From positions 923,324-987,323 of the forward strand of contig NZ_LR732469.1 of the NCBI RefSeq assembly GCF_902506425.1: a stretch of DNA of 64,000 nucleotides, written 5' to 3'. Each line of letters begins with the position of its first letter. The first letter of the stretch is position 1. The notes below the pieces were generated by a model. That model searched no databases. It saw nothing but the letters and a program-made list of their open reading frames with translations, and was not told the DNA's origin. This document shows positions 1-64,000 of the stretch, in pieces. This DNA is from Novosphingobium sp. 9U (GTDB taxonomy: Bacteria; Pseudomonadota; Alphaproteobacteria; Sphingomonadales; Sphingomonadaceae). The position numbers were made by a program, and so were the translations under genes.

Positions 1-96
1 GGAACCGACCGATGGGACGCGGCGACCGAGACTTTCGTTCAGTTCTCCAGGTCGCGACTGACTGAGCTGCGGGTCGGCAGCGCACATGACAGGTAG
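1..96 (+). CDS. 3' end of an unidentified upstream gene (partial)
   Basis: Frame 1 is open from the first base to a TAG at 94-96 and encodes about 31 residues ending GSAHDR. The other two forward frames close earlier. The peptide is rich in charged and aromatic residues (TETFVQFSRSRL), consistent with the helical C-terminus of a soluble protein, but I do not recognise the family. Its stop lies 8 bases inside the following MFS transporter gene, whose ATG is at 86. This suggests translational coupling and that the catabolic operon continues to the left of the window. Confidence 0.4.
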   Translation, partial: GTDRWDAATETFVQFSRSRLTELRVGSAHDR

Positions 97-1429
97 AGAA
101 GCCAGTGCGAGTCCCACTGCCGCGTTCAGCCGAGGCAAAGTCCCGGGAGAGGTGATCCAGCCGAAAGATGTGTCGGAGCGGCAAGCCCATTGGGCATTGT
201 TCGTCCTGTGCCTCGTCGCGCTGTTCAATTTTCTCGATCGATCGCTGCTGTCGATCCTCCAGATCCCGATCAAGACTGAGCTCGGCCTCTCGGACGGACA
301 ACTCGGCGCGCTGACCGGTCTGGCGTTCACGATCTGCTATGCCTTCTCGGCGGTTCCCCTCGCGCGCCTGGTCGATCGCGGACGGCGAACCCTCATCCTC
401 GGAGTTGCTCTCGCGCTCTGGACATCGATGACAGCGCTGTCGGCGCTGGCCTTCAGCTTCGCGTCGCTCGTCATCTTGCGGGTCGGTGTGGCGCTGGGCG
501 AAGCGGCGGCCACGCCTGCCACGCATTCGCTGATCGCCGATTACTTCCCGCCCGAGAAGCGCGGCAAGGCTTTCGCCTTGTGGGCGCTGGCCTTGCCGAT
601 CGGGATGATGATCGGGCTTTTCGCTGGCGGGTTCTTCGGGCAGGATCTGGGCTGGCGAGCGAGCTTCGCGCTGACCGGCGCTACCGGACTGCTGATCTTT
701 CCCATGGTGCTGCTGCAACCGGAGCCTCGTCGCGGCCGGTTCGAGCCCGGCGGCGTTGCGCCCCAGCAAGTCGGCCTGGTCGCAGGATTGGGCCTGCTCT
801 GGCGCAATCACGCGTTCCGGTACCTGGTGCTTGGCACTTCGCTGCAAGGTCTCACCTATTCCACGGCTATCGCCTGGCTCGCTCCGTTCTATTCGCGCGT
901 GCACGGGCTCGACCTGTCCCACGTCGCCATCACCGTTGCCCTGATCGTCGGTGTTGGTGCCAGCGTGGGATCGTTCGCCGGGGGCATGATCCAAGACCGG
1001 CTGATCGTCCGCGATGTGCGATGGTACGGACGCTGGCCCGCGCTGACGAGTCTGGGCTGCCTGCCACTGCTCGGGGCGCAACTGTTCGCGCATTCCTACG
1101 GGGCGGCGGTGACTTTTGGTCTTCTCGGGATGCTCGTCGGCTCGGTGTATGTGTCCACGGTCAATGCGGCTGCCCAGGCGATGGTCTCCTCCAACATCCG
1201 CGGGCTGACATCCGCGGTGCTGCTGGTCATCCCAGCTCTGGTCGGAGCGGGCTGTGGGCCTTGGATCACCGGCATGTTGAGCGACTGGTTCACCGATGAC
1301 TTCGCGATGGGTGTCCAGGCGATCCGCTGGGCTCTAATGATCGCCTTCATGGCCTCAGCCGTCGCCGCCCCGCTACTCTGGAAAGTCGGCAGCGCCATGG
1401 CTGCCGACCTTGAGAGGTCGGCACCCTGA
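86..1429 (+). CDS. MFS transporter, Spinster-like
   Basis: This is a 447-residue inner-membrane transporter of the major facilitator superfamily, probably moving an organic acid or aromatic/lipid metabolite by proton coupling. The N-terminal 35 residues are hydrophilic. About twelve hydrophobic segments follow, with the signature loop LVDRGRRT between helices 2 and 3 and ALGEAAATPATHSLIADYFP around residues 135-155, a pattern common in Spinster-type MFS proteins of sphingomonad catabolic clusters. The second half repeats the six-helix pattern. It overlaps the end of an upstream gene, and a convergent DUF1214 gene follows. The substrate cannot be read from the sequence; a role in uptake or efflux of the cluster's substrate is inferred from context. 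Confidence 0.85.
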   Translation: MTGREASASPTAAFSRGKVPGEVIQPKDVSERQAHWALFVLCLVALFNFLDRSLLSILQIPIKTELGLSDGQLGALTGLAFTICYAFSAVPLARLVDRGRRTLILGVALALWTSMTALSALAFSFASLVILRVGVALGEAAATPATHSLIADYFPPEKRGKAFALWALALPIGMMIGLFAGGFFGQDLGWRASFALTGATGLLIFPMVLLQPEPRRGRFEPGGVAPQQVGLVAGLGLLWRNHAFRYLVLGTSLQGLTYSTAIAWLAPFYSRVHGLDLSHVAITVALIVGVGASVGSFAGGMIQDRLIVRDVRWYGRWPALTSLGCLPLLGAQLFAHSYGAAVTFGLLGMLVGSVYVSTVNAAAQAMVSSNIRGLTSAVLLVIPALVGAGCGPWITGMLSDWFTDDFAMGVQAIRWALMIAFMASAVAAPLLWKVGSAMAADLERSAP

Positions 1430-1482
1430 AGGCGTGATCCGATGAAGGGGCTTGGGCCTAAGCGGGGCTTACTGCAGTCCGG

Positions 1483-2910
1483 CTACTTGAACGACCTTGC
1501 GACATACTCCGCCCGCCGCCGCGTCATCTCCTGGTGTCGTTCCTTCGCGGTCACGACGCCGAGTTGGTCCTGCAGCGTCTTCGTGGTCTCGGCATTCAGC
1601 TTGACCACCCGAACGCTCCGGACCAGCTTCTCCGATGGCACTGAGGTCGGAACGCCGGTCCAGCGAAACACGACCGTGCCTTGGTGCAGCCCGGTCGTAT
1701 CCAGCCAATTCGGGACGTGCGGATCGGTGCCGGACAGGACATACGTGACGACGCCCGAGGCATCGGCCTTGCTCTGGCTGATGTTGAGGCTGCTGTGATG
1801 CAGGCTGTGGTCTGGAGACACCATGTAGGGCCCTGTCACCTGCGCCCCGGTGTAGGGCGCGCCGGCCCGGTCTAGTTGGACGACAAGGGCCTCATCGTCC
1901 GCCAGCTTGAAGTTGGTGATGGTCAGGCGGCCCCACCCGCCATCGCGGACTGCGGGTGTCGGGACGGTGTTGATGGGTGGATTACCCATCAGCGTCTTGG
2001 TGATGTAGAAGTTGTGCAGCGACCATTCGGCAAGATCGGCGACGAACTGGTCGACGCGCGCCGCGGTGGTCAGCGCCGGCGGCGTAGGCTCGCTGTCGAC
2101 GCGGCGGATGGAAAAGTGCGTCGGCCGTTCGCGCCAGTCGTCGAAGATGTTTCTCAGGATCCCGAAGGCCGGACCTGCCGGGATCTGGATGTGGTTGCTG
2201 CGACCGGGTGCACTCTCACCGTCGATCGCGATCTCGAAATTGCCGCATGGATCGACTTTGATCGCCGTCTCATCCAGCATTCCGAGCTGAACTCCGCTGT
2301 CCACGCGCTTGCCTGCTGCCGGGATGCCGAGGGAGTGACGGACCGATCCCGCACGGACATCGAGGCTGTAGTGCCGGACGCTATCCGGCGCCACGTGGCC
2401 GGTGAGGATGTACTTGTAGCGCCCGTCGAGACCCGTGAAGCGGTAGACGTTGTCGGGACTATCGCCGGCGGTGCCCGCTCCCGGAAAACTGATGCCGTGC
2501 CACGTGTGAAGAGCGGGTTCTATGTCCCGGATCACGGCGGGCCGCGCCGCGTCCGGCCCTGCCTCGCGCAGAGCGAGCGACGTAGCCCACTGGTTCACGG
2601 CATAGCTCAACCATTTGTCGTCGACGCCATTGGCGAGAGACTCCTGATTGAGCCGCTCCTTGAACCGGGCCTTGGCTGCAATGGCTTTCGGATCGGCCAG
2701 GATCCGCAACGCCTCGCGCTCTGCGCCGAGCTGCTCCGGCGTCGCAAGGGTGGCGGTGGGCTGACGCGTCGGGCACGCGCTCGATGCCGCCTCCGTCGCT
2801 TGCACCGCGGCCTGCGCGTGGCTGCCGGTCCAGATCGCCGCGGAACACAGCACCGCAACCAGCGCCGCGTGGCGGGGAGGAAGGCTGGACGACCGTCGCG
2901 TAACCGGCAT
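1483..2910 (-). CDS. DUF1214-family exported protein
   Basis: A 475-residue protein that begins with a signal peptide (hydrophobic run AALVAVLCSAAIWTG followed by an Ala-rich cleavage region), so it is probably periplasmic. The C-terminal half resembles DUF1214 domains, with motifs around GGWGRLTITNFKL, DDEALVVQLDRAGAPY and a GTDPHVPNWLDTTG block. The ATG at 2910 is preferred over a GTG 36 bases upstream because it has an AGAGGA ribosome-binding site and starts directly before the signal peptide. A paralogue without a signal peptide lies at 15966-17171. The biochemical function of the family is not established. It is convergent with the MFS gene and divergent from the Old-Yellow-Enzyme gene, with the upstream spacer holding two copies of the cluster's TGTAAT motif on the other strand. 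Confidence 0.7.
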   Translation of the reverse strand: MPVTRRSSSLPPRHAALVAVLCSAAIWTGSHAQAAVQATEAASSACPTRQPTATLATPEQLGAEREALRILADPKAIAAKARFKERLNQESLANGVDDKWLSYAVNQWATSLALREAGPDAARPAVIRDIEPALHTWHGISFPGAGTAGDSPDNVYRFTGLDGRYKYILTGHVAPDSVRHYSLDVRAGSVRHSLGIPAAGKRVDSGVQLGMLDETAIKVDPCGNFEIAIDGESAPGRSNHIQIPAGPAFGILRNIFDDWRERPTHFSIRRVDSEPTPPALTTAARVDQFVADLAEWSLHNFYITKTLMGNPPINTVPTPAVRDGGWGRLTITNFKLADDEALVVQLDRAGAPYTGAQVTGPYMVSPDHSLHHSSLNISQSKADASGVVTYVLSGTDPHVPNWLDTTGLHQGTVVFRWTGVPTSVPSEKLVRSVRVVKLNAETTKTLQDQLGVVTAKERHQEMTRRRAEYVARSFK

Positions 2911-3030
2911 TTGAAGTTCCTCTGCTCTTGCCCTGATCGAAGTCACGTCGACCGGGCTCTGCCTGCCTTGTGTCCGCCACCTGACAGCTACGCCAGTCTT
3001 CGGCGGTCCGGTATGCTCACCCGCCTAGGC

Positions 3031-3048
3031 ATTAGGCTTGTAATAGTC
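3031..3048 (+). promoter_or_regulatory. candidate cluster motif, TGTAAT copy 1a
   Basis: The sequence ATTAGGCTTGTAATAGTC has its core TGTAAT at 3039-3044. It lies between the divergent DUF1214 and OYE genes, 206 bases before the OYE start. It is a weaker copy because it lacks the preceding CAT. Confidence 0.25.
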
Positions 3049-3139
3049 ACGCTCCTCGCGTCTCATCTTACCGCCGCAACATCTCAAATTTAGACTCACT
3101 GCCATTGGATCTAGCGAGCGGGGAAGGCGCTGGTTTCAA

Positions 3140-3156
3140 GTTCATGTGTAATGCAG
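3140..3156 (+). promoter_or_regulatory. candidate cluster motif, TGTAAT copy 1b
   Basis: TTCATG is followed by core TGTAAT at 3147-3152, 98 bases before the ATG of the Old-Yellow-Enzyme gene. It matches the arrangement seen upstream of other units in the cluster: CAT-like triplet, one or two bases, then TGTAAT. Confidence 0.4.
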
Positions 3157-3249
3157 TGAGGGACGCGTGCAGACGCTTTGATTGCGGCACATCGTCATGA
3201 TAGCCCGATCGCAACGACAGAACAGGGGATCGAGGAGAGGTGGTGAGCG

Positions 3250-4377
3250 ATGACCAGTCTTTTTGAGCCGGTGACGATGATCCGCGGCCCCCAGATGAAG
3301 AACCGCTTTGTCCTGGCGCCCATGACCAATCAGCAGAGCCACGCGGATGGCACCGTAAGCGAGGACGAGTCCCGCTGGCTGGCCAAGCGCGCCGAAGGGC
3401 AGTTTGGCCTGGTGATGACGGCCGCGGCGCACGTCCAGCCTTCAGGGCAAGGTTTCCCGGGCCAGATCGCCGCATATGATGATTGTCATGTCGACGGCTT
3501 GCGCACGCTCGCCTCGACCCTGCGCGAACGGGGTGCGGTGTCGTCGCTGCAACTCTATCACGGCGGCCTGCGGTCTCCGCCCGCTCTGGTCGGCAAGCCG
3601 CTCGGACCGTCCAGTTCGGAAGGCGGGTCGGTTTACGGCACTGGGGGCGCCCCGCTCGAGTCGGACGGCTTTCGCGGACTGACCCTCGACGAGATCGCGG
3701 GACTGCGCGCAGCCTTCGTCCAAGCGGCGCTACGCGCCGAACGCGCGGGGTTCGACGGGGTCGAGATCCATGGCGCGCACGGCTACTTGCTTTGTGCGTT
3801 CCTCTCGCCCGAACTCAACCAGCGCGACGATGAGTACGGCGGCAGTTTGGCGAACCGCTCGCGCCTCATGTTCGAGGTCGTGGATGACATCCGGCGCGCT
3901 TGCGGCCCGCAGTTTCAGCTTGGGCTGCGGCTGTCGACAGAGCGCTACGGCATGCGACTTGGCGAAGTGAAGGACGTCGCCGCCGAGTTTCTGCGAGAAG
4001 CGAAAATCGACTACCTCGACTTGTCGTTGTGGGACGTGAACAAGCGGCCGGCCGAGCCCGGGTATGGCGATGACTCGTTGCTGAGCCATTTCGTTTCGTT
4101 GTCGCGAGGTGACGTGCGGCTAGGCGCCGCCGGCAAGATCATGGGCGGCGCGGGAGCGGCGGCCCTGCTCGACGCAGGATGCGACTTCGCGGTGATCGGC
4201 AAGGCCGGCATCGTGCGGCACGACTTCCCCATGCGCGTGCAGCGCGATCCGCTCTACAAAGCGCCGGCGCTTCCGGTGAGCGTGGCCGAGCTTGAGAGAG
4301 AGGCGGTAAGCACCGCCTTTCTGGAATTCATGAGGGGGAACCTCGCAGGGTTCCTGCGTGAAGAGGAGAGTGCCTAG
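3250..4377 (+). CDS. NADH:flavin oxidoreductase, Old Yellow Enzyme family
   Basis: A 375-residue FMN-dependent oxidoreductase with a TIM barrel, the usual single-domain OYE length. Family motifs are KNRFVLAPMTNQ near residue 17, QLYHGG near 99, VEIHGAHGYLL near 173 (substrate-binding His pair region), and the LNQRDDEYGGSLANRSR block near 191. The C-terminal GKAGIVRHDF belongs to the phosphate-binding end of the barrel. OYEs reduce activated C=C bonds of enones or enoyl thioesters using NAD(P)H. The gene starts 98 bases after a TGTAAT motif and is followed 42 bases later by an SDR in the same direction, so the two probably form one operon reducing and oxidising ring or side-chain intermediates. 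The exact substrate is unknown. Confidence 0.88.
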   Translation: MTSLFEPVTMIRGPQMKNRFVLAPMTNQQSHADGTVSEDESRWLAKRAEGQFGLVMTAAAHVQPSGQGFPGQIAAYDDCHVDGLRTLASTLRERGAVSSLQLYHGGLRSPPALVGKPLGPSSSEGGSVYGTGGAPLESDGFRGLTLDEIAGLRAAFVQAALRAERAGFDGVEIHGAHGYLLCAFLSPELNQRDDEYGGSLANRSRLMFEVVDDIRRACGPQFQLGLRLSTERYGMRLGEVKDVAAEFLREAKIDYLDLSLWDVNKRPAEPGYGDDSLLSHFVSLSRGDVRLGAAGKIMGGAGAAALLDAGCDFAVIGKAGIVRHDFPMRVQRDPLYKAPALPVSVAELEREAVSTAFLEFMRGNLAGFLREEESA

Positions 4378-4419
4378 GCACTCGCCCGAAGACCGGCATG
4401 GCTTGAGAGGATTACTACA

Positions 4420-5199
4420 ATGTTGATCGACTTAAGCGGACGGACTGTCTTGGTAACGGGCGGCGGCTCGGGGATCGGCCGTGAGGCCTGCATTGCGTAC
4501 GCAGCATCCGGTGCGGACGTGGTCGTGGTCGACCGCCACCTTGCCGCCGCTGAGGAAACGGCGGCGTTGCTGAGGCCCGACACGGATGCCATTGCCGTGC
4601 GCGCTGACGTCACCAGCGAGGGTGACGTGAGCAACATGGTGGCGCAGGCCGTCTCCCATTTCGGCAAGCTCGACTGTGCCTTCAACAACGCGGGCGTTGG
4701 GGTGGCCGAGGCAGGAACCTCCGGCAAGCGTCTGCACGAGTTACCCCGGGCTTCGTGGGACATGCTGATCGGTGTCAACCTGACGGGGGTGTGGCTATGT
4801 ATGAAGGCGGAGCTCGAGCATATGGTCGCTCGCGGGCAGGGCGGCGTAATCGTGAACAACGCCTCCATCGCCGGCCTGATCGGCTTTCCTAAAGCCAGTA
4901 ACGCCTATGGTGCCGCGAAGCACGGTGTTGTCGGCATGACTCGGCAGTCCGCGTTCGAGTATGCACCGGACAACATCCGGATCAACGTGATCTGCCCTGG
5001 GCCGATAATGACCGCGTTGACCGCCGCGCACGCGACCCCCGAAGTGGTTGGCAGCGGCGTGCCGCTTGGCCGGCCCGGCTCGCCCGAAGACATCGCCAGC
5101 ATGGCCGTGTACTTGAGCTCCGACCAGGCCGCGTTCATCACCGGCATGGCATTCGCCGTTGATGGCGGCGTCACGGCGGGTCAGCTCGCCTCGGCTTGA
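4420..5199 (+). CDS. SDR-family oxidoreductase
   Basis: A 259-residue classical short-chain dehydrogenase/reductase. The Rossmann glycine motif TGGGSGIG is at about residues 12-19, NNAG near 90, and the catalytic Ser (NNASIAGL) and YGAAK (YxxxK) near 146-168. The C-terminal AFAVDGGVTAG is typical of the family. It most likely interconverts an alcohol and a ketone of a pathway intermediate with NAD(H). It lies 42 bases downstream of the OYE gene and has no motif of its own, which supports co-transcription. Confidence 0.88.
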   Translation: MLIDLSGRTVLVTGGGSGIGREACIAYAASGADVVVVDRHLAAAEETAALLRPDTDAIAVRADVTSEGDVSNMVAQAVSHFGKLDCAFNNAGVGVAEAGTSGKRLHELPRASWDMLIGVNLTGVWLCMKAELEHMVARGQGGVIVNNASIAGLIGFPKASNAYGAAKHGVVGMTRQSAFEYAPDNIRINVICPGPIMTALTAAHATPEVVGSGVPLGRPGSPEDIASMAVYLSSDQAAFITGMAFAVDGGVTAGQLASA

Positions 5200-5220
5200 G
5201 TTTTCCAGCCGCTGCCAACT

Positions 5221-5242
5221 CCATGCATTTGTAATCATCGCT
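5221..5242 (+). promoter_or_regulatory. candidate cluster motif, TGTAAT copy 2
   Basis: TGCAT is followed by core TGTAAT at 5230-5235 and ATCGCT, 151 bases before the ATG of the FadB/FadJ-like gene and outside any gene. It is one of the three best copies (GCAT, one base, TGTAAT), together with 28519-28524 and 34724-34729. Confidence 0.45.
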
Positions 5243-5385
5243 CCAGGATCGTGCGTTCGCCTCGTCCACCTGCGTCGCTCGCGCTACGAGCGCCGGGTAG
5301 GGCAGCAACCCTCGCCGCTGGAACTCCGCCCATGCGAGGGGCAAGCGCCGTCTATGATCATCGAGTGGGACATGAGGAACGCAAC

Positions 5386-7533
5386 ATGAGCGGTTTTACG
5401 TACGACAAGGATGCGGACGGCATCGTTACCATTACGATGGACATGGTCGGCCAGTCCGCCAACACCATGAACGTGCACTTCTGCACGATGATGCGCGAAG
5501 TCTTCGAGGCGATCGAACAGGATAGCGATGTGACGGGGGTCATCCTCGCATCGGCGAAGAAGACGTTCTTCGCAGGTGGCGACCTCAAGGAAATGCTCGA
5601 GAGCGAGCGGACTGCGCAGCAGCTGTTCGACTATCTTACTGAGACCAAGGGCTACCTGACCAGGTTCGAGCGCCTCTCTGTCCCCGTGGTCGCAGCGATC
5701 AACGGCGCGGCGCTGGGCGGTGGGTACGAGATCTGCCTGGCTTGCAACTATCGCGTCGCAGTCGATGCGCCCGGCGTCGTCGTCGGGCTGCCCGAAGTCA
5801 CGCTGGGCCTGCTTCCCGCCGGCGGTGGCGTTGTTCGATCTGTCGCTCTTCTCGGTCTGGAGAAGGCGCTGCCGCTCCTTCTGGAGGGCAAGAGCGTCCC
5901 TGTTGCCAAGGCGCTGGGTATGGGGCTCGTCGACAAGCTGGTCTCCGACGCGGCGCAACTCCTGCCGGCCGCCAAAGAGTGGATCAAGGCCAATCCGCAG
6001 GCAGCGGTGCAGCCGTGGCATAGCAAGACCTTCAAGTATCCTGGAGGCGATGCGACCTCGCAGGGCGTGCGCACAACCGTCGCGATGGCGACCCCTAGCT
6101 TGCTAGCCAAGACGCGGGGGCTGATGCCAGCGCCCGAGAAGATCCTCGATGTCGCCGTGAACTCCATGCGCATGGGCTTCGACAGCGCTTTGCGCCAGGA
6201 GAGCCGCGCATTCGTTTCGCTTCTGCGTAGTCCAGAGGCCAGGGCCCAGATCACGACCTTTTTCCTGCAGATGAACGGTCTTTCCAAAGGCGCCAACCGC
6301 CCTTCGAGTGAAGGGCGCAAGATCCGCTCATCCGCCGTGCTCGGCGCCGGCATGATGGGGCAGGGCATCGCCTGGTCGCACGCGTTGCGTGGCCTGCCGG
6401 TCAAGCTGAAAGACATCACGACCGAGGCAGCGGAGAAGGGCAAGGCTTACTCCGCCACCGTCGCCGACAAGCAGATCAAGCAAAAGCGGCTCACTCCTGA
6501 GAAGAAGCAGGAAATCTTGGACCGCATTACCCCGACCGCCGACTACGCCGACCTTCAGGGCGTCGATCTGATCGTGGAAGCAGTATTCGAGGAGATCGGC
6601 CTGAAGGAGAAGGTCCTCAAGGAGAGCTTCGCGTGCCTGAGCAGCGACGGCGTATACGGCACTAACACGTCAACCATTCCCGTCACGCTGCTGGCGCAAT
6701 ATGTTCCCGATCCGTCACGGTTTATCGGCATCCACTTCTTTTCGCCGGTCGACAAGATGCAGCTTGTCGAGATCATCCGCGGCGAGGAGACCTCGGATGA
6801 GACCACTGCAATCGCCTACGATTATTGCAAGCAGATCGGCAAGATTCCGATTGTTGTGAAGGATGGTCGCGGTTTCTTCACGTCACGAGTCTTCGGCACT
6901 TATATCGACGAGGGCGCAGCGTTGGTGCGTGACGGCGTGGCGCCGGTCACGATCGAGCGCGAAGCGATGAGGGCAGGCATGCCGGTCGGCCCCTTAGCGG
7001 TCGCCGATGAAACCTCGCTGAGCCTCCCCAAGAAGATCCTCGATACGCACGAGGCGATCGACGAGATGCTTCAAGTCAAGAACGGGTATCCGGCAGACAT
7101 GACGGCGACCCGCGAGGTCACGTTCAAGCTTGTCGAGCAGGGCCGCGGCGGGCGCCAGTACGGCGGCGGCTTTTACCGCTACAACGCCGATGGCACCAAG
7201 AACCTCTGGGAAGGCTTGGCTGATTTCGCCACCGGGAACCTCGAAGTATCTCCGCAGGACGTTCGCGATCGTCTGCTGTTCCGCCAGGTGATCGAAACGC
7301 TGCGCTGTTATCGCGAAGGTGTCCTTCGCAGCGAAGCCGAAGCGAATATCGGCTCGATCTTCGGTTTCGGTTTTCCGGCGCACACCGGGGGTTCGATCCA
7401 GTTCGTCGATTGGTACGGCACTGAGAAGTTCGCGGCACGGGCTGCCGAGCTGGCAGACAAGTTTGGTAATCGCTTCGCCTTGGAAGACGGGCTCCTGGAC
7501 GGGCTGGCCAAGCATACGAAGGTCGAGGCCTGA
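5386..7533 (+). CDS. bifunctional enoyl-CoA hydratase / 3-hydroxyacyl-CoA dehydrogenase (FadB/FadJ-like)
   Basis: A 715-residue fatty-acid-oxidation alpha-type protein. Residues about 1-190 form a crotonase domain with FFAGGDLKEM (oxyanion region), NGAALGGGYE and GLPEVTLGLLPAGGG carrying the two expected glutamates. Residues about 320-500 form the NAD-binding domain with GAGMMGQGIAW and the HFFSPVDKMQLVEII catalytic-His motif. Two C-terminal 3HCDH repeats follow. It hydrates trans-2-enoyl-CoA and oxidises the (3S)-hydroxyacyl-CoA. The ATG at 5386 follows a GAGGAAC ribosome-binding site; an in-frame ATG at 5332 lacks one. It stands alone, 151 bases after a TGTAAT motif. Its (S)-specificity contrasts with the MFE-2-like dehydrogenase at 37709, implying two stereochemical routes in the cluster. 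Confidence 0.92.
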   Translation: MSGFTYDKDADGIVTITMDMVGQSANTMNVHFCTMMREVFEAIEQDSDVTGVILASAKKTFFAGGDLKEMLESERTAQQLFDYLTETKGYLTRFERLSVPVVAAINGAALGGGYEICLACNYRVAVDAPGVVVGLPEVTLGLLPAGGGVVRSVALLGLEKALPLLLEGKSVPVAKALGMGLVDKLVSDAAQLLPAAKEWIKANPQAAVQPWHSKTFKYPGGDATSQGVRTTVAMATPSLLAKTRGLMPAPEKILDVAVNSMRMGFDSALRQESRAFVSLLRSPEARAQITTFFLQMNGLSKGANRPSSEGRKIRSSAVLGAGMMGQGIAWSHALRGLPVKLKDITTEAAEKGKAYSATVADKQIKQKRLTPEKKQEILDRITPTADYADLQGVDLIVEAVFEEIGLKEKVLKESFACLSSDGVYGTNTSTIPVTLLAQYVPDPSRFIGIHFFSPVDKMQLVEIIRGEETSDETTAIAYDYCKQIGKIPIVVKDGRGFFTSRVFGTYIDEGAALVRDGVAPVTIEREAMRAGMPVGPLAVADETSLSLPKKILDTHEAIDEMLQVKNGYPADMTATREVTFKLVEQGRGGRQYGGGFYRYNADGTKNLWEGLADFATGNLEVSPQDVRDRLLFRQVIETLRCYREGVLRSEAEANIGSIFGFGFPAHTGGSIQFVDWYGTEKFAARAAELADKFGNRFALEDGLLDGLAKHTKVEA

Positions 7534-7569
7534 AAGGGGCCAAACGGCCCTGATGGACATATGACCAGA

Positions 7570-7588
7570 ATATACATGTAATCTTGTT
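7570..7588 (+). promoter_or_regulatory. candidate cluster motif, TGTAAT copy 3
   Basis: ATATACA is followed by core TGTAAT at 7577-7582, 111 bases before the amidohydrolase start. The octamer TACATGTA within it is palindromic. Confidence 0.4.
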
Positions 7589-7692
7589 CATTGCTGCGAA
7601 GTCAGGCGCCTGAGCGATGTCGTTTGGAGCAATGCGCATTATCTCAGAAACAACGTGTGCCTTCGTGGCACGTCGAGAACGTGGAGATGGAA

Positions 7693-9459
7693 ATGCAGGA
7701 CTATGATCTCATCATCCGCAATGGGACGATCATCGACGGGACCAAACAGCCGCGCCGCAAGGCGGACCTGGCAGTCTTAAAAGGGAAGATCGTCAAGATC
7801 GGTTCTCTCGGCGATGCCACCGCGAAGCGCGAAATCGATGCGACCGGGCGCATCGTATCACCGGGTGTCATAGATCCGCACACGCACTATGATGCGCCGC
7901 TCCACTGGGATCCTTACGTCACGAGTTCGTCGTGGCATGGCACCACCACCATCGTAATGGGCAATTGCGGGTTCGGCTACGCGCCGTGCCGCCCCGCCGA
8001 CCGCGATCGGTACATGTGGATGATGGTCAACACCGAGCAAATTCCTTATGAGTCGCAGCGCACTGCGCTAAACTGGAGCTGGGAAACCTTCCCTGAGTGG
8101 ATGGAGAACCTGCGCAACATCCCCAAGGGTGTGAATGTGGGGATGTTCCTGCCGCTCAATCCTTTGCTCGTGTACGTCAAGAGCGACGAGGTGAAATCCC
8201 GTCCGACCACCGACGCGGAACGTCAGCGCATGGGCGAGCTGCTCAACGAGGCGATGGACGCCGGCGCGCTCGGCTTCAGCCTCTCGCTGCTCGGAAACGG
8301 CAACGGGCACGTCGATTACGACGGCACGCCGGTGCCGACCGATGTGATGGATACCGAGGATGCCTACTATCTGGCTGGCGTCATGCGCGAGCGCGGCGAG
8401 GGTGTCATTCAGTCACTCGTCGAGATCCGCATGGAATCGCGTCGCGAGATCTCCGAAAATCTTGCGCGTATTTCGGGGCGGCCGGTGATCCACAACGTCA
8501 TCACCGTGGTCGACGGCACGGCCAATCCGACGCCGGAGGAGCTGAAGATCACCAACCGCTGGCGCGAGCAGCTCGAATGGGTCGATCGCGCTGAGGCGGA
8601 AGGTCTGGAGATCTATCTGCAGTCGATCGCGTTGCGAGGCTGGGCCGAGTTCAAGATCGAAGACAGCACGCTCTTCAACGCCATCCCGGTTCTCGAAGAA
8701 TTTGCGCATTGTCGGACGAACGAGGCGCGCATGGCAATTGCCGAAGACCCCGAATGGCGCGCTCGCGCCCGGGAAGCTTATCGTGACGAACAGTTCGTGT
8801 CGATTGGCGGAGGCTTCGAGAAGTATGTTCTCGCCAACGCCTATGGCCATCCCGTGTATCAGAAGTACGTGGGGCAGACCATCGGTCAGATCGTCGAAGC
8901 CGAAGGCCGACACAAGGTCGACGTTTTCTTCGACATCCTTGTGCAGACAAAGATGCAGGTCGATTTCAAGCTGACTGAAGCACAGTCGAAGGACGGTGAG
9001 AAAGTCGAGCAAGTCCTGCGCCACCCGCGCGTCATCCCTGGCGCCTCCGATGGCGGTGCGCACGTCAAGCAGTTCGTCGGTGGCCATTATCCGAGCGACC
9101 TGATCGGGTGGATGGTCAAGGAAGACGGACGCATCCCACTCGAGGACATGCACCACATGCTCAGCGCGCGACCGGCGCGGCTGCTCGGACTGCAGGACCG
9201 TGGCCTCCTGATCGAAGGGTATGCGGCGGACATTGTCGTCTACGATCTCGAGGAGCTGGGCTTCGACACGACCTACGTGATCGCGCATGACCTTCCGGGC
9301 GGTGATTGGCGCCGGACTGTCCCAGCGCGTGGCGTCGATTACGTGCTCGTCAACGGAACCGTGATCATGGATCACGGCCAGCCTTCAGGCGACTACCCTG
9401 GCCAGGTTGTCGAGCTTCAGTCGCTCTCCGCTGTGCCGGTTCCCGAACTCGCCGAGTGA
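7693..9459 (+). CDS. amidohydrolase, N-acyl-D-amino-acid deacylase-like
   Basis: A 588-residue metal-dependent hydrolase of the amidohydrolase superfamily. The N-terminal small domain contains NGTIIDGTKQPRRKADLAV, and the first metal ligands are in GVIDPHTHYD. GNCGFG follows about 40 residues later, as in D-aminoacylases. The late Asp motif is SDGGAHV near residue 455, and the closing domain has GYAADIVVYD. The start at 7693 is chosen because GGAG lies six bases upstream; a second ATG at 7687 has no room for a ribosome-binding site. Members cleave N-acyl-D-amino acids, but many catabolic homologues in this group have unknown substrates and may hydrolyse cyclic ketones or lactam-like rings. 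It is a single-gene unit ended by a strong terminator and preceded by a TGTAAT motif. Confidence 0.85.
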   Translation: MQDYDLIIRNGTIIDGTKQPRRKADLAVLKGKIVKIGSLGDATAKREIDATGRIVSPGVIDPHTHYDAPLHWDPYVTSSSWHGTTTIVMGNCGFGYAPCRPADRDRYMWMMVNTEQIPYESQRTALNWSWETFPEWMENLRNIPKGVNVGMFLPLNPLLVYVKSDEVKSRPTTDAERQRMGELLNEAMDAGALGFSLSLLGNGNGHVDYDGTPVPTDVMDTEDAYYLAGVMRERGEGVIQSLVEIRMESRREISENLARISGRPVIHNVITVVDGTANPTPEELKITNRWREQLEWVDRAEAEGLEIYLQSIALRGWAEFKIEDSTLFNAIPVLEEFAHCRTNEARMAIAEDPEWRARAREAYRDEQFVSIGGGFEKYVLANAYGHPVYQKYVGQTIGQIVEAEGRHKVDVFFDILVQTKMQVDFKLTEAQSKDGEKVEQVLRHPRVIPGASDGGAHVKQFVGGHYPSDLIGWMVKEDGRIPLEDMHHMLSARPARLLGLQDRGLLIEGYAADIVVYDLEELGFDTTYVIAHDLPGGDWRRTVPARGVDYVLVNGTVIMDHGQPSGDYPGQVVELQSLSAVPVPELAE

Positions 9460-9464
9460 GCAAA

Positions 9465-9497
9465 AAGGGGCATGCGGCAAAATGCCGCATGCCCCTT
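9465..9497 (+). terminator. strong intrinsic terminator-like hairpin
   Basis: A perfect 15-bp stem (left arm 9465-9479, right arm 9483-9497) closes an AAA loop, five bases after the amidohydrolase stop codon, followed by GCTTT. The A-rich left flank makes it usable in both directions. Confidence 0.85.
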
Positions 9498-9863
9498 GCT
9501 TTAGATATTCGCGTAAGGGTCGGTTGACGCGTAGCTCAAGGCGATGATGGCAGTGCGCCGCGTACCTCGGTCCTCTGGTAATCGGCATTGACAGTGGCTT
9601 AGAATGGCGTCGTTGGAGCAGATCTTGGTCACGAGCTGGCGCAGATCGGCATCGTCGCGATGTCAGTTATGGCCCACTGTAGCGCCACATGGCGGCGCTC
9701 GGCTCGGCTTCAAAGTCAGCGCCTGGCCGATAGACTAGCCCGTGGAGGGTTGGTTGACCACGTAGAAGCCGTCACAACGGCCGTGAGCACCAGTACAACA
9801 CGTTGATCCCACTGCGAGTTCGATGACAACTCAACTGACGAAATTCTACACACACAGTCCTAT
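9498..9863. other. intergenic stretch with no recognisable gene
   Basis: Between the amidohydrolase terminator and the MaoC promoter region I see no open frame with a ribosome-binding site or familiar motif. Only short frames on both strands occur. It may contain decayed coding sequence, but nothing can be named. Confidence 0.5.
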
Positions 9864-9881
9864 CCACCTGTAATATTCGGC
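9861..9881 (+). promoter_or_regulatory. candidate cluster motif, TGTAAT copy 4
   Basis: CCACC is followed by core TGTAAT at 9869-9874, 143 bases before the first MaoC gene. Confidence 0.35.
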
Positions 9882-10016
9882 TACCCGCATTTTGGGACCG
9901 CCGGAAGCTCGATATAACTTTCCTGGGGGTGTGTGGCTCAGCCATTTTGCCGGCTGGGGTTGCAGCTGACTCCCTAAGTAGACGGACCGGCGGCAAAGCC
10001 GCCTTTAGGAGATGGT

Positions 10017-10514
10017 ATGCCAGACGATGTGCGCAGCCGGGCGGTGCTTTGGCCCAAGGGCCGGTTGTTCGAGGATTTCGAGGTTGGACAGCATTTCGAC
10101 CATCACTGGGGTCGTACGATTACTGAGGCCGATGCGCTTCTGTTCGCAAGTCTGACTATGGCCTATAACCCGATCTACTTCAACCGCGCCTTTGCCTTGG
10201 CCGAAGGTCATAGTGATATCGTCGTGTGTCCTCAGCTGGTGTTCAACATTGCCCTTGGACTGAGCGTTGAAGATTGCAGCGAGATCGGCGGTCCGTTCCT
10301 CGGCGTATTCGAGCTCGAATATCATCGGGCAGTGTATCCAGGTACCACGGTCATAGCGTCCAGTGAGACCGTCGACGTGAGGACCTCCGAAAGCAATCCA
10401 GCGAACGGGATCGTGACTTGGCGAACGAAGGGCGCGACGCCAGAGGGCGAAGCGCTCGTCTCTTTCCGTCGCTCCAATCTGGTGCGGCTCCGCAACGCTC
10501 CGGGAGGGCAGTGA
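10017..10514 (+). CDS. MaoC-family hydratase, non-catalytic-type half
   Basis: A 165-residue hot-dog-fold protein. It opens with GRLFEDFEVGQHFDHHWGRTITEAD, typical of mesaconyl-CoA or beta-methylmalyl-CoA hydratase-like MaoC proteins. Where active hydratases have GDxNPxH, this protein has MAYNPIYF, so both the catalytic Asp and His appear to be replaced. The stop codon overlaps the ATG of a second MaoC protein (TGATG), so the two are almost certainly made together as a heteromer, as is known for the ChsH1/ChsH2 steroid hydratase, in which one half lacks the catalytic dyad. The likely reaction is hydration of an enoyl-CoA that is bulky or branched. Confidence 0.82.
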   Translation: MPDDVRSRAVLWPKGRLFEDFEVGQHFDHHWGRTITEADALLFASLTMAYNPIYFNRAFALAEGHSDIVVCPQLVFNIALGLSVEDCSEIGGPFLGVFELEYHRAVYPGTTVIASSETVDVRTSESNPANGIVTWRTKGATPEGEALVSFRRSNLVRLRNAPGGQ

Positions 10515-10984
10515 TGGACTATACTAAGCTAACCGCCGCGACGAACTACTTCGAGGATTTCACGCCTGGCCTCGTAATCCAGCATGCGCGCGGTAAGACC
10601 GTGACGCCGCTGGACAATGTGCTGATCACCAACCTCGTGATGAATACCGCAGAGGGTCATTTCAACGACGACCTGATGAGCCGCCATCCCGTTGGCAAAG
10701 TCGTGGTCTATGGCGGCGTGAATTTTTCGATGGTGCTGGGGCTTGCCTCTCAGGATTGCTGCGAGAATGCCATCGCCGAGCTTGGCCTTGACAACGTCAA
10801 GCTGATGAAGCCGGTATTCCACGGTGACACGATCTACGCGTACAGCGAGGTTCTCAGTGCTTCACCCTCGGACCGGGATGATGCCGGGATCGTGGTATTC
10901 CGGCACTATGGCTTCAATCAGGACGAAGACCCGATCGTCAAGGTTGATCGCAAGGTTCTGCTGAAGCGTCGTCCTGCTGCCTGA
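10514..10984 (+). CDS. MaoC-family hydratase, catalytic half
   Basis: A 156-residue hot-dog-fold protein beginning MDYTKLTAATNYFEDFTPG. The segment DNVLITNLVMNTAEGHFNDD corresponds to the conserved region in active members of this group, and its His (EGHF) is retained. The start overlaps the stop of the preceding MaoC gene. A longer in-frame start at 10418 would overlap that gene by about 100 bases and is less likely. Together the two proteins should form one active hydratase unit for a 2-enoyl-CoA intermediate. Regulation is presumably from the motif at 9869. Confidence 0.82.
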   Translation: MDYTKLTAATNYFEDFTPGLVIQHARGKTVTPLDNVLITNLVMNTAEGHFNDDLMSRHPVGKVVVYGGVNFSMVLGLASQDCCENAIAELGLDNVKLMKPVFHGDTIYAYSEVLSASPSDRDDAGIVVFRHYGFNQDEDPIVKVDRKVLLKRRPAA

Positions 10985-11140
10985 CGCCGCCCTCAGGCAG
11001 CTCGCTACTAGCAAGACCAACTGCGCACATTATCGCTCGTCTGGCTACGGGCAACACCGCATGTGCTACGCATTAAAAGGCAGGGGCGCGTCATTTGCAC
11101 GTAAGCGGCGTTGGAGCGGGCGCCGAGCAGCCAACCTCTT

Positions 11141-11163
11141 CGTACAGCTGTAATCATTGCGAC
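11141..11163 (+). promoter_or_regulatory. candidate cluster motif, TGTAAT copy 5
   Basis: GTACAGC is followed by core TGTAAT at 11149-11154 and CATTGCG, 87 bases before the thiolase start. Confidence 0.42.
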
Positions 11164-11240
11164 CCGTACTTGCTCTTTTACCCTTACCCTTCATTGATTT
11201 TACGAAACTGCGCATAAGGTGCGCATTTGCAGGAGGATTT

Positions 11241-12449
11241 ATGGCCGAGGCGGCTTTTATATATGACGCGATCAGAACGCCGCGTTCGCGCGGAAAGGCC
11301 GACGGTGCGCTTAATGAAGTCAAACCGATCGATCTGGTCACTACGCTGCTGAACGAGTTGCAGGCGCGCCATGACCTCGATACCTCTAAGGTTGACGACG
11401 TTTTGCTTGGCTGCGTTTCGCCAGTCATGGAGCAGGGCTCCGTGCTGCCAAAGATCGCGCTGCAGAAGGCTGGCTGGGACGAGTCCGTGCCTGGAGCTCA
11501 GGTGAATCGCTTTTGCGCTTCAGGCCTCGACACCTTCAACACCGCCGCCGCAAAGGTCGCGTCGGGATGGGAGGACCTGGTCTGCGCGGGTGGTTTCGAG
11601 AGCATGAGCCGCGTTCCGATGGGATCGGACGGTGGCCCGTTCTCCGAAGACCCCGCGACCGGAATCGCGACGAGCTTCGTGCCCCAAGGTATCGGAGCCG
11701 ACCTCATCGCCACCATCGAAGGCTTCTCGCGTGATGACGTTGATGCCTTCGCCGTATCATCGCAGAAAAAGGCTGCGTTCGCGCAGGCGAATGGCTGGTT
11801 TGATCGATCGGTCGTCCCCGTGAAGGATGAGAACGGCCTCGTCATCCTTGAGCGAGATGATTTCATCAAGCCCGATACCGATATGCAGACGCTCGGATCG
11901 TTGAAGCCGAGCTTCGCCGGCCTGGGCTCGTTCGGCTTCGATGATATCGCGCTCGCCAAGTACAACAAGGTCGAACGCATCAATCACGTGCACACCCCTG
12001 GCAACAGCTCGGGCATCGTGGACGGCGCCTCGCTGGTGATGCTTGGGAACGAGCGGATCGGCAAGGAACTGGGCCTGACCCCACGCGGACGCGTGCTGTC
12101 GACCGCGGTGATCGCGACCGAGCCGACGATCATGTTGACTGGCCCTGGCCCAGCGTCGTTCAAGGCACTGCGCAAAGCCGGGTTGACGATGGCCGATATC
12201 GATCTCGTCGAGATCAATGAGGCCTTCGCCTCCGTCGCTCTCATGCTGCAGCGGCAGCTCGACGTTCCGGATGAGCGATTGAACGTTGTTGGCGGTGCCA
12301 TCGCCATGGGGCATCCACTCGGCGCAACCGGCGGCGCCCTGGTCTCGACCGTACTCGACGAACTCGAGCGGCGTTCACTCAAGCGTGCGCTGTTGTGCAT
12401 GTGTGTCGGTGGGGGCATGGGCATCGCCGCGATCATCGAGCGCGTTTGA
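11241..12449 (+). CDS. acetyl-CoA C-acyltransferase (thiolase)
   Basis: A 402-residue thiolase that cleaves a 3-oxoacyl-CoA with free CoA in the last step of a beta-oxidation turn. The nucleophilic Cys lies in [14 protein letters not shown] near residue 90. The His is in [14 protein letters not shown] and the second Cys in CMCVGGGMG at the C-terminus. The ATG at 11241 is preceded by a perfect AGGAGG at 11231-11236. The 84 codons of extra open frame upstream cross the motif region and are not used. It is a single-gene unit between two non-coding regions. Confidence 0.93.
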
Positions 12450-12451
12450 TC

Positions 12452-12486
12452 CTATCGGTTGGCGGGTCAAGCCCGGCTGCCGATAG
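12452..12486. terminator. hairpin after the thiolase gene
   Basis: CTATCGG (12452-12458) pairs with CCGATAG (12480-12486), with an inner GC-rich pairing GCGGG/CCCG around a TCAA loop. It starts three bases after the thiolase stop. There is no clear T-run. Confidence 0.5.
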
Positions 12487-12504
12487 CTAACTTTCGAGAC
12501 AGAC

Positions 12505-12558
12505 CGGTGCGAGGCATCAGCGAAACGCGCTTTGCAGTTCCGCTGATGCCTCGCACCG
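12505..12558. repeat. perfect 18-bp inverted repeat
   Basis: The left arm at 12505-12522 and right arm at 12541-12558 are exact reverse complements around an 18-base spacer. It lies between the convergent thiolase and acyl-CoA dehydrogenase genes. It could be a bidirectional transcription block or a processed RNA end; it has no T-run on either side. Confidence 0.7.
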
Positions 12559-12852
12559 CTCACTGCCCGTAAAACCTTCGCGGGGGCAAGAGGCTCGCTC
12601 TTCGGCGAACATTAGCTCGGCGCTATGACGCACCCGTGGACGGGAGAAAGCCTGGGTCAAGGGTCATGATCGTCGGCTCGCCCGAGCCCATCCCATCTAT
12701 ACGCGCCCATCCCCGGCGTGCGGCTGCGCGGTGATCTAGCGTCGTTGCTCTGCTGCAGAGCAACGGATCGGATTGGATAACTAGCAATGCCGCTACGAGT
12801 TGCGACCGCCCCCTTCGCATTCGCGAGGCCCGCACAAGCCAGCAGCCCGTTT
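12559..12852. other. intergenic stretch with a 23-bp palindrome
   Basis: No gene is visible. The stretch contains CGTTGCTCTGC (12743-12753), one base, and its exact complement GCAGAGCAACG (12755-12765), about 90 bases beyond the 3' end of the acyl-CoA dehydrogenase gene. The palindrome could be a terminator for that minus-strand operon or a protein-binding site. Confidence 0.5.
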
Positions 12853-14013
12853 TCAGAGCGAACGGGCGATCAGCAACTTCATGATCTCGCTGGTGCCGCC
12901 GTAGATACGAGTGACGCGCGCGTCCTTGTACGCCTGTGCGATGGGGTATTCGCTCATGTAGCCGTAGCCGCCGAACAGTTGCAGGCAGCGATCGACGATG
13001 ATCCCCTGCTGCTCCGTGGCGAACAGCTTGGCAGCTGAAGCAGTTGCGCTGTCAAGTTGGTCGTTCAGGTGCAACTCCGTGCAGCGCTCGATGAGGGCGC
13101 GAACCGCCATTGCTTGCGTCTTGCACTCGGCAAGAACGAATTGGCTGTTTTGGAAATCGAAGATGGCTTTGCCGAAGGCTTTGCGCTCCTTGACGTAGGC
13201 TACTGTCAGCGAAATCACGTACTCAATGGCGGCGAGTGACTGGATTGCGATAATCAATCGTTCCTGCGGCAGTTTTGCCATCAGCATGCCAAACCCGGCG
13301 CCAGGTGCGCCTAACATGTTTTCAAGCGGAACGCGCACGTCGTTGAAGAACAGCTCAGAGGTGTCGCCGTACTCACGCCCGATCTTCTCTAGATTGGTCC
13401 CCCGCTCGAAACCGGGTGCATCCGCGGTCTCGACAGCAAATAGCGCGATGCCCTTGGCTCCGGGCTCACCGTCAAGCCTTGCCACGACCAAAATCAGGTC
13501 CGCATGCTGACCGTTGGTGATAAACGTCTTGCTACCGCTGATGACGACCTCGTTCCCGTCGATCCGCGCTTGGGTTCGGATGGACTGCAGGTCCGATCCG
13601 GTGCCCGGCTCGGTCATGGCGACTGCCAACACCATCTCACCCGAGCAGATCTTTGGCAGCCAGCGTTGCTTCTGTTCCTCGGTGCCGAAAGAGGTCACGT
13701 AGGGCGCGACGACTGCATTGTGCAGCGTGATGTCCCATCCTTCGACGCCGGCATGGCCGAGCGCTTCGGCAAGTACCATTTCGTGACGGAAGTCACCACC
13801 TGCACCGCCATACTCAGCCGGGATCGAAACCCCGAGCAGGCCCGCCGCGCCCGCTTCGCGCCATAATGCGCGGTCCACCAGGCCGGCCTCTCGCCACTCG
13901 CTGACACGCTCGGCCGGCATGTGGACGGCAAGAAAGCGTTTCACCATGTCCGCGAACATGGTGAAGTCCTCATCTTCGAGGAAGGTGGCGCGGGGCAGGA
14001 CGAAGTTGCTCAC
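12853..14013 (-). CDS. acyl-CoA dehydrogenase, long-chain/isovaleryl-type active site
   Basis: A 386-residue FAD-dependent acyl-CoA dehydrogenase with standard domain order. The N-terminal helical domain spans about 1-120, the middle beta domain has LAVAMTEPGTGSDLQSI and GSKTFITNG, and the C-terminal helical domain follows. The segment usually carrying the catalytic Glu of medium-chain enzymes (YEGT) reads IYGGTSEIMKLLIARSL. That Gly form is typical of long-chain and isovaleryl-type enzymes, which take the base from an earlier helix. It therefore probably oxidises branched or bulky acyl-CoA. It lies 54 bases downstream of the enoyl-CoA hydratase gene on the same strand, forming a two-gene operon. 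Confidence 0.9.
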   Translation of the reverse strand: MSNFVLPRATFLEDEDFTMFADMVKRFLAVHMPAERVSEWREAGLVDRALWREAGAAGLLGVSIPAEYGGAGGDFRHEMVLAEALGHAGVEGWDITLHNAVVAPYVTSFGTEEQKQRWLPKICSGEMVLAVAMTEPGTGSDLQSIRTQARIDGNEVVISGSKTFITNGQHADLILVVARLDGEPGAKGIALFAVETADAPGFERGTNLEKIGREYGDTSELFFNDVRVPLENMLGAPGAGFGMLMAKLPQERLIIAIQSLAAIEYVISLTVAYVKERKAFGKAIFDFQNSQFVLAECKTQAMAVRALIERCTELHLNDQLDSATASAAKLFATEQQGIIVDRCLQLFGGYGYMSEYPIAQAYKDARVTRIYGGTSEIMKLLIARSL

Positions 14014-14067
14014 GTGATGTCCTTAGATAATCAAGATTGCCGCACGAAAGCGGATGCAAGTTGCAGC

Positions 14068-14847
14068 TCAGCAGCTGGTGAAGTCGGGCTTACGCTTTTC
14101 GAGATAGGCTCGCAGTCCCTCTTGGCCTTCACGACCCGCTGCCGCAGCTGCAATGCCGCGGGATTCATATTCAAGGTGTGTTTCTAATGACCGACCATAA
14201 CTCTCGAGCAAGAGAGACCGGACCGTACCCACCGCTGCTACCGGCTGCGCCACGAGCTGCTGGGCGATTGCGTCACTTCGGGTCGTCAAGGTGGCCTCGT
14301 CGGCGGCAAGCTCTGTGATCAAGCCTATGGCAAGCGCTTCCTCGGCACCGACCCTGCGATTGGTCAGAGTCATCTCCTGCGCACGACGGAGGCCTATTAG
14401 GCGTGGCAGGAGCCAGGTCGCGCCGCCATCCGGCGTGAGGCCAATGGCGGGATAGCCCATCGAGAAGTGGGCCGAAGGCGCGGCGATGACGATATCACCC
14501 AGAAGGGCTAGGCCCAGCCCAGCCCCAGCAGCGGGTCCGTTCACAACGGTTAGCAGCGGCTTGCGCATGCGCGCCAGGTACGACACCGTCTGGTGCACGA
14601 TGCCAGCGAGGCCGCTGACCGTTGCTCCGGTGGCCGGTCCAGCACTCGCCATCAATGAAATGTCGCCACCGGCACAAAAGTGCTTACCGTTGCCTGTCAG
14701 TGTCACGCATCGGATGGTATCGTCATGGTCACATTCGCGAGCGATCTCCACTAGACGAGCACCCATCTCGGCATTGAGGGCGTTTCCGGCTTGAGGCCGG
14801 TCGAGCGCAATCCGTGCAACTGCACCGCGCCGCTCCAATGTAATCAC
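14068..14847 (-). CDS. enoyl-CoA hydratase/isomerase, PaaG-like
   Basis: A 259-residue crotonase-fold protein starting at a GTG (14847). HFCAGGDISLM supplies the first oxyanion-hole segment, NGPAAGAGLGLALLGD the second, and the region of the usual second glutamate reads YPAIGLTPDGGATWLLPRL. Here the position often occupied by Glu is not acidic but an Asp lies four residues on, as in PaaG/isomerase-like members. It may therefore isomerise a double bond or hydrate an enoyl-CoA. It is the first gene of a two-gene operon with the acyl-CoA dehydrogenase. Confidence 0.85.
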   Translation of the reverse strand: MITLERRGAVARIALDRPQAGNALNAEMGARLVEIARECDHDDTIRCVTLTGNGKHFCAGGDISLMASAGPATGATVSGLAGIVHQTVSYLARMRKPLLTVVNGPAAGAGLGLALLGDIVIAAPSAHFSMGYPAIGLTPDGGATWLLPRLIGLRRAQEMTLTNRRVGAEEALAIGLITELAADEATLTTRSDAIAQQLVAQPVAAVGTVRSLLLESYGRSLETHLEYESRGIAAAAAGREGQEGLRAYLEKRKPDFTSC

Positions 14848-15050
14848 GCTTTTCCTGGCTCCCGAATGTTTTTGCCCCGGATCGGGCCCTATGCTGAAGC
14901 AGCAAAGCGGAAGTTTGTCCTTCCGTCCAGAACGAGCAGGCGGTTCCAGTCTATATTGCAGCTCTAATAAACGTAGACGCTTACACCCACGGTCCGGCTC
15001 TCACTGTTTGAGCATCCTACCTATCTTAGGGATGTGATTTGTCACAGGCA

Positions 15051-15860
15051 TCAGAGCGAACTGTTATAATCGCGCGAGAAAGCCGCAAGCGCTTCAAGGA
15101 TTAGCGTCTTTTTCACGGTAATGCGATCGATCGGACCGCCAACTCCAACCGCGATCGGAATTTTTCCGATCGGTGCGGGGATTGCGATCGCGATTGCCGA
15201 AAAGCCTCCGGTCATGTCTCCCATCGTCTGGGCGAACCCGTCCTCCCGAATTTGGTTCATAAGATCCATGAACTCGGGAAGTGTATAACGAAGGCTGGCA
15301 TCGACTTCGGCGTTATAGCGGCGCAGTATTAGCGCGATCTCCGCGTCTGTCTTCCGACTCAGCAAGGCTCGGCCCACTGCAGTGCGGGGCATCGGCCGCA
15401 ACATGCCCGATTGGATCTCGAGCCGGGTCGGCTGATTCGGAAGCTGTGCGCTGACGTATTGGGAGTATATTCCGTTCTGGATCCCGATGATGGTCGTCTC
15501 TTCAGTCGCGTTCATGAGAGCGTCGAGATGCGCCTCCATGTCTCCCTTGCGACCTGCGAGCCTGTGCAGCCAACTGCCGAGCAGCATGATCCGAATGGTT
15601 GGGATGTAGGTGCGGGCACCCCGGTCGTGTTCGAGGTAACCCATCTTCACCAGGTTTCGGACGAGCATCGTGACGCTCGGCTGGGGGATGTCCAGGGCGC
15701 GGCAGATCTCCCCGATTGTCAGCGCTTTTTGGTGGAGGCTGAACAGTTCGAACAAGGCCAAGGTACGCTCAGCCGACTTGATAGACCGAGTGGACTTATC
15801 GATATCCTCGATATCCCACGGTGCGTATTGCTCCCCTCCGACGTTTGGCAGTGTCTTCAT
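15051..15860 (-). CDS. IclR-family transcriptional regulator
   Basis: A 269-residue regulator with an N-terminal winged helix (TIGEICRALDIPQPSVTMLV as the HTH core, then GYLEHDRGARTYIPT) and a C-terminal IclR effector domain with RPMPRTAVGRALLS. The ATG at 15860 is used because AAGG lies seven bases upstream; the longer frame from 15944 has no ribosome-binding site. It is the only specific transcription factor I found in the catabolic cluster, which makes it the main candidate to read the pathway inducer and possibly to bind the recurring TGTAAT element. It sits directly downstream of the racemase/sulfotransferase/DUF1214 operon in the same direction. Confidence 0.9.
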   Translation of the reverse strand: MKTLPNVGGEQYAPWDIEDIDKSTRSIKSAERTLALFELFSLHQKALTIGEICRALDIPQPSVTMLVRNLVKMGYLEHDRGARTYIPTIRIMLLGSWLHRLAGRKGDMEAHLDALMNATEETTIIGIQNGIYSQYVSAQLPNQPTRLEIQSGMLRPMPRTAVGRALLSRKTDAEIALILRRYNAEVDASLRYTLPEFMDLMNQIREDGFAQTMGDMTGGFSAIAIAIPAPIGKIPIAVGVGGPIDRITVKKTLILEALAAFSRDYNSSL

Positions 15861-15965
15861 CGTAGCCTTGCGGTGCTGCTTTGTCGCTCTAGAGTCCCCT
15901 TCACCAGAACGGCACAACGAAAAAGCGAATTCAATGCGCAACAAGGTCTGCCGCGCGTCCTCGCT

Positions 15966-17171
15966 TTAAAGCGATCGGCGTTGAACCGCAATGCGCCGTT
16001 GCTGCAACATCGTGCGGCGTTCCTCGAAACCGACCGTCGGTGTTTCTAGCGGGAGCACGCTCGCCAACTCGGAGAATGGCACGACGCGAACGCTTGGCTC
16101 GACGTATGTACCTTCGACCCCTTGGCAACGCACGAACATGAAGCCCTCTCGCAAATGACCCGGGTCAATCCAGTTCGCGAAGCCGGGATCAGTGGCACTC
16201 AGAACAAGATGCACTTGCCCATCCTCTGAGTGATGCGCCTGCATGAGATTGAGGCTGTTCTGACGGTTCTCGAAGTCAAGGGCGGCAAACCACAAGGGAT
16301 GTCCGATCATGAAGCCGAGGTAGCGGCAACGAGGCGGAGTGATGGAGATAACCAGAGCCTGATCGTCCGGCAAGTGCCACCAGCCGATTGAATTGCGCTG
16401 GCCCGGGAAAGCCCCGCCGCCGCTCTTGGTCTTGATCGAGGGCCCCTCTTGGGGGGCAGGCGGAAATGCGTTGATGGGCGCGTTGGAGCGAAATTCACTT
16501 ACCTGCTCATCGTTGATCGTAGTCACGAAAGTGAGACGCTGCGCAAGCGCTTCGATGCTGCGCGCGATGTCCGCGCTGCTCGGCGGTGGAGCGGGGTCAA
16601 GTGCTTCACCGGCTGCCTCGATCCATAGCTCGCCGCCATGTTCAGCGTCCCAGTCCCCGAACGTTCGGCGCACGAACACCAAGTCTGCTTCGGGATGCTG
16701 GGGTATGTAGTTTGCCACATTGTCGGGCCCGCCGATGTGAACAGTGAATGTGCCGTCAGGGTCCACCACGAGCGTTCCCGCATCGAGTGCACCTAACGTT
16801 CGCGAATGCTGACCGTTTTGGTTGCGCCCTATGCCCGTTCGCAGTTCAACACATATATCTACAGTCGTGCCGCGCTCGCCTCGGATGACATATGGCCGAG
16901 TTCCATCTACTTGCGCCGAAAAGTAGAGGTTGTCCGGATTGCCGAGGCCCCACTGCGAAAATTCATCCATGAATTTGATGAATCGCGGCCGCGCAGTGTC
17001 AGCGCCTAGGAAGTACCTGTCGGTGACCCACTTGTTGATGCCCAAGATCAGCCGATAGCCCGCCGCTCGTTCTACGTCGGGCAAGTCGCGCGTTCCCACG
17101 AGGAAGGCCTCCAGGCCCGAGATCGCTGCCTTGAATGCGAACATCGCCTGCTGGAGCTGAACTGTGCTCAC
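15966..17171 (-). CDS. DUF1214-family protein, cytoplasmic-type
   Basis: A 401-residue relative of the protein at 1483-2910, but without a signal peptide. It begins directly with a helical segment (QQAMFAFKAAISGLEAFLVG). The shared C-terminal architecture is visible in SIGWWHLPDDQALVISITPP, YLGFMIGHPLW and LSATDPGFANWIDPGHLREG, matching the GTDPHVPNWLDTTG block of the paralogue. Its ATG overlaps the stop of the sulfotransferase gene by four bases, so the two are translationally coupled. The family has no settled activity; in this setting it may act on the same intermediate as the sulfotransferase-like protein. Confidence 0.72.
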   Translation of the reverse strand: MSTVQLQQAMFAFKAAISGLEAFLVGTRDLPDVERAAGYRLILGINKWVTDRYFLGADTARPRFIKFMDEFSQWGLGNPDNLYFSAQVDGTRPYVIRGERGTTVDICVELRTGIGRNQNGQHSRTLGALDAGTLVVDPDGTFTVHIGGPDNVANYIPQHPEADLVFVRRTFGDWDAEHGGELWIEAAGEALDPAPPPSSADIARSIEALAQRLTFVTTINDEQVSEFRSNAPINAFPPAPQEGPSIKTKSGGGAFPGQRNSIGWWHLPDDQALVISITPPRCRYLGFMIGHPLWFAALDFENRQNSLNLMQAHHSEDGQVHLVLSATDPGFANWIDPGHLREGFMFVRCQGVEGTYVEPSVRVVPFSELASVLPLETPTVGFEERRTMLQQRRIAVQRRSL

Positions 17172-18355
17172 GCTCGAACGCCCTCGACAGGGATGCCGAA
17201 CCGCTGTCGATAGGCTCCAAACCGCTCTTCCAAGGCCTCTGGTGTGAGCCCAAATGCCTCTAGCGAATAGCTGAACTTGCCGTGCCGATCACCCTTGTTG
17301 CGCTCGAGCCATTGGGTCATCGCTGCGCTCGCCCGCTCGTCAAAGGGGAGATCGAACTTCCGGTAGATCGCTTCGATCTGCGCCACCGGGGAAGCGGCGA
17401 AGTCGGCGTAGAGCAGGTGGTGGATGTCGGGGTGGCCGATCAATGGGCTTTGCGTTGCTCGATCAAGCTGACCTCCATAAACCTCCATCAACCTAGCGCC
17501 CACTTCCTTGCGATCGACGGGTTTGCCGATAGTGCCCTCGACCAGTCTCGCGTTGAGTTCGAATACCGAAGGAAAGATCTTCTGCGGATCGCGATGCACC
17601 CACACAACCTTGGCATCTGGATAGACAGTCTTGAGCGCTTCCAGGCGGACATGGTGCTCAACACCCTTAAGAGCCCAGCGCCGCTTCGGCATGCGCCATT
17701 GCAGAGACTGGAGTAGCTTCTTGTGGAAGCGATAGTACTCCACCGGATCGTCCATCAGATCGATTGAAAGGAAGGCGGGGACGCGAAAGTAGAGCGTCCG
17801 GCGCATCACTTGCAGATTTAACGCGCCGAAAGCCTCGCATTCGGCGGCAGCGGCTCCACCCTCGTCAAAATAGGGGTGCGACAACAACAAGCTCGGGTCG
17901 GTGCGGACCAAGTCGGCCACCTCCTGATCTGCGTCTGCACGTCGCGGGTCATCGGGCTGCATGATACCGAGCGGTGGAGACGGGCGAGTAGTTTCCCACC
18001 ATTCCGGGATGCGATTGTCTGGGTGTTGCCCGATCAGCATGTTGAGCAGGGTCGTGCCCGAGCGAGGACAACCCGTGACGATGATGGGACTGTCGATGAC
18101 CTCCTCGCCGATTTCCGGATGATCGATGTGATCCTGCAGGAGATGTGCACGGCGCGACAGCAGGTCGCTGACAGTTTCAATAGCGGCTGATTGGCCCTCT
18201 GCGTCGAGGGCGGCTTCGTTCAGGTAATTGACGAGCTTGTCCAACCGCCCGCCCAGCGAATCTTCGAAGATGTTTGATAAATCTGCCTTGACGCGCGTGC
18301 GGTCGAGAACAACCTCACGAGTGATCCGCGCGACGTTCACGTCTAAATTCGACAT
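17168..18355 (-). CDS. sulfotransferase-family protein
   Basis: A 395-residue PAPS-type sulfotransferase-fold protein. The 5'-phosphosulfate loop is VTGCPRSGTTLLNMLIG near residue 98, and the 3'-phosphate-binding motif is VVWVHRDPQKIFPSVFEL near residue 245. It lies between the alpha-methylacyl-CoA racemase gene (35 bases upstream) and the DUF1214 gene (overlapping). Sulfotransferases transfer sulfate from PAPS to hydroxyl or amine groups. A sulfotransferase in a degradative acyl-CoA operon is unexpected: it could sulfate an intermediate to make a leaving group or transport form, or have another function. The family assignment is firm, the substrate unknown. Confidence 0.85.
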   Translation of the reverse strand: MSNLDVNVARITREVVLDRTRVKADLSNIFEDSLGGRLDKLVNYLNEAALDAEGQSAAIETVSDLLSRRAHLLQDHIDHPEIGEEVIDSPIIVTGCPRSGTTLLNMLIGQHPDNRIPEWWETTRPSPPLGIMQPDDPRRADADQEVADLVRTDPSLLLSHPYFDEGGAAAAECEAFGALNLQVMRRTLYFRVPAFLSIDLMDDPVEYYRFHKKLLQSLQWRMPKRRWALKGVEHHVRLEALKTVYPDAKVVWVHRDPQKIFPSVFELNARLVEGTIGKPVDRKEVGARLMEVYGGQLDRATQSPLIGHPDIHHLLYADFAASPVAQIEAIYRKFDLPFDERASAAMTQWLERNKGDRHGKFSYSLEAFGLTPEALEERFGAYRQRFGIPVEGVRA

Positions 18356-18390
18356 CTTGGGTCCTCTCGTTTGTTATGGGCCTGGGCTGA

Positions 18391-19518
18391 TCAGCCGATC
18401 ACGCCGCCCAATTGTAGGCGGTGAATTGCGTCGTGCTCTAATCCAACTTCCCGGAGCAGGGCGCTTGATAAAGTAAGTCGGTCATCATCCGAAGCACGTG
18501 GGGCCGCCGCTGGTGTTGCTGAGAACCGCGGGGCGGGGCTTGGCTGAATGACACCGGCCAATTCGGTGAACGTGCTGCGCGCGACGTTGTGCGGGTGCCG
18601 GGCCGCCTCGCTCATGGTAAGGACTGGCGCAAGGCAGCTTTCTGCGGCCTCGGGGTGAGCGCACCATTCTTCAGCAGATCGATCCTTGAACCGGGCTGCA
18701 AATCGGGCCTTCATCTCGGGCCAGTGGCTCCTGTCCATCTGTGTCTCACGAAGTGCCGCATCCATCTCGAGGACGCGCAGCAGCGCCGCGTAAAACTGCG
18801 GCTCTATGGCCGCGACGCTTATGTAATTGCCATCCGCACACTCGTAGACCTCGTAGAAGTGCGCGCCGGTGTCGAGCAGGTTGCTCCCACGCTCGTCCGA
18901 CCATTCTTGCGTCGCCTTGAGGGACCACGTCATCGCCATTAGCAGGGCAGTGCCGTCCACCATGGCGCAATCGACAACTTGTCCCACGCCTGTACGGCAT
19001 GCGGAAAGGAGTGCGGTGACCATCCCGAAAGCGAGCAACATGCCGCCTCCGCCAAAATCCCCGACCAAGTTTATCGGTGGGGTCGGCTTCTCACCTTGGC
19101 GCCCCATGTGAGCCAGAGCGCCGGCCATCGCGATATAATTGATGTCGTGTCCCGCAGCGTGGGCGTAAGGACCGTTCTGGCCCCATCCTGTCATTCGTCC
19201 GTATACAAGTGCTGGATTGTCGCCGAGCAGCACTTCAGGGGCGAGGCCAAGCCGTTCCATCACGCCCGGTCGAAAGCCTTCGATCAGTCCGTGAGACTTC
19301 GCCGCAAGTCGGCGGACGATGTCACGCCCTTCGGGCGCCTTCAGATTGACCTGTAGGACGTCCCGTGAACGCGACAAAATGTCGACGTCCCACCCGGGTT
19401 TGCCTGGCTGCTCAATACGTATGACTTGGGCGCCGTGATCAGCCAGCATCATCCCTGCAAACGGTGCTGGCCCGAGACCCGCGATCTCAATGATCCTGAT
19501 CCCGTCCAATGCTCCCAC
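18391..19518 (-). CDS. alpha-methylacyl-CoA racemase-like class III CoA-transferase family protein
   Basis: A 375-residue member of the CaiB/BaiF family whose sequence follows the racemase branch closely. It has GIRIIEIAGLGPAPFAGMMLADHGA at the start, GFRPGVMERLGLAPEVL, YGRMTGWGQNGPYAHAAGHDINYI (His of the catalytic base pair) and NLVGDFGGGGML (partner Asp). Racemases of this type invert the 2-methyl stereocentre of acyl-CoA thioesters so that only the (2S) form enters beta-oxidation. It heads the operon racemase, sulfotransferase, DUF1214 and has a TGTAAT motif 87 bases before its ATG. This gene is the best evidence that the substrate carries an alpha-methyl branch. Confidence 0.88.
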   Translation of the reverse strand: MGALDGIRIIEIAGLGPAPFAGMMLADHGAQVIRIEQPGKPGWDVDILSRSRDVLQVNLKAPEGRDIVRRLAAKSHGLIEGFRPGVMERLGLAPEVLLGDNPALVYGRMTGWGQNGPYAHAAGHDINYIAMAGALAHMGRQGEKPTPPINLVGDFGGGGMLLAFGMVTALLSACRTGVGQVVDCAMVDGTALLMAMTWSLKATQEWSDERGSNLLDTGAHFYEVYECADGNYISVAAIEPQFYAALLRVLEMDAALRETQMDRSHWPEMKARFAARFKDRSAEEWCAHPEAAESCLAPVLTMSEAARHPHNVARSTFTELAGVIQPSPAPRFSATPAAAPRASDDDRLTLSSALLREVGLEHDAIHRLQLGGVIG

Positions 19519-19602
19519 GCGATCCGTCTCCCTTCTCAGCTAAGCAGCGCGACTAACATCGCCCTTAACTCATGAGAAACACATTGAAGCGACAGACGGC
19601 GG

Positions 19603-19619
19603 GGATTACATATATAATT
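19603..19619 (-). promoter_or_regulatory. candidate cluster motif, TGTAAT copy 6 (minus strand)
   Basis: Read on the minus strand, ATATATA is followed by core TGTAAT (complement of 19605-19610). The spacing to the racemase ATG (about 87 bases) equals that at the thiolase gene, and the orientation matches the gene it precedes. Confidence 0.42.
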
Positions 19620-19732
19620 GGGAAGGTGGACCTCCAGCATTGTGTGCCCGAAGAATATCGCGCTGCTGCCTGCGAGCAGGTCGGCTCCGAGCATAGGCTA
19701 CGATGGTTTTAAGCTCCGCGACGCAGACTGCT

Positions 19733-20608
19733 TCAAATGTCGGAAGGGCTGGTCAGCTCGGCAAACGTCAGCAGGCGCCGCGCCTGTTCTTGGTGCAGCA
19801 ACTCGACCATTTTGCCGTTCACGCGAATGGCGCCCTTGCCGCTGTTCTCCGGCAGGGCGAATGCATCAATAACCGCTCGCGCCCACTCGATTTCCTCGAC
19901 CGATGGCGAGAACACCTCATTGCAAACGGCGATTTGGTCCGGGTGGATAAGCGTTTTTCCATCAAAGCCGAATAGCAGACCTTGCTCCGCCTCCTGGCGG
20001 AAGACCCCCGCGTCGCGGAACTCATTGCAAACGCCATCCAATACAGTGATCCCATGCGCGCGAGCCGCGGCCACAGTCATCGACAAGAAGGGAAGGAAAG
20101 GCGTGCGCTCGGGCGTGAGCTTCGCCCGCATCTCCTTCGCCAGATCGTTGACGCCCATCACGAACAGCGACAACCTCGAAGTTCGAGCCATCGCAGCAAT
20201 CTCGTGAAGATGGGGAATGCAGGCGCATGTCTCGATCATCGCCCAAAGCTGCATCTCAGCCGGGGCCTGCTCGAGTACTTCCTCATAGCGTGCAATGTCG
20301 TCGACACAGGAAACCTTCGGAACAAGCACTGCGGCTGCACCGGAACTGGCGATGGCAACAAGGTCATCCATTCCCCATGGCGTATCGATGCCATTGGCGC
20401 GGATAGCTACCTCGCGCGTTCCAAAGCCACCTTCCTGCGTCGCCGCGACGGCGGCCCGACGGGCTTCAATCTTGCTCCCCGGGGCAACGGCATCTTCAAG
20501 ATCGAGGATTATGACGTCGGCAGGCAAGGTCCTGGCCTTCGCAAGAGCCTTCGCGTTCGATGCCGGAAGATAAAGAGCGCTGCGGCGAGGCCGCTCGATT
20601 TGGGGCAT
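19733..20608 (-). CDS. HpcH/HpaI aldolase / citrate-lyase beta-like CoA lyase
   Basis: A 291-residue CitE-type lyase. It opens with RRSALYLPASNAKALAKA. The metal and substrate segments are VIILDLEDAV, PKV near residue 100, MIETC, and MGVNDLAKEM. GKTLIHPDQI completes the barrel. Such enzymes cleave or form malyl-, citramalyl- or beta-methylmalyl-CoA. The ATG at 20608 is taken because GGAGAAC precedes it; the frame continues upstream without a better site. It is transcribed toward the racemase gene but separated by 124 bp beyond the motif. Together with the MaoC pair and the CoA-transferases it resembles the enzyme set for mesaconyl- or methylmalyl-type intermediates, suggesting how a branched remnant could be split. 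Confidence 0.85.
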   Translation of the reverse strand: MPQIERPRRSALYLPASNAKALAKARTLPADVIILDLEDAVAPGSKIEARRAAVAATQEGGFGTREVAIRANGIDTPWGMDDLVAIASSGAAAVLVPKVSCVDDIARYEEVLEQAPAEMQLWAMIETCACIPHLHEIAAMARTSRLSLFVMGVNDLAKEMRAKLTPERTPFLPFLSMTVAAARAHGITVLDGVCNEFRDAGVFRQEAEQGLLFGFDGKTLIHPDQIAVCNEVFSPSVEEIEWARAVIDAFALPENSGKGAIRVNGKMVELLHQEQARRLLTFAELTSPSDI

Positions 20609-20932
20609 GCTTGTTCTCCAACTTGCGAAGTTAGCGGTCGTGGCTCGGGACGCGAGGACCGCCAAGGCGCTAAAAAAGCTGTCGCCGCGAGTGTTCGATC
20701 ACACAGCTGCAATCAAGGAAAGTTGTCGGTCATTACGGTTGTATTATGAGCGGGATATCTAGCGTGGTGCCTCTCGCTTGTACTAGAGATCGGGACGAGA
20801 GTGGCTGCATCAAACGGGCAGTCCGGGACCCGGTGTGCGCCTAAGTTGCCCACGGCTCACCTGAGCAGATCAGATCGCTGCTTTGATCGTGCTGCTTGTA
20901 TTGCTTAAGAACAAACTGAGGGTTGAGGTGAC

Positions 20933-23365
20933 ATGAAAGTCAAATTCGATGCGGCTATTCTTGCGGGCGCAAGCCTCATGGCATTTACTGCTAGCCCTGC
21001 ATTCGCGCAGGTGGCAGCCGATAATCAGGCTGCAGTCTCACCCGATCGTCAAACTGCAATGTCATCATCAGACATTGTTGTCACTGCTCAGCGGCGCGAC
21101 ACACTGCTGTCGCGGACGCCGGTCACCGTGAATGTCGTATCTGGTGAGCAGCTTGCCAAAGCGCAGGTGAACTCCGAGGCGGATTTGCGTGTTACCGTTC
21201 CGGGCTTGTCTGTTAGGGCTGGTACTAGTTCCGACCAGCTGAACTACTCAATGCGCGGCAATTCCCAGGATGCCTTCAGCGGCACGCGTCCGGGCGTCCT
21301 CCCATATTTCAACGAAGTGCAGATCGGCGGTTCTGGTGGCTCGTCTGCGTTCTACGACTTGGCGTCTGTTCAGGTGCTTAAAGGGCCACAAGGCACCCTA
21401 TTTGGTCGGAGTGCCACCGGAGGCGCCGTGCTGTTCTCGACCGCGAAGCCGGTGGATCAATTTGAGGGCTACGCCAGTGCACTCGTCGGCAATTACGCGG
21501 CGCGCAAGGGGGAAGCGATGCTGAACGTACCGCTGTCCGACGAAGATCTGATGTTCCGTATCGCAGGCTTCTGGTCGAAGCGTCATGGCTACCAGCACAA
21601 CTTGTACGATGACTCGCGTGAAGGTGACATGGAGCGCTACGGCTTCAGGCCGAGTTTAACCGCGGAATTTGGACCGAATGTTCATAACGAGCTCGTGATT
21701 GACTATTATCATGCCAAGGGCGGCAGCATGATCGGTGTCATCACAGGCCTCCTGCCTCCCTCTGCCACGCCGGGAACACCTCCGTTTGTGCCTCTGCAGT
21801 ACCTCTACGCCGGCAACGCTACTCCCGAAGCCCGCGCAACTGGTATCGCCACGCTCGCCGCCTTCACCGGCGCGCCTGCCGCGGCAGCGGCGGGGTTCTA
21901 TGACGCGTACTTCGCCGATCCACGGCACCCTTCGACCGGGCTTCTAGGCGTCGTAGCCGACCAAAAGACGCGCGGACCCTACGTCGTCGATACAAACGCT
22001 CGCAATTACTATCGTGCATCAAACGCAATTGTGACCAATGCCACGACCATCGATCTCGGCGACACTCTGAAAATCAAGAACATTCTTGGCTATACGAGTC
22101 TGTCCTCCTTGACGTCATTTGAATCGGACGGGACGCCTTTCGACATAAGCGGAACCGGTTTGAAAGGTAGCAATGATGGATATCGGGAGAAGACGGAGCA
22201 GTTCTCGAACGAGCTTCAGCTCATTGGCACCAACATCGGCGGAAATCTAGATTTTATTGTCGGATATTACTTCTCAAAAGAGAAGCTGACGTCCGTGCGT
22301 GATAATAGATTCTTCGACATATTCTTCGGAGGTCAGACGCCGAACGACGCTTTCATTCTGCGCAATACCACCAATGCAGGGTTCGGGCAGACGACCTATC
22401 GCTTCGGTGACAGCGGCTTCTCGTTGACCGCAGGAGTACGCTACACAAGTGAAAAGGTGCAGAAGGTGCTCCTCCCGGGTGATAATAGCTACGATCCATC
22501 GGGTATTGCCCCTCCGGGGTTCGATTATAATCAATCGCGTACCTTCAACCGTATCAGTTGGCAATTCGGTGCGCAGTACCAGGCTACACCGGAACTGTTT
22601 CTCTACGCGGTTACCCGTCGCGCCTACAAGAGCGGCGGCTTTGTCGGCAACTCCGCGCCGAAGGTTGGCTACGCCGATGTATCTGGCGACGCCTTCCGCG
22701 CTGAGCGAGTAACTGATGTGGAAGGCGGCGCAAAGTTCGCCGGGCGTGTCGCGGACATGCCGCTATCCTTAAATTTGGCGCTCTACCATCAGTGGATCGT
22801 CGATAGTCAGCGCACCGCTTACACATTCTCGGCCGCCGACGGACCCGCCGCTGTGACGGTAAACGTGCCTGGCGGCCGCGCTTACGGTCTTGAGCTCGAT
22901 GGCTCACTTCGTCCGGCATCCTGGCTCACAGTTGGTGGCAATTTCAACTACATCCACTCCCACTTCCTGTCCAAGCCGGTATCGGCCAACGGCCAGCTGC
23001 AAGTGTTCGACCAGGTTCCGGATACGCCACGCTACACCGGGATTGCCTATGCCGACATCACTGTGCCGGTATCAGGCGATCTCGAAGTCCAGCTGCACGG
23101 CGACGTCTACGCGCAGACCAAGGCTTATACCTTCCCGCGTTCCACCAACAACCTTGGTACGACAATCGACAGCTATGAGATTGCGAATTTCCGTATTGGC
23201 CTAAACAACACTGAAAATGGATGGTCTTTGACCGCCAACCTGAAGAATGCCTTTAAAAAGGTGTATTACGTAGGCGGTCTGCCCACCGGCGAGCTTTACC
23301 AGATAAACACCTTGATCCCAGGCGAGCCGCGCACATTCACCGTCGAGGGACGCATCAAGTTCTAA
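20933..23365 (+). CDS. TonB-dependent outer-membrane receptor
   Basis: An 810-residue receptor with a signal peptide (AILAGASLMAFTASPAFAQ). A TonB-box-like SSDIVVTAQRRDT follows at about residues 43-55. The plug domain, about 60-200, has VLKGPQGTLFGRSATGGAVLF. A 22-strand barrel ends in the expected aromatic RTFTVEGRIKF. It imports a large or poorly soluble substrate with energy from TonB. Sphingomonad catabolic clusters commonly pair such receptors with degradation genes rather than with iron uptake, and no siderophore genes are present here. The ATG at 20933 follows GAGGTGAC. An SDR gene follows after 30 bases, probably in the same operon. Confidence 0.93.
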   Translation: MKVKFDAAILAGASLMAFTASPAFAQVAADNQAAVSPDRQTAMSSSDIVVTAQRRDTLLSRTPVTVNVVSGEQLAKAQVNSEADLRVTVPGLSVRAGTSSDQLNYSMRGNSQDAFSGTRPGVLPYFNEVQIGGSGGSSAFYDLASVQVLKGPQGTLFGRSATGGAVLFSTAKPVDQFEGYASALVGNYAARKGEAMLNVPLSDEDLMFRIAGFWSKRHGYQHNLYDDSREGDMERYGFRPSLTAEFGPNVHNELVIDYYHAKGGSMIGVITGLLPPSATPGTPPFVPLQYLYAGNATPEARATGIATLAAFTGAPAAAAAGFYDAYFADPRHPSTGLLGVVADQKTRGPYVVDTNARNYYRASNAIVTNATTIDLGDTLKIKNILGYTSLSSLTSFESDGTPFDISGTGLKGSNDGYREKTEQFSNELQLIGTNIGGNLDFIVGYYFSKEKLTSVRDNRFFDIFFGGQTPNDAFILRNTTNAGFGQTTYRFGDSGFSLTAGVRYTSEKVQKVLLPGDNSYDPSGIAPPGFDYNQSRTFNRISWQFGAQYQATPELFLYAVTRRAYKSGGFVGNSAPKVGYADVSGDAFRAERVTDVEGGAKFAGRVADMPLSLNLALYHQWIVDSQRTAYTFSAADGPAAVTVNVPGGRAYGLELDGSLRPASWLTVGGNFNYIHSHFLSKPVSANGQLQVFDQVPDTPRYTGIAYADITVPVSGDLEVQLHGDVYAQTKAYTFPRSTNNLGTTIDSYEIANFRIGLNNTENGWSLTANLKNAFKKVYYVGGLPTGELYQINTLIPGEPRTFTVEGRIKF

Positions 23366-23395
23366 GGCAAAAGCGCCAGCTTAAAGGGTTTCGGG

Positions 23396-24172
23396 ATGAA
23401 ACTATTTGATCTTGACGGCAAGATATGTGTCGTCACTGGGTCGTCGCGGGGCATCGGCCGTGCGATCGCGAAGGCCGCGGCTCAAGCGGGCGCGAAGGTC
23501 GTGATCTCAAGTCGCAAGCAAGATGCTTGCGACTTGGTCGCGAATGAGATCAATGCCGACCTCGGCGAAGGGCGAGCCGTTGCGATTGCTGCCAGCATCT
23601 CTTCAAAATCGGATCTGCAGCACCTCGTTGATGAGACGCGTCGAGTTTTCGGCAAAATCGATGTGCTGGTCTGCAACGCGGCCTCCAATCCGCATTACGG
23701 CCCACTCGCATCAATTACGGACGAGACCTTCGTCAAGTTGTTCAACAACAACGTCCTATCCAATCATTGGCTGATCGGGATGGTCGCTCCCGAGATGATC
23801 GAGCGAAAGGATGGGTCGATCATTGTTATCTCATCCGTGGGAGGATCTCTCGGCTCTTCGGCGATCGGCGCGTACAACATAACCAAGGCTGCAGATCTGC
23901 AGCTCGTGCGGAACCTAGCAGTCGAGTTTGGTCCCCATAACGTCCGTATTAATGCAATCTCGCCAGGAATCATCAAGACAGATTTTGCCAAGCCTCTCTA
24001 CGAAAGCAAGGACGCGTCTGAGGCAATCGAGCGGGTGACGCCGCTACGTCGCGCAGGCGAACCAGCGGAGATAGGTGGTGCCGCAGTGTTCCTAGCCTCG
24101 GCGGCCGGAAGCTACATGACGGGGCAATCGCTTGTGATCGATGGGGGCCGCACAATCAATGGGGATAGCTAA
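23396..24172 (+). CDS. SDR-family oxidoreductase
   Basis: A 258-residue classical SDR. TGSSRGIG (residues 15-22) binds the dinucleotide, with Arg following GIG suggesting NADP(H) is acceptable. CNAASNPHYG replaces the usual NNAG, and SSVGG plus YNITK supply the Ser-Tyr-Lys triad. The C-terminal SLVIDGGRT is standard. It lies 30 bases after the TonB receptor gene and is probably co-transcribed. It most likely handles an alcohol/ketone step of the imported compound. Confidence 0.88.
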   Translation: MKLFDLDGKICVVTGSSRGIGRAIAKAAAQAGAKVVISSRKQDACDLVANEINADLGEGRAVAIAASISSKSDLQHLVDETRRVFGKIDVLVCNAASNPHYGPLASITDETFVKLFNNNVLSNHWLIGMVAPEMIERKDGSIIVISSVGGSLGSSAIGAYNITKAADLQLVRNLAVEFGPHNVRINAISPGIIKTDFAKPLYESKDASEAIERVTPLRRAGEPAEIGGAAVFLASAAGSYMTGQSLVIDGGRTINGDS

Positions 24173-24189
24173 ACTGCTCCCACTGCCAG

Positions 24190-24211
24190 CCTCATCAGGG
24201 TTGTAATAAGC
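24190..24211 (+). promoter_or_regulatory. candidate cluster motif, TGTAAT copy 7
   Basis: TCATCAGGGT is followed by core TGTAAT at 24202-24207, 104 bases before the acyl-CoA dehydrogenase start. The CAT lies further upstream than in the best copies. Confidence 0.32.
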
Positions 24212-24310
24212 TACCAAGCCCCTTGCTCGTGTTTGAGGCTGCTCTGATAAGCATCATCAAGGCGCAGGAAGCAACATCTTCTTTCTAAACGAAAGTTCGG
24301 AACGACAATC

Positions 24311-26089
24311 ATGCAGTACCAAGCTCCGGTCAGAGATACGATGTTCGTGCTTTCCGAAATCGTCGGCTTTGATCTGTTTTCGCAGGCAGACCCGTCGTTC
24401 GACCTGGATCCGGACGCGGCCGAAGCTATCCTTGAACAGGCTGGTCGGTTCGCAGCAGAGGTACTTGAGCCGATCAATGGGTCTGGCGATCGTGAAGGCT
24501 GCACGTGGCAAGGCGGAGTGGTCACGACTCCCACTGGCTTCAAGGAAGCGTTCGAGCGATACAGGGCCGACGGCTGGCCCACGCTCATTGCGCCGGTCGA
24601 AAACGGCGGGCAAGGACTGCCCCGCACGATTTGGCTTGCCGTTGAGGAGTACGCGGTTGCCGCGAACCTCAGCTTCGCATGCTACAACGTGCTCTCCGTC
24701 GGAGCCGCGACGACTTTGCTGGCAAGCGCGTCTGAGGAACTCAAGGCGGCGTACCTGCCGAAGCTCGTCACGGGCGAGTGGTCGGGCACGATGAACCTGA
24801 CGGAGCCGCACTGCGGCACCGATCTAGGGCTGATCCGGACAATTGGCACTCGTCGCGAAGATGGCACGTACAGCGTCAGCGGCACCAAGATTTTCATCAC
24901 GGCCGGCGAGCATGACCTCACCGAAAACATTGTCCACTTGGTTCTCGCCAAGACAACCGGTGGCCCCGACAACGTTAGAGGGCTGTCACTGTTCCTAGTG
25001 CCCAAGTTCCTGCCTGACGCTGCAGGCAACGCCGGAGAGCGCAACGGCGTCGCCTGCGGCTCGATCGAGCACAAGATGGGGCTCAAGGGCAGCGCGACTT
25101 GCGTCATGAACTATGACGACGCCACCGGCTTCCTCGTTGGCGAGGAATGCAACGGCCTGGCGGCCATGTTCGTGATGGTGAACATGGCTCGACTTCACGT
25201 CGGCATGCAGGGGCTCGGTTTGGCGGACGCCGCCTATCAGCACGCAGTGGCCTACGCGCGCGAGCGTCGGCAGGGTAGGGCGCCTACTGGTGCAAGCAAC
25301 CCGGAGCACAAAGCCGATCGTCTGATCGTGCACCCGGACGTGCGGCGTATGCTGCTGGAGTGCCGCGCATTGATCGAGGGGTCGCGTGCGCTTTGTCTCT
25401 GGACCATTGCGCAGGTCGACCGCGGCGAGCGCGGCCCCGATGCGCAAGAGCGCGCGCAGGCGCGTGATTTCGTGTCGCTGCTGACGCCGGTCGTGAAGGG
25501 TTTCGTCACCGACATCTCGTATCGTTGCACGACGCTCAGCCAGCAGGTGTTTGGGGGGCACGGCTTCATCAACGAAATTGGTGCTGAGCAGTTTGTCCGC
25601 GATTCCCGCATCACCAAGCTGTACGAGGGCGCGAACGGGATCCAGGCGCTTGACCTCGCGGCGCGCAAGGTAGCCATGAGGGATGGCGAGACAATGCGAG
25701 CCTTCCTGGCGATGGTCAGGGAGGAAGCGAACACGGGCCGCGCCACGTTCCCCGATCTCGCTCAGAAACTTGATAGACTGGCAGCCGACGCTGAGAAGTC
25801 GACGTCCTGGCTTTCGAAACACATGACGCGTGATCCGAATGCGACGGCAGCCGGGGCATACTCCTACATGGAACTGGTCGGCTACCTTGCCCTTGGCTGG
25901 CTGTGGTTGCGCATGGCGGTTGCCGCGCATCGCCACCTCGACGCCGGTGAGGACGTGGACTACCACCGCGTGAAGATTGCCACAGCGCGCTTCTACTTCG
26001 ACCGACTGGTGCCGGAAGCCATGACGCTGCGTGAGCGGATCGAGGGCGGCGCTGGATCGATCATGGCGCTCGCGGAAGAAGACTTTTGA
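24311..26089 (+). CDS. acyl-CoA dehydrogenase, large form with C-terminal extension
   Basis: A 592-residue acyl-CoA dehydrogenase of the larger FadE5/DmdC-like type. The dehydrogenase core includes MNLTEPHCGTDLGLIRT and GTKIFITAGEHD, and the catalytic-Glu motif ITKLYEGANGIQALDL, near residue 435, is intact. About 130 residues of C-terminal helical extension follow, as in PF12806-containing members. It dehydrogenates the acyl-CoA at C2-C3 and passes electrons to ETF. It is the first gene of an apparent operon with the CoA-transferase (106-base gap) and the medium-chain reductase, and its active site differs from the enzyme at 12853-14013, so the cluster has two acyl-CoA dehydrogenase specificities. 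Confidence 0.92.
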   Translation: MQYQAPVRDTMFVLSEIVGFDLFSQADPSFDLDPDAAEAILEQAGRFAAEVLEPINGSGDREGCTWQGGVVTTPTGFKEAFERYRADGWPTLIAPVENGGQGLPRTIWLAVEEYAVAANLSFACYNVLSVGAATTLLASASEELKAAYLPKLVTGEWSGTMNLTEPHCGTDLGLIRTIGTRREDGTYSVSGTKIFITAGEHDLTENIVHLVLAKTTGGPDNVRGLSLFLVPKFLPDAAGNAGERNGVACGSIEHKMGLKGSATCVMNYDDATGFLVGEECNGLAAMFVMVNMARLHVGMQGLGLADAAYQHAVAYARERRQGRAPTGASNPEHKADRLIVHPDVRRMLLECRALIEGSRALCLWTIAQVDRGERGPDAQERAQARDFVSLLTPVVKGFVTDISYRCTTLSQQVFGGHGFINEIGAEQFVRDSRITKLYEGANGIQALDLAARKVAMRDGETMRAFLAMVREEANTGRATFPDLAQKLDRLAADAEKSTSWLSKHMTRDPNATAAGAYSYMELVGYLALGWLWLRMAVAAHRHLDAGEDVDYHRVKIATARFYFDRLVPEAMTLRERIEGGAGSIMALAEEDF

Positions 26090-26195
26090 GGCGCGTAGCA
26101 CAAGGTTTGCGAAGCGGGCGCTGCAAAGGCTGAGCAGAGCTAAGACGCTGCCCACGTGCCCGATATGACTTGAAGTGAATGTGCAGGAGCACGGA

Positions 26196-27431
26196 ATGCC
26201 AGATAATGAGACCTTTGGGGCATTACGCGGCATCCGCGTGCTAGACCTTACCCAGATGTTGGCTGGTCCATACGGCACGATGATGCTTGCAGACCATGGC
26301 GCCACAGTGATCAAGATCGAGTCACCCGAAGGCGATATGACCCGCGCCGGGGGACCCTTCGCCGACGACGATCCCGAGCGTTTGCTCGGAGGCTACTTCC
26401 AAAGCATCAACCGCAACAAGCACAGCATCTGTCTCGATCTGAAGACACCGGCAGGCAAGGAAGCATTCAAGGCGCTTGTCCGTGATGCGGACGCAGTGGT
26501 CGAGAATTTTCGACTTGGTGTGATGGAGCGCTTGGGCCTCGGGTACGAAGTGCTGCGAGAGATCAATCCCAAGCTGGTCTACGGCGCACTCAGGGGCTTT
26601 GGCGATCCGCGCACGGGCGCTTCTCCGTTTGCTAAGTGGCCGGCCTTTGATGTCGTGGCGCAAGCGATGGGTGGCATCATGGCCATAACCGGCGCGGATG
26701 CATCGACGCCTACCAAGGTCGGCCCCGGGGTGGGCGACATCCTGCCCGGCATGATGTTGGGCTTTGGCGTCCTTGCCGCGATTTATCGTGCGCAGAGGGA
26801 AGGCAAGGGGCAGTTCGTCGACGTTTCGATGGTCGATGCAGTGCTTGCAATTTGCGAGCGCGCTGTCTGGCAGCATTCCGTCCAGGGCGAAGTTCCAGGG
26901 CCCGAGGGCAACCATCATCCGTTCCTGTGTCCTTTCGGCATGTATCCGACGTCCGATGGCTTCGTCACCGTGGCTGCCCATCAGGACAGTTTCTTCCGTC
27001 TGCTATGTGAGGAGATCGGCGCGCCAGAACTCGCGACCGATTCCAGATTCGGAAGTCATGGGGATCGGAGCAAACACCGCTTGGCGCTTATTGACCTGAT
27101 TAGCGAACGCACGCGTCAGTTCACGAAGAATGAACTCGAAGCGAAGCTCGGCGGAAAGCTGCCGTTCGGTCCTGTGCTGAACATCTCCGAAATATTTGCG
27201 AATGATCACTTTGCAGCGCGCGAGATGATCGTCGAGGTGGAGCAGCCCCAGCGTGCGCCGATCAGCATCGCTGGCGTTCCTATAAAGCTGTCGGACACGC
27301 CCGGGCGTGTTGATCGACGCAGCCCTTATCTAGGTGAGCAGACCGAGCATTACCTTGTCGAGGCAGGCGTACCGCGATCGATCATTGAGGAAGTCCTGAG
27401 TTCCTCGGCAGAGGTCGGCGCGCCAGTCTGA
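26196..27431 (+). CDS. class III CoA-transferase (CaiB/BaiF)
   Basis: A 411-residue formyl-CoA transferase-like protein. Motifs are RVLDLTQMLAGPYGTMMLADHGA, SINRNKHSICLDLKTPAGKEAF, ENFRLGVMERLGLGYE, and the catalytic Asp in WPAFDVVAQAMGG near residue 160. The ATG at 26196 has AGGAGC upstream; the GTG at 26175 does not. Because no acyl-CoA ligase is visible in the cluster, this enzyme is the best candidate to load CoA onto the acid substrate from another CoA ester. It lies 49 bases upstream of the next gene, so it is in the same operon. Confidence 0.9.
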   Translation: MPDNETFGALRGIRVLDLTQMLAGPYGTMMLADHGATVIKIESPEGDMTRAGGPFADDDPERLLGGYFQSINRNKHSICLDLKTPAGKEAFKALVRDADAVVENFRLGVMERLGLGYEVLREINPKLVYGALRGFGDPRTGASPFAKWPAFDVVAQAMGGIMAITGADASTPTKVGPGVGDILPGMMLGFGVLAAIYRAQREGKGQFVDVSMVDAVLAICERAVWQHSVQGEVPGPEGNHHPFLCPFGMYPTSDGFVTVAAHQDSFFRLLCEEIGAPELATDSRFGSHGDRSKHRLALIDLISERTRQFTKNELEAKLGGKLPFGPVLNISEIFANDHFAAREMIVEVEQPQRAPISIAGVPIKLSDTPGRVDRRSPYLGEQTEHYLVEAGVPRSIIEEVLSSSAEVGAPV

Positions 27432-27480
27432 TAGGTCCGTCGCGGGTTCCACCAACACCGCAATTCGAGAAGGTAGCATC

Positions 27481-28488
27481 ATGAAGGTCGTCCAGATTGC
27501 CAAGCCCGCGACCATCGCGACGCTTCGTACCGTCGATGTGGGAGAACCGCGCCGGCCCGGTCAAGGCGAGATGCTGGTGCGGGTTGTGGCAAGTTCCTTA
27601 AATTTTCACGACCTTCGGATCGTGACCGGCGGACTTCCAGCAGCTGAAGGGATCGTGCCGCTGGGCGATGCGGCCGGTGAGGTGATTGAGGTCGGTGAGG
27701 GCGTTCGCGAGTTCAGTGTTGGCGATACGGTGATCTCCGTGTTCATGCCCGAGTGGGTCGACGGCCGATCTCCGGACCCGATGACAACGATCATGCCAGG
27801 TGACCGGGTCGACGGCTTCGCCGCCGAGTATGTGACAATGCCCACCGGCTACTTCACGCGAGCGCCGCGTAACCTCTCGCTACCCGAAGCTGCGACCCTG
27901 CCTACTGCGGGCGTGACGGCATGGCGGGCGGTCGTGGATGAATCTGAGGTCAAGCCAGGCGGTACGCTGCTGGTCTTGGGAACCGGCGGCGTTTCCATCT
28001 TTGCGCTGCAGATCGCCAAGGCAATGGGCATGAAGGTGATCGCTACCTCTTCGTCCGACGCCAAGCTGGAGCGGTTGACCAGAATGGGCGCCGACCACGT
28101 CATTAATTATCGCACCTTCCCGGACTGGTCTAAGGAAGTGTTGCGGCTGACTGACGGCATCGGTGTTGACGCGATTATCGAGGTTGGCGGGGCATCCACG
28201 ATCCTGGAATCCATTCAGGCGGTTCGCGTGCAGGGTGTTATCGTCGTGATCGGAGCCCTCTCGGGCCGTGAGGCGCCACTTCCGATAAGCACGATATTTT
28301 CCAAGCAGATGAAGATCAAGGGCGTGGTCGTCGCCAGCCGGCGTCAGCAGACTGAGTTTGTCGCCGGTATCGAGGCCACGGGTATCAAACCGGTGATCAG
28401 CCATAGCTTTGCGTTGGCGGATATCGCCGACGCCTTTCGTTTCCAGGAGAGCGGCAGCCACTTCGGGAAGATTAGCGTGACCATGTGA
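27481..28488 (+). CDS. zinc-independent medium-chain NAD(P)H oxidoreductase
   Basis: A 335-residue quinone-oxidoreductase-like MDR enzyme. The catalytic N-domain lacks the zinc-ligand Cys/His pattern of alcohol dehydrogenases and has SSLNFHDLRIVTG. The dinucleotide fold has LVLGTGGVSIFALQIAKAMG and ATSSSDAKLERL, the latter favouring NADP(H). Members reduce enones or enoyl thioesters. It follows the CoA-transferase after 49 bases. Confidence 0.86.
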   Translation: MKVVQIAKPATIATLRTVDVGEPRRPGQGEMLVRVVASSLNFHDLRIVTGGLPAAEGIVPLGDAAGEVIEVGEGVREFSVGDTVISVFMPEWVDGRSPDPMTTIMPGDRVDGFAAEYVTMPTGYFTRAPRNLSLPEAATLPTAGVTAWRAVVDESEVKPGGTLLVLGTGGVSIFALQIAKAMGMKVIATSSSDAKLERLTRMGADHVINYRTFPDWSKEVLRLTDGIGVDAIIEVGGASTILESIQAVRVQGVIVVIGALSGREAPLPISTIFSKQMKIKGVVVASRRQQTEFVAGIEATGIKPVISHSFALADIADAFRFQESGSHFGKISVTM

Positions 28489-28507
28489 TGTAGGCGGCCT
28501 GCGGCTC

Positions 28508-28530
28508 CATTGTGCATCTGTAATACCGCG
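28508..28530 (+). promoter_or_regulatory. candidate cluster motif, TGTAAT copy 8
   Basis: TGTGCATC is followed by core TGTAAT at 28519-28524, 116 bases before the P450 start. It is one of the three best copies. Confidence 0.45.
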
Positions 28531-28639
28531 CCTGCGCCCTGTCGAACTATGGCGGAAGCGTGTCGTCCGCGGCTATCTTGATGCGACGCCCCGGTCGGCC
28601 AGGCTGCTTACGACCGCCAAAAGAACACTAGGAGAGACC

Positions 28640-29884
28640 ATGTCGGATTCCAGCTCGGCAGTGCTATCAAACGTTGATGCGGATCTTTACGATCCGCGCA
28701 CTCCGCTCGTCGACCCTTACCCATATTATCACGCGCTTCGCGAGCGCGATCCGGTATTCTGGCATGAGCCGACCAAGACTTGGCTGGTGACCGGATATGA
28801 GGAAGGACGCGCAGTGATGCGCGACGACGAGCATTTCGGGCAGCGGTTCGCTTTGCGGGAGGTTTCCCGCAATGGCGAGCAAGTGCGCGAGCAGCCCTAC
28901 TTCCAAATGATCACCAAGATGATGTTCATGATGGACGGGGCGGATCATAAGCGTGTCCGTCCACTATTTTCGCGCTGGTTCATGGGACCCGAGCGGCTCC
29001 GGAAAATGACGCCGATGGTCGAGCGCGCCGTCGATGCCGTACTCGACAACCTGCAAAACCAGACCGAGTTCGACCTAGTAAAGCAGTTCGCCTACCCGAT
29101 TCCATTGACAGTCATCAGTGAATTGCTCGGGGTTTCCGAAGAGTATTCCGCGACAATAGCGCACGATGTACATGATTTCGTCTCGGTGATCGAGTCGGTT
29201 CAGAAAGCACCAGACGTAAAGGCGCGTGCTGATGCCGCGCTCCTGCGTTTGCGCGACTTCTTTGCCGATGTCGTGAAGGAGCGTCGCAAGAACCTCGGCG
29301 ATGATCTTCTCTCAGCGATGATCATCGATTTCGATGACGGCAAGTACGTCGATGAGACGGAACTGCTCGCTAACATCCTTCTCATGTATATCGCTGGTCA
29401 TGAGACCACTACCGACAGCTTCTCGCTGTGCCTCTATAGTCTTTTCCGCAACCGTGATGAGATGGAGCGACTCCGCGCTGATCCGACACTTATCCGCAGC
29501 GGCGTCGAGGAGCTGCTTCGCTACGACAGCACAGCGCAGGGCTTCTCGCGATCCCCCTATGCAGACGCCATGGTTGGTGACAAGCTGGTTAAGGAGGGCA
29601 CGTTCGTTCTCCTGCTGCAGGGCGCAATAAACCGCGATCCCAAGATCTTCCCCGATCCTGACCGACTTGATCTGTCGCGTGGCAGCACCAGCGGGCTGAG
29701 CTTCGGCGGCGGCGCCCACGTTTGCGTCGGCAACATGCTGGCGCGGCTTGAGCTTCAGGTGGGTCTCAATCAATTGCTCAAGCGGCTGCCCAAGCTTGAG
29801 CTCGACACAATCAACCCGCCCGCGGACGACTTCAAGAAGTCGTTGACTCGCGGTCTTGTTCGCATGAAGGCTTACAACGTCTGA
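28640..29884 (+). CDS. cytochrome P450
   Basis: A 414-residue soluble bacterial P450 monooxygenase. The I-helix oxygen-activation motif is AGHETTT near residue 250, the K-helix ExxR is EELLR near 289, and the haem-binding loop is FGGGAHVCVGNMLAR near 354 with the thiolate Cys. All essential residues are present. It probably hydroxylates an unactivated C-H bond of the hydrophobic substrate as the entry step. No ferredoxin or ferredoxin reductase is visible nearby, so electrons must come from partners elsewhere. It forms a monocistronic unit between a TGTAAT motif and a strong terminator. Confidence 0.94.
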   Translation: MSDSSSAVLSNVDADLYDPRTPLVDPYPYYHALRERDPVFWHEPTKTWLVTGYEEGRAVMRDDEHFGQRFALREVSRNGEQVREQPYFQMITKMMFMMDGADHKRVRPLFSRWFMGPERLRKMTPMVERAVDAVLDNLQNQTEFDLVKQFAYPIPLTVISELLGVSEEYSATIAHDVHDFVSVIESVQKAPDVKARADAALLRLRDFFADVVKERRKNLGDDLLSAMIIDFDDGKYVDETELLANILLMYIAGHETTTDSFSLCLYSLFRNRDEMERLRADPTLIRSGVEELLRYDSTAQGFSRSPYADAMVGDKLVKEGTFVLLLQGAINRDPKIFPDPDRLDLSRGSTSGLSFGGGAHVCVGNMLARLELQVGLNQLLKRLPKLELDTINPPADDFKKSLTRGLVRMKAYNV

Positions 29885-29909
29885 CGATACGCCAGATGTG
29901 AGCACGAAA

Positions 29910-29941
29910 CCCGAGCGCCGATCTTCGGCGCTCGGGCTTTT
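29910..29941 (+). terminator. intrinsic terminator after P450
   Basis: The stem CCCGAGCGCCG (29910-29920) pairs with CGGCGCTCGGG (29926-29936) around ATCTT, followed by CTTTTTC. This is a classic Rho-independent terminator. Confidence 0.92.
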
Positions 29942-30007
29942 TCGCGTGTTCAGAGTTGTCGATGCCGGCGTGGCGTCGCTTGAAGTCGCCGCCAGGCTCA
30001 TGTCATC

Positions 30008-32260
30008 TCATGCGGTCATTGGTCCGACCTGAGGATCGTGCAAGGCAAGGATTGGCGTGATTTGGACGGCATAGCCGTTCAAGCACGCAGTCCCGGTAAG
30101 GGGATCGGTTGCCTGTGCGTCGGTGAGCGTGTTGATGTTCGCGCCCTGCACCGCAGGATTCGTGATCGTCCCGTTGGGTCCTGGGCCCCACCCGTGAGGC
30201 ATGGAAACCACCCCGGAGGCGATATCCTCCGTGACGGCAACCTCGACTTCGATCTGACCAGATCCCGTGGACACCGAGGCAAGGTCGCCATCAGCCAGGC
30301 CAAGCTCGAGCGCGTCGCCATCATTCATCTGCAAGCGGCACTTCCGAGTCTTGTGCTGGAGGCTCGGAATATGCTGCATCCAACTATTGTTGGATCGCAG
30401 CTGGCGCCGCCCAACCATGATGAAGCGTGGCTGCTCGGCCTTGAGCCAATCATCTAACCGGGCGAGTTCGTCCGCCACGAACGGCTGGCGCCACTCGATT
30501 GTGCCAGAGCGCGTACGCAGCACTTCAGGCAAGCGCGGTTGCAGGGGGCCGAGATCAAGGCCGTGTTCAGCGTGCCGCACCGTTTCAAAGGTTATTCCGG
30601 CACGAGCACCGAATGCGTCGCCATGCGGGCCGATGCGGAACGCGAAGTCGAGCTTGCGCTCCTGCGGGGACAAGCGCTCGAGCATGGCGACAATTTCTAA
30701 GGGATCGCGGCCTTCGATGCGTGAGCCAACGCGGTTAACCTCGCGCTCTACTTGCTTGAGCAAACCCTCACGCTCGTGATCCTCGAAGTTCGCCGGGTCT
30801 TCGTGGCGGGCGATCGCCGCCAGTCGGAGCAAGATCTCGCGATCGCTGCGCTCGTCAGGCTCGAGTGGCCGGTACGCCGGCGTGTAGCGCCCGTAGAGCC
30901 GTACCGCGAATTGATAGAACATAACATCGTAGTTGCTCTTCGCCAGCCGCGGCGGGCTAGGGAGGACGACATCCGCCAGGGAGCCCGTCTGGTTGACGTG
31001 AATGTCGAGACATACGAGCAGGTCAAGCGACCGCAAGGCTCTGCTCACGTCCGCCGCATTCGGGTTGGAAATGATGGGATTGCCCGCAGCAACGAACAAG
31101 GCTTTCACCTGTCCTTCACCAGGCGTTTCGATCTCCTCGACGAGGCACGCAGTCGGCAACTCGCCCAGCACTTCGGGTGCTTGCCGGACGCGCGATCGCC
31201 AGCGCCCGAAGGTCATACCTTTGCCTCTTCCCGGCGTCCCGATGGTGTTATCCTGCGCGAAAAGGGGGGTGCAGAACATCGCGCCGCCAATCGCATCCAT
31301 GTTGCCGGCTAGAATGTTGACGATGTCCATCAGCCAGCACACCAGTGAAGCGAAGACCTGCGTCGTTGTGCCCATTCGCCCGTAAAGCGATGCAGAGGGG
31401 GTATCGCGCAGTTCCTTGGCGAGCCGCCTGATAGTGTCTGCATCTATCCCGCAGTGCCCCGCGGCCGCCTCAGGTGCGAACGGTGCCAACATGGCCGAGA
31501 GATCACTCAGGTCGCCGCACAGCGACAGGGCCCTAGAGGGCACGGGGCCGAGCCGCAGGAGTTCGTGCGCCACGGCGGCCAGGAAGGCGGCGTCGGCAGA
31601 GGGCCGGATCGCAATATGCTCGCTAGCTCGCTTCGCCGTCATTGTACGACGCGGATCGATCACAACCACACGCCCGCCGCGCTCCTGGATCGCCTGCAGT
31701 CGGCGCAGGAAGCCTGGCGCGGTGATGAGGCTGCCGTTCGACTCGGCCGGGTTGGCTCCGATGATCCACAGCAACTGGTTACGATCGAGATCAGGAATAG
31801 TAACTGAAGAGGCGCTGCCGTAGAGCAACGCAGAGACGGCCTGACGCGGGATCTGATCCAATGTCCCGGCGGTGAAGAGGTTCTTGGTACCGAGCCCACG
31901 GATGAGATCACCGATGTACGTCTGCATGCCCAGATTATGGGAAAGTCCATTCCCGGCATAGACGGCCACGGAGTCGCGCCCGTGCTGCTCGTGAACCGCC
32001 TGCAGACGGTCACTGATGAAGCGAAAGGCTTCCTCCCAGGTGGCCGGCTCCAACACGCCATTGCGTCGCAGCAGCGGTCCATCGAGGCGTGCAGGGTTTG
32101 CCTCGATTTCCGGAATCGCGGCTCCTTTGGCGCAGATGAACCCTGCCGACAGAGCGTCCTCGGGGTCGGGCCGCACGCGGACGATGCGGCCCTCTTCAAC
32201 GTCCATGACGGCCGCGCAACTCGCCTCGCAGAGGCTGCAGGTACCCGTAACTTTGCTCAT
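30008..32260 (-). CDS. molybdopterin (bis-MGD) oxidoreductase
   Basis: A 750-residue member of the DMSO-reductase superfamily. The N-terminus binds an Fe-S cluster through CSLCEASC and a fourth Cys in ICAKGA. The cofactor domain has NPAESNGSLITAP and VVVIDPRRT, and the C-terminal domain has MPHGWGPGPNG. There is no twin-arginine signal, so it is cytoplasmic. I see no Cys or Sec at the usual metal-ligand position, which argues against a formate dehydrogenase or nitrate reductase and leaves hydroxylation, hydration or dehydrogenation of an organic substrate. The ATG at 32260 follows AAGGAAG. It lies 69 bases downstream of a TonB receptor on the same strand, so uptake and a molybdenum enzyme share an operon. 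Confidence 0.87.
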   Translation of the reverse strand: MSKVTGTCSLCEASCAAVMDVEEGRIVRVRPDPEDALSAGFICAKGAAIPEIEANPARLDGPLLRRNGVLEPATWEEAFRFISDRLQAVHEQHGRDSVAVYAGNGLSHNLGMQTYIGDLIRGLGTKNLFTAGTLDQIPRQAVSALLYGSASSVTIPDLDRNQLLWIIGANPAESNGSLITAPGFLRRLQAIQERGGRVVVIDPRRTMTAKRASEHIAIRPSADAAFLAAVAHELLRLGPVPSRALSLCGDLSDLSAMLAPFAPEAAAGHCGIDADTIRRLAKELRDTPSASLYGRMGTTTQVFASLVCWLMDIVNILAGNMDAIGGAMFCTPLFAQDNTIGTPGRGKGMTFGRWRSRVRQAPEVLGELPTACLVEEIETPGEGQVKALFVAAGNPIISNPNAADVSRALRSLDLLVCLDIHVNQTGSLADVVLPSPPRLAKSNYDVMFYQFAVRLYGRYTPAYRPLEPDERSDREILLRLAAIARHEDPANFEDHEREGLLKQVEREVNRVGSRIEGRDPLEIVAMLERLSPQERKLDFAFRIGPHGDAFGARAGITFETVRHAEHGLDLGPLQPRLPEVLRTRSGTIEWRQPFVADELARLDDWLKAEQPRFIMVGRRQLRSNNSWMQHIPSLQHKTRKCRLQMNDGDALELGLADGDLASVSTGSGQIEVEVAVTEDIASGVVSMPHGWGPGPNGTITNPAVQGANINTLTDAQATDPLTGTACLNGYAVQITPILALHDPQVGPMTA

Positions 32261-32329
32261 TGCGCTTCCTTCGAAAATGAGCTCGACCGCATCGGAAGCG
32301 CATGACGACATCATCGCCGTCACGGCCCG

Positions 32330-34549
32330 TTAACTGCCGAAACGATATTCCAGCGACACTCCGTAAATGCGCGGCGCTTGCGGTGTTGCGACATCACCAA
32401 CGCCCGATTCATTTACCGAGGAATAGTACTTCTCATTGGTGATGTTCTTGGCGAAAACGCTAAGTTCCACACCGGACTCGAGCTTCAGCGAGATGTCTCC
32501 GTTGATTATATCATATGGAGCCTGGCGAACGCGATTGGACGTTTCCCAGTAGAAGCCATCGTTGTGATAGTAGTTGGCGTGGAAGCCCAACTCACCGAAC
32601 GACACGGGCACGCTATAGTCGACATTGAGGTTCAGCGTCCACTTCGGCGATCGGATCATACGATTTCCACTCGCGTTAAATGTGCAGTTCGTGTTGCCGC
32701 CCGGGGCTCCCGAGAACGCCGTCGCGCACGTCAGTCCGGCAGGCGGTGCAGTAAACGGGTTGGGCAGGTAGTACTGGGCGTTTGGGAAGTCACCGTACTT
32801 GGCATCGAGCAGCGTGACAGCGCCTCCAAAGTTCAGCGAGCCGGTGCTGATCCGCGGGGCAACACGCATCTCGATCTCGGCACCCTTAATCTTGGCGCTC
32901 GCCGCGTTCAGGATAAGGATTGCGGGAAGGTTGACCGAGTTGAGCTGCAGGTCCTTGTAGTCGTATTTGAAGGCCGCGATATTGAAACGCACCACCCGGT
33001 CGAACAGCTCAGATTTAAGACCTAGTTCGTACGCGTCGAGGACCTCCGGTCGAGTGGGGTCTTGCGTCAGAGAGCCATTGTTGAAGCTGCCCGAACGAAA
33101 CCCACGGCTGACCGAGCCATAAGCCAGGAGGTTGGGTGTGGCCTGATAATCCAGGGCGAAGCGCCACGTTGGCTTCTTGGTCTCGAAGCTGCGATCAATC
33201 GCGACCTGCAGTATCTGTCCTGCACCGCCAGGAAAGCCCGGGCGCGAGATGAACTCACCGTTGAACTTGGCCTTGTCGATCGTGTAGCGTCCGCCGGCAG
33301 TCAAGCTCAGCTTGTCGGTTACCCTATATGTCCCTTGTAGATAAGCTGCGTAAGATTTGACTGACGCGACGCTGAAGCGGTCAAAGTTGCCGGCGGCGTT
33401 GGCGCCGAAGGTCGCTACAGGATCCTGGATGCTATCCATGCTAAAGTAGAAGAGTCCTGCGGTCCAGTCGAGTTGTCCTGCCGAGCCGAATGCAAGAAAT
33501 TCCTGCTGGAAAGTTTTGCCATTCTCGTGGCGCGTAGCATTCAAGATGTTAGATGTCGTGACATCAGTGTCGTAGTCGGCGAAGTACTTGTACTTGCGAT
33601 AAGCCGTTATGCTTCGGATGCTGATGGTGTCGAGCGTGAGGAGGGCGTCTTGAGACACGCCCCACTGCGAGTTCTTGCCCGTCGCATCATAGTTGTAGTT
33701 TACATCCTGAAATCCGCCGACCCTTGTTGCGCCTAGTGCGTTGCGAGCGCCAGGGATCACGTAGCGAGCCAATCCGAAATCGCTCTCCTGCTCGACGTAG
33801 TCTCCAGCGTATCTCAAGGAAAAGTTGCTTGTTGGCTCGATGAGCAACTGACCGCGGAGGGCAACGTCGTCCTCGGAGTTCACCCGCTTACCAGTGAACA
33901 GATTTGTCCCATACCCCTTTCCTTGATTGCGTAAGTAGAAGGCGATGCTAGCAGCGACGCCGTTGCTAATCCTGTTGCTGCCGTAAGCATTCAGCTCGAC
34001 GGTTTCGTAGCTCGAGTAAGCTGCCTTGGCCCGCAGCTCCGGGTCATCGCTCGGCTTCTTAGTCACGACTTGGATGACGCCGCCAGTAGCGTTACGGCCG
34101 AACAACGTGCCTTGCGGCCCGCGCAGGACTTCAACGCGTTCGATGTTGTTGAAGCTGAAAACCGAGCCGGAGGAAGAAGCGATGTAGACGCCGTCGACAT
34201 AGGTGGCGACCGGCTGTTCATACAACGCTACTGTCTGAGCGCCAACGCCGCGAAGATACCGCTGAGGCGCGCCTGCCGACGTGGTGGATACAAGGCCAGG
34301 CGTCATCTGGTCGAGATCCGATACTGCTGAAACGCCGCCCGATGACAGTGTGTCTGCCGCCAGCGCTGTGATAGCGATCGGCACCTGCTGAAGTGATTGC
34401 TCCCGGCGCTGCGCGGTTACGATGATCTCATCTTCGACTATTGGCGCTGCCGCCGAATCTTGATCTTGCGCCGCAAAGGCGCAGGTCGAGTTGAGTAAGG
34501 TGATTGAGAACGCACCCGCTAGAGTAGCGGTAGAAAATTGCCTGAACAT
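32330..34549 (-). CDS. TonB-dependent outer-membrane receptor
   Basis: A 739-residue receptor with signal peptide (TATLAGAFSITLLNSTCAFAAQ). The TonB-box-like EDEIIVTAQRREQSLQQ is near residue 40, the plug has VLRGPQGTLFGRNATGGVIQVV, and the barrel ends in YGVSLEYRFGS. The ATG at 34549 has GGGGAG upstream. It is divergent from the aldehyde dehydrogenase gene and heads an operon with the molybdenum oxidoreductase. It is clearly different in sequence from the receptor at 20933, so the cluster encodes two outer-membrane uptake systems. Confidence 0.93.
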   Translation of the reverse strand: MFRQFSTATLAGAFSITLLNSTCAFAAQDQDSAAAPIVEDEIIVTAQRREQSLQQVPIAITALAADTLSSGGVSAVSDLDQMTPGLVSTTSAGAPQRYLRGVGAQTVALYEQPVATYVDGVYIASSSGSVFSFNNIERVEVLRGPQGTLFGRNATGGVIQVVTKKPSDDPELRAKAAYSSYETVELNAYGSNRISNGVAASIAFYLRNQGKGYGTNLFTGKRVNSEDDVALRGQLLIEPTSNFSLRYAGDYVEQESDFGLARYVIPGARNALGATRVGGFQDVNYNYDATGKNSQWGVSQDALLTLDTISIRSITAYRKYKYFADYDTDVTTSNILNATRHENGKTFQQEFLAFGSAGQLDWTAGLFYFSMDSIQDPVATFGANAAGNFDRFSVASVKSYAAYLQGTYRVTDKLSLTAGGRYTIDKAKFNGEFISRPGFPGGAGQILQVAIDRSFETKKPTWRFALDYQATPNLLAYGSVSRGFRSGSFNNGSLTQDPTRPEVLDAYELGLKSELFDRVVRFNIAAFKYDYKDLQLNSVNLPAILILNAASAKIKGAEIEMRVAPRISTGSLNFGGAVTLLDAKYGDFPNAQYYLPNPFTAPPAGLTCATAFSGAPGGNTNCTFNASGNRMIRSPKWTLNLNVDYSVPVSFGELGFHANYYHNDGFYWETSNRVRQAPYDIINGDISLKLESGVELSVFAKNITNEKYYSSVNESGVGDVATPQAPRIYGVSLEYRFGS

Positions 34550-35023
34550 TGTTCACTCCCCCTGTGGCGCTGGTCGCACCTTATCGGCCCTCATGTTCAC
34601 GGCTTGTATCGTAATCGGCAAGAGCCGTGCCGGGGCTCATCCGCCTTATTGCATATGTATACTGCTCCTGGGGTGGCAGCGCCTTTTTTATCTCTTCGGT
34701 GGCACCACCTCGCTGCATGCATTTGTAATATGGCTTAGCGACCGCCATCGACCCTCGCGAGTGTTAGTGCGTCATGCCAAGAAGCATATCCGTGGAGCTA
34801 GCTGGCGAAGAGCAGCATTCAGGAGTGCGCTGAATTGGTCATCGACAACTTGCTCGTGGGGCATCTCCCAAAGAGGAAGGGAGAGTGAACCGCGCGCAGA
34901 TCAGCCCTTCGCGGTTCGCGTCAGGCAATCCAGGCGAACCGTAGCTGTCTTGAACTGCACGAGAAGAACCAGCCAAACGGCCCGCGCCTAGCGTCGCGCG
35001 CGCAACCAGCCAAGGAAGCGAAC
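34550..35023. promoter_or_regulatory. divergent control region, TonB receptor / ALDH
   Basis: This 474-base spacer separates two divergent operons and holds no gene. The motif GCATT plus core TGTAAT is at 34724-34729 on the plus strand, and a related GCATATGTATA lies at 34651-34661. The plus-strand copy is 295 bases before the ALDH start, further than usual. Confidence 0.45.
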
Positions 35024-36511
35024 ATGAACGTGCATTCCCCACTACAATCGCGTGAAGCTGCCGTCCGCATGGCGTCGCGCGATTGGAAGATGTTGATTGA
35101 CGGCGAGTGGCTCGACGGCAGCACGCAAGATTGGCTTGATGTGCGTGATCCGGCCACCGGCGAGGTGATCGCGCGCGCTCCTGCCGGTGGCGCGGCCGAC
35201 ATCCACGCTGCCGTGGCGGCGGCGAAGGCCGCCTTTGACGATCGTCGCTGGCTCAACTTGGGCGCCGAGGAGCGGTCGCGGCGCTTGTGGCGCGTGGCCG
35301 ACCTCATCGAACGTGACGCTGCCAAGATCCAGGCTGTCGAGCAACTCAACAACGGGGCACCGGCTTCGCTCGCCGCGTTCTTCACCACTTATGCCGCCAA
35401 GTTCTTCCGGCACTACGCAGGCTGGTGCGACAAGATCAACGGCGAGACGATCGAAATCTCTGAACCGGGCGCGCCGTTCCACACCTATACGCGCAAGGAA
35501 CCGCTCGGCGTAGCTGGGCTGATCGTGCCCTGGAACGGCCCCTTTGCTTCGGCCGCTATGAAGGTCGCGACTGCACTGACGGCGGGCTGCACCTGCGTGC
35601 TGAAGCCGTCCGAAGAAACCCCGCTCAGCGCGCTCATGCTTGGCGAGTTGCTGATCGAAGCCGGCATTCCGGCCGGCGTGGTCAACATCGTTCCCGGGCA
35701 CGGCCACATCGCCGGTGCGGCACTCGCAAACCACCCCGACGTCAGCAAGATCAGCTTCACCGGATCAACCGAGGTCGGCAAGCTCATCGCGAACGCCGCG
35801 ACCGGCAACCTCAAGAAGGTGTCGCTGGAGCTCGGCGGCAAGTCGCCCTCGATCATCTTCGACGATGCCGATCTATCCAAGGCGATCCCCGGCGCTGCGC
35901 TTGGCACCTTCTACAACACCGGGCAGGTCTGCATCGCCGGCACTCGCGTGCTGGTCCAGCGCTCGGTGTACGATCAGGTGGTCGAGGGGATGGCGGCAGT
36001 TGGCCGCAGCCTGCATCTGGGCGGAGGCTTTGATCCGGAGGCGCAGATCGGTCCGTTGATTTCCGCGAAGCAGCTGGAGCGCGTCAGCGGCATGATCGAC
36101 GTGGCCAGGGACGAGGGCGCTCAGGTCTTGGGCGGCGGTTTACCGTTTGAACGTGGCTATTTTGTGGAGCCGACGGTCATCACCAACGCACGGCCGGACT
36201 CGGTCGTGGTGCGTGACGAAATTTTCGGTCCCGTGATCACCGCCATTCCCTTCGACGACCCGGAAGAGGCTCTCTCGATCGGCAACGACACCGAGTATGG
36301 TCTCGCCGCTGCGGTGTGGACGCGCGACATCGGTCGTTCGCAGCTGATCGCCAACAGCATCGCGGCCGGAACCGTGTGGGTGAACTGCCAACTGGTTCTG
36401 AGCCCTGGAGCTCCGTTCGGCGGGTACAAGCAGTCGGGCTGGGGCCGCGAGAACGGCATTGAGGGTCTGCACGGTTTCATGCAGACCAAGACGGTCATGA
36501 CCGCGCTGTGA
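35024..36511 (+). CDS. NAD(P)-dependent aldehyde dehydrogenase
   Basis: A 495-residue aldehyde dehydrogenase. The cofactor motif SFTGSTEVGKL is near residue 243, the general-base Glu is in LELGGKSP near 268, and the nucleophile Cys is in TGQVCIAGTRV near 302. The C-terminal PFGGYKQSGWGRENG is typical. It oxidises an aldehyde to the acid. The ATG at 35024 follows AAGGAAGCG. It lies 40 bases upstream of a zinc alcohol dehydrogenase and then an SDR, giving an alcohol-to-acid oxidation operon that would logically follow the P450 hydroxylation. Confidence 0.93.
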   Translation: MNVHSPLQSREAAVRMASRDWKMLIDGEWLDGSTQDWLDVRDPATGEVIARAPAGGAADIHAAVAAAKAAFDDRRWLNLGAEERSRRLWRVADLIERDAAKIQAVEQLNNGAPASLAAFFTTYAAKFFRHYAGWCDKINGETIEISEPGAPFHTYTRKEPLGVAGLIVPWNGPFASAAMKVATALTAGCTCVLKPSEETPLSALMLGELLIEAGIPAGVVNIVPGHGHIAGAALANHPDVSKISFTGSTEVGKLIANAATGNLKKVSLELGGKSPSIIFDDADLSKAIPGAALGTFYNTGQVCIAGTRVLVQRSVYDQVVEGMAAVGRSLHLGGGFDPEAQIGPLISAKQLERVSGMIDVARDEGAQVLGGGLPFERGYFVEPTVITNARPDSVVVRDEIFGPVITAIPFDDPEEALSIGNDTEYGLAAAVWTRDIGRSQLIANSIAAGTVWVNCQLVLSPGAPFGGYKQSGWGRENGIEGLHGFMQTKTVMTAL

Positions 36512-36551
36512 AGCCTGGCACTATCAACGACCGAAGAGTGGAAGCAGCGCG

Positions 36552-37646
36552 ATGAAGACGCGGGCTGCGATCTGCGTGGAACCGGGGCATGCGCTCGAAG
36601 TCGACATGGTCGATGTGCGCGGCCCTGGGCCGGGCGAGGTGCTGATCGAGATCCGCGCGAGCGGTCTCTGCCACTCGGATTGGCACCAGATCAGCGGCGA
36701 CCTGCCGCTTTATCCCTATCCGATAATCGTCGGCCATGAAGGCGCCGGGGTCGTGCTGGAGGTTGGACCGGGAGTATCGTCGGTGCAGCCCGGCGATCAC
36801 GTGATTCCGGTTTCGATTCCTGAGTGCCGCCAGTGCGCCGCCTGCACTTCGGGCCGGACCAACTTGTGCAGCGAGTCCTTCGCCAGCTTCTCCAGGACCG
36901 AGACGCCGTTCAGCCGCAACGGGCAGCCGATCTTCATGTACTCGGGCGTCAGCACCTTCGCCAACCACACAGTGGTAAAGGAAATTGCCGTCGTAAAAAT
37001 CCGGGACGACGCACCGTTCGGGACCGTCTGCTGTGCAGGTTGTGCCGTGATCACCGGGGTGGGTGCTGTCTTCAAGACAGCTGCGGTGCGGCCGCAGTCG
37101 AGCGTTGCCGTGTTCGGCATCGGTGGGGTTGGTCTCAACATTCTGCAGGCTGCCCGGATGGCCGGCGCAACGAAGATCATAGCGGTGGACATCAATCCTG
37201 CGAGGCTGGAGATCGCCCAACAATTCGGGGCCTCGCATTGTGTGAACCCGAAAACGATAGACTGCGATCTTGTAGCCCACCTGCAAGCGTTGACCGGCGG
37301 CGGTGCAGACTTTAGCTTCGAGTGCGTTGGCATCCCTCAACTCATGCTGCAGGCTATTGAGACGGTTCGGCCCGGCTGGGGAGTTAGCGTTGCGGTCGGA
37401 GCTGCCGGAATGGACAATCCGGTGCAAGTGCCCTCGTTTGCCATCCTGTCAGGGCGAACATGGAAGGGATCGCTTTTGGGCGATGTTCGCCCTCGAACCG
37501 AACTGCCTGGAATCGTCGACCTCTACATGGACGGACACCTCGACGTCGACAGCCTGGTCACTCATCGGCTGCCGCTTGAGCGTATCAACGAAGGTTTCGA
37601 ACTGATGCGCCGTGGCGAGGCGATCCGGGCGGTCATCGAGTTCTGA
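36552..37646 (+). CDS. zinc-dependent alcohol dehydrogenase
   Basis: A 364-residue MDR alcohol dehydrogenase. The catalytic zinc ligands are Cys in GLCHSDWH and His in GHEGAGVV. The structural zinc site has four Cys in ECRQCAACTSGRTNLC. The coenzyme fold has VFGIGGVGLNILQAARMAG. The overall pattern resembles class III-type and aryl-alcohol dehydrogenases. It oxidises a primary alcohol to the aldehyde used by the ALDH gene 40 bases upstream. Confidence 0.92.
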   Translation: MKTRAAICVEPGHALEVDMVDVRGPGPGEVLIEIRASGLCHSDWHQISGDLPLYPYPIIVGHEGAGVVLEVGPGVSSVQPGDHVIPVSIPECRQCAACTSGRTNLCSESFASFSRTETPFSRNGQPIFMYSGVSTFANHTVVKEIAVVKIRDDAPFGTVCCAGCAVITGVGAVFKTAAVRPQSSVAVFGIGGVGLNILQAARMAGATKIIAVDINPARLEIAQQFGASHCVNPKTIDCDLVAHLQALTGGGADFSFECVGIPQLMLQAIETVRPGWGVSVAVGAAGMDNPVQVPSFAILSGRTWKGSLLGDVRPRTELPGIVDLYMDGHLDVDSLVTHRLPLERINEGFELMRRGEAIRAVIEF

Positions 37647-37708
37647 TCGCGGATCCCTGAACTCATCGCCGTTCCAGTGGCGGCGTGCGTATTTGGAGCA
37701 AGGCAGAC

Positions 37709-38635
37709 ATGGCAATTTCGTTCGACGGTCGGGTGGCGATCGTGACCGGTGCAGGCACTGGGCTCGGCCGAAGCTATGCGCGACTTCTGGCTGATCGCGG
37801 TGCCAAAGTCGTCGTCAACGATCTCGCGCCGCAATCTGGCGGCCCGTCCACTGCAGCCGCCGTCGTGCAGGAAATCCAGAATGCAGGTGGCGAAGCAGCC
37901 GCGGCGAACGAGAGTGTCGCCGATCAGGTTGGGGCGGGACGAATCGTCGAAGCTGCCCTCGACAATTTTGGCCGGCTGGACATCGTGGTCAACAATGCCG
38001 GCATCTTGCGCGACCAGCCGTTCATCGACATGGACATGGACGACTTCGAGTATGTCGTGCGTGTCCATCTGCTTGGCACGACTTACGTGACCAAGGCCGC
38101 TTGGGGCCACTTGATGGGGCAGAATTACGGTCGTGTCGTGGTGACCAGTTCGGCATCGGGCCTTGGATCAGCCTTTGGGCAGGCAAATTACGGAGCGGCC
38201 AAGGCGGGCATCGTTGGGCTCATGGTGTCTCTTAAGAACGAGGGCCTCAGGTCGAACGTGCTTGTGAATGCTATCACACCATTCGCTGGCACCCAGATGA
38301 CCGATGGCCTGATCCCGACACAGGTGATGCGCCTGGCCGACCCTGACCACGTAGCACCGGCGGTCGCCTGGCTGTGCAGCGAAGATTGTGATGTGCACGG
38401 TGAGATCCTGTCTGCGGGTGCCGGATATTACGGCATCGTCAAGATCATGAAGTCACAGGGTGTCGTACTCGACCCAAACCAGCCGGCAACTGTCGAAGAT
38501 TTCCTCACGAGAAAGGCCGAGATCTTCGACTTGCGTGACGCGCAGCCTTACGCTGGCACAATCGACGCTCGGACAAAAGAAAAGCTCGGCTTGTGGTGGA
38601 ACGGCGCCCATCCGCTCGCAAGCATTGGGCAGTAG
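37709..38635 (+). CDS. (3R)-hydroxyacyl-CoA dehydrogenase-like SDR (MFE-2 type)
   Basis: A 308-residue SDR resembling the dehydrogenase domain of peroxisomal multifunctional enzyme type 2. Motifs are VTGAGTGLGRSYARLLADRGA, VVNDLAPQSGG, NNAGILRD, TSSASGLGSAFGQANYGAAK with the YxxxK pair, and a longer C-terminal tail ending near LWWNGAHP. It should oxidise (3R)-hydroxyacyl-CoA, the product stereoisomer of MaoC-type hydratases. The start at 37709 is favoured by a GGAGCAAGGCAG ribosome-binding region. It is the last gene of the ALDH/ADH operon and of the catabolic cluster. Confidence 0.85.
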   Translation: MAISFDGRVAIVTGAGTGLGRSYARLLADRGAKVVVNDLAPQSGGPSTAAAVVQEIQNAGGEAAAANESVADQVGAGRIVEAALDNFGRLDIVVNNAGILRDQPFIDMDMDDFEYVVRVHLLGTTYVTKAAWGHLMGQNYGRVVVTSSASGLGSAFGQANYGAAKAGIVGLMVSLKNEGLRSNVLVNAITPFAGTQMTDGLIPTQVMRLADPDHVAPAVAWLCSEDCDVHGEILSAGAGYYGIVKIMKSQGVVLDPNQPATVEDFLTRKAEIFDLRDAQPYAGTIDARTKEKLGLWWNGAHPLASIGQ

Positions 38636-38999
38636 GACAGCAGGGAATGGTCAGACTAGTAGCGGCCTTCGTACTCGCCGAGGGCCATGCCCGAGTCAGG
38701 AGACGTTCCCAGCCTTCGCCGAGTGCGGCTGGTGGAGCAGCCCGGCGCTAGCGGGCTGAAGCTGTAGGTCTTTGGTTTTCATCAGGATAGCTCGCTGGCC
38801 GTTAGTTCTTCGTAATCCGTGCATGGAATGGAGCGGAGTTCATCTAGGCCCGGTGAGCTTTCCTTGATGGTAGCAGGCAGCGCATGGTGACTTGCGTGCT
38901 TCCTTTTATGTTCTTCTAGCGCGTAAACTCATGGCACGTCTTGGGATTGAGATCGCGCGGAGATCCACGGGCTCTCCGGCATTGCAAGACTATCGGACG
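38636..38999. other. intergenic boundary between catabolic cluster and mobile zone
   Basis: No gene, terminator or familiar repeat is visible. Only short interrupted frames occur. Confidence 0.5.
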
Positions 39000-39450
39000 G
39001 TATGACTGACAGATCGAGAATGGGAGATAACCGAGCCGCTGTTGCCCAACAAGCCGCGCCGAGTGGCTCGAGCGGATGTTTGGGTGGTGGCGAACGGCAT
39101 CATGTGGCGCTTCCGCTCCGGTGCGACATAGGCAGCAATCTCGGAGCGCTACGCGCCACTGACAAGCTGGTACAATTGGATCATCCGGTAGCGCAAGGCC
39201 GAGGTTCGAACGGGCTGCCGGCACTGATTTCCAGTTATTCAATCGCGAGTTGGTGACGATCGATGCCACCTGCGTGGGCATTCATCAGCATGGTACAACC
39301 GGTAGAATAGCGGGAGGGTGCGATGGTGGCATACACGTTCCCACCGTTATAAGTACCCGACGCGTACCTCAAGGATCGAACAGGCGAGAGCCGAGAGAGG
39401 CTAACGATGACCCCCGGCTGTTCGGGAGGCCGTTGAGCGGCTAGGACCGT
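39000..39450 (+). mobile_element. IS5-family transposase remnant
   Basis: From 39005 a frame reads LTDREWEITEPLLPNK and continues to NGIMWRFRSGAT before a TAG, matching the N-terminal region of IS5-type transposases. Further along, after indels, fragments SWYNWIIR and then IDATCVGIHQHGTTGRIAGG correspond to the region of the first catalytic Asp. The reading frame is broken at several points and the C-terminal half and inverted repeats are not recognisable, so it is inactive. Confidence 0.7.
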
Positions 39451-39523
39451 GCTACGAGGCTCACCATCTGATGCCAGGCGTTAGCAGGTGCCCTTGCGCA
39501 CAAGCGAACCTCCTTGAGAATGG

Positions 39524-40132
39524 ATGTCAGCGCCTCCGCAGGGCCCGAGAGGGCTCAACCAAGCGGGATGCGCCTGGTCAGTCGCCGAAGGCTGCGCCCG
39601 AGCCTTCTCGCCCGTCGGCGTCTGTGCGGTTGAGTCTATGGGCGGATGCCAACGCAACCGCAGCGTCGAGGCCAGTGAGTTCCTGGCGATGGCAGAGGCG
39701 GGCATTGTCTCGCTCGGCTTGGACGGAACTCCAGCCTCGATGACACAAGCAGCAGGCGAGAACATCGTCAGCAACCGCAGCGTCACCTCGCGGACCGATG
39801 AGTCCATGGGCTTCTTTGCGGATGTCGCGTTCGCCGATGGCGGGGTCGCTGATACTCGCTGGTGTCTAATAGGGATGGTGAGTGAAGGCGTGCTCGCATG
39901 CGCACAACGGCTCATTCCGGCAAGCGCATCATCCGCTGCGAGTGCGTGGATGGACCTGAACGTCAACAATGCCGATGTCCATGGCCCCATCGCAATCGCC
40001 TGTCCTTCGCACCGGCGCACCATAGCGTGGATGAGGCCGCACCGGTCGACAGGGCACCTGTTCTGTGCCTTAAGGAAGGCCAATCCACGACACCACTTGG
40101 GTGAGGTGTGCCGTCTTCATCGTCCCGTTTAG
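39524..40132 (+). pseudogene. possible fragment of a repeat-rich calcium-binding/hemolysin-like protein
   Basis: A 202-codon frame in which about residues 48-105 (for example FLAMAEAGIVSLGLDGTP and DESMGFFADVAFADGG) resemble segments found near the end of large RTX-like proteins of alphaproteobacteria. The rest has no resemblance I can name, there is no clear ribosome-binding site, and the frame runs into the 3' end of the integrase gene on the other strand. It is most likely a leftover gene fragment; it could also be chance. Confidence 0.25.
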
Positions 40133-41463
40133 GAGCGGATGCGTCCGAGAACGCGCGCTGCAACGCCGCTCTGCACCTGCAGTTGGCGTCCGTACCGTAA
40201 CGCGGTAGAGGGTGAGGACCAGCGTAGAGTCAGCGCAATACCCGCACCATCCTCGCCGGCGGCAAACAGATCCTGGGTGAGCCCGACGCGAAGCGAGTGC
40301 GTCGACAGCGCCGCTATATGGGCGTCCAACTCACCCGCAGGCAGGTCGACCAAGCCGGCGTGCGCCGCCGCGAGGGCGATGCGCCGGTATATCGCCGTCA
40401 CGCCCTGACGCGTAAGCGGGCGATCGCCCACGGTGTACGTGACGAGCAGCACCGCATCTTCCGAAGCCTCGCCCCATCGTGCATCGGCGATCTCCTTGGC
40501 GCGCTGTCTGCGCCGGTCGATACCGACACGGCGGAACAGCACCCCTTCATCGATCCCGCTCTCCGAGCGCCAAAGTGCTATCCGGCGCATCGTGTCCGCC
40601 GACAGCCAGGCCCACGCCCCGAGCCCCTCCTGGTCGGTCTTCGAACGCGGCAGGTGGAGCAGGCCGGTGCCATCGGGCTGCGGCCGCAGGTCCTTGATCT
40701 CCACGGAAGTCAGCTCGCTTACTCGCAAGCCTGCATCGTAGCCAAGCGAGAGCAGGGCGGCATCGCGCATTCCTTGGACGTCACCGCTGCACGCCGCAAG
40801 CAGGGCAGAAATCGTGAACCCTCGCGCTTGACCGAGCTCTCCGCCAAACCGCAACGGCGCCGCTTGCCGCTGCGCCGCTCCGATGCGGCGGCGATTGGCG
40901 CGAAGGGCATTGCGCACCATCGGTGCCGAGGTCGGCCGCATCTCGCCACCGAGCTCGAGCATGCGATGCACTGTGGCAAGGCTGGCGACCCGGCGAGTCA
41001 GCGTCGCCGGTTTCTTGCCATCGGCCTCCAGGCCGCGCAGGTAGCGCACCAGGTCCTCCGGATTTGCGGGAAGCGGCCGGCGATGTTCATGGGCGCACCA
41101 CGCGATCCAGCAATCGAGGTCCGCGGCGATCGCGAGCTTGGAGGCCGGCGCCATTGCCTCGAGCGCAGTCTCGAGACCAAGTTGACTAATGGGCGGTAGA
41201 TCAGCGGGCGCGGCTCTGCCGAGCGTGGCGATCAGGCGCTGATCGGGCGTGAGCGCATGAGCACGGCGCGCGTGCCGCCGCGGTAACGGACCGGCGCCAC
41301 GGACCACGATAGTCGTCGTGCTGACACCGTGTGCAGAATTGGGCGCAGTGGCCACCTCCGCTCCGTCAGCCGCACTCTCTAGCCCATTCGGCTGATCATG
41401 GTTCTTCGCCTTGATGCTGTCATGATCGGAGCTCTCTGGCTCATCCGTGCTCTCGTGACTCAC
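40129..41463 (-). CDS. tyrosine recombinase / phage-type integrase
   Basis: A 444-residue site-specific recombinase starting at a GTG (41463). A hydrophilic N-terminal extension of about 90 residues precedes the SAM-like core-binding domain (LDCWIAWCAHEHRRPLPAN, VRYLRGLEADGKKPATLTRR). The catalytic domain carries Arg in YDAGLRVSELTSVEIKDL, Lys in LPRSKTDQEG, the His-x-x-Arg box in STHSLRVGLTQDL, Trp in place of the second His in LRWSSPST, and the nucleophile Tyr in ALRYGRQL. All catalytic positions are occupied, so it may be active. It may mark the integrase end of a genomic island. No tRNA gene or obvious attachment site is adjacent. Confidence 0.9.
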   Translation of the reverse strand: MSHESTDEPESSDHDSIKAKNHDQPNGLESAADGAEVATAPNSAHGVSTTTIVVRGAGPLPRRHARRAHALTPDQRLIATLGRAAPADLPPISQLGLETALEAMAPASKLAIAADLDCWIAWCAHEHRRPLPANPEDLVRYLRGLEADGKKPATLTRRVASLATVHRMLELGGEMRPTSAPMVRNALRANRRRIGAAQRQAAPLRFGGELGQARGFTISALLAACSGDVQGMRDAALLSLGYDAGLRVSELTSVEIKDLRPQPDGTGLLHLPRSKTDQEGLGAWAWLSADTMRRIALWRSESGIDEGVLFRRVGIDRRRQRAKEIADARWGEASEDAVLLVTYTVGDRPLTRQGVTAIYRRIALAAAHAGLVDLPAGELDAHIAALSTHSLRVGLTQDLFAAGEDGAGIALTLRWSSPSTALRYGRQLQVQSGVAARVLGRIRS

Positions 41464-41668
41464 GCCCTACCCTGCCGTTCTGTTCTCAACAATAACTCTG
41501 CTGTATATACCATAATGTCCGATTATGGAAAGTGCATTGTGATGTGTGGTACGGAGCAGGGCGGGTCTCCCTTCTTCGAGATTATGCCATACCACCGAGC
41601 CATCGCCGCTTAATGCCGCACGGCTACAAGAAGGCCTCGCAATATCGAGTTGTAACCGTGAGTGTCCG

Positions 41669-41914
41669 ATGACCATCAAAGTGAACATAACGACCAACGG
41701 ACGCATGAGCTTGCCGGCCGACATCCGCGAGCGTTTGGGGCTGGCCAGCGGCGGCGTGGTGTACCTGGACGAAACCGACGACGGTGTCGTGCTGCGCACA
41801 GCCGCGCAAGCAGTGGCACGTGCGCAGGCACTCGCCCGGCAATACACCAGCGACAATCCGGACAGCTCGGTGGATGCCTTCTTGGCGCAGCGCCGTGAGG
41901 ACAGCGGCGAATGA
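41669..41914 (+). CDS. vapB: AbrB/SpoVT-type antitoxin (VapB-like)
   Basis: An 81-residue swapped-hairpin DNA-binding protein. MTIKVNITTNGRMSLPADIRERLGL is the AbrB motif and the C-terminal helix probably wraps the toxin. The ATG at 41669 is chosen because it starts directly on the fold; the frame continues upstream without motif. The stop overlaps the ATG of the PIN-domain gene by four bases (ATGA), the usual antitoxin-first arrangement. It should repress its own promoter. Confidence 0.82.
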   Translation: MTIKVNITTNGRMSLPADIRERLGLASGGVVYLDETDDGVVLRTAAQAVARAQALARQYTSDNPDSSVDAFLAQRREDSGE

Positions 41915-42276
41915 GCGAGGTCGTGCTCGATGCCTCGGCGCTGCTCGCCATGATCAAGGGTGAGCGTGGCGCGGCCAAGGGCGCGGGCGCAACCGCCGGC
42001 GCGCGGATCAGCGCGATCAACTATGCCGAAGTTATCAGCCTCTTTATCCACGCCGGCACGCCCAAGCGCGAAGCCGACAACATGCTCGACCCGCTGACCA
42101 TCACCGTGGTGCCGGTGGACAAGGCGCTGGCGCAGCTGGCCGGGCGCTTGCGGGCCGTCACGGCGGAAGCGAGATTGTCGCTCGCCGAACGCGTCTGCCT
42201 TGCCCTGCCTTGCGCGAGGGCTGCCCGCGTGGACGAACGATCCCGCTTGGAAGAAGGTGGCTGGAGCGGCACGTGA
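41911..42276 (+). pseudogene. vapC: PIN-domain toxin VapC, frameshifted near the C-terminus
   Basis: The N-terminal part is a normal PIN ribonuclease: first Asp in VVLDASALLAMIKGERG, then Glu in ISAINYAEVISLF, and LSLAERVCLALP for the third acidic region. At about 42203-42212 the repeated CCTTGCCCTGCCTTGCG tract adds one base (net +1). The next frame reads ARGLPAWTNDPAWKKVAG, which is the expected C-terminus including the last conserved Asp of the active site. As sequenced, the toxin ends in an unrelated tail and is probably inactive. A sequencing or assembly slip in the repeated tract is the alternative. Confidence 0.75.
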
Positions 42277-42911
42277 GGGTCGTGGCGATCCGCTGAACTT
42301 GCGCCCCTGGACGTTGTTATCGGGCCTAGACCGGCCTCGCGACGACGAGAACAACCTTCGCTGGCATCTAACCGCAAGTATGACTCACCTGGACTCAAGC
42401 TCGTTGCAGCCAAGCGGACTGCCGGCATCATGAGGGCATAAATCAGCGCAACACGCACGCCTGCGGACATATGCAGAATCATCACATCGACGAGTTTGCC
42501 AGCAAGCGCCAACGCAAGGTGCGCTGATTGGCTACCACCCACTGCCGCAGCTGCTTTGCCGACCGGTGACGACTCGAGCGGGCCGCGGCTGCCTCGCGCG
42601 ACAGCGCAACGGTTGTCACCTCGAGCTTCGCGCACTGGTTGGCAGCGAACGCCAGGTGAGCTGGGCGGCAACCACCCGGACGCAGCGACTTGCCACCTTC
42701 GTTAGCAGCGCGATAGGCGAAGCCGCCGTCCACGCTGCAAGCGCGGTTCAGGATGCCAAGTGGTGGATCGACCACCGTGATCTTGCCCCAAAAGAGCTGT
42801 TAAGCGCTTTGCCCCAGTTCGCTCCTGTGTCCCCTGGGAGAATGGCCCTGGAGGTTGGCGCTACCGCTCACCAAGCACCACTGACGGCTTGTTTCTCCAG
42901 CTTGCTATCGC
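42277..42911. other. intergenic stretch without recognisable gene
   Basis: After the shifted VapC end there are only overlapping short frames in all directions, none with a convincing ribosome-binding site. One minus-strand frame around 42430-42530 encodes a hydrophobic stretch (GKLVDVMILHMSAGVRVALI), which could be a membrane-segment remnant, but I cannot name it. Confidence 0.4.
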
Positions 42912-44069
42912 CTACGCTTCCGGGAGCTCCTCGCCGGTTTCTTCCGGTCGTTGATTGGACCTAGCGGGTCGAGCCATACGTGGGGACCGTTTTCGCTTAG
43001 CAGGTGCCTGTGCACTTTCCAAGGGGCTCCCGGTCTCCTCTGAAGCTTCTTCGGAGGGCGGCACCTCGGCAGAGCTCGCTGCGTCGGCTGTCTGCTCGGC
43101 GTCACTTGAGCTTAGCTTTGTGAACAATCCGATCTTGGCGCGACGCTTCGGCTTCTGTTCGTCGCCTTTATCTGGCGAAACAGCAGCGGAGGTCACGTCC
43201 TCAGAAGCAGCGGCCTCGGCTTTCTGATTGCCAGGCGCCTTACGGCCCTTGGCCGACGCCTTCGCGTTCTTTGCTGCGGAATTCTTTGCTGGCGCTTTTG
43301 CACCGGCTTTGTCTTCCACCTTCGTCTCGGGCGCCTTTGTCTCCGACGCTCCTGTGCCGCTGGTGCTCGTTTCTGCGTCGGCCGCCGATCCGCTGGCGGG
43401 GGCCTGAGTGTCTTGGGCCGCGGCTACGCCCGTGTTCTCCTCTGCCGCAGCTGCCTGTGATGGCGCCGGCTCACCCGACGCGGGTTGATCCTCAAGCGGC
43501 GCATCGAGATCCGCTGTTGGGGCCTCCTGCACAGCTGCAGCGCTCGACTTCGTTTTCGCTCGTTGCGGCTTGATTTTGGGCTTGCTGCCTTCGCTCGGCT
43601 CCTCGACGACCGGAGGCGCGATCTCCGCATCAGGAAGCGCGAGGTCAATCGCGCCTGCATCAGGCTTTGGACGCTTGCTGCCCAACCCAGTACGCTGCGC
43701 GACCGTTCGGCGATGATCGGAATAGGCGAGGGCAACCATCGGATAGTCTGCGGGCAGACCATAACGGCTCCGGTAGTCCGCCGGCGTCAAGCCGTGAGAG
43801 GACAAGTGCCGCTTCAGAGTCTTGTAGGGCTTGCCGTCGATCAGGCTGATGATGTGCTCAGGCGATGCCAGGCTCTTGCGCACCGAGACTGCAGGGGTGT
43901 GAACCTCAGGCTCCGCGACCGCAGCGGCGCCCTCACCTGTCAGTGCATCTCGTGTCGAGCGGATGAGGTCAGCCAAGTCTCCGGACGGAACGGAGTTGTT
44001 GCTCAGGTAAGCGCTGAGCAGCTGTACTGTGAGTGCGGCAACATCGGGCTGGGTATCGACATCTGACAT
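42912..44069 (-). CDS. MucR/Ros-family regulator with long low-complexity C-terminal tail
   Basis: A 385-residue protein. Residues 1-130 match the MucR/Ros family: an N-terminal helical region, then GKPYKTLKRHLSSHGLTPADYRSRYGLPADYPMVALAY. The two zinc-finger His residues are visible (RHL, SHG), but the position usually held by the first Cys (CLxDGK) is Ser (ISLIDGK), so zinc binding may be altered. Typical members end near residue 140-170. Here about 240 more residues follow, almost entirely Ala, Glu, Lys, Pro, Ser and Thr with Lys-rich blocks (AKNSAAKNAKASAKGRK), resembling a histone-H1-like tail. It probably binds AT-rich DNA as a nucleoid-type regulator. Confidence 0.78.
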   Translation of the reverse strand: MSDVDTQPDVAALTVQLLSAYLSNNSVPSGDLADLIRSTRDALTGEGAAAVAEPEVHTPAVSVRKSLASPEHIISLIDGKPYKTLKRHLSSHGLTPADYRSRYGLPADYPMVALAYSDHRRTVAQRTGLGSKRPKPDAGAIDLALPDAEIAPPVVEEPSEGSKPKIKPQRAKTKSSAAAVQEAPTADLDAPLEDQPASGEPAPSQAAAAEENTGVAAAQDTQAPASGSAADAETSTSGTGASETKAPETKVEDKAGAKAPAKNSAAKNAKASAKGRKAPGNQKAEAAASEDVTSAAVSPDKGDEQKPKRRAKIGLFTKLSSSDAEQTADAASSAEVPPSEEASEETGSPLESAQAPAKRKRSPRMARPARSNQRPEETGEELPEA

Positions 44070-44209
44070 GGATGAGGCACTCTCTCGGTGGGATTATTGC
44101 TGCGAATACATCCGGTGAAGAAGATCGCATGTTTGCGCAAGAGGTTCCGGTGCAGTTGGCGAGTAAGTGGCAAAAAATCTTCGTCCGCTGCTCTCCTCCG
44201 CGCCACCGC

Positions 44210-45611
44210 GTGTTCGACTGTAAAAACTTGTCGAGTACGGAGCCTGTGCGAGAGCTAAACAGGGGTTCAAGATCTTCAGCGGTGGGTATCGGTCATCGAT
44301 GCGACGTGGTCGCAGATCGCCCGCATGCCCGCACCCGGTTCGAAGCGCATGAGGGCGTCACGAGAAAGCAACCTTTCGGGATTGGATTGCAAGGCCTCGA
44401 ATACGGCCACCACCATGCCCGCCACTTAAACTCGAGATGCTGCACCTCAGGTGAGCGGATCACCTGGAGAACCACGAGATCTTGTAGTACCTTCAGGAAC
44501 TCGCGCTGCGCCGTCGCGAGCGTTATGCGTTACCGGGTCAGGCGCTCGGCAAACGCCCGATGTTCCTCGAACGACACGGCGGTGATGAAGTGGTGAAGCA
44601 GGCGGCTACTGTACCGCTTGCGCTCGCCCTCGCCACCAAATAGGCCATCCACCATTCGGGGGAATACGTCGTTGCGGCTCTCGCCAGGGTACTTGGCCTT
44701 CACGGCGTCCAGAAATGAAGGACATCGCTCGGCGACCGCAGCAGCGAACACATCCTTCGCAATTAGCCCAAGAGCGATGGCATCCTCGAGATCGTGAACG
44801 CCATAGGCGATGTCGTCGGCGACATCCATGATGCTGCAGTCGAGCGACTTATGCTTCGTCTTGCCATGCCCCCCTGCCCTCGCTCCTAACTGCCGGAACT
44901 GCTCGCGCTCGCCCGCGGCAAGAGGATCAAGGATCCATTCGACTACGTCCTGCTCGCCATTAAGGTAGCACTTGGGCGGTTTGCAGGCGTTCAAATCGAG
45001 CAACTGAACCGCGGTCGAGCCCACGACGAGGGCAGGCGCGATCGCGGGATTGGCCACGGCTTGAAAACTAGTGGGGGTACTTGAGCACGCCAAGCAGTGT
45101 GCGCCGCGTCAGATTGGCGCGGGCAGCTTGCGGGAAGCTTTCGAGGCGCGCGAGGAGCCGCAATGTCTCGCCATTCCCCTTAAAGCCTTCATGGTTGCGC
45201 ATGCAGTAGTTGAGCGCCACCTCGCCGCCATGCCCAAAAGGCGGATGGCCCAGGTCATGACTGCACCCGAGCGCCTGGATCATAGCTCCGTCGGGCAAAA
45301 CGCGCGTCGCGGCATGCCCGAGGAACAGCTTGGCCAGTTGGCGCGCGATCCCACCGGCGATCTGCGCAACCACAAGTGAGTGGGTCAGCCGAGTGCGATA
45401 GAAATCGCTATCGTCAAGGCTGAGGATCTAGGTATTGCCTTGCAAACGCCTGAAGGAGGCGGAGTGGACGACCTGCGTAGTCGATGTCGCCGTCTTCCCT
45501 GGCATCCTCGCTCTGAGCGGTCCAACTTTCGCCACGTGCAAGCCAGCTCATGAGTTTACCCCATTGTGGCGCGCTTGCTTTCGCGGCCGCTGAGACGATG
45601 CCCAAGACCAC
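44210..45611 (-). pseudogene. dgt: dGTP triphosphohydrolase, multiply disrupted
   Basis: Read on the minus strand and allowing frame changes, almost a full-length dGTPase is visible. In order it shows GKLMSWLARGESWTAQSEDA, VHSASFRRLQGNT, DDSDFYRTRLTHSLVVAQIA, the HD motif GCSHDLGHPPFGHGGE, MDVADDIAYGVHDLEDAI, TAQREFLKVLQDLVVLQVI and SSRTGSVLDKFL. Lesions are a frameshift near 45475, an in-frame TAG at 45428-45430 (CAG expected), one extra base in the G5 run at 45073-45077, an in-frame TAA at 44530-44532 (CAA expected), a frameshift near 44435, and an extra base near 44287. The functional enzyme hydrolyses dGTP to deoxyguanosine and triphosphate and can defend against phage by nucleotide depletion. 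This copy is dead. Confidence 0.85.
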
Positions 45612-45836
45612 ATACCGCTACCAAGTGCGGATGAGATCAACGGCCCGATAATCGTCCGTGATATACCATCGCGGTACGCTCAACGCGCGCCCGCGTAAAC
45701 CTCACCGGGACTGCCAGCGTGATCGATGGCGACAACCTGACCGCGCCGAGTCAGCAGGGTTCGGCCGAGGAGCACGATCAAGTGGCAGCTCGACGTAGAA
45801 GCTCGCGCGCAGTCGATTCGTTACAGGAAGGCCCGC

Positions 45837-47789
45837 CTAGCGATCGCTCCTGATGGCACGCGTGAGCGCCCGAAGAAGCTCGTCGCAATTGAACGGCTTC
45901 ATGAGCCTGGGGACGCCGCGTGGAAGCTCCTCCTCCGCAGTTACATAGCCTGTGATGAGAAGAATTGGCTTCGTAGGCCAGTGCGACCGCAGCGACTGGA
46001 TCAATTCACCCCCGGAACGTCGCGGCATGATGAAGTCGGTAATCACCGCGTCGATGTCCGGTACGGCCCTCAGGACCCGAAGTGCTGAATCCACGTCCGG
46101 TGCTTCGATGACGTCGTGGCCGGCGCTCTTAAGCATCTCAGCCGTCGCTCGCCGCACGGGCTCCTCGTCATCAACCAGAAGAACGCGGGCGTTCGCGAGC
46201 GAGATGGACGAGTCCTCTGCGGCTCTCGTCTGATCACGTTCCGCGCTGCAGCGGAGGACGATCCGGGCAATGGTGCCCTCCCCTGACTTGCTGACGAGCT
46301 GAAGCATGCCACCGGATTGTGCTGCAAAGCCGTGTACCATCGAAAGGCCAAGGCCGGTGCCCCGCTCCGGAGGCTTCGTCGTAAAGAATGGATCGATAGC
46401 TTGCTTGAGCGTTGCTTCATCCATCCCCGCACCATTGTCGGCAACTTCTACAAAAACGCCCTTGGCGCATCCCAGGACGGCGGTTTGCTCGCGCGTTGCT
46501 TCGCCCGCCTGAATGTTGAGCGCGCCTCCCTCCTGCATGGCGTCGCGCGCATTGATCACAAGATTCAGGATTGCGAGCTCGAGCTGTCCTCTGTCGGCAA
46601 GCGCAGGGCAGAGGCTTGGCGGGACCTGTATATTCAATGAGACTGCAGGTGTGAGTGAGCCCTCGATCAGATCCGTCATCCCAACAAGCAAGGTACCGAG
46701 GTCTACAGCTTCAGGCGCTAGGGATTGCCGGCGTGAGAAGGATAACAGACGGCCCACAAGTGCCTTCGCGCGATCAGCACTTGTCGCTGCTGCATCGACG
46801 TAGCGGAGAGTGCGTTCGTCATCGACGCGCCTCCGGATCAGATCGAGCCCACCGACGATCGGCGTCAGCAAGTTGTTGAAGTCGTGGGCCACGCCGCCAG
46901 TGAGGCGTCCAAGCGCCTCCATCCGCTGTCTCTGTAGCTCAGACGCCTCTCGTAAGCGCATCTGTTTGACCTCAGTAGCCAACAAGCGCGCAAGTACAGC
47001 CAGAAGCAGCAGGGAAAGCACAACGGCGCCCGACAGAAGCAGGACTGCACTGCGGAGTGGGGCTGAGAATGCTTGGGCGGGCGTCGTGATGCGAACCTTC
47101 CAAGGTGTCCCAGCGACTGGCGCCCAACTCTCGACCACGGACCCTTGCGTGCGTGGATGTAGGCGGTCGCCTGTCGTCGCCACATCCTGACCTGCACCGT
47201 CGATGACCGATGCGATCCATCCATGGGGCAGTGGTTCGAATTCCAGGAACTGCCTCAGCCGATCAGCGGGCAACACCCCAGAAACGATATACCGGACCGT
47301 ACCCGCCTGTATGATCGGAGCGCGCACCGCGAAGGCGAGCCCACCCTTGGGTCCCCTTACCACGTCGCCGATCTGCGGCTGGCCACTGGTCATCGTACGA
47401 CGCCAACTCGCCATCTCAACCACCCGGCCGCGCTTAAGCCCACCAATCGGCTCAGGAACATCGATGAGCCGCTGGCCGCGCGTGTCGGAGACCGACAGGG
47501 TACGCCAATTACCCCGAGTTGCGATGATACGCCGCGCGAGTTTGACGAAGCGGTCGGTATCCACCACCGCGTTATCGAAGGCCGGGGATTGCGCGACCAT
47601 CTCGACGGCCTCTAAGTTGGTCCGGAGCTTGAGGGAGATGAGCGCCGCCGCGAACCGAGCGTCTGTTTGCGCCTGCCGCTCAATTGAGCGTCGTTCGTTT
47701 CTAAATGTGGCGGCGCCGAACGCGCCGCCAAGTGCGACAACTGGCAGCAAACCCGCGATAATCAGCAGCGAAACCGAGCGTCTCACCAT
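45837..47789 (-). CDS. hybrid sensor histidine kinase with C-terminal receiver
   Basis: A 650-residue membrane sensor. A transmembrane helix at about residues 5-25 is followed by a periplasmic sensor domain of about 230 residues and a second helix (LLLSGAVVLSLLLLAVLARLL). HisKA has the phospho-acceptor His in GGVAHDFNNLLTPI. The ATPase domain has NLVINARDAM (N box), EVADNGAGMD and GTGLGLSMVHG. The receiver domain has LLVDDEEPVRRA, phospho-acceptor Asp in AVITDFIMP and Lys in LMKPF. The start at 47789 is preferred over 47834 because AGGGGAC precedes it and it opens on the first membrane helix. No partner regulator is adjacent, so it is an orphan phosphorelay component. All catalytic residues are intact. 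Confidence 0.92.
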   Translation of the reverse strand: MVRRSVSLLIIAGLLPVVALGGAFGAATFRNERRSIERQAQTDARFAAALISLKLRTNLEAVEMVAQSPAFDNAVVDTDRFVKLARRIIATRGNWRTLSVSDTRGQRLIDVPEPIGGLKRGRVVEMASWRRTMTSGQPQIGDVVRGPKGGLAFAVRAPIIQAGTVRYIVSGVLPADRLRQFLEFEPLPHGWIASVIDGAGQDVATTGDRLHPRTQGSVVESWAPVAGTPWKVRITTPAQAFSAPLRSAVLLLSGAVVLSLLLLAVLARLLATEVKQMRLREASELQRQRMEALGRLTGGVAHDFNNLLTPIVGGLDLIRRRVDDERTLRYVDAAATSADRAKALVGRLLSFSRRQSLAPEAVDLGTLLVGMTDLIEGSLTPAVSLNIQVPPSLCPALADRGQLELAILNLVINARDAMQEGGALNIQAGEATREQTAVLGCAKGVFVEVADNGAGMDEATLKQAIDPFFTTKPPERGTGLGLSMVHGFAAQSGGMLQLVSKSGEGTIARIVLRCSAERDQTRAAEDSSISLANARVLLVDDEEPVRRATAEMLKSAGHDVIEAPDVDSALRVLRAVPDIDAVITDFIMPRRSGGELIQSLRSHWPTKPILLITGYVTAEEELPRGVPRLMKPFNCDELLRALTRAIRSDR

Positions 47790-48115
47790 TGTCCCCTGCG
47801 AAGCACAAGGGGGCGCTCCGTAAGTGTCTCTCAACAGCCTATCTGGAAGTGCTTGTAAACTGCCCGATTTGTCATTGTTACAGGGTAGCCGCTAGGATGG
47901 TACCAGCCGATCGATCCGGGACGTAACAGCCCTCAGGATTTCGCTTCCCCAAGGGAGCTATCCGCGTGCGAGAACAGCCACACAGGCGTAAGGGCGTCAC
48001 CGCGCTCAGGCGCAGGCGTCGAAGGTGGCTTGGCGCTTCAGGATGGGTGTGGAAGCGCGTTGCTGTCAGACGATTTTGGATGCAAGCAGGTAAATAACGG
48101 ACCGAGGGGCCTTCA
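47790..48115. other. divergent intergenic region
   Basis: This spacer lies between the divergent histidine kinase and NTF2-like genes. I see no further gene and no clear operator. A 10-base direct pattern GCGCTCAGGC/GCGCAGGCG near 48002 is too weak to call. Confidence 0.4.
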
Positions 48116-48604
48116 ATGCGCAGTCTTTCACTTTGTCTCATGATCCTGTTTGGCGCAGTGACTTCAGCTCCCTCCGCTGCGCGGCCGGGTACGGCTGACA
48201 GCAGCGAAGCGGCGCTAGCCAAGCTCGACCTTGAACAAAAAGATATGGTTGCAAAGGCCGACGTGACGCGGTTAGCCGCGCTATCCGCACCAGGATTAAC
48301 GATCAACGCGCCGACCAATCGGGTACTTACCCGGGAGCAATTCCTCGAGATGATGCGCAGCGGCCAGATCGGTGCCGAGAACTTCGACCGGACCGTCGAG
48401 AGCGTCAAGGTAAGTGGCGACGTTGGGGTGGTTATGGGAAGTGAAATCTTCACGCCCACTCCGCAGAGCGAACTCGGACGCACCTACGGTGTCGTCCCGC
48501 TCAAGCGCCGCTACACAAACATCTACATAAAGGATCACGGTTCCTGGCTTTGGTTCGCACGGCACGCGAACGTGGTTGCGAGAAGTAACCCCATCGGCCA
48601 CTAG
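48116..48604 (+). CDS. exported NTF2-fold protein (DUF4440/SnoaL-like)
   Basis: A 162-residue protein with a signal peptide (LSLCLMILFGAVTSAPSAA), so periplasmic. The mature part is one NTF2-like cone: LDLEQKDMVAKADVTRLAAL, a SAPGLTINAPTNRV strand, RSGQIGAENFDRTVESVKVSGDVGVVMG and a final RYTNIYIKDHGSWLWFARHAN. The fold serves many enzymes and binding proteins, and the function here is unknown. Confidence 0.75.
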   Translation: MRSLSLCLMILFGAVTSAPSAARPGTADSSEAALAKLDLEQKDMVAKADVTRLAALSAPGLTINAPTNRVLTREQFLEMMRSGQIGAENFDRTVESVKVSGDVGVVMGSEIFTPTPQSELGRTYGVVPLKRRYTNIYIKDHGSWLWFARHANVVARSNPIGH

Positions 48605-48725
48605 CGCCAAAGCTGACGCTCTCCGGCGCCCAATCAGGAGGCGACATTCAGCGCTCGCTTCCGGCTCTCAATTTCGGTCGCTTATTCAGCTCCTGATTGG
48701 CTCCGGACCGCTTAGCTGTTAGCTG

Positions 48726-48740
48726 GTTGGCCTAGCCAAC
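48726..48740. promoter_or_regulatory. small palindrome before VOC gene
   Basis: GTTGGC-CTA-GCCAAC is a perfect 6-bp inverted repeat 16 bases before the VOC start codon, positioned to act as an operator or to fold in the leader. Confidence 0.3.
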
Positions 48741-48755
48741 GATCAGGAAGGTGGT

Positions 48756-49148
48756 ATGGTCAGCTACGCGACCGTCGGTTCAAACAACCTCAAGGCGGCG
48801 AGAAGCTTCTACGATCACCTGCTTGGATCGATTGAACTCAAGCCTCTGTTCGAGCATCCGTCCGGTGGCCAGGTCTATGGCGCGAACGGGAAGATCACGT
48901 TTGCGGTGCTCGGTCCTTACGACGGGATGCCGGCGACAGTGGGCAATGGCACAATGATCGGGTTCGCGCTCGGCAGCGCTGAAGCTGTCGACGCCTTCCA
49001 TGCGCTAGCGGTCCAGCTTGGGGGCAGGGACGAAGGCTGGCCGGGCAAACGAGGAGGAGACAGCTCACCATTCTACATGAGCTACTTTCGCGATCTCGAT
49101 GGCAATAAGATCAGCGCCTTCCACGTCGAAGGCACCGTAGCAGACTGA
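48756..49148 (+). CDS. VOC-family (glyoxalase-like) protein
   Basis: A 130-residue vicinal-oxygen-chelate protein of two beta-alpha-beta modules: MVSYATVGSNNLKAARSFYD at the start and YMSYFRDLDGNKISAFHV at the end, the latter with the usual final Glu/His-type metal position replaced by His. Members bind a metal and act on glyoxal adducts, catechols or antibiotics. The substrate is unknown. Ribosome-binding site AGGAAGGTGG precedes the ATG. Confidence 0.8.
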   Translation: MVSYATVGSNNLKAARSFYDHLLGSIELKPLFEHPSGGQVYGANGKITFAVLGPYDGMPATVGNGTMIGFALGSAEAVDAFHALAVQLGGRDEGWPGKRGGDSSPFYMSYFRDLDGNKISAFHVEGTVAD

Positions 49149-49318
49149 CCACTGACGGCGAGAATGGCTGCCCTTCCCTGCGCTTCTGCGCAGACCCACA
49201 GCACGAAGCCCCTGCGCGGCAGGGGTGCGGGGCGTTGAGGTAGCGCTGGTACGTTGAGGTTTGGCGAGGGGTAGATAGCAGCGGACGATGGAGATCCTTC
49301 AGCACAAGGACCTCCACG

Positions 49319-50006
49319 ATGACGGCTTTCCCGATTGACCGGCCATTTTTTCGCTACGTCAGCGCATGCTCGACGACATGACGATGCGGGCGATGAGGTC
49401 GCGCACCCAGCACGACTATGTTCGTCAAGTCCGCGCCTTCGCGGCTTCCCTGCGGCGATCGCCTGATGAAGCGACTGCGGAGGATGTCGCCGCTTCCAGG
49501 TTCACCAGCGCGAGCACGGTGTGGAGAGTCCATCATCAACGGCTCTGTATCGGCGTTGCGGTTCGAAGTTCGATGTGACGCTTGAGCGACCTGACCTCTC
49601 CCGGCGCCTGGTGCTGGCGCATCGTCCCAGGAAGGTGCCTAACGTACTGAACGTCGAGCAGGTGGCAAAGCTGCTCGAGGCGGCACCGGGCATCAAGTAT
49701 CGGGCGGCGCTCGGCGTCGCCTATGGTGCCGGCCTGCGTGTGTCGGAGGTCGCGCACCTCAAGGCCGACGATATCGACAGCAAGCGGATGCTGATCCGCA
49801 TCGAAGAGGGTAAAGGGCGCAAGGACCGCAACGCCATGCTCTCGCCCCAGCTGCTCGAGCTACTGCGCCTGTGGTGGCGCGAGGGCAAGCGGCGCAGCGT
49901 CCCGCTGCCGCATGGCTGGCTTTTCCCTGGGCGCAGTTACACCGACCCGATCTCGACACGGCAGTTGCACCGAGCCGTCTGCGAAGCGACCGAGGCAGCG
50001 GGCATC
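49319..50006 (+). pseudogene. tyrosine recombinase of an IS91-type unit, frameshifted and truncated
   Basis: The protein is recognisable as the recombinase that accompanies IS91-like transposases: MTAFPIDRPFFRYVSA, then in another frame MLDDMTMRAMRSRTQHDYVRQV, then FQVHQREHGVESPS, a short INGSVSALRF block, and finally a long frame from FDVTLERPDLSRRLVL through GAGLRVSEVAHLKADDI (catalytic Arg) and EEGKGRKDRNA (Lys). It ends at about DPISTRQLHRAVCEATEAAGI. At least four indels lie between 49365 and 49560. The His-x-x-Arg and Tyr active-site boxes are deleted, and the frame runs directly into IS91 transposase sequence, so it is inactive. Confidence 0.82.
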
Positions 50007-50107
50007 CGCAACCGTCACTGCCCGCGGTGCCAGGGTGGCGCCGCGCGCACGTGGCTCGAAGCGCGTGAGGCCGATCTGCTGCCGGTCGGCTTCTGTGGTT
50101 GCCGCCC

Positions 50108-50366
50108 GGTGTGCAAGAGGGTTTTGATCGAATGCGCGCGTGATCGAGTGCGGTCTTCTGTCAGGCCTTTCTATGCGGCATTTGCAGAAGCCGCGGGCCA
50201 GTATGGTGATCTGCGGATCAGGTCCAAATCTACTTTCCGAGCTTTATCGCTCATGCCAACCGGCTGGTTTTCCTCATCCAGATCTGTTCGATCATTGTGC
50301 CCATTCGGGTCGTCGCCTTCTCACACCCCCTTTATCCGGCGTCAGGTAGTTTTAGCGGCATGTCGA
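50108..50366 (-). ncRNA. candidate bridge/seek RNA of the IS1111-type element
   Basis: The 3' non-coding part of the element is where IS1111-group elements encode their guide RNA. Three short segments match the ends or junctions. ATCTACTTTC at 50228-50237 equals the right junction 51470-51479. CAGAAGCCG at 50185-50193 is the reverse complement of the left junction 50087-50095. TCTTCTGT at 50154-50161 equals core CT plus the left-end bases. A 5-bp stem (TGATC-TGCG-GATCA, 50207-50220) lies between the two junction matches. The RNA would be read on the minus strand, downstream of the transposase. Confidence 0.5.
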
Positions 50367-51385
50367 TCATGCTGCGGCTGCCTGCGCCGAATCTCGGTAA
50401 TCCTCGTTTTTCGTCAACATAGCCCAGATTGTTCGCGCCATCTTGTTGGCCAAGGCGATCGCGACAAGCATCCTTGGCTTTCGCGCCGCGATGCGTGCCA
50501 GCCACGAGCCTTCCGGAATTGATTTTCGGCCGAGCCAATTCAGGCGCGACATTGCTCCGATAATCAGAAGTCTCCGGATATCGCTCTGCCCCGCCTTCGA
50601 TACCCGACCGAGCCGTTCTTTCCCGCCCGAGGAGAATTGGCGCGGGACGAGGCTAAGCCAGGCGGCAAAGTCGCGGCCGCAGCGGAAACTCTCCATAGGT
50701 GGAGCAAAGGCTTCGACAGCCAGTGCGGTCAACGGACCAACTCCCGGGATTGTCTGCAAGCGCCGCGCAGTATCCGCTTCAGCTGCGAGAGCCTTGATCT
50801 TCGCCGTCCGGGCATCGATGCGGAACATCTTCTCGGCAATCTGCTTCATCAGATCGCCGCACTCCTCGCGCATCAGTTCGGGCAGGTCGCTGTTTGGTCC
50901 ATCCAGGATGCCTTTGATCCTGCCGAGCTGGTGAATTCCCTGCGGAACGACATGGCCAAATTCGTAGAGGCACGCTCGAAGAGCGTTCACCAGCTCCGTG
51001 CGCTGGTGGACCAGCCGCTCTCGAGCGCGAAACAGGATGGTACGGCTTTGCTGCTCCGCAGACTTGAGCTCGACGAAACGCATTTCCGGCCGCTGTGCAG
51101 CGATCACGATAGCTTCGGCATCCGCCGCGTCGTTCTTCTGCCGTTCACGTAACGCGGAGCGATCAGCTTCACCTCATGGCCGCGCCTGCTCATCTCGCGC
51201 GCCCAGTAATGCGCGCTGCCGCACGCTTCCATGACTACAATGCTGGGAGGCTGCTTGGCCATGAACTCAGCAAAACCCTGCCGAGACAATTTCTTTCGAA
51301 ACTTCGGCTGTCCGGTCATCGATGCGCCGTGCAGCTGGAAAACAGATTTTGCCAAATCTACGCCGATCATCGTATCCTTTATCAC
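50367..51385 (-). pseudogene. IS1111/IS110-family transposase, small internal deletion
   Basis: The N-terminal RuvC-like DEDD domain has Asp in MIGVDLAKSVFQLHG and Glu in IVVMEACGSAHYWAREM. After KLIAPRYV the frame shifts, because a short segment (about ten or more bases, expected to encode KPYVK) is missing near 51148. The following frame reads RQKNDAADAEAIVIAAQRPE with the remaining two Asp residues, and then the coiled region and the C-terminal Tnp20 domain with GPLTALAVEAFAP, GRDFAAWLSLVPRQ and SSGGKERLGRVSKAGQ (serine nucleophile region). Each half is intact, but no single protein can be made without frame recovery. The start is a GTG at 51385 or an ATG at 51370. Confidence 0.85.
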
Positions 51386-52384
51386 GGTTGCCGTCCTTTC
51401 CGCTCAGTGGCCCCAACGCCACCAACCTGGCACATTGCGATGCCGTCTGGGGAGGGCGGCAACCACCCCATCTACTTTCATGTCGTTTTCACGCTGCCCA
51501 GCGAGATCGCCGACATCGCCTACCACAACAAGGCCGCGCTCTATGGTCTGCTGTTCAAGGCGGCGTCCGATACGATGATGACGATCGCGGCGGATCCCAA
51601 GCACCTGGGCGCCCGCATCGGCATCACCGCCGTGCTTCACACGTGGGGCTCGGCGATGACGCATCATCCGCACATCCACATGATCGTGCCGGGCGGCGGC
51701 ATCGCCCGGGATGGCTCGCGCTGGATATCGTCGCGTCCGGCGTTCCTGCTGCCGGTGCGGGTCCTAGGCAAGCTATTCCGCCGTCTGTTCCTGACCGGGC
51801 TGCTGGCACTGCATCAGGCTGGCCGTATCGCCTTCTACGGCAGCTTGGAGCACCTCGCCGACCGACGCGCCTTCCTGCGCCATCTCTCCCCGGTGAGAAA
51901 GAAGAGCTGGGTTGTCTATGCCAAGCCGCCGTTTGCCGGACCTGAGGCCGTCCTCGCCTATCTGTCGCGCTACACACACCGGGTTGCGATCTCGAACAGT
52001 CGCCTTGTGGGCATCGATGATGACGGGGTGACCTTCCGGTACAAAGATTACCGTCGCAACGGAGCCGACTGCCAGCAGACCATGACGTTGAGTGCCGACG
52101 AATTCATCCGCCGCTTCCTGCTTCACGTCCTGCCCAAGGGCTTCCACCGCATCCGCCACTACGGCCTGCTCGCCAGCTCTGCCCGCAAGACCAGTCTCGC
52201 TCGCGCCCGCCAGTTGCTAGGTATCGCGTCGCCGCCTCCCGACACTCCCGAAGACCTACCTGATGTCCGCCCGCCTTGTCCTTGCTGCGGCGGGCACATG
52301 GTCGTCATCGAAACCTTCGAGCGCTGGCAACAGCCGCGAGCCCCTCCTCGCACCACCCTGCCGACCGGAAAGATCGCGCCATGA

Positions 52385-52863
52385 CCCGGCATGGCTTGGC
52401 CGCAACTACGCTGTCGTCCTGCTTCCAGCGTCAATGCCGCTCGCGCCGCCGCGCCTTGGCACCATGTCGAGACCTGATCAGCGCCGCGCCCACAGTGAGC
52501 GGCAGGACGAGATGACAGCTGTATCTACTCCGCGGGCGGCGCTCGACACCCCGATCGACTACCGTCGCACTCGCCCGAGGACCTGGCAAAAACCGCTTTC
52601 CCCATAGCTACCGTATGTGGCCCGAGGCTTCCTGCTTTGGAGGATATCGTACACCTGACGGTGCCCGATTTCTTCACAGTTCCGGACGTTCAACAACACT
52701 CGGCAGGTTCTCAGAAGCGGACGTTTGTTCACCTGGCCGAGCGACCGCGATTACCACAGACCTGCTCCGGCACAGGAAAGATTACCGTGTCTCAAGTATA
52801 TGCCCGTAACGAACGTTGACGGTGCGGCAACAGAGTGACCGCTAGAGGGAGTACGTCATTGAC
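52385..52863. other. end of IS91 unit and spacer, no gene seen
   Basis: The sequence after the transposase stop contains only short frames (the longest about 110 codons on the plus strand are continuations without motifs). It probably includes the 3' end of the IS91-type unit. No second inverted repeat or terminator is clear. Confidence 0.4.
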
Positions 52864-52884
52864 CTATGCGCCAATGGCGCATAG
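52864..52884. promoter_or_regulatory. perfect 21-bp palindromic operator of the toxin-antitoxin operon
   Basis: CTATGCGCCA-A-TGGCGCATAG has two exact 10-bp arms around a central A and ends at the base before the first possible ATG (52885). Its position is that of an autoregulatory operator for the HTH antitoxin encoded downstream. Confidence 0.8.
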
Positions 52885-53232
52885 ATGGGGCCGATGACCT
52901 TCCTTCAATGCGTCGTGGAGTTGCCTGAGTTCGTGCGACGCGCGAAGGCGATCATGTCTGATGACGAACGGATTGCGCTGATAGACTATGTTGCTGCCAA
53001 TCCAGCGTCCGGCGTGTCCCTTGGCGGCGGGCTGCGCAAGGTTCGTATGGCTCGAGAAGGTGGCGGCAAGAGTGGAGGCTACCGGACCATTTACGTGTTT
53101 GGTGGTGCGCATGTCCCGCTGTTCCTGGTCACGGTGTTTGCCAAAAACGAGAAGGACAACTTGACCAGAGCCGAGCAAGCCGAACTGGTTGCGCTTAGCA
53201 AGATGCTGGTGGCAAGTTATGGAGAAGCATGA
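52885..53232 (+). CDS. RelE/HigB-type toxin
   Basis: A 115-residue protein of the RelE-like (DUF1044) toxin group. Landmarks are LPEFVRRAKAIMSDDERIALIDYVAANP, GVSLGGGLRKVRMAREGGGKSGGYRTIYVFGG and the terminal LFLVTVFAKNEKDNLTRAEQAEL. This group is expected to cleave mRNA on the ribosome. A second in-frame ATG at 52894 is equally possible as the start and would give 112 residues. The stop overlaps the antitoxin start (ATGATG at 53229), and the toxin-first order is typical of HigBA-like systems. Confidence 0.86.
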   Translation: MGPMTFLQCVVELPEFVRRAKAIMSDDERIALIDYVAANPASGVSLGGGLRKVRMAREGGGKSGGYRTIYVFGGAHVPLFLVTVFAKNEKDNLTRAEQAELVALSKMLVASYGEA

Positions 53233-53519
53233 TGAGTGCCTATGAGAGCATCAAGCAGGGTCTAAACGAGGCACTGGAGTTTGCACAGGGCAACCAGACC
53301 GGCGCGCGTGTGCATAAGGTCGCGGTGCCTGCGGTCGATGTCGCCGCGATCCGGGCCAGCACCGGGCTGTCGCAGGGCGCGTTTGCGCGCAGCATCGGCG
53401 TCGCCAAGGGCACGCTGTTGAATTGGGAGCATGGTCGGCGGCGCCCCACCGGCCCCGCCCAGGTGTTGCTCGCCATGATCGCGAAGAAGCCGTCGCTGGT
53501 GAGCGAGCTTCTCCGATAA
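53229..53519 (+). CDS. HTH (XRE-type) antitoxin, HigA/NadS-like
   Basis: A 96-residue protein (start at 53229 or 53232). The C-terminal two thirds are a Cro/C1-type helix-turn-helix: VAAIRASTGLSQGAFARSIGV, then KGTLLNWEHGRRRPTGPAQVLL. The N-terminal segment (YESIKQGLNEALEFAQG) resembles that of NadS/HigA-2 antitoxins and probably covers the toxin. It should bind the palindrome at 52864-52884 and repress the operon. Confidence 0.88.
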   Translation: MMSAYESIKQGLNEALEFAQGNQTGARVHKVAVPAVDVAAIRASTGLSQGAFARSIGVAKGTLLNWEHGRRRPTGPAQVLLAMIAKKPSLVSELLR

Positions 53520-53657
53520 TATCTGGAAGGCGGGCAGAGGCGAAGCGACAGGTCTGCGGCGGCACGGCCCCACATAGGCCGACACTCGTGGCGGCTTGAC
53601 TGTTCGCGAGAGTGGTCGCTCGTTAAGCCGCGCCACAATAGCGGTAGGGTTCAACGC

Positions 53658-54275
53658 CTACTCCGGCGTTCCCGAAAGGATCAAAAGATCTACTACAGCC
53701 GCCAAACGCTCATCCAGCAGCGGCAGGAGCCCCGTCCATCCGCTCACTCCATTAAGCTCGCCAGGACCGTCGGATACGCCACGCAGCCCCATCATCGGTA
53801 CGCCGAACCGCTGGCACGCGCGCAGCACCGCAAAGGTCTCCATATCGACCAAGTCAGCATCGACCGCGGCATAGCGATCTCCCACGACAATATCGCTACC
53901 CGTGGAAAGGCTGGCGTTCGGTACGCCGGCTAGCGGCGTCGGCAGAACCATGAGCGCAGGATGGTCGGCGAACGGCGTGACTCCAGTCGGGATTCCAATC
54001 GGCGATGCGTCCATGTCACGCCAGGATACGGATTCGATCTGATACACACCACCAAGTTCGCAGCGGCGGGAGCCGGCAGACCCTAGTGAGACGACGAGGT
54101 CGGGCAACTCGTTCGCGATCCGAAGCTGCTCAAGCCCGATCGTTGTGCCGATCGCCGGCTCTATCGGGCCGACGCCGGTGATCAGGGGTTGTATGCGCGC
54201 CCGCAGATGCTCGCGATATTCGTGATCTGTCGCCATCACGAACAGGATGCGTCGGGGCAGCGGTTTTCGGCTCAT
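53658..54275 (-). CDS. 5'-methylthioadenosine/S-adenosylhomocysteine nucleosidase-like protein
   Basis: A 205-residue nucleoside phosphorylase-superfamily protein. RRILFVMATDHEYREHL opens the fold, ITGVGPIEPAIG and LVVSLGSAGSRRCELGGVYQI are the phosphate/ribose region, and DLVDMETFAVLRACQRFGVP plus LRGVSDG provide the conserved ribose-binding Glu and catalytic Asp. The ATG at 54275 begins directly before the first strand. The upstream open frame (76 codons) is not conserved-looking. It would cleave MTA, SAH or a related nucleoside. It stands alone between mobile genes. Confidence 0.8.
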   Translation of the reverse strand: MSRKPLPRRILFVMATDHEYREHLRARIQPLITGVGPIEPAIGTTIGLEQLRIANELPDLVVSLGSAGSRRCELGGVYQIESVSWRDMDASPIGIPTGVTPFADHPALMVLPTPLAGVPNASLSTGSDIVVGDRYAAVDADLVDMETFAVLRACQRFGVPMMGLRGVSDGPGELNGVSGWTGLLPLLDERLAAVVDLLILSGTPE

Positions 54276-54574
54276 GAGGGAATACCAGAGATGTCCATCT
54301 AAACGAGTCCCCTCTAGGCGACCAGCAGCATACCGCACTGCATAAAGATAGGTCCTCCAGTGCCACTGCGGGTACCCGTTTGTGCGGGTAGCTCGACATG
54401 GGTCCGCAGCTTGGCGCCGAGCCTGCCGATGCGCGATGGCATCCAACTTTGAAGTGATCCCATATCTAAACTGCTGTACGATGGAGTGCTGCGGCGGGGC
54501 CATGGAGACAGGCGATTGGACACTCCTCGCTGGACCCCGCTTTCGATGATCTTCGACCCTGGAACGAAGGACGA

Positions 54575-55147
54575 GTGGTCGGAGCTAAGCGGGCACTCAA
54601 ACCTCAGCAGGTCTGGGCCATTCGGTTCTGGCTCGACCAGCACCGAAGGTTACGGGATCGAGCCCTCTTCGACTTCGCAATCGACAGCAAACTGCGCGGC
54701 TGCGACGTCGTCAAAGTCTGGATCGGAGATATAATGGCCGGTGGTCGCATTCGCGACCGGGCCATTGTCGTGCAGCAGAAGAGCAAGCGCCCGGTACAGT
54801 TCGAAATCGTTGAACCAGCTCGGCAGTCCCTGCTCTCCTGGTTTGAGCGACGCGGCGGCACGTTGAACGACTTTGTTTTCCCGAGCCGCAATGACTACAT
54901 GGACCACATGAGCACGAGGCAGTATGGTCGGCTTGTTCGGGAGTGGGTTACGGGCATCGGCCTTCAGGCCGAGGAGTACGGAACGCACTCGCTTCGGCGC
55001 ACCAAAGCATCTATCATCTACAAGGCGACTCGCAACCTGCGCGCCGTGCAGATCCTGCCCGGTCACGCAAAAATCGAGAGCACCGTCCGTTACCCCGGAG
55101 TGGACGTAGAAGACGCGCTGGAGCTGTCTGAGCGAATGGATATCTGA
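54575..55147 (+). CDS. small tyrosine recombinase
   Basis: A 190-residue catalytic-domain-only recombinase starting at a GTG, of a type frequent on alphaproteobacterial plasmids. The catalytic Arg is in DSKLRGCDVVKVWIGD, Lys in VQQKSKRPVQFEI, the His-x-x-Arg box in GTHSLRRTKASIIY, the second His in PGHAKIESTVRY, and the nucleophile Tyr in TVRYPGVDVEDAL. All catalytic residues are present in one frame. The Pro before GHAKI is unusual, as Leu is common there. It has no core-binding domain, as expected of this small group. Confidence 0.85.
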   Translation: MVGAKRALKPQQVWAIRFWLDQHRRLRDRALFDFAIDSKLRGCDVVKVWIGDIMAGGRIRDRAIVVQQKSKRPVQFEIVEPARQSLLSWFERRGGTLNDFVFPSRNDYMDHMSTRQYGRLVREWVTGIGLQAEEYGTHSLRRTKASIIYKATRNLRAVQILPGHAKIESTVRYPGVDVEDALELSERMDI

Positions 55148-55242
55148 TCTAAGCTGGCGTGAGTAGAGTCAGGAGGTGGCGCGGTATCGTGCGGTTCGCC
55201 TGTGGAGCTTACCAGACGACCCGTTTTCACCCCTTGCTCATT

Positions 55243-55276
55243 GAACCGGACATGCGGATCTCCCTGCATCCGGCTC
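55243..55276 (-). ncRNA. group II intron domain V
   Basis: Read on the minus strand, GAGCCGGATGCAGGG, a GAGA-type turn and TCCGCATGTCCGGTTC form the conserved 34-nt domain V hairpin: paired ends GAGCCGGA/TCCGGTTC, a middle bulge and an inner stem GCA/TGC. This is the catalytic centre of the ribozyme and appears intact. Confidence 0.85.
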
Positions 55277-55288
55277 TCGGACAAAGCA

Positions 55289-56683
55289 TCACGCCTTCAC
55301 CCACGGCGCGCCCCGACCAAGCTGGGTAAGACGTACGAGCCCGTACTGCTCGTAGAGGTGCTGGGGTAGATAAGCTTCCGCCCTCTTGCCGGCTTTCCCG
55401 TGCTTGCGCCGAAGCCACCGACGCAGCCGCACCACCGTGTAGCTATCGATCGCGCGGTACGCCCTGCGCGTGGTGCCAACCGAAAAGTAGTTGGCCCATC
55501 CGCGCAGCGCCCGGTTGATCTTGCCCACCAGCACTGTGGCATCCTGCCATGTAGACCTTCGCTCGGTGAGCGTGTGGATGGTCTCCACCGCCCGCTTGAT
55601 GCTCTTCTTGGACGGCCGATGGCCCATGTAGGCTCGCCCCGTCTTCGCCGAGTACATCTGCCCGAAGGTGTAACCCAGAAAGTCGAACCTCTCGTCCGGC
55701 ACCTTGCAGATGCGGGTCTTCTCCTCGTTCAATGTCAGCTTCAGCTTGCCCATCAGCCTGCGCATGTGATCGAGCGCAGCTTCCGCATTGCTCTTCGTAC
55801 ACAGGATGACGAGGTCGTCGGCGTAAGTGACAAGCCGAGCGCCGGGGCGTTGCCCAAGGCCGAGCTTCCGCCACCCCAGCACGAACCGGCGCATGTATAG
55901 ATTTGCCAGCAAGGGTTAGATGGGTGATCCTTGCGGGAGGCCGCGTCGCTGATCCCGGGCCGCCGTCGTTCGTGTCTTCCGACCCCGGTTGTCGACCTCC
56001 TCGACAGCACAGTTCAACCACAACCTGATCAGGTGCAGCACGCGCGGATCGACGATCCGGCGAGCCACGGACTTCATCAGTTCGGGATGAGGAATGCTGC
56101 CGAAGTAGTCGGCAAGGTCGGCGTCCACGACATCAGGACGGCCTTGAAACAGCTGGTCTTCCACATCGGTCACGGCCTGCTGGGCGTTGCGCCCGGCACG
56201 GTAGGCGTAGATTTCAGGTGGAAGGTCGGCCTCGAAGATCGGCTCCAGCACCAGCATCGCTGCTGTCATGCAGACCCGATCCCGCACGGTGGAGATGCCC
56301 AGCGGCCTGAGTTTGCCGTTGGCTTTCGATATATGGACCCGTCTGATCGGTTCCGGTCGGTAGGTCTCCTCTCTGAGCGCAAGCGCCAGTTTCGCTAGCC
56401 ACCGCTCGACGCCATACGCCTCGATGTCCGCAAAGCCCTGGCCATCCACACCCGGTGCGCCCCTGTTGGAGCGGCACTTGGCATAAGCATGGGCCAGAAT
56501 GTCATCGCGGCTGATCTTGTCGTACAGCGCGTAGAAGCGATAGCCGGCTTCCGCCTTCGCTTTCGCGTGTAACGCCATCTGCAGTTTCTGGACGCACTTC
56601 GGAGTTGATAGGTTTCCCAATCTCCTGTCCTTTCCCGCTTGCTGCGTTCGCCTTGAACTGAGGCCCCTTCCCTCCACCGGCAT
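55289..56683 (-). pseudogene. ltrA: group II intron reverse transcriptase/maturase with one in-frame stop
   Basis: The two open parts, 56683-55916 and 55912-55289, are in the same frame separated by a single TAA (complement of 55916-55918). Upstream are RSNRGAPGVDGQGFADIEAY, NGKLRPLGISTVRDRV, VVDADLADYFGSIPH (first catalytic Asp) and RRGLPQGSPI. Immediately after the stop comes [18 protein letters not shown] in the conserved QGSPISPLLANLY motif would become TAA by one C-to-A change. Downstream [11 protein letters not shown] is the YADD catalytic box, then [17 protein letters not shown] is the maturase domain. There is no HNH endonuclease domain. Without suppression only a 255-residue fragment lacking YADD is made. 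Confidence 0.88.
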
Positions 56684-57212
56684 TACCCGGTTTCCCCGGT
56701 ACTACGAGCCTCTCCGCCACCCCATCGCGCCCATTCCTCCCTCGCGGGCGTCCGGTTGCTCATCCCTGAGCACGTGATTGGGCTTCCCGTGTTGCGTGCG
56801 CTTTCCTTGTACATGCTGCCGCCATTACTCCGGTGCAGCAGACGGGTTCCAAACGTCGCTCAAACGCCCGTCCATATCAGCCTTCCCCGAAATGGGTGTC
56901 GGGTCGGCCTGCACATCGACCTTTTCGAGGTTTGCTCAGCGTTTACTCACGTTGCGGCCTGCACACTCGCACGGTCACCTACGTGACCGTCATCCGGGGG
57001 CTTCAGACATTTCGTCACCTTCATGCCTGCCCCGGTTGCTTCCGGCGGGAGCAATTCGCCGGGTGGGACTTGCACCCACTAGAAAACGCCGCCTTTGCAC
57101 GGCGCACCCCAACTGCGGCCGTTCAGACCGCCCTGCTCGCTCTCCAACCTCTGCCCCTCGTTCATGTGGGCTCCGGCCCTTCCGGAACCAGCTCGCCACC
57201 TCCGGAATGACG

Positions 57213-57452
57213 TTAAGTGGACTTTAACAGCCCCCCACGGGTATTTTTGGTTCTTTCTGGCTTTCGCCCTCCGAACTGGTACGGGACATAGATCCCGTCT
57301 CGGAGCAGTGGCCAAGCTAAATGCCACGGCATGACGTCACTGTGGTTCTCACGCCAGTGCGAGGCCAGAACTCCAGCTAACGCGCCAGCTACACGGTACC
57401 CACATTCAGGACACATGATCGTGTCTGCAGATGGTCGATTGAGCAAAGACAT
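57213..57452 (-). CDS. possible small zinc-finger-like protein
   Basis: A 79-residue frame whose middle reads MCPECGYRVAGALAGVLASH and then WRENHSDVMPWHLAWPLL, giving a CxxC plus HxxxxH arrangement that could bind zinc. The ribosome-binding site is weak and the 3' end lies only about 100 bases from the intron 5' end. It could be a real small DNA-binding protein or the surviving part of a gene interrupted nearby. Confidence 0.35.
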   Translation of the reverse strand: MSLLNRPSADTIMCPECGYRVAGALAGVLASHWRENHSDVMPWHLAWPLLRDGIYVPYQFGGRKPERTKNTRGGLLKST

Positions 57453-57895
57453 ACTTCGACACTGCCGAGTCGACCTGTACGCAACATGAAAATTCCGCGG
57501 TTCCGACAAGAGCCGTGCAGCGCATCCGATCGGTCGATTTGGAAGATCGGACACACGGCGCAGATGCTTTAAACAACCTTCAATCGCCGAACCGCCTGAT
57601 TGCGGTCCGGCGGCACATGGGAGCTCGACCCATAACAGGACGTTCAGCGTCGCTCGCCAGCTTCCCAGAACCTGCCTTTCGTTCACGTGCGCCGACGCGA
57701 ACCTGGAGATCCCTCGTATCTTGCTGAGCAGCATAGGATCGCGAGCGCGAGGGTTCGTCGCGCTAGCATAGTCCGCCGAATGCTACGCCGGTAAGTCGAT
57801 GAGGCGCGATCCGCTTCATCGAGAACGCTTGAAAGCGACTGCTTTGGCAGCCATCTGCTGCGGCGATCAACCTTGGAGACCTTTAGGAAGCTTGC
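57453..57895. other. intergenic region before htpG
   Basis: No gene is apparent. AGGAAG at 57885-57890 is the htpG ribosome-binding site. The rest has only short frames and no distinct heat-shock promoter that I can name with confidence. Confidence 0.45.
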
Positions 57896-59779
57896 ATGAC
57901 GACGACCACCGACGCCGCGCCCGCAACTCGTTCCTTCGAAACCGATGTCGCCAAGCTGCTGCACCTCATGGTGCATTCAGTCTACTCGGATCAGGATGTT
58001 TTCCTGCGCGAGCTGATCTCGAACGCGGCGGATGCATGCGAGAAGCTCCGCTACGAAGGCCTGAGCAATGCCGCGTTGCTCGGTGATGACGGTCAGCCGA
58101 AGATCACGGTGACGCTCGATCCCGACGCACGGCGGCTGACGATCGAGGACAACGGCATCGGGATGAGCGAGGAGGAGCTGGCGGACGCGCTCGGTACGAT
58201 CGCACGGTCGGGCACCAAGGCCTTCATGGACAAGATCGCCGCCGGCAAGGACGAGGGCAGCCAGCTCATCGGCCAGTTTGGCGTCGGCTTCTACTCGGCC
58301 TTCATGGTCGCCGACCGTGTCGACGTGACCTCGCGCCGCGCAGGCTGGGACTCCGCCGCCCTGTGGTCGTCGGACGGGCTCGGCACCTACACGATCCAGC
58401 CGGTCGACATCGCCGATGCGCCTGCGCGGGGCACGCGTGTGATGCTGCACCTAAAGGAGGATGCGGCGAGCTATACCGAGAGCTTCACGGTCGAGCGCAC
58501 GATCAAGGCGCAATCCGGCCATGTGGCCGTGCCGATCGTCCTCAAGGACAAGCCCGACGCCGAACCCAAGCAGATCGCCGATGGCGCGGCGCTGTGGACC
58601 CGGCCCAAGGCCGAGATCACCGCGGAGGATTATAAAGACTTTTACCGCAGCGCCGCTGGCCAGTTCGACGAGCCCGCGCTGACGCTCCACTATCGTGCCG
58701 AAGGGCTGCACGAATATACCGCCCTTGCCTTCGTCCCAGAGACCAAGCCGTTCGACCTGTTCGATCCCGATCGTGCCGGGCGCATGAAGCTCTACGTCCG
58801 CCGCGTCTTCATCACCGACGATGCGCAGATCCTGCCGCGTTATCTTCGCTTCGTGCGCGGCCTGGTCGATTCGAACGATCTGCCGCTCAACGTCTCGCGC
58901 GAGATGATCCAGGAAAGCCCCGTGCTCGCCGCGATCCAGAAGGGCATCGCCAACCGAGTACTATCCGAACTCGACAAGCTCTCGACCGGCGATACCGAGC
59001 GTTATCTGAAGCTGTGGGACAATTTCGGAGCGGTGCTGAAGGAGGGGCTGTACGAAGATTATGCCCGTCGCGAAGCGCTGCTGGCCCTCGCCCGCTTCAA
59101 GACCACGACGTCGAACGGCGGATGGCGCTCGCTTGAGCAGTATGCGGCGGCGCTGAAGGAGAACCAGACCGCGATCTACTACGCCACTGGTACCGATCTC
59201 GATCGCCTTGCCACCTCTCCGCAACTCGAGGGATTCCGCGCGCGGGGCATCGAGGTGCTTCTGCTCGCCGACCAGATTGACAGCTTCTGGGTGGCCTCAG
59301 GGCTCGATTATCAGGGCAAGCCGTTCAAGTCGGTGACGCAAGGGTTGGCTGATCTCAGCCTGATCCCCTTGACCGAGGGCGAGCAGCCGACCGCCGCCGC
59401 GTCGGATGCGGTCAACGGCTTCATCGCCTTCGTCAAGGAGGCGCTGGGCGCCGCCGTCTCCGACGTTCGGGCGTCCGACCGACTGACCGAAAGCGCGGTC
59501 TGCCTCGTGGCGCCCGAGCATGGCATGGACCGCCAGCTCGAGAAGCTGCTCGCCGGCGCGGGGCGGCTGGATGCCACCGCCAAGCCAGTGCTGGAGGTCA
59601 ATCCGCACCATGTGCTCATCGAGAAGCTCAGCGCCGTGCAAGCCGAAAGCCCGGACCTTAGCGCGGACGCCGCTCATCTCCTGTTCGACGAAGCCCGTAT
59701 CGCAGACGGCGAACTGCCGGTCGACCCGCGCGCCTTCTCGGCCCGGCTGATACGCCTGCTCGAGCGTGGGATCGCCTGA
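57896..59779 (+). CDS. htpG: molecular chaperone HtpG (Hsp90)
   Basis: A 627-residue Hsp90 chaperone, the usual bacterial length. The ATP-binding N-domain has FLRELISNAADACEKLRYE, the IEDNGIGMS motif and IGQFGVGFYSAFMVAD. The middle domain has KLYVRRVFITDDAQILPRYL and the catalytic Arg loop RGLVDSNDLPLNVSREM. The C-terminal dimerisation domain is complete. It remodels client proteins in the cytoplasm under stress. It is a single-gene unit between the intron region and a long spacer. Confidence 0.97.
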   Translation: MTTTTDAAPATRSFETDVAKLLHLMVHSVYSDQDVFLRELISNAADACEKLRYEGLSNAALLGDDGQPKITVTLDPDARRLTIEDNGIGMSEEELADALGTIARSGTKAFMDKIAAGKDEGSQLIGQFGVGFYSAFMVADRVDVTSRRAGWDSAALWSSDGLGTYTIQPVDIADAPARGTRVMLHLKEDAASYTESFTVERTIKAQSGHVAVPIVLKDKPDAEPKQIADGAALWTRPKAEITAEDYKDFYRSAAGQFDEPALTLHYRAEGLHEYTALAFVPETKPFDLFDPDRAGRMKLYVRRVFITDDAQILPRYLRFVRGLVDSNDLPLNVSREMIQESPVLAAIQKGIANRVLSELDKLSTGDTERYLKLWDNFGAVLKEGLYEDYARREALLALARFKTTTSNGGWRSLEQYAAALKENQTAIYYATGTDLDRLATSPQLEGFRARGIEVLLLADQIDSFWVASGLDYQGKPFKSVTQGLADLSLIPLTEGEQPTAAASDAVNGFIAFVKEALGAAVSDVRASDRLTESAVCLVAPEHGMDRQLEKLLAGAGRLDATAKPVLEVNPHHVLIEKLSAVQAESPDLSADAAHLLFDEARIADGELPVDPRAFSARLIRLLERGIA

Positions 59780-60373
59780 ACCGCAAGCGGTACGGCGGGC
59801 AACGTAGGGGGCGGCATCTGGCTGACGCGGCACGGCAGATCGGCAGTCTCGCGGCGTCGAGTGGACGGTAATGGGCGACCTTTCATAGAGATCACGATCC
59901 AGATGACCATCAAGATCTCGACTCATGGATAGCCTTGCTGATGCCGACGCAGTCCGTCACCTCTTAAGATGGAGTGGCTTCCGGCGTCGGCCGGCTTCGA
60001 GCCAACTTCAGCCACTCAGCGCCACCTGAGCGGTTTTTAAAAGCGGCGATCCGTTCATGTGAGCTGCCGGACCGCTAACGGGGCGCCGGTCTCCCACAAA
60101 CGTTCGCCTCCGCCGGGGCGATCCTTCGCGAGACTGCCTGCGGTATCGGCTGCTGCATTCAACATGGGTGCGGTGCCTAGGATGCCAAGACTGCGCGCCT
60201 GGCTGCCGTGGGACACAAAGGCAGTCGCCGTGCAACGTCGATCTAGCCGCGAGCTGCCGACCGCGTTCAAGCTCCACAGCCGCAAAGCAACGTTGAGCCG
60301 TGGCGAGATCAGCATGACCCGGATGAACTGTCGGCGATGAACTCCGTTGATTGCTCATGAAGGGAGTTGGCAC
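59780..60373. other. intergenic region without clear gene
   Basis: A 594-base spacer after htpG. A minus-strand frame at 60055-60315 (86 codons) has no recognisable motif and no good ribosome-binding site. A weak hairpin, CTCAG and CTGAG around 60014-60034 followed by GCGGTTTTT, may terminate transcription from the left. Confidence 0.4.
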
Positions 60374-61693
60374 ATGAATCTGAAGAGCGAAGCGCCAGCA
60401 GATCTGGTCACGCGAGCAGCCGAGCCGCTGCCGCCGATCGACGATCCCGCGTTTGGCCGTGCCATCGATCGGTTCGCCGATGCGCGAGTGATCTGCCTCG
60501 GCGAAGCGAGCCATGGCACTTCGGAATTCTATCGTGCGCGCGCAGCGCTGACGCGTCGCCTGGTCGAGGAGCATGGCTTCACGATAGTGGCGGTTGAGGC
60601 AGACTGGCCCGACGCGGCGGTTATCGATCGGATCGTTCGAGGCAAGCCGCCCACCATCGGGGCAGAAGCGCCGTTCACCAGGTTCCCGACTTGGATGTGG
60701 CGCAATGCAGAGTTCCAGGGCTTTGTGGATTGGCTAACCCAGCATAACCGAGGCAAGAACGAGGCCGACCGCGTCAGTTTTCATGGTCTCGACCTCTACA
60801 ACATGAACGCGTCGATCAGAGCGGTGATCGAGTATCTGGAGCAGACGGATCCCCCTGCGGCCTCTGAGGCCCGCAAGCTTTACGGCTGCTTGAAACCCTG
60901 GAAGGAACAACCTGAAATCTACGGTAGAATTGCAAGGAGCGAAGGACACGCACGATGCGAAGCGGGGGTTGTGCAAATGCTACGGGCCATACTTGCGAAC
61001 GAACAGAGCTATGCGGCCGAGAAGCCGGACTCGTTCCTGGACGCGATCCAGAATGCCCGGCTCGTCGCCAATGCCGAGGCGTACTACCGCGCTATGTACT
61101 ATGGCTCTGCCGCCAGCTGGAACCTGCGCGACGAGCACATGGCCGACACTCTGCAGGTGCTTTTGCAGCACAAGGGGCCGCAGGCAAAGGCGGTGGTGTG
61201 GGCACACAACAGCCACGTCGGCGACGCGCGCCATACGGACATGGGCAGGAGCCACGGCGAACTCAACCTCGGCCAGCTCGTGCGCGAGCGCTACGACGGT
61301 GCGGCGTGTCTGATCGGTCTCGGCACGCACACCGGGACGGTCGCCGCAGCCGATGATTGGGACGAGCCGATGCAGATCAAAGCTGTCAACCCTTCACGCT
61401 CCGACAGTCACGAGCGGATCATGCACGATAGCGGCATCGACAGGTTCATGCTCGATCTTAGAGGCGGCGTCGCCGATGAGGACCTTCGCACAGCGCTCTC
61501 GCAGGAGCGACTGGAGCGCTACATCGGCGTGATCTATCGTCCTCAGACGGAGCGTTGGAGCCACTACTCCGAAGCTTCGCTCGCAAAGGAGTACGATGGC
61601 TTCGTGTGGTTCGACACGACTAGGGCCGTCACAGCCCGCACCGAAGAGGTTTCACAAGCCGGCCCCGACGAGACTTGGCCGTTCGGCGTTTGA
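60374..61693 (+). CDS. erythromycin esterase-family protein
   Basis: A 439-residue protein of the EreA/EreB-type hydrolase family. Motifs are VICLGEASHGTSEFYRARAA near residue 42, FTIVAVEADWPDA near 72, RVSFHGLDLYNMNASIRAVI near 133, and VVWAHNSHVGDARHTDMG near 275, which hold the Glu and His residues of the active site. The ATG at 60374 follows AAGGGAG. Chromosomal sphingomonad members of this family are common and usually not proven to inactivate macrolides, so resistance should not be assumed. Confidence 0.87.
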   Translation: MNLKSEAPADLVTRAAEPLPPIDDPAFGRAIDRFADARVICLGEASHGTSEFYRARAALTRRLVEEHGFTIVAVEADWPDAAVIDRIVRGKPPTIGAEAPFTRFPTWMWRNAEFQGFVDWLTQHNRGKNEADRVSFHGLDLYNMNASIRAVIEYLEQTDPPAASEARKLYGCLKPWKEQPEIYGRIARSEGHARCEAGVVQMLRAILANEQSYAAEKPDSFLDAIQNARLVANAEAYYRAMYYGSAASWNLRDEHMADTLQVLLQHKGPQAKAVVWAHNSHVGDARHTDMGRSHGELNLGQLVRERYDGAACLIGLGTHTGTVAAADDWDEPMQIKAVNPSRSDSHERIMHDSGIDRFMLDLRGGVADEDLRTALSQERLERYIGVIYRPQTERWSHYSEASLAKEYDGFVWFDTTRAVTARTEEVSQAGPDETWPFGV

Positions 61694-61846
61694 GCCGACT
61701 GGCCCGTAAGCACGCAGGTCGATGACTTGGATCAAGCGCATGCGCGTAGATCGCGCAAGCGGAACGGTTCGACAGGATGCGAACAATGCCGCGGAACTGT
61801 CCGGCCCGCGCGCGGCTTTGCTCGTCAAGAACCAAGGGGATCTGCA

Positions 61847-62716
61847 ATGCCGAGCGACCACGACGAGGCACCGATGCCGCCGCTGCCTGAGCAGCAGCAG
61901 AGCATACCGGGCACCATCGCCGATATGGATCCCAAACCGGATCACGGTGAGGAGAGCTATAAGGGCTCAGGCCGTCTGAGCGGCAAGAAGGCAGTTATTA
62001 CCGGAGGCGACAGCGGCATTGGCCGGGCGGTGGCGATCGCGTTTGCGCGAGAGGGTGCGGATGTCCTTATCGCCTACCTGAACGAGGACCAGGATGCCCA
62101 GGACACCGCCAAGTGGATCGAACAGGCCGGTCAAAAGGCGGTCATCGTCCCCGGCGACCTCAGCCGCGCCGAGCATTGCCGGTCCGTGATCGATCGGGCC
62201 GTCAAGGCGTTCGGACGGATAGATATTGTGGTCAACAACGCCGCGCACCAGATGACGTTCAAGACCATCGAGGCGATTCCCGACGAGGAGTGGGAGAAGA
62301 CCTTCGCCACGAACATCCACGCGATGTTCTACTTGGCCAAGGCGGCCGTGCCGCACATGACCGAGGGCAGCAGCATCATCAACACGACTTCGGTGAACGC
62401 CGACACGCCCAAACCGACGCTGCTCGCCTACGCGACCACGAAGGGCGCGATCCAGAACTTTACCGGCGGCTTGGCGCAGCTGCTGGGTGACAGGAAAATA
62501 CGGGTCAACTGCGTGGCTCCAGGGCCGGTCTGGACGCCGCTGATCCCCTCGACGATGCCGGTCGAGGAGGTCGTGGAGTTCGGCAAGAACACGCCGCTCG
62601 GCAGGCCGGCGCAGCCGAAGGAACTGGCGCCCGCCTACGTAATGCTCGCCACGGACGAAGCGAGCTACATCTCAGGTGCCACCATCGCCGTGACCGGCGG
62701 CAAGCCATTCATCTAG
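61847..62716 (+). CDS. SDR-family oxidoreductase (YhdF/YghA-like)
   Basis: A 289-residue extended-N-terminus SDR. The first 45 residues are Pro- and Asp-rich (MPPLPEQQQS, IPGTIADMDPKPDHGEESYKG). TGGDSGIGRAVAIAFAREGAD binds the nucleotide, NNAAHQM replaces NNAG, and TTSVNADTPKPTLLAYATTK contains Ser and the YATTK pair. The ATG at 61847 is preceded by AAGGGGA, better than the frame opening at 61727. Members are general stress-associated aldehyde or sugar reductases; the substrate is unknown. Confidence 0.88.
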   Translation: MPSDHDEAPMPPLPEQQQSIPGTIADMDPKPDHGEESYKGSGRLSGKKAVITGGDSGIGRAVAIAFAREGADVLIAYLNEDQDAQDTAKWIEQAGQKAVIVPGDLSRAEHCRSVIDRAVKAFGRIDIVVNNAAHQMTFKTIEAIPDEEWEKTFATNIHAMFYLAKAAVPHMTEGSSIINTTSVNADTPKPTLLAYATTKGAIQNFTGGLAQLLGDRKIRVNCVAPGPVWTPLIPSTMPVEEVVEFGKNTPLGRPAQPKELAPAYVMLATDEASYISGATIAVTGGKPFI

Positions 62717-62782
62717 TCGGCACCGCGTCGAGGAATTTGGCAGCAAGCATAATTAGTGTGCGAGCCTGCAAGGTCCAAACGA

Positions 62783-63625
62783 ATGAACGAGGATAGTTTC
62801 TTACGATTCCGAAATGTTCTGCCCAGATTGCTCGTCGCCGCCGGGCTGACCGCCCTCGCGCTTGCTGTGCGACGCAAGGGCCGCGTGTCCGATGCACAGA
62901 TCACTTACCCTCCGCTCGACCAGCCTAAGCCGCTGGGCGACGGCGTATGGATCGTCGACAGTGGCCCTATCAGTGCCGCGGGAATGAAGCTGCCCGTGCG
63001 CATGACTATGCTCCGCCTGAGCGACGGCAGTGTTTTGCTGCATTCGCCTACTCGCTATACACCCAGACTCGCTCAAGCGATCGAGGAGATCGGGCCGGTC
63101 CGCCACTTAATCGCCCCGACAATCGCGCACTCCAGCTTTTTGGCGGAGTGGCAGCTTGCCTATCCCACCGCGAAGCTCTGGGCGGTCCCCGGGCTACGGG
63201 ATCGGGGGCTGGTGCGCCGTTCGGGCGTGCGCATCGACGCTGATCTGGCGCACGCTGCACCTGCGGAGTGGGCTGATGCCGTCGACCAGGGACTGGTCCG
63301 AGGCGGTGGTGGCTTTTGCGAAGCCTGGTTCTTTCACCGGCCGAGCCGCACCCTTGTACTCGCCGATCTCATCGAAAACATGGACCCCGCCAAGCTGCCG
63401 CCAGTGACGTCTCTGCTGATGCGCGCTGCCGCCGCGACACGGGGGACCACGGGCTTTCACGTACGCGCCGTTCTGCTTTCCAAGAAGGCAGAGGCCCGCA
63501 AGTCAGTAAGCCACATGATCGCGACCGAGCCTCGGCGCGTGATCTTCTCCCACGGCGAGTGCTTCGGCGAGCATGCGAGCGAGCACCTCAGGCGCGCCTT
63601 CGCTTGGCTCATGAAAAGCGGGTGA
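62783..63625 (+). CDS. DUF4336 protein (metallo-beta-lactamase-like)
   Basis: A 280-residue protein with a short hydrophobic segment near the N-terminus (LPRLLVAAGLTALALAV) and a DUF4336 domain: LGDGVWIVDSGPISAAGMKL, MTMLRLSDGSVLLHSPT, RHLIAPTIAHSSFLAEWQLA and VIFSHGEC. The latter two hold His residues placed as in distant metallo-beta-lactamase folds. Function is unknown. The ATG at 62783 follows AAGG; a GTG at 62756 is possible. Confidence 0.78.
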   Translation: MNEDSFLRFRNVLPRLLVAAGLTALALAVRRKGRVSDAQITYPPLDQPKPLGDGVWIVDSGPISAAGMKLPVRMTMLRLSDGSVLLHSPTRYTPRLAQAIEEIGPVRHLIAPTIAHSSFLAEWQLAYPTAKLWAVPGLRDRGLVRRSGVRIDADLAHAAPAEWADAVDQGLVRGGGGFCEAWFFHRPSRTLVLADLIENMDPAKLPPVTSLLMRAAAATRGTTGFHVRAVLLSKKAEARKSVSHMIATEPRRVIFSHGECFGEHASEHLRRAFAWLMKSG

Positions 63626-63760
63626 ACCGTACGACCCCACCGCGCCATTCAGATCACCCAGCTCCCTTCCCCACTTTGCCATCCATTATGGGATGGCCCG
63701 CCCCTTTTCCCCCAGCGTCGGATATGATGCTGGCGTCAGAAAAGGAGAAGGAACAGACCG
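63626..63760 (+). other. left non-coding part of an IS110-family element
   Basis: This stretch precedes the transposase and includes CCATCC-ATTATG-GGATGG (63680-63697), a small inverted repeat that may be the subterminal repeat of the element. AAAGGAGAAGGAA at 63741-63753 is the ribosome-binding region. The exact left end cannot be fixed without the right end. Confidence 0.45.
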
Positions 63761-64000
63761 ATGTCTATTGTGCTCCTTGGTGTTGATCTCGGCAAGAACT
63801 CGTGCAGCATTGTTGGCGTCGATGCAGCTGGCGCGGTAGTGGTGCGCCGATCGATGCGCCGGCAGACGTTGATCGACTACGTGTTAAAGCTTCCAGCCTG
63901 CGTGGTTGCGATGGAAGCGTGCTGCGGCGCTCATCATCTCGGGCGTTTGTTTGCCGCGCGAGGTCACGAGATCCGCTTGATGTCGCCAGAGTACGTGCGC
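63761..64000 (+). CDS. IS110-family transposase (partial, runs off the window)
   Basis: The first 80 codons are present and open to the last base. MSIVLLGVDLGKNSCSIVGV has the first catalytic Asp of the DEDD RuvC-like domain. VVAMEACCGAHHLGRLFAAR has the catalytic Glu, and GHEIRLMSPEYVR leads to the point where the next acidic residues are expected. It differs clearly from the transposase at 50367-51385, so it is a separate element. Confidence 0.88.
   Translation, partial: MSIVLLGVDLGKNSCSIVGVDAAGAVVVRRSMRRQTLIDYVLKLPACVVAMEACCGAHHLGRLFAARGHEIRLMSPEYVR

Follow-up and report, generated by a model that had tools for sequence, protein, structure and literature searches.

The segment 50140..50299 (minus strand) of the window, the 64,000-nucleotide stretch of Novosphingobium sp. 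9U DNA that was analysed, very probably specifies a bridge/seek RNA, with a target arm followed by a donor part, that belongs to an IS1111-group insertion sequence. Read on the transposase strand, the target arm would comprise a right target guide, a hairpin and a left target guide, all enclosed by a long stem. In the donor part, a probable right donor guide would be separated by a stem-loop from the left donor guide that follows. Covariation among related elements shows the fold, both target guides and the left donor guide. This is a guide RNA system of known kind, to which we here add covariation evidence for the donor guide in this IS1111 clade.

The element occupies positions 50092..51473 on the minus strand (1382 bp, with one copy of the AG core counted at the left, transposase-upstream end). 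In DNA searches the matching of most plasmid relatives stops at query positions 41 and 1424, which correspond to 50090 and 51473, and AG is found at the junction in both flanks when these are read on the transposase strand. The subterminal inverted repeats are perfect over 13 bp and have similar counterparts in relatives; the left one (GTGGTTGCCGCCC on the minus strand, 51454..51466) is separated from the left end by 7 bp, AG included, and the right one (50095..50107, minus strand) from the right end by 3 bp. The terminal extensions are AGATGGG (7 bp, left) and AGA (3 bp, right), one AG being assigned to the left end. Subterminal repeats 7 and 3 bp from the ends are the rule described for IS1111 elements (PMC11187229), and the window agrees with it both in its 7/3-bp extensions and in its 13-bp repeats (about 11-13 bp in the group). 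The junctions are fixed by the existence of empty sites in relatives: the flanks joined at one AG (CT on the plus strand) align gap-free in 11 of 12 regions fetched from relatives, with 68-76 of 89 bases identical, and the twelfth region, with 40 of 89 bases only, did not match the joined flanks.

The interrupted gene belongs to the IS91 family. Its 3' part (51474..52369, plus strand) matches the Y2 transposase domain (PF04986), and its 5' part (49521..50091, plus strand) is in frame with an upstream tyrosine recombinase (PF00589) and holds a Zn_Tnp_IS91 domain (PF14319) that scores 25.8 bits, slightly below the cut-off of 26.3. Without the element the frame reads LLPVGYFHVVFTLP, part of an IS91-family Y2 transposase, and the window copy is aimed at the LLPV-GYFHVVF codons of this gene. 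An earlier note on this DNA, drawn up from the sequence alone, had placed the target inside an IS91 transposase gene, as the Pfam match to PF04986 and the empty-site frame bear out. Over window positions 49521-50522 the recombinase frame passes directly into the later part of the IS91 zinc-binding domain, and in the relative on a Sphingobium sp. V4 plasmid (L036) the recombinase frame continues to its own end, which suggests that a deletion may have fused the two frames.

The transposase gene of the window copy is split into two pieces on the minus strand. The 3' piece (50367..51107, 246 aa) matches Transposase_20 (PF02371), and the 5' piece (51104..51385, 93 aa), which alone has no Pfam match, loses its frame at a 13-bp deletion relative to the V4 plasmid copy. 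Intact relatives carry both DEDD_Tnp_IS110 and Transposase_20 (five of five in Pfam). The V4 copy is 95% identical including its flanks, lies at the same place in the IS91 gene, encodes an intact transposase and is 13 bp longer inside that gene (element length without core 1393, vs 1380 in the window). The window transposase is broken, and the copy is therefore probably a fossil unless helped in trans; by itself, it probably cannot move. A non-coding region of 275 bp (50092-50366) follows the stop of the transposase frame, as is expected of IS1111 elements. The assignment to the IS1111 type made in the earlier note is supported (Transposase_20, subterminal repeats, terminal extensions and downstream non-coding region), and so is its placement of the RNA downstream of the transposase, the guide RNA region lying within this non-coding stretch. 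The hallmarks of the IS110 group of the IS621 type, namely an upstream RNA, the left guide first and no long subterminal repeats, were not found in this element.

The proposal of a guide RNA at this place had been built on three short matches between the non-coding region and the insertion junctions. ATCTACTTTC (50228-50237) is indeed identical to 51470-51479, and CAGAAGCCG (50185-50193) is the reverse complement of 50087-50095. The third, TCTTCTGT (50154-50161), had been read as the core plus the first bases of the element end; seven of its eight bases (CTTCTGT) equal the junction 50090-50096, and its first T falls outside. In 5000 dinucleotide shuffles of 50110-50366, compared with 22-nt junction windows, a 10-nt match was reached in 0.06% (own comparison) or 0.78% (all four comparisons), a 9-nt match in 0.44%, and both jointly in none, so that the two longer matches exceed chance; the third match (7 nt) was not significant alone, being reached in 29% of shuffles. 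That two matches run a few bases into the element ends had been entered as a caveat, and it is explained by near-fixed RNA bases and by the element end: the extra AT of the 10-nt match is near-fixed RNA (A in 60 and T in 63 of 66 alignment rows), and the CAGA of the 9-nt match is part of the element end. As the shuffles could not settle what the matches are, relatives were compared.

Relatives were gathered by a five-protein transposase alignment search and by DNA searches. Altogether 167 sequences were examined (166 loci and the window); no end pair was found in 46, and both ends were located in 121, some of which were more distant elements or had poor end matches. Within these 121, 85 had 14-nt flanks and both RNA anchors, the window duplicates L001 and L117 being left out, and they collapsed to 66 distinct sites, with the window counted under L036. 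The RNA alignment (A3) holds 66 rows, the window having been added and L095 removed by hand (part of its donor region is missing), and the covariation set holds 65, with L036 excluded as the same site as the window. In addition, 22 plasmid copies were hand-picked from hit lists of 84 and 52 records, seven of which were set aside as known or repeated sites. The resulting held-out set of 15 sites is incompletely independent: two pairs of sites have guides in common (both guides in L237 and L239, the right one in L241 and L244), and the guides of L234 are those of L099 from the first set. Some of the plasmid relatives adjoin annotated genes, which are repC for L237 and L239 and IS21 istA for L240, L242 and L251, the latter three having nearly common guides. 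In a census of targets, 75 unjoined flank fragments (of 81 sites) matched 24 Pfam families, many of them transposase domains; the fragments were chosen by longest open frame, some probably in wrong frames, and the census yields no count of targets.

The relatives share a common RNA layout on the transposase strand, in which AAAACCAG or a close variant is followed by a variable stretch, by GAGC-loop-GCTC or variants, by a second variable stretch usually ending in AG, and by ATTTGGACC or variants. The first variable stretch is similar to the beginning of the right flank in reverse complement, and the second to the end of the left flank. In the window, these correspond to the right target guide CCGGUUGGC (50255..50263) and the left target guide GAAAGUAG (50230..50237, with AG as the core), and the target-loop hairpin GAGC-GAUAAA-GCUC (50239..50252), whose helix 4 shows compensatory changes, stands between them, all on the minus strand. 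Read along that strand, the right guide (50263-50255) precedes the left one (50237-50230), which is the IS1111 order.

Both target guides follow their sites. Across the 65 sites, 4.31 of the 6 non-core bases of the left guide agree with the element's own left flank, vs 1.54 with the flanks of other elements (z 19), and the right guide agrees with its own right flank in 5.66 bases, vs 2.48 for other flanks (z 21); none of 20000 permutations reached either score in the RNA alignment columns. The held-out sites, in which guides were located by the rules applied to the first set, gave the same picture, with 5.13 of 7 own bases vs 1.91 for the left guide and 5.80 vs 3.03 for the right guide (0 of 20000 permutations in each case). 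When the 66 sites were ranked by summed guide score, 49 elements had their own site alone in first place and 17 did not, the worst ranks being those of L040, L042, L059, L060 and L112. Segment 50228-50237, put forward as a target guide in the earlier note, is thereby supported in that role, since it covaries with the left flank; other copies do insert at unrelated sequences, and their loops change with the sites.

The left target guide of the window is identical to its flank in eight of eight bases. The right target guide pairs with GCCGACCGG via one G-U and in the window leaves the first core base unpaired; its pairing with the V4 flank GCCAACCGG is perfect. Over 160 bases, the RNAs of the window and V4 copies differ at three positions, 50275, 50236 and 50170. 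The difference at 50236, in the left target guide, is mirrored by the same change in the flank, and that at 50275 breaks a pair of the target-arm stem in the window that is intact in V4. In a blind scan of RNA columns against flank and end positions, the top 21 rows contain links in the three guide segments and no others; lower rows include links (z up to 6.2) to the base eighth from the right end, which are presumed to reflect shared ancestry. No perfect target for the window guides was found elsewhere in the own genome, where the best candidate had one mismatch and reversed-pattern controls gave 28 matches vs 18 for the real pattern.

The consensus fold of the 66 sequences (RNAalifold) consists of an outer stem, a long target-arm stem, the target hairpin and a donor stem-loop. 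The named structure of 36 pairs has 94.6% of its cells paired, vs 20-46% in slid versions, and double changes occur in 15 pairs vs 6.5 in shuffles. With E up to 1, a covariance model built on the alignment matches the window at a single place, the guide RNA region (160 positions, 170.5 bits); the window is itself one of the 66 model rows. Folded alone, the window RNA (50115-50300) is moderately stable (z -2.1). The stem-loop that the earlier note had seen between its first two matches is present as the palindrome TGATC-TGCG-GATCA (50207-50220), but the consensus fold of the 66 elements places these bases in or beside the 3' strand of a longer stem.

The covariance model matches 22 of 98 genomes at E 1e-5, with eight places in the own genome (G000). 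The further matches there lie at C8:22117-22273, C45:2850-3003, C1:72981-73135, C23:19963-20114, C56:1-128, C10:1-127 and C74:9774-9896; three of these seven are partial (model positions 16 to 151-153), and the C8 match lies in L002, a more distant element whose core is CG. Rfam at gathering score returned no IS1111 guide family in the window and two group II intron matches only, both on the minus strand within 55202-57081 (RF02003 at 56947-57081 and RF00029 at 55202-55278). Between them lies a reading frame in two pieces (55916-56683 and 55289-55912), presumably a group II intron reverse transcriptase.

In the donor part, the left donor guide ACAGAAG (50155..50161, minus strand) is identical to the right end of the element plus the core (ACAGA + AG). 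It corresponds to what is called the left donor guide in IS621. It is exact in 62 of 65 elements, namely all 41 that have the common end and core and 21 of the 24 in which end or core varies (the exceptions are L042, L085 and L114), and the early reading of 50154-50161 as a donor guide can be retained. Donor variants are mostly mirrored in the RNA, as seen for the ends ACACA, ACAAA, ACAAG, AGAGA, ATAGA and AAAGA and for the cores GA and GG. The guide is likewise exact in 22 of 22 plasmid copies, three variant ends included. Among 16 elements that are more distant and have TG or CG cores, 14 had a candidate, which in every case equalled the right end plus core; the search pattern required AC at the start, and the core agreed with the left or the right flank. 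For the right donor guide we propose ACCAUAC (50201..50207, minus strand), which its position in the fold, between the target arm and the stem-loop, makes the probable candidate, and whose CCAU is complementary to AUGG of the left end. This region and the left-end AUGG are both nearly invariant across elements, and the blind scan gave no covariation link above z 4.5 between the right donor guide and the left-end bases. The donor-side stem-loop (GGCC / GCGGC ... GCCGC / GGCC, 50164..50199, minus strand) is drawn from the consensus fold and contains 50185-50193.

Two further roles have been considered for this stem-loop. In the first, which we regard as improbable, CUUCUG (50190-50185) would be a second donor-reading segment that pairs with CAGAAG of the right end, or a switch that pairs with the left donor guide within the RNA and hides it until the donor is bound. 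The two sequences are complementary in the consensus, the 41 elements whose end and core are the common ones keep 5.1 of the 6 bases, and the lowest-energy fold of the window RNA alone does replace the donor stem-loop by a helix of 50194-50185 with 50150-50160, which covers the left donor guide. Against this, CUUCUG in the 24 variant donors matches the common end (4.1 of 6) better than the own end (3.5 of 6), and its tracking of the donor end reaches z 1.4 overall. Compensated pairs in the alternative helix number 2 vs 1.7 in shuffles, its cells with double changes 5 vs 2.2 (30 of 500 shuffles were as high), and by eye other loops occupy that place in more distant elements. A second donor guide or switch at CUUCUG is thus without support from end variants or from compensation.

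In the other, proposed in the earlier note, 50228-50237 and 50185-50193 would be the two target guides, left then right, in the order of IS110/IS621. Both matches are longer than expected by chance, and the three non-core bases of the second segment favour their own right flank slightly (0.985 vs 0.896 for others, z 3.7), which is a small but non-zero effect. However, 50185-50193 forms one strand and the loop of a conserved hairpin, GCGGC-loop-GCCGC, whose helix 6 has compensatory changes. The segment is also near constant: the exact 9-mer occurs in 24 of 65 elements, and its start, CGG, in 60 of 65 despite unrelated right flanks, with 2.54 of 5 bases agreeing with the own right flank vs 2.48 with those of other elements. 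The segment that does track the right flank, at z 21, is a different one, 5' of the left guide, and the corrected placement and order fit the published IS1111 rule instead. Constant while the sites change, 50185-50193 is rejected as the right target guide for its constancy across the 65 elements and for helix 6, and we consider the scheme as a whole to be very improbable; two of its three matches had been placed correctly, and the second segment had not. Equally improbable is that flank DNA was captured into the non-coding region and the RNA guides nothing, which by reasoning would produce such matches in one copy, but the same RNA positions match at 65 + 15 distinct sites and the two halves match opposite strands, ending at or about the core. 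For ISEc11, guide swaps that redirect insertion have been published (PMC11187229).

The preferred reading remains a bridge/seek RNA with a target arm and a donor part. As published work on IS1111 and IS621 would suggest, the RNA may be transcribed through the transposase from the circle junction. It would then be bound by the transposase, with strand exchange at the core, by analogy with the IS621 and ISEc11 papers, and a complex of the DEDD transposase would hold the two loops and link the circle to the target at AG.

The element resembles the seekRNA elements ISEc11, ISPa11 and ISKpn4 in its DEDD transposase, its subterminal repeats with 7/3-bp extensions, its non-coding region 3' of the transposase, the natural redirection between relatives and the guide order, in which the segment that matches the top strand precedes the one that matches the bottom strand (Siddiquee et al., 2024, PMC11187229). 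Target matches of IS1111 elements were defined experimentally by Siddiquee et al. (PMC11187229), and donor-binding nucleotides of some were predicted by inspection by Durrant et al. (PMC11208160). Unlike the account of ISEc11, ISPa11 and ISKpn4, the relevant passages of which concern target matches only (PMC11187229), the present data support a donor guide by covariation. ISEc11 produces RNAs of 154 and 82 nt, the shorter of which is sufficient for movement (PMC11187229). Our fold measures 154 nt from one outer stem strand to the other, with 77 nt for the target arm by itself, and these lengths may correspond to the two ISEc11 RNAs. If they do, the sufficiency of the 82-nt RNA speaks against a needed donor guide in that assay.

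Likeness to the IS621 bridge RNA lies in the two loops, in left and right guides that read opposite strands (PMC11208160, PMC11208158), in the inclusion of the core within the guides and in the presence of a donor loop besides the target loop (Durrant et al., 2024; Hiraizumi et al., 2024). In IS621 the RNA lies upstream of the transposase with the left guide first, whereas here it lies downstream with the right guide first (PMC11208160). The donor guides would lie around a multiloop, an arrangement that Durrant et al. predicted in many IS1111 elements (PMC11208160). No further paper on IS1111 guide anatomy was among those listed by literature searches, preprints and most subscription papers being outside their scope.

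ISEc21 of the IS110 group likewise aims at conserved transposase codons, those of the IS3 family rather than of IS91, but its RNA lies upstream of the gene and its guide order is reversed (PMC11187229). A subclade of our relatives (L048 at 2752-4140, L049, L061 at 2578-3969 and L065 at 1294-2685) has the left target guide TTGCAGAAG, which aims at the KRQK-ND codons of IS1111-group transposases; the flanks place L048, L049 and L061 exactly at these codons and L065 elsewhere. The four elements' own transposase genes have AAA, not AAG, at the core Lys and thus no AG core there. Self-avoidance by this codon was considered and set aside, as AAA occurs in 35 of 116 elements and the case comes from a single clade, so that it may be chance. 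A pattern search for more KRQK-ND-aimed elements found none in 385 genomes, and 51 viral stretches were taken as chance matches.

The right target guide occurs in two registers, one base apart relative to the hairpin (A3 columns 39-50). In the first (40 elements) the RNA base directly after the core of the guide complements the base immediately left of the core in the element's own target in 68%, vs 30% in permutations (0 of 5000 as high), and the donor end base in 28%; in the held-out set the own target base was matched in 6 of 12 (P 0.047). In the second (24 of 65 elements, the window included) the RNA in most cases has a base other than U opposite the first core base, and the figures are 17% for the own target base and 46% for the donor end base. 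At the same RNA place IS621 has a handshake base that serves the donor, and pairing with the own target there blocks strand exchange (PMC11208158); here, by contrast, the base beyond the core tends to match the own target in 40 of 65 elements. It is conceivable, though we hold it to be rather doubtful, that the right target guide of this clade continues across the core to pair with a single further top-strand base of the element's own target, in the left half. If true, IS1111 would use a four-guide RNA with an exchange geometry or strand order unlike that of IS621, and a different geometry would match the reversed IS1111 guide order.

The comparison also shows that short matches from a single insertion can mislead, as the 9-nt match exceeded chance and yet was no target guide. 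IS1111 seekRNAs are programmable insertion systems, and the natural variety of this clade, with about 80 different sites and several donor-end variants, makes the guides readable by covariation. The result is a testable map that runs from the right target guide through the hairpin, the left target guide and the stem-loop to the left donor guide.
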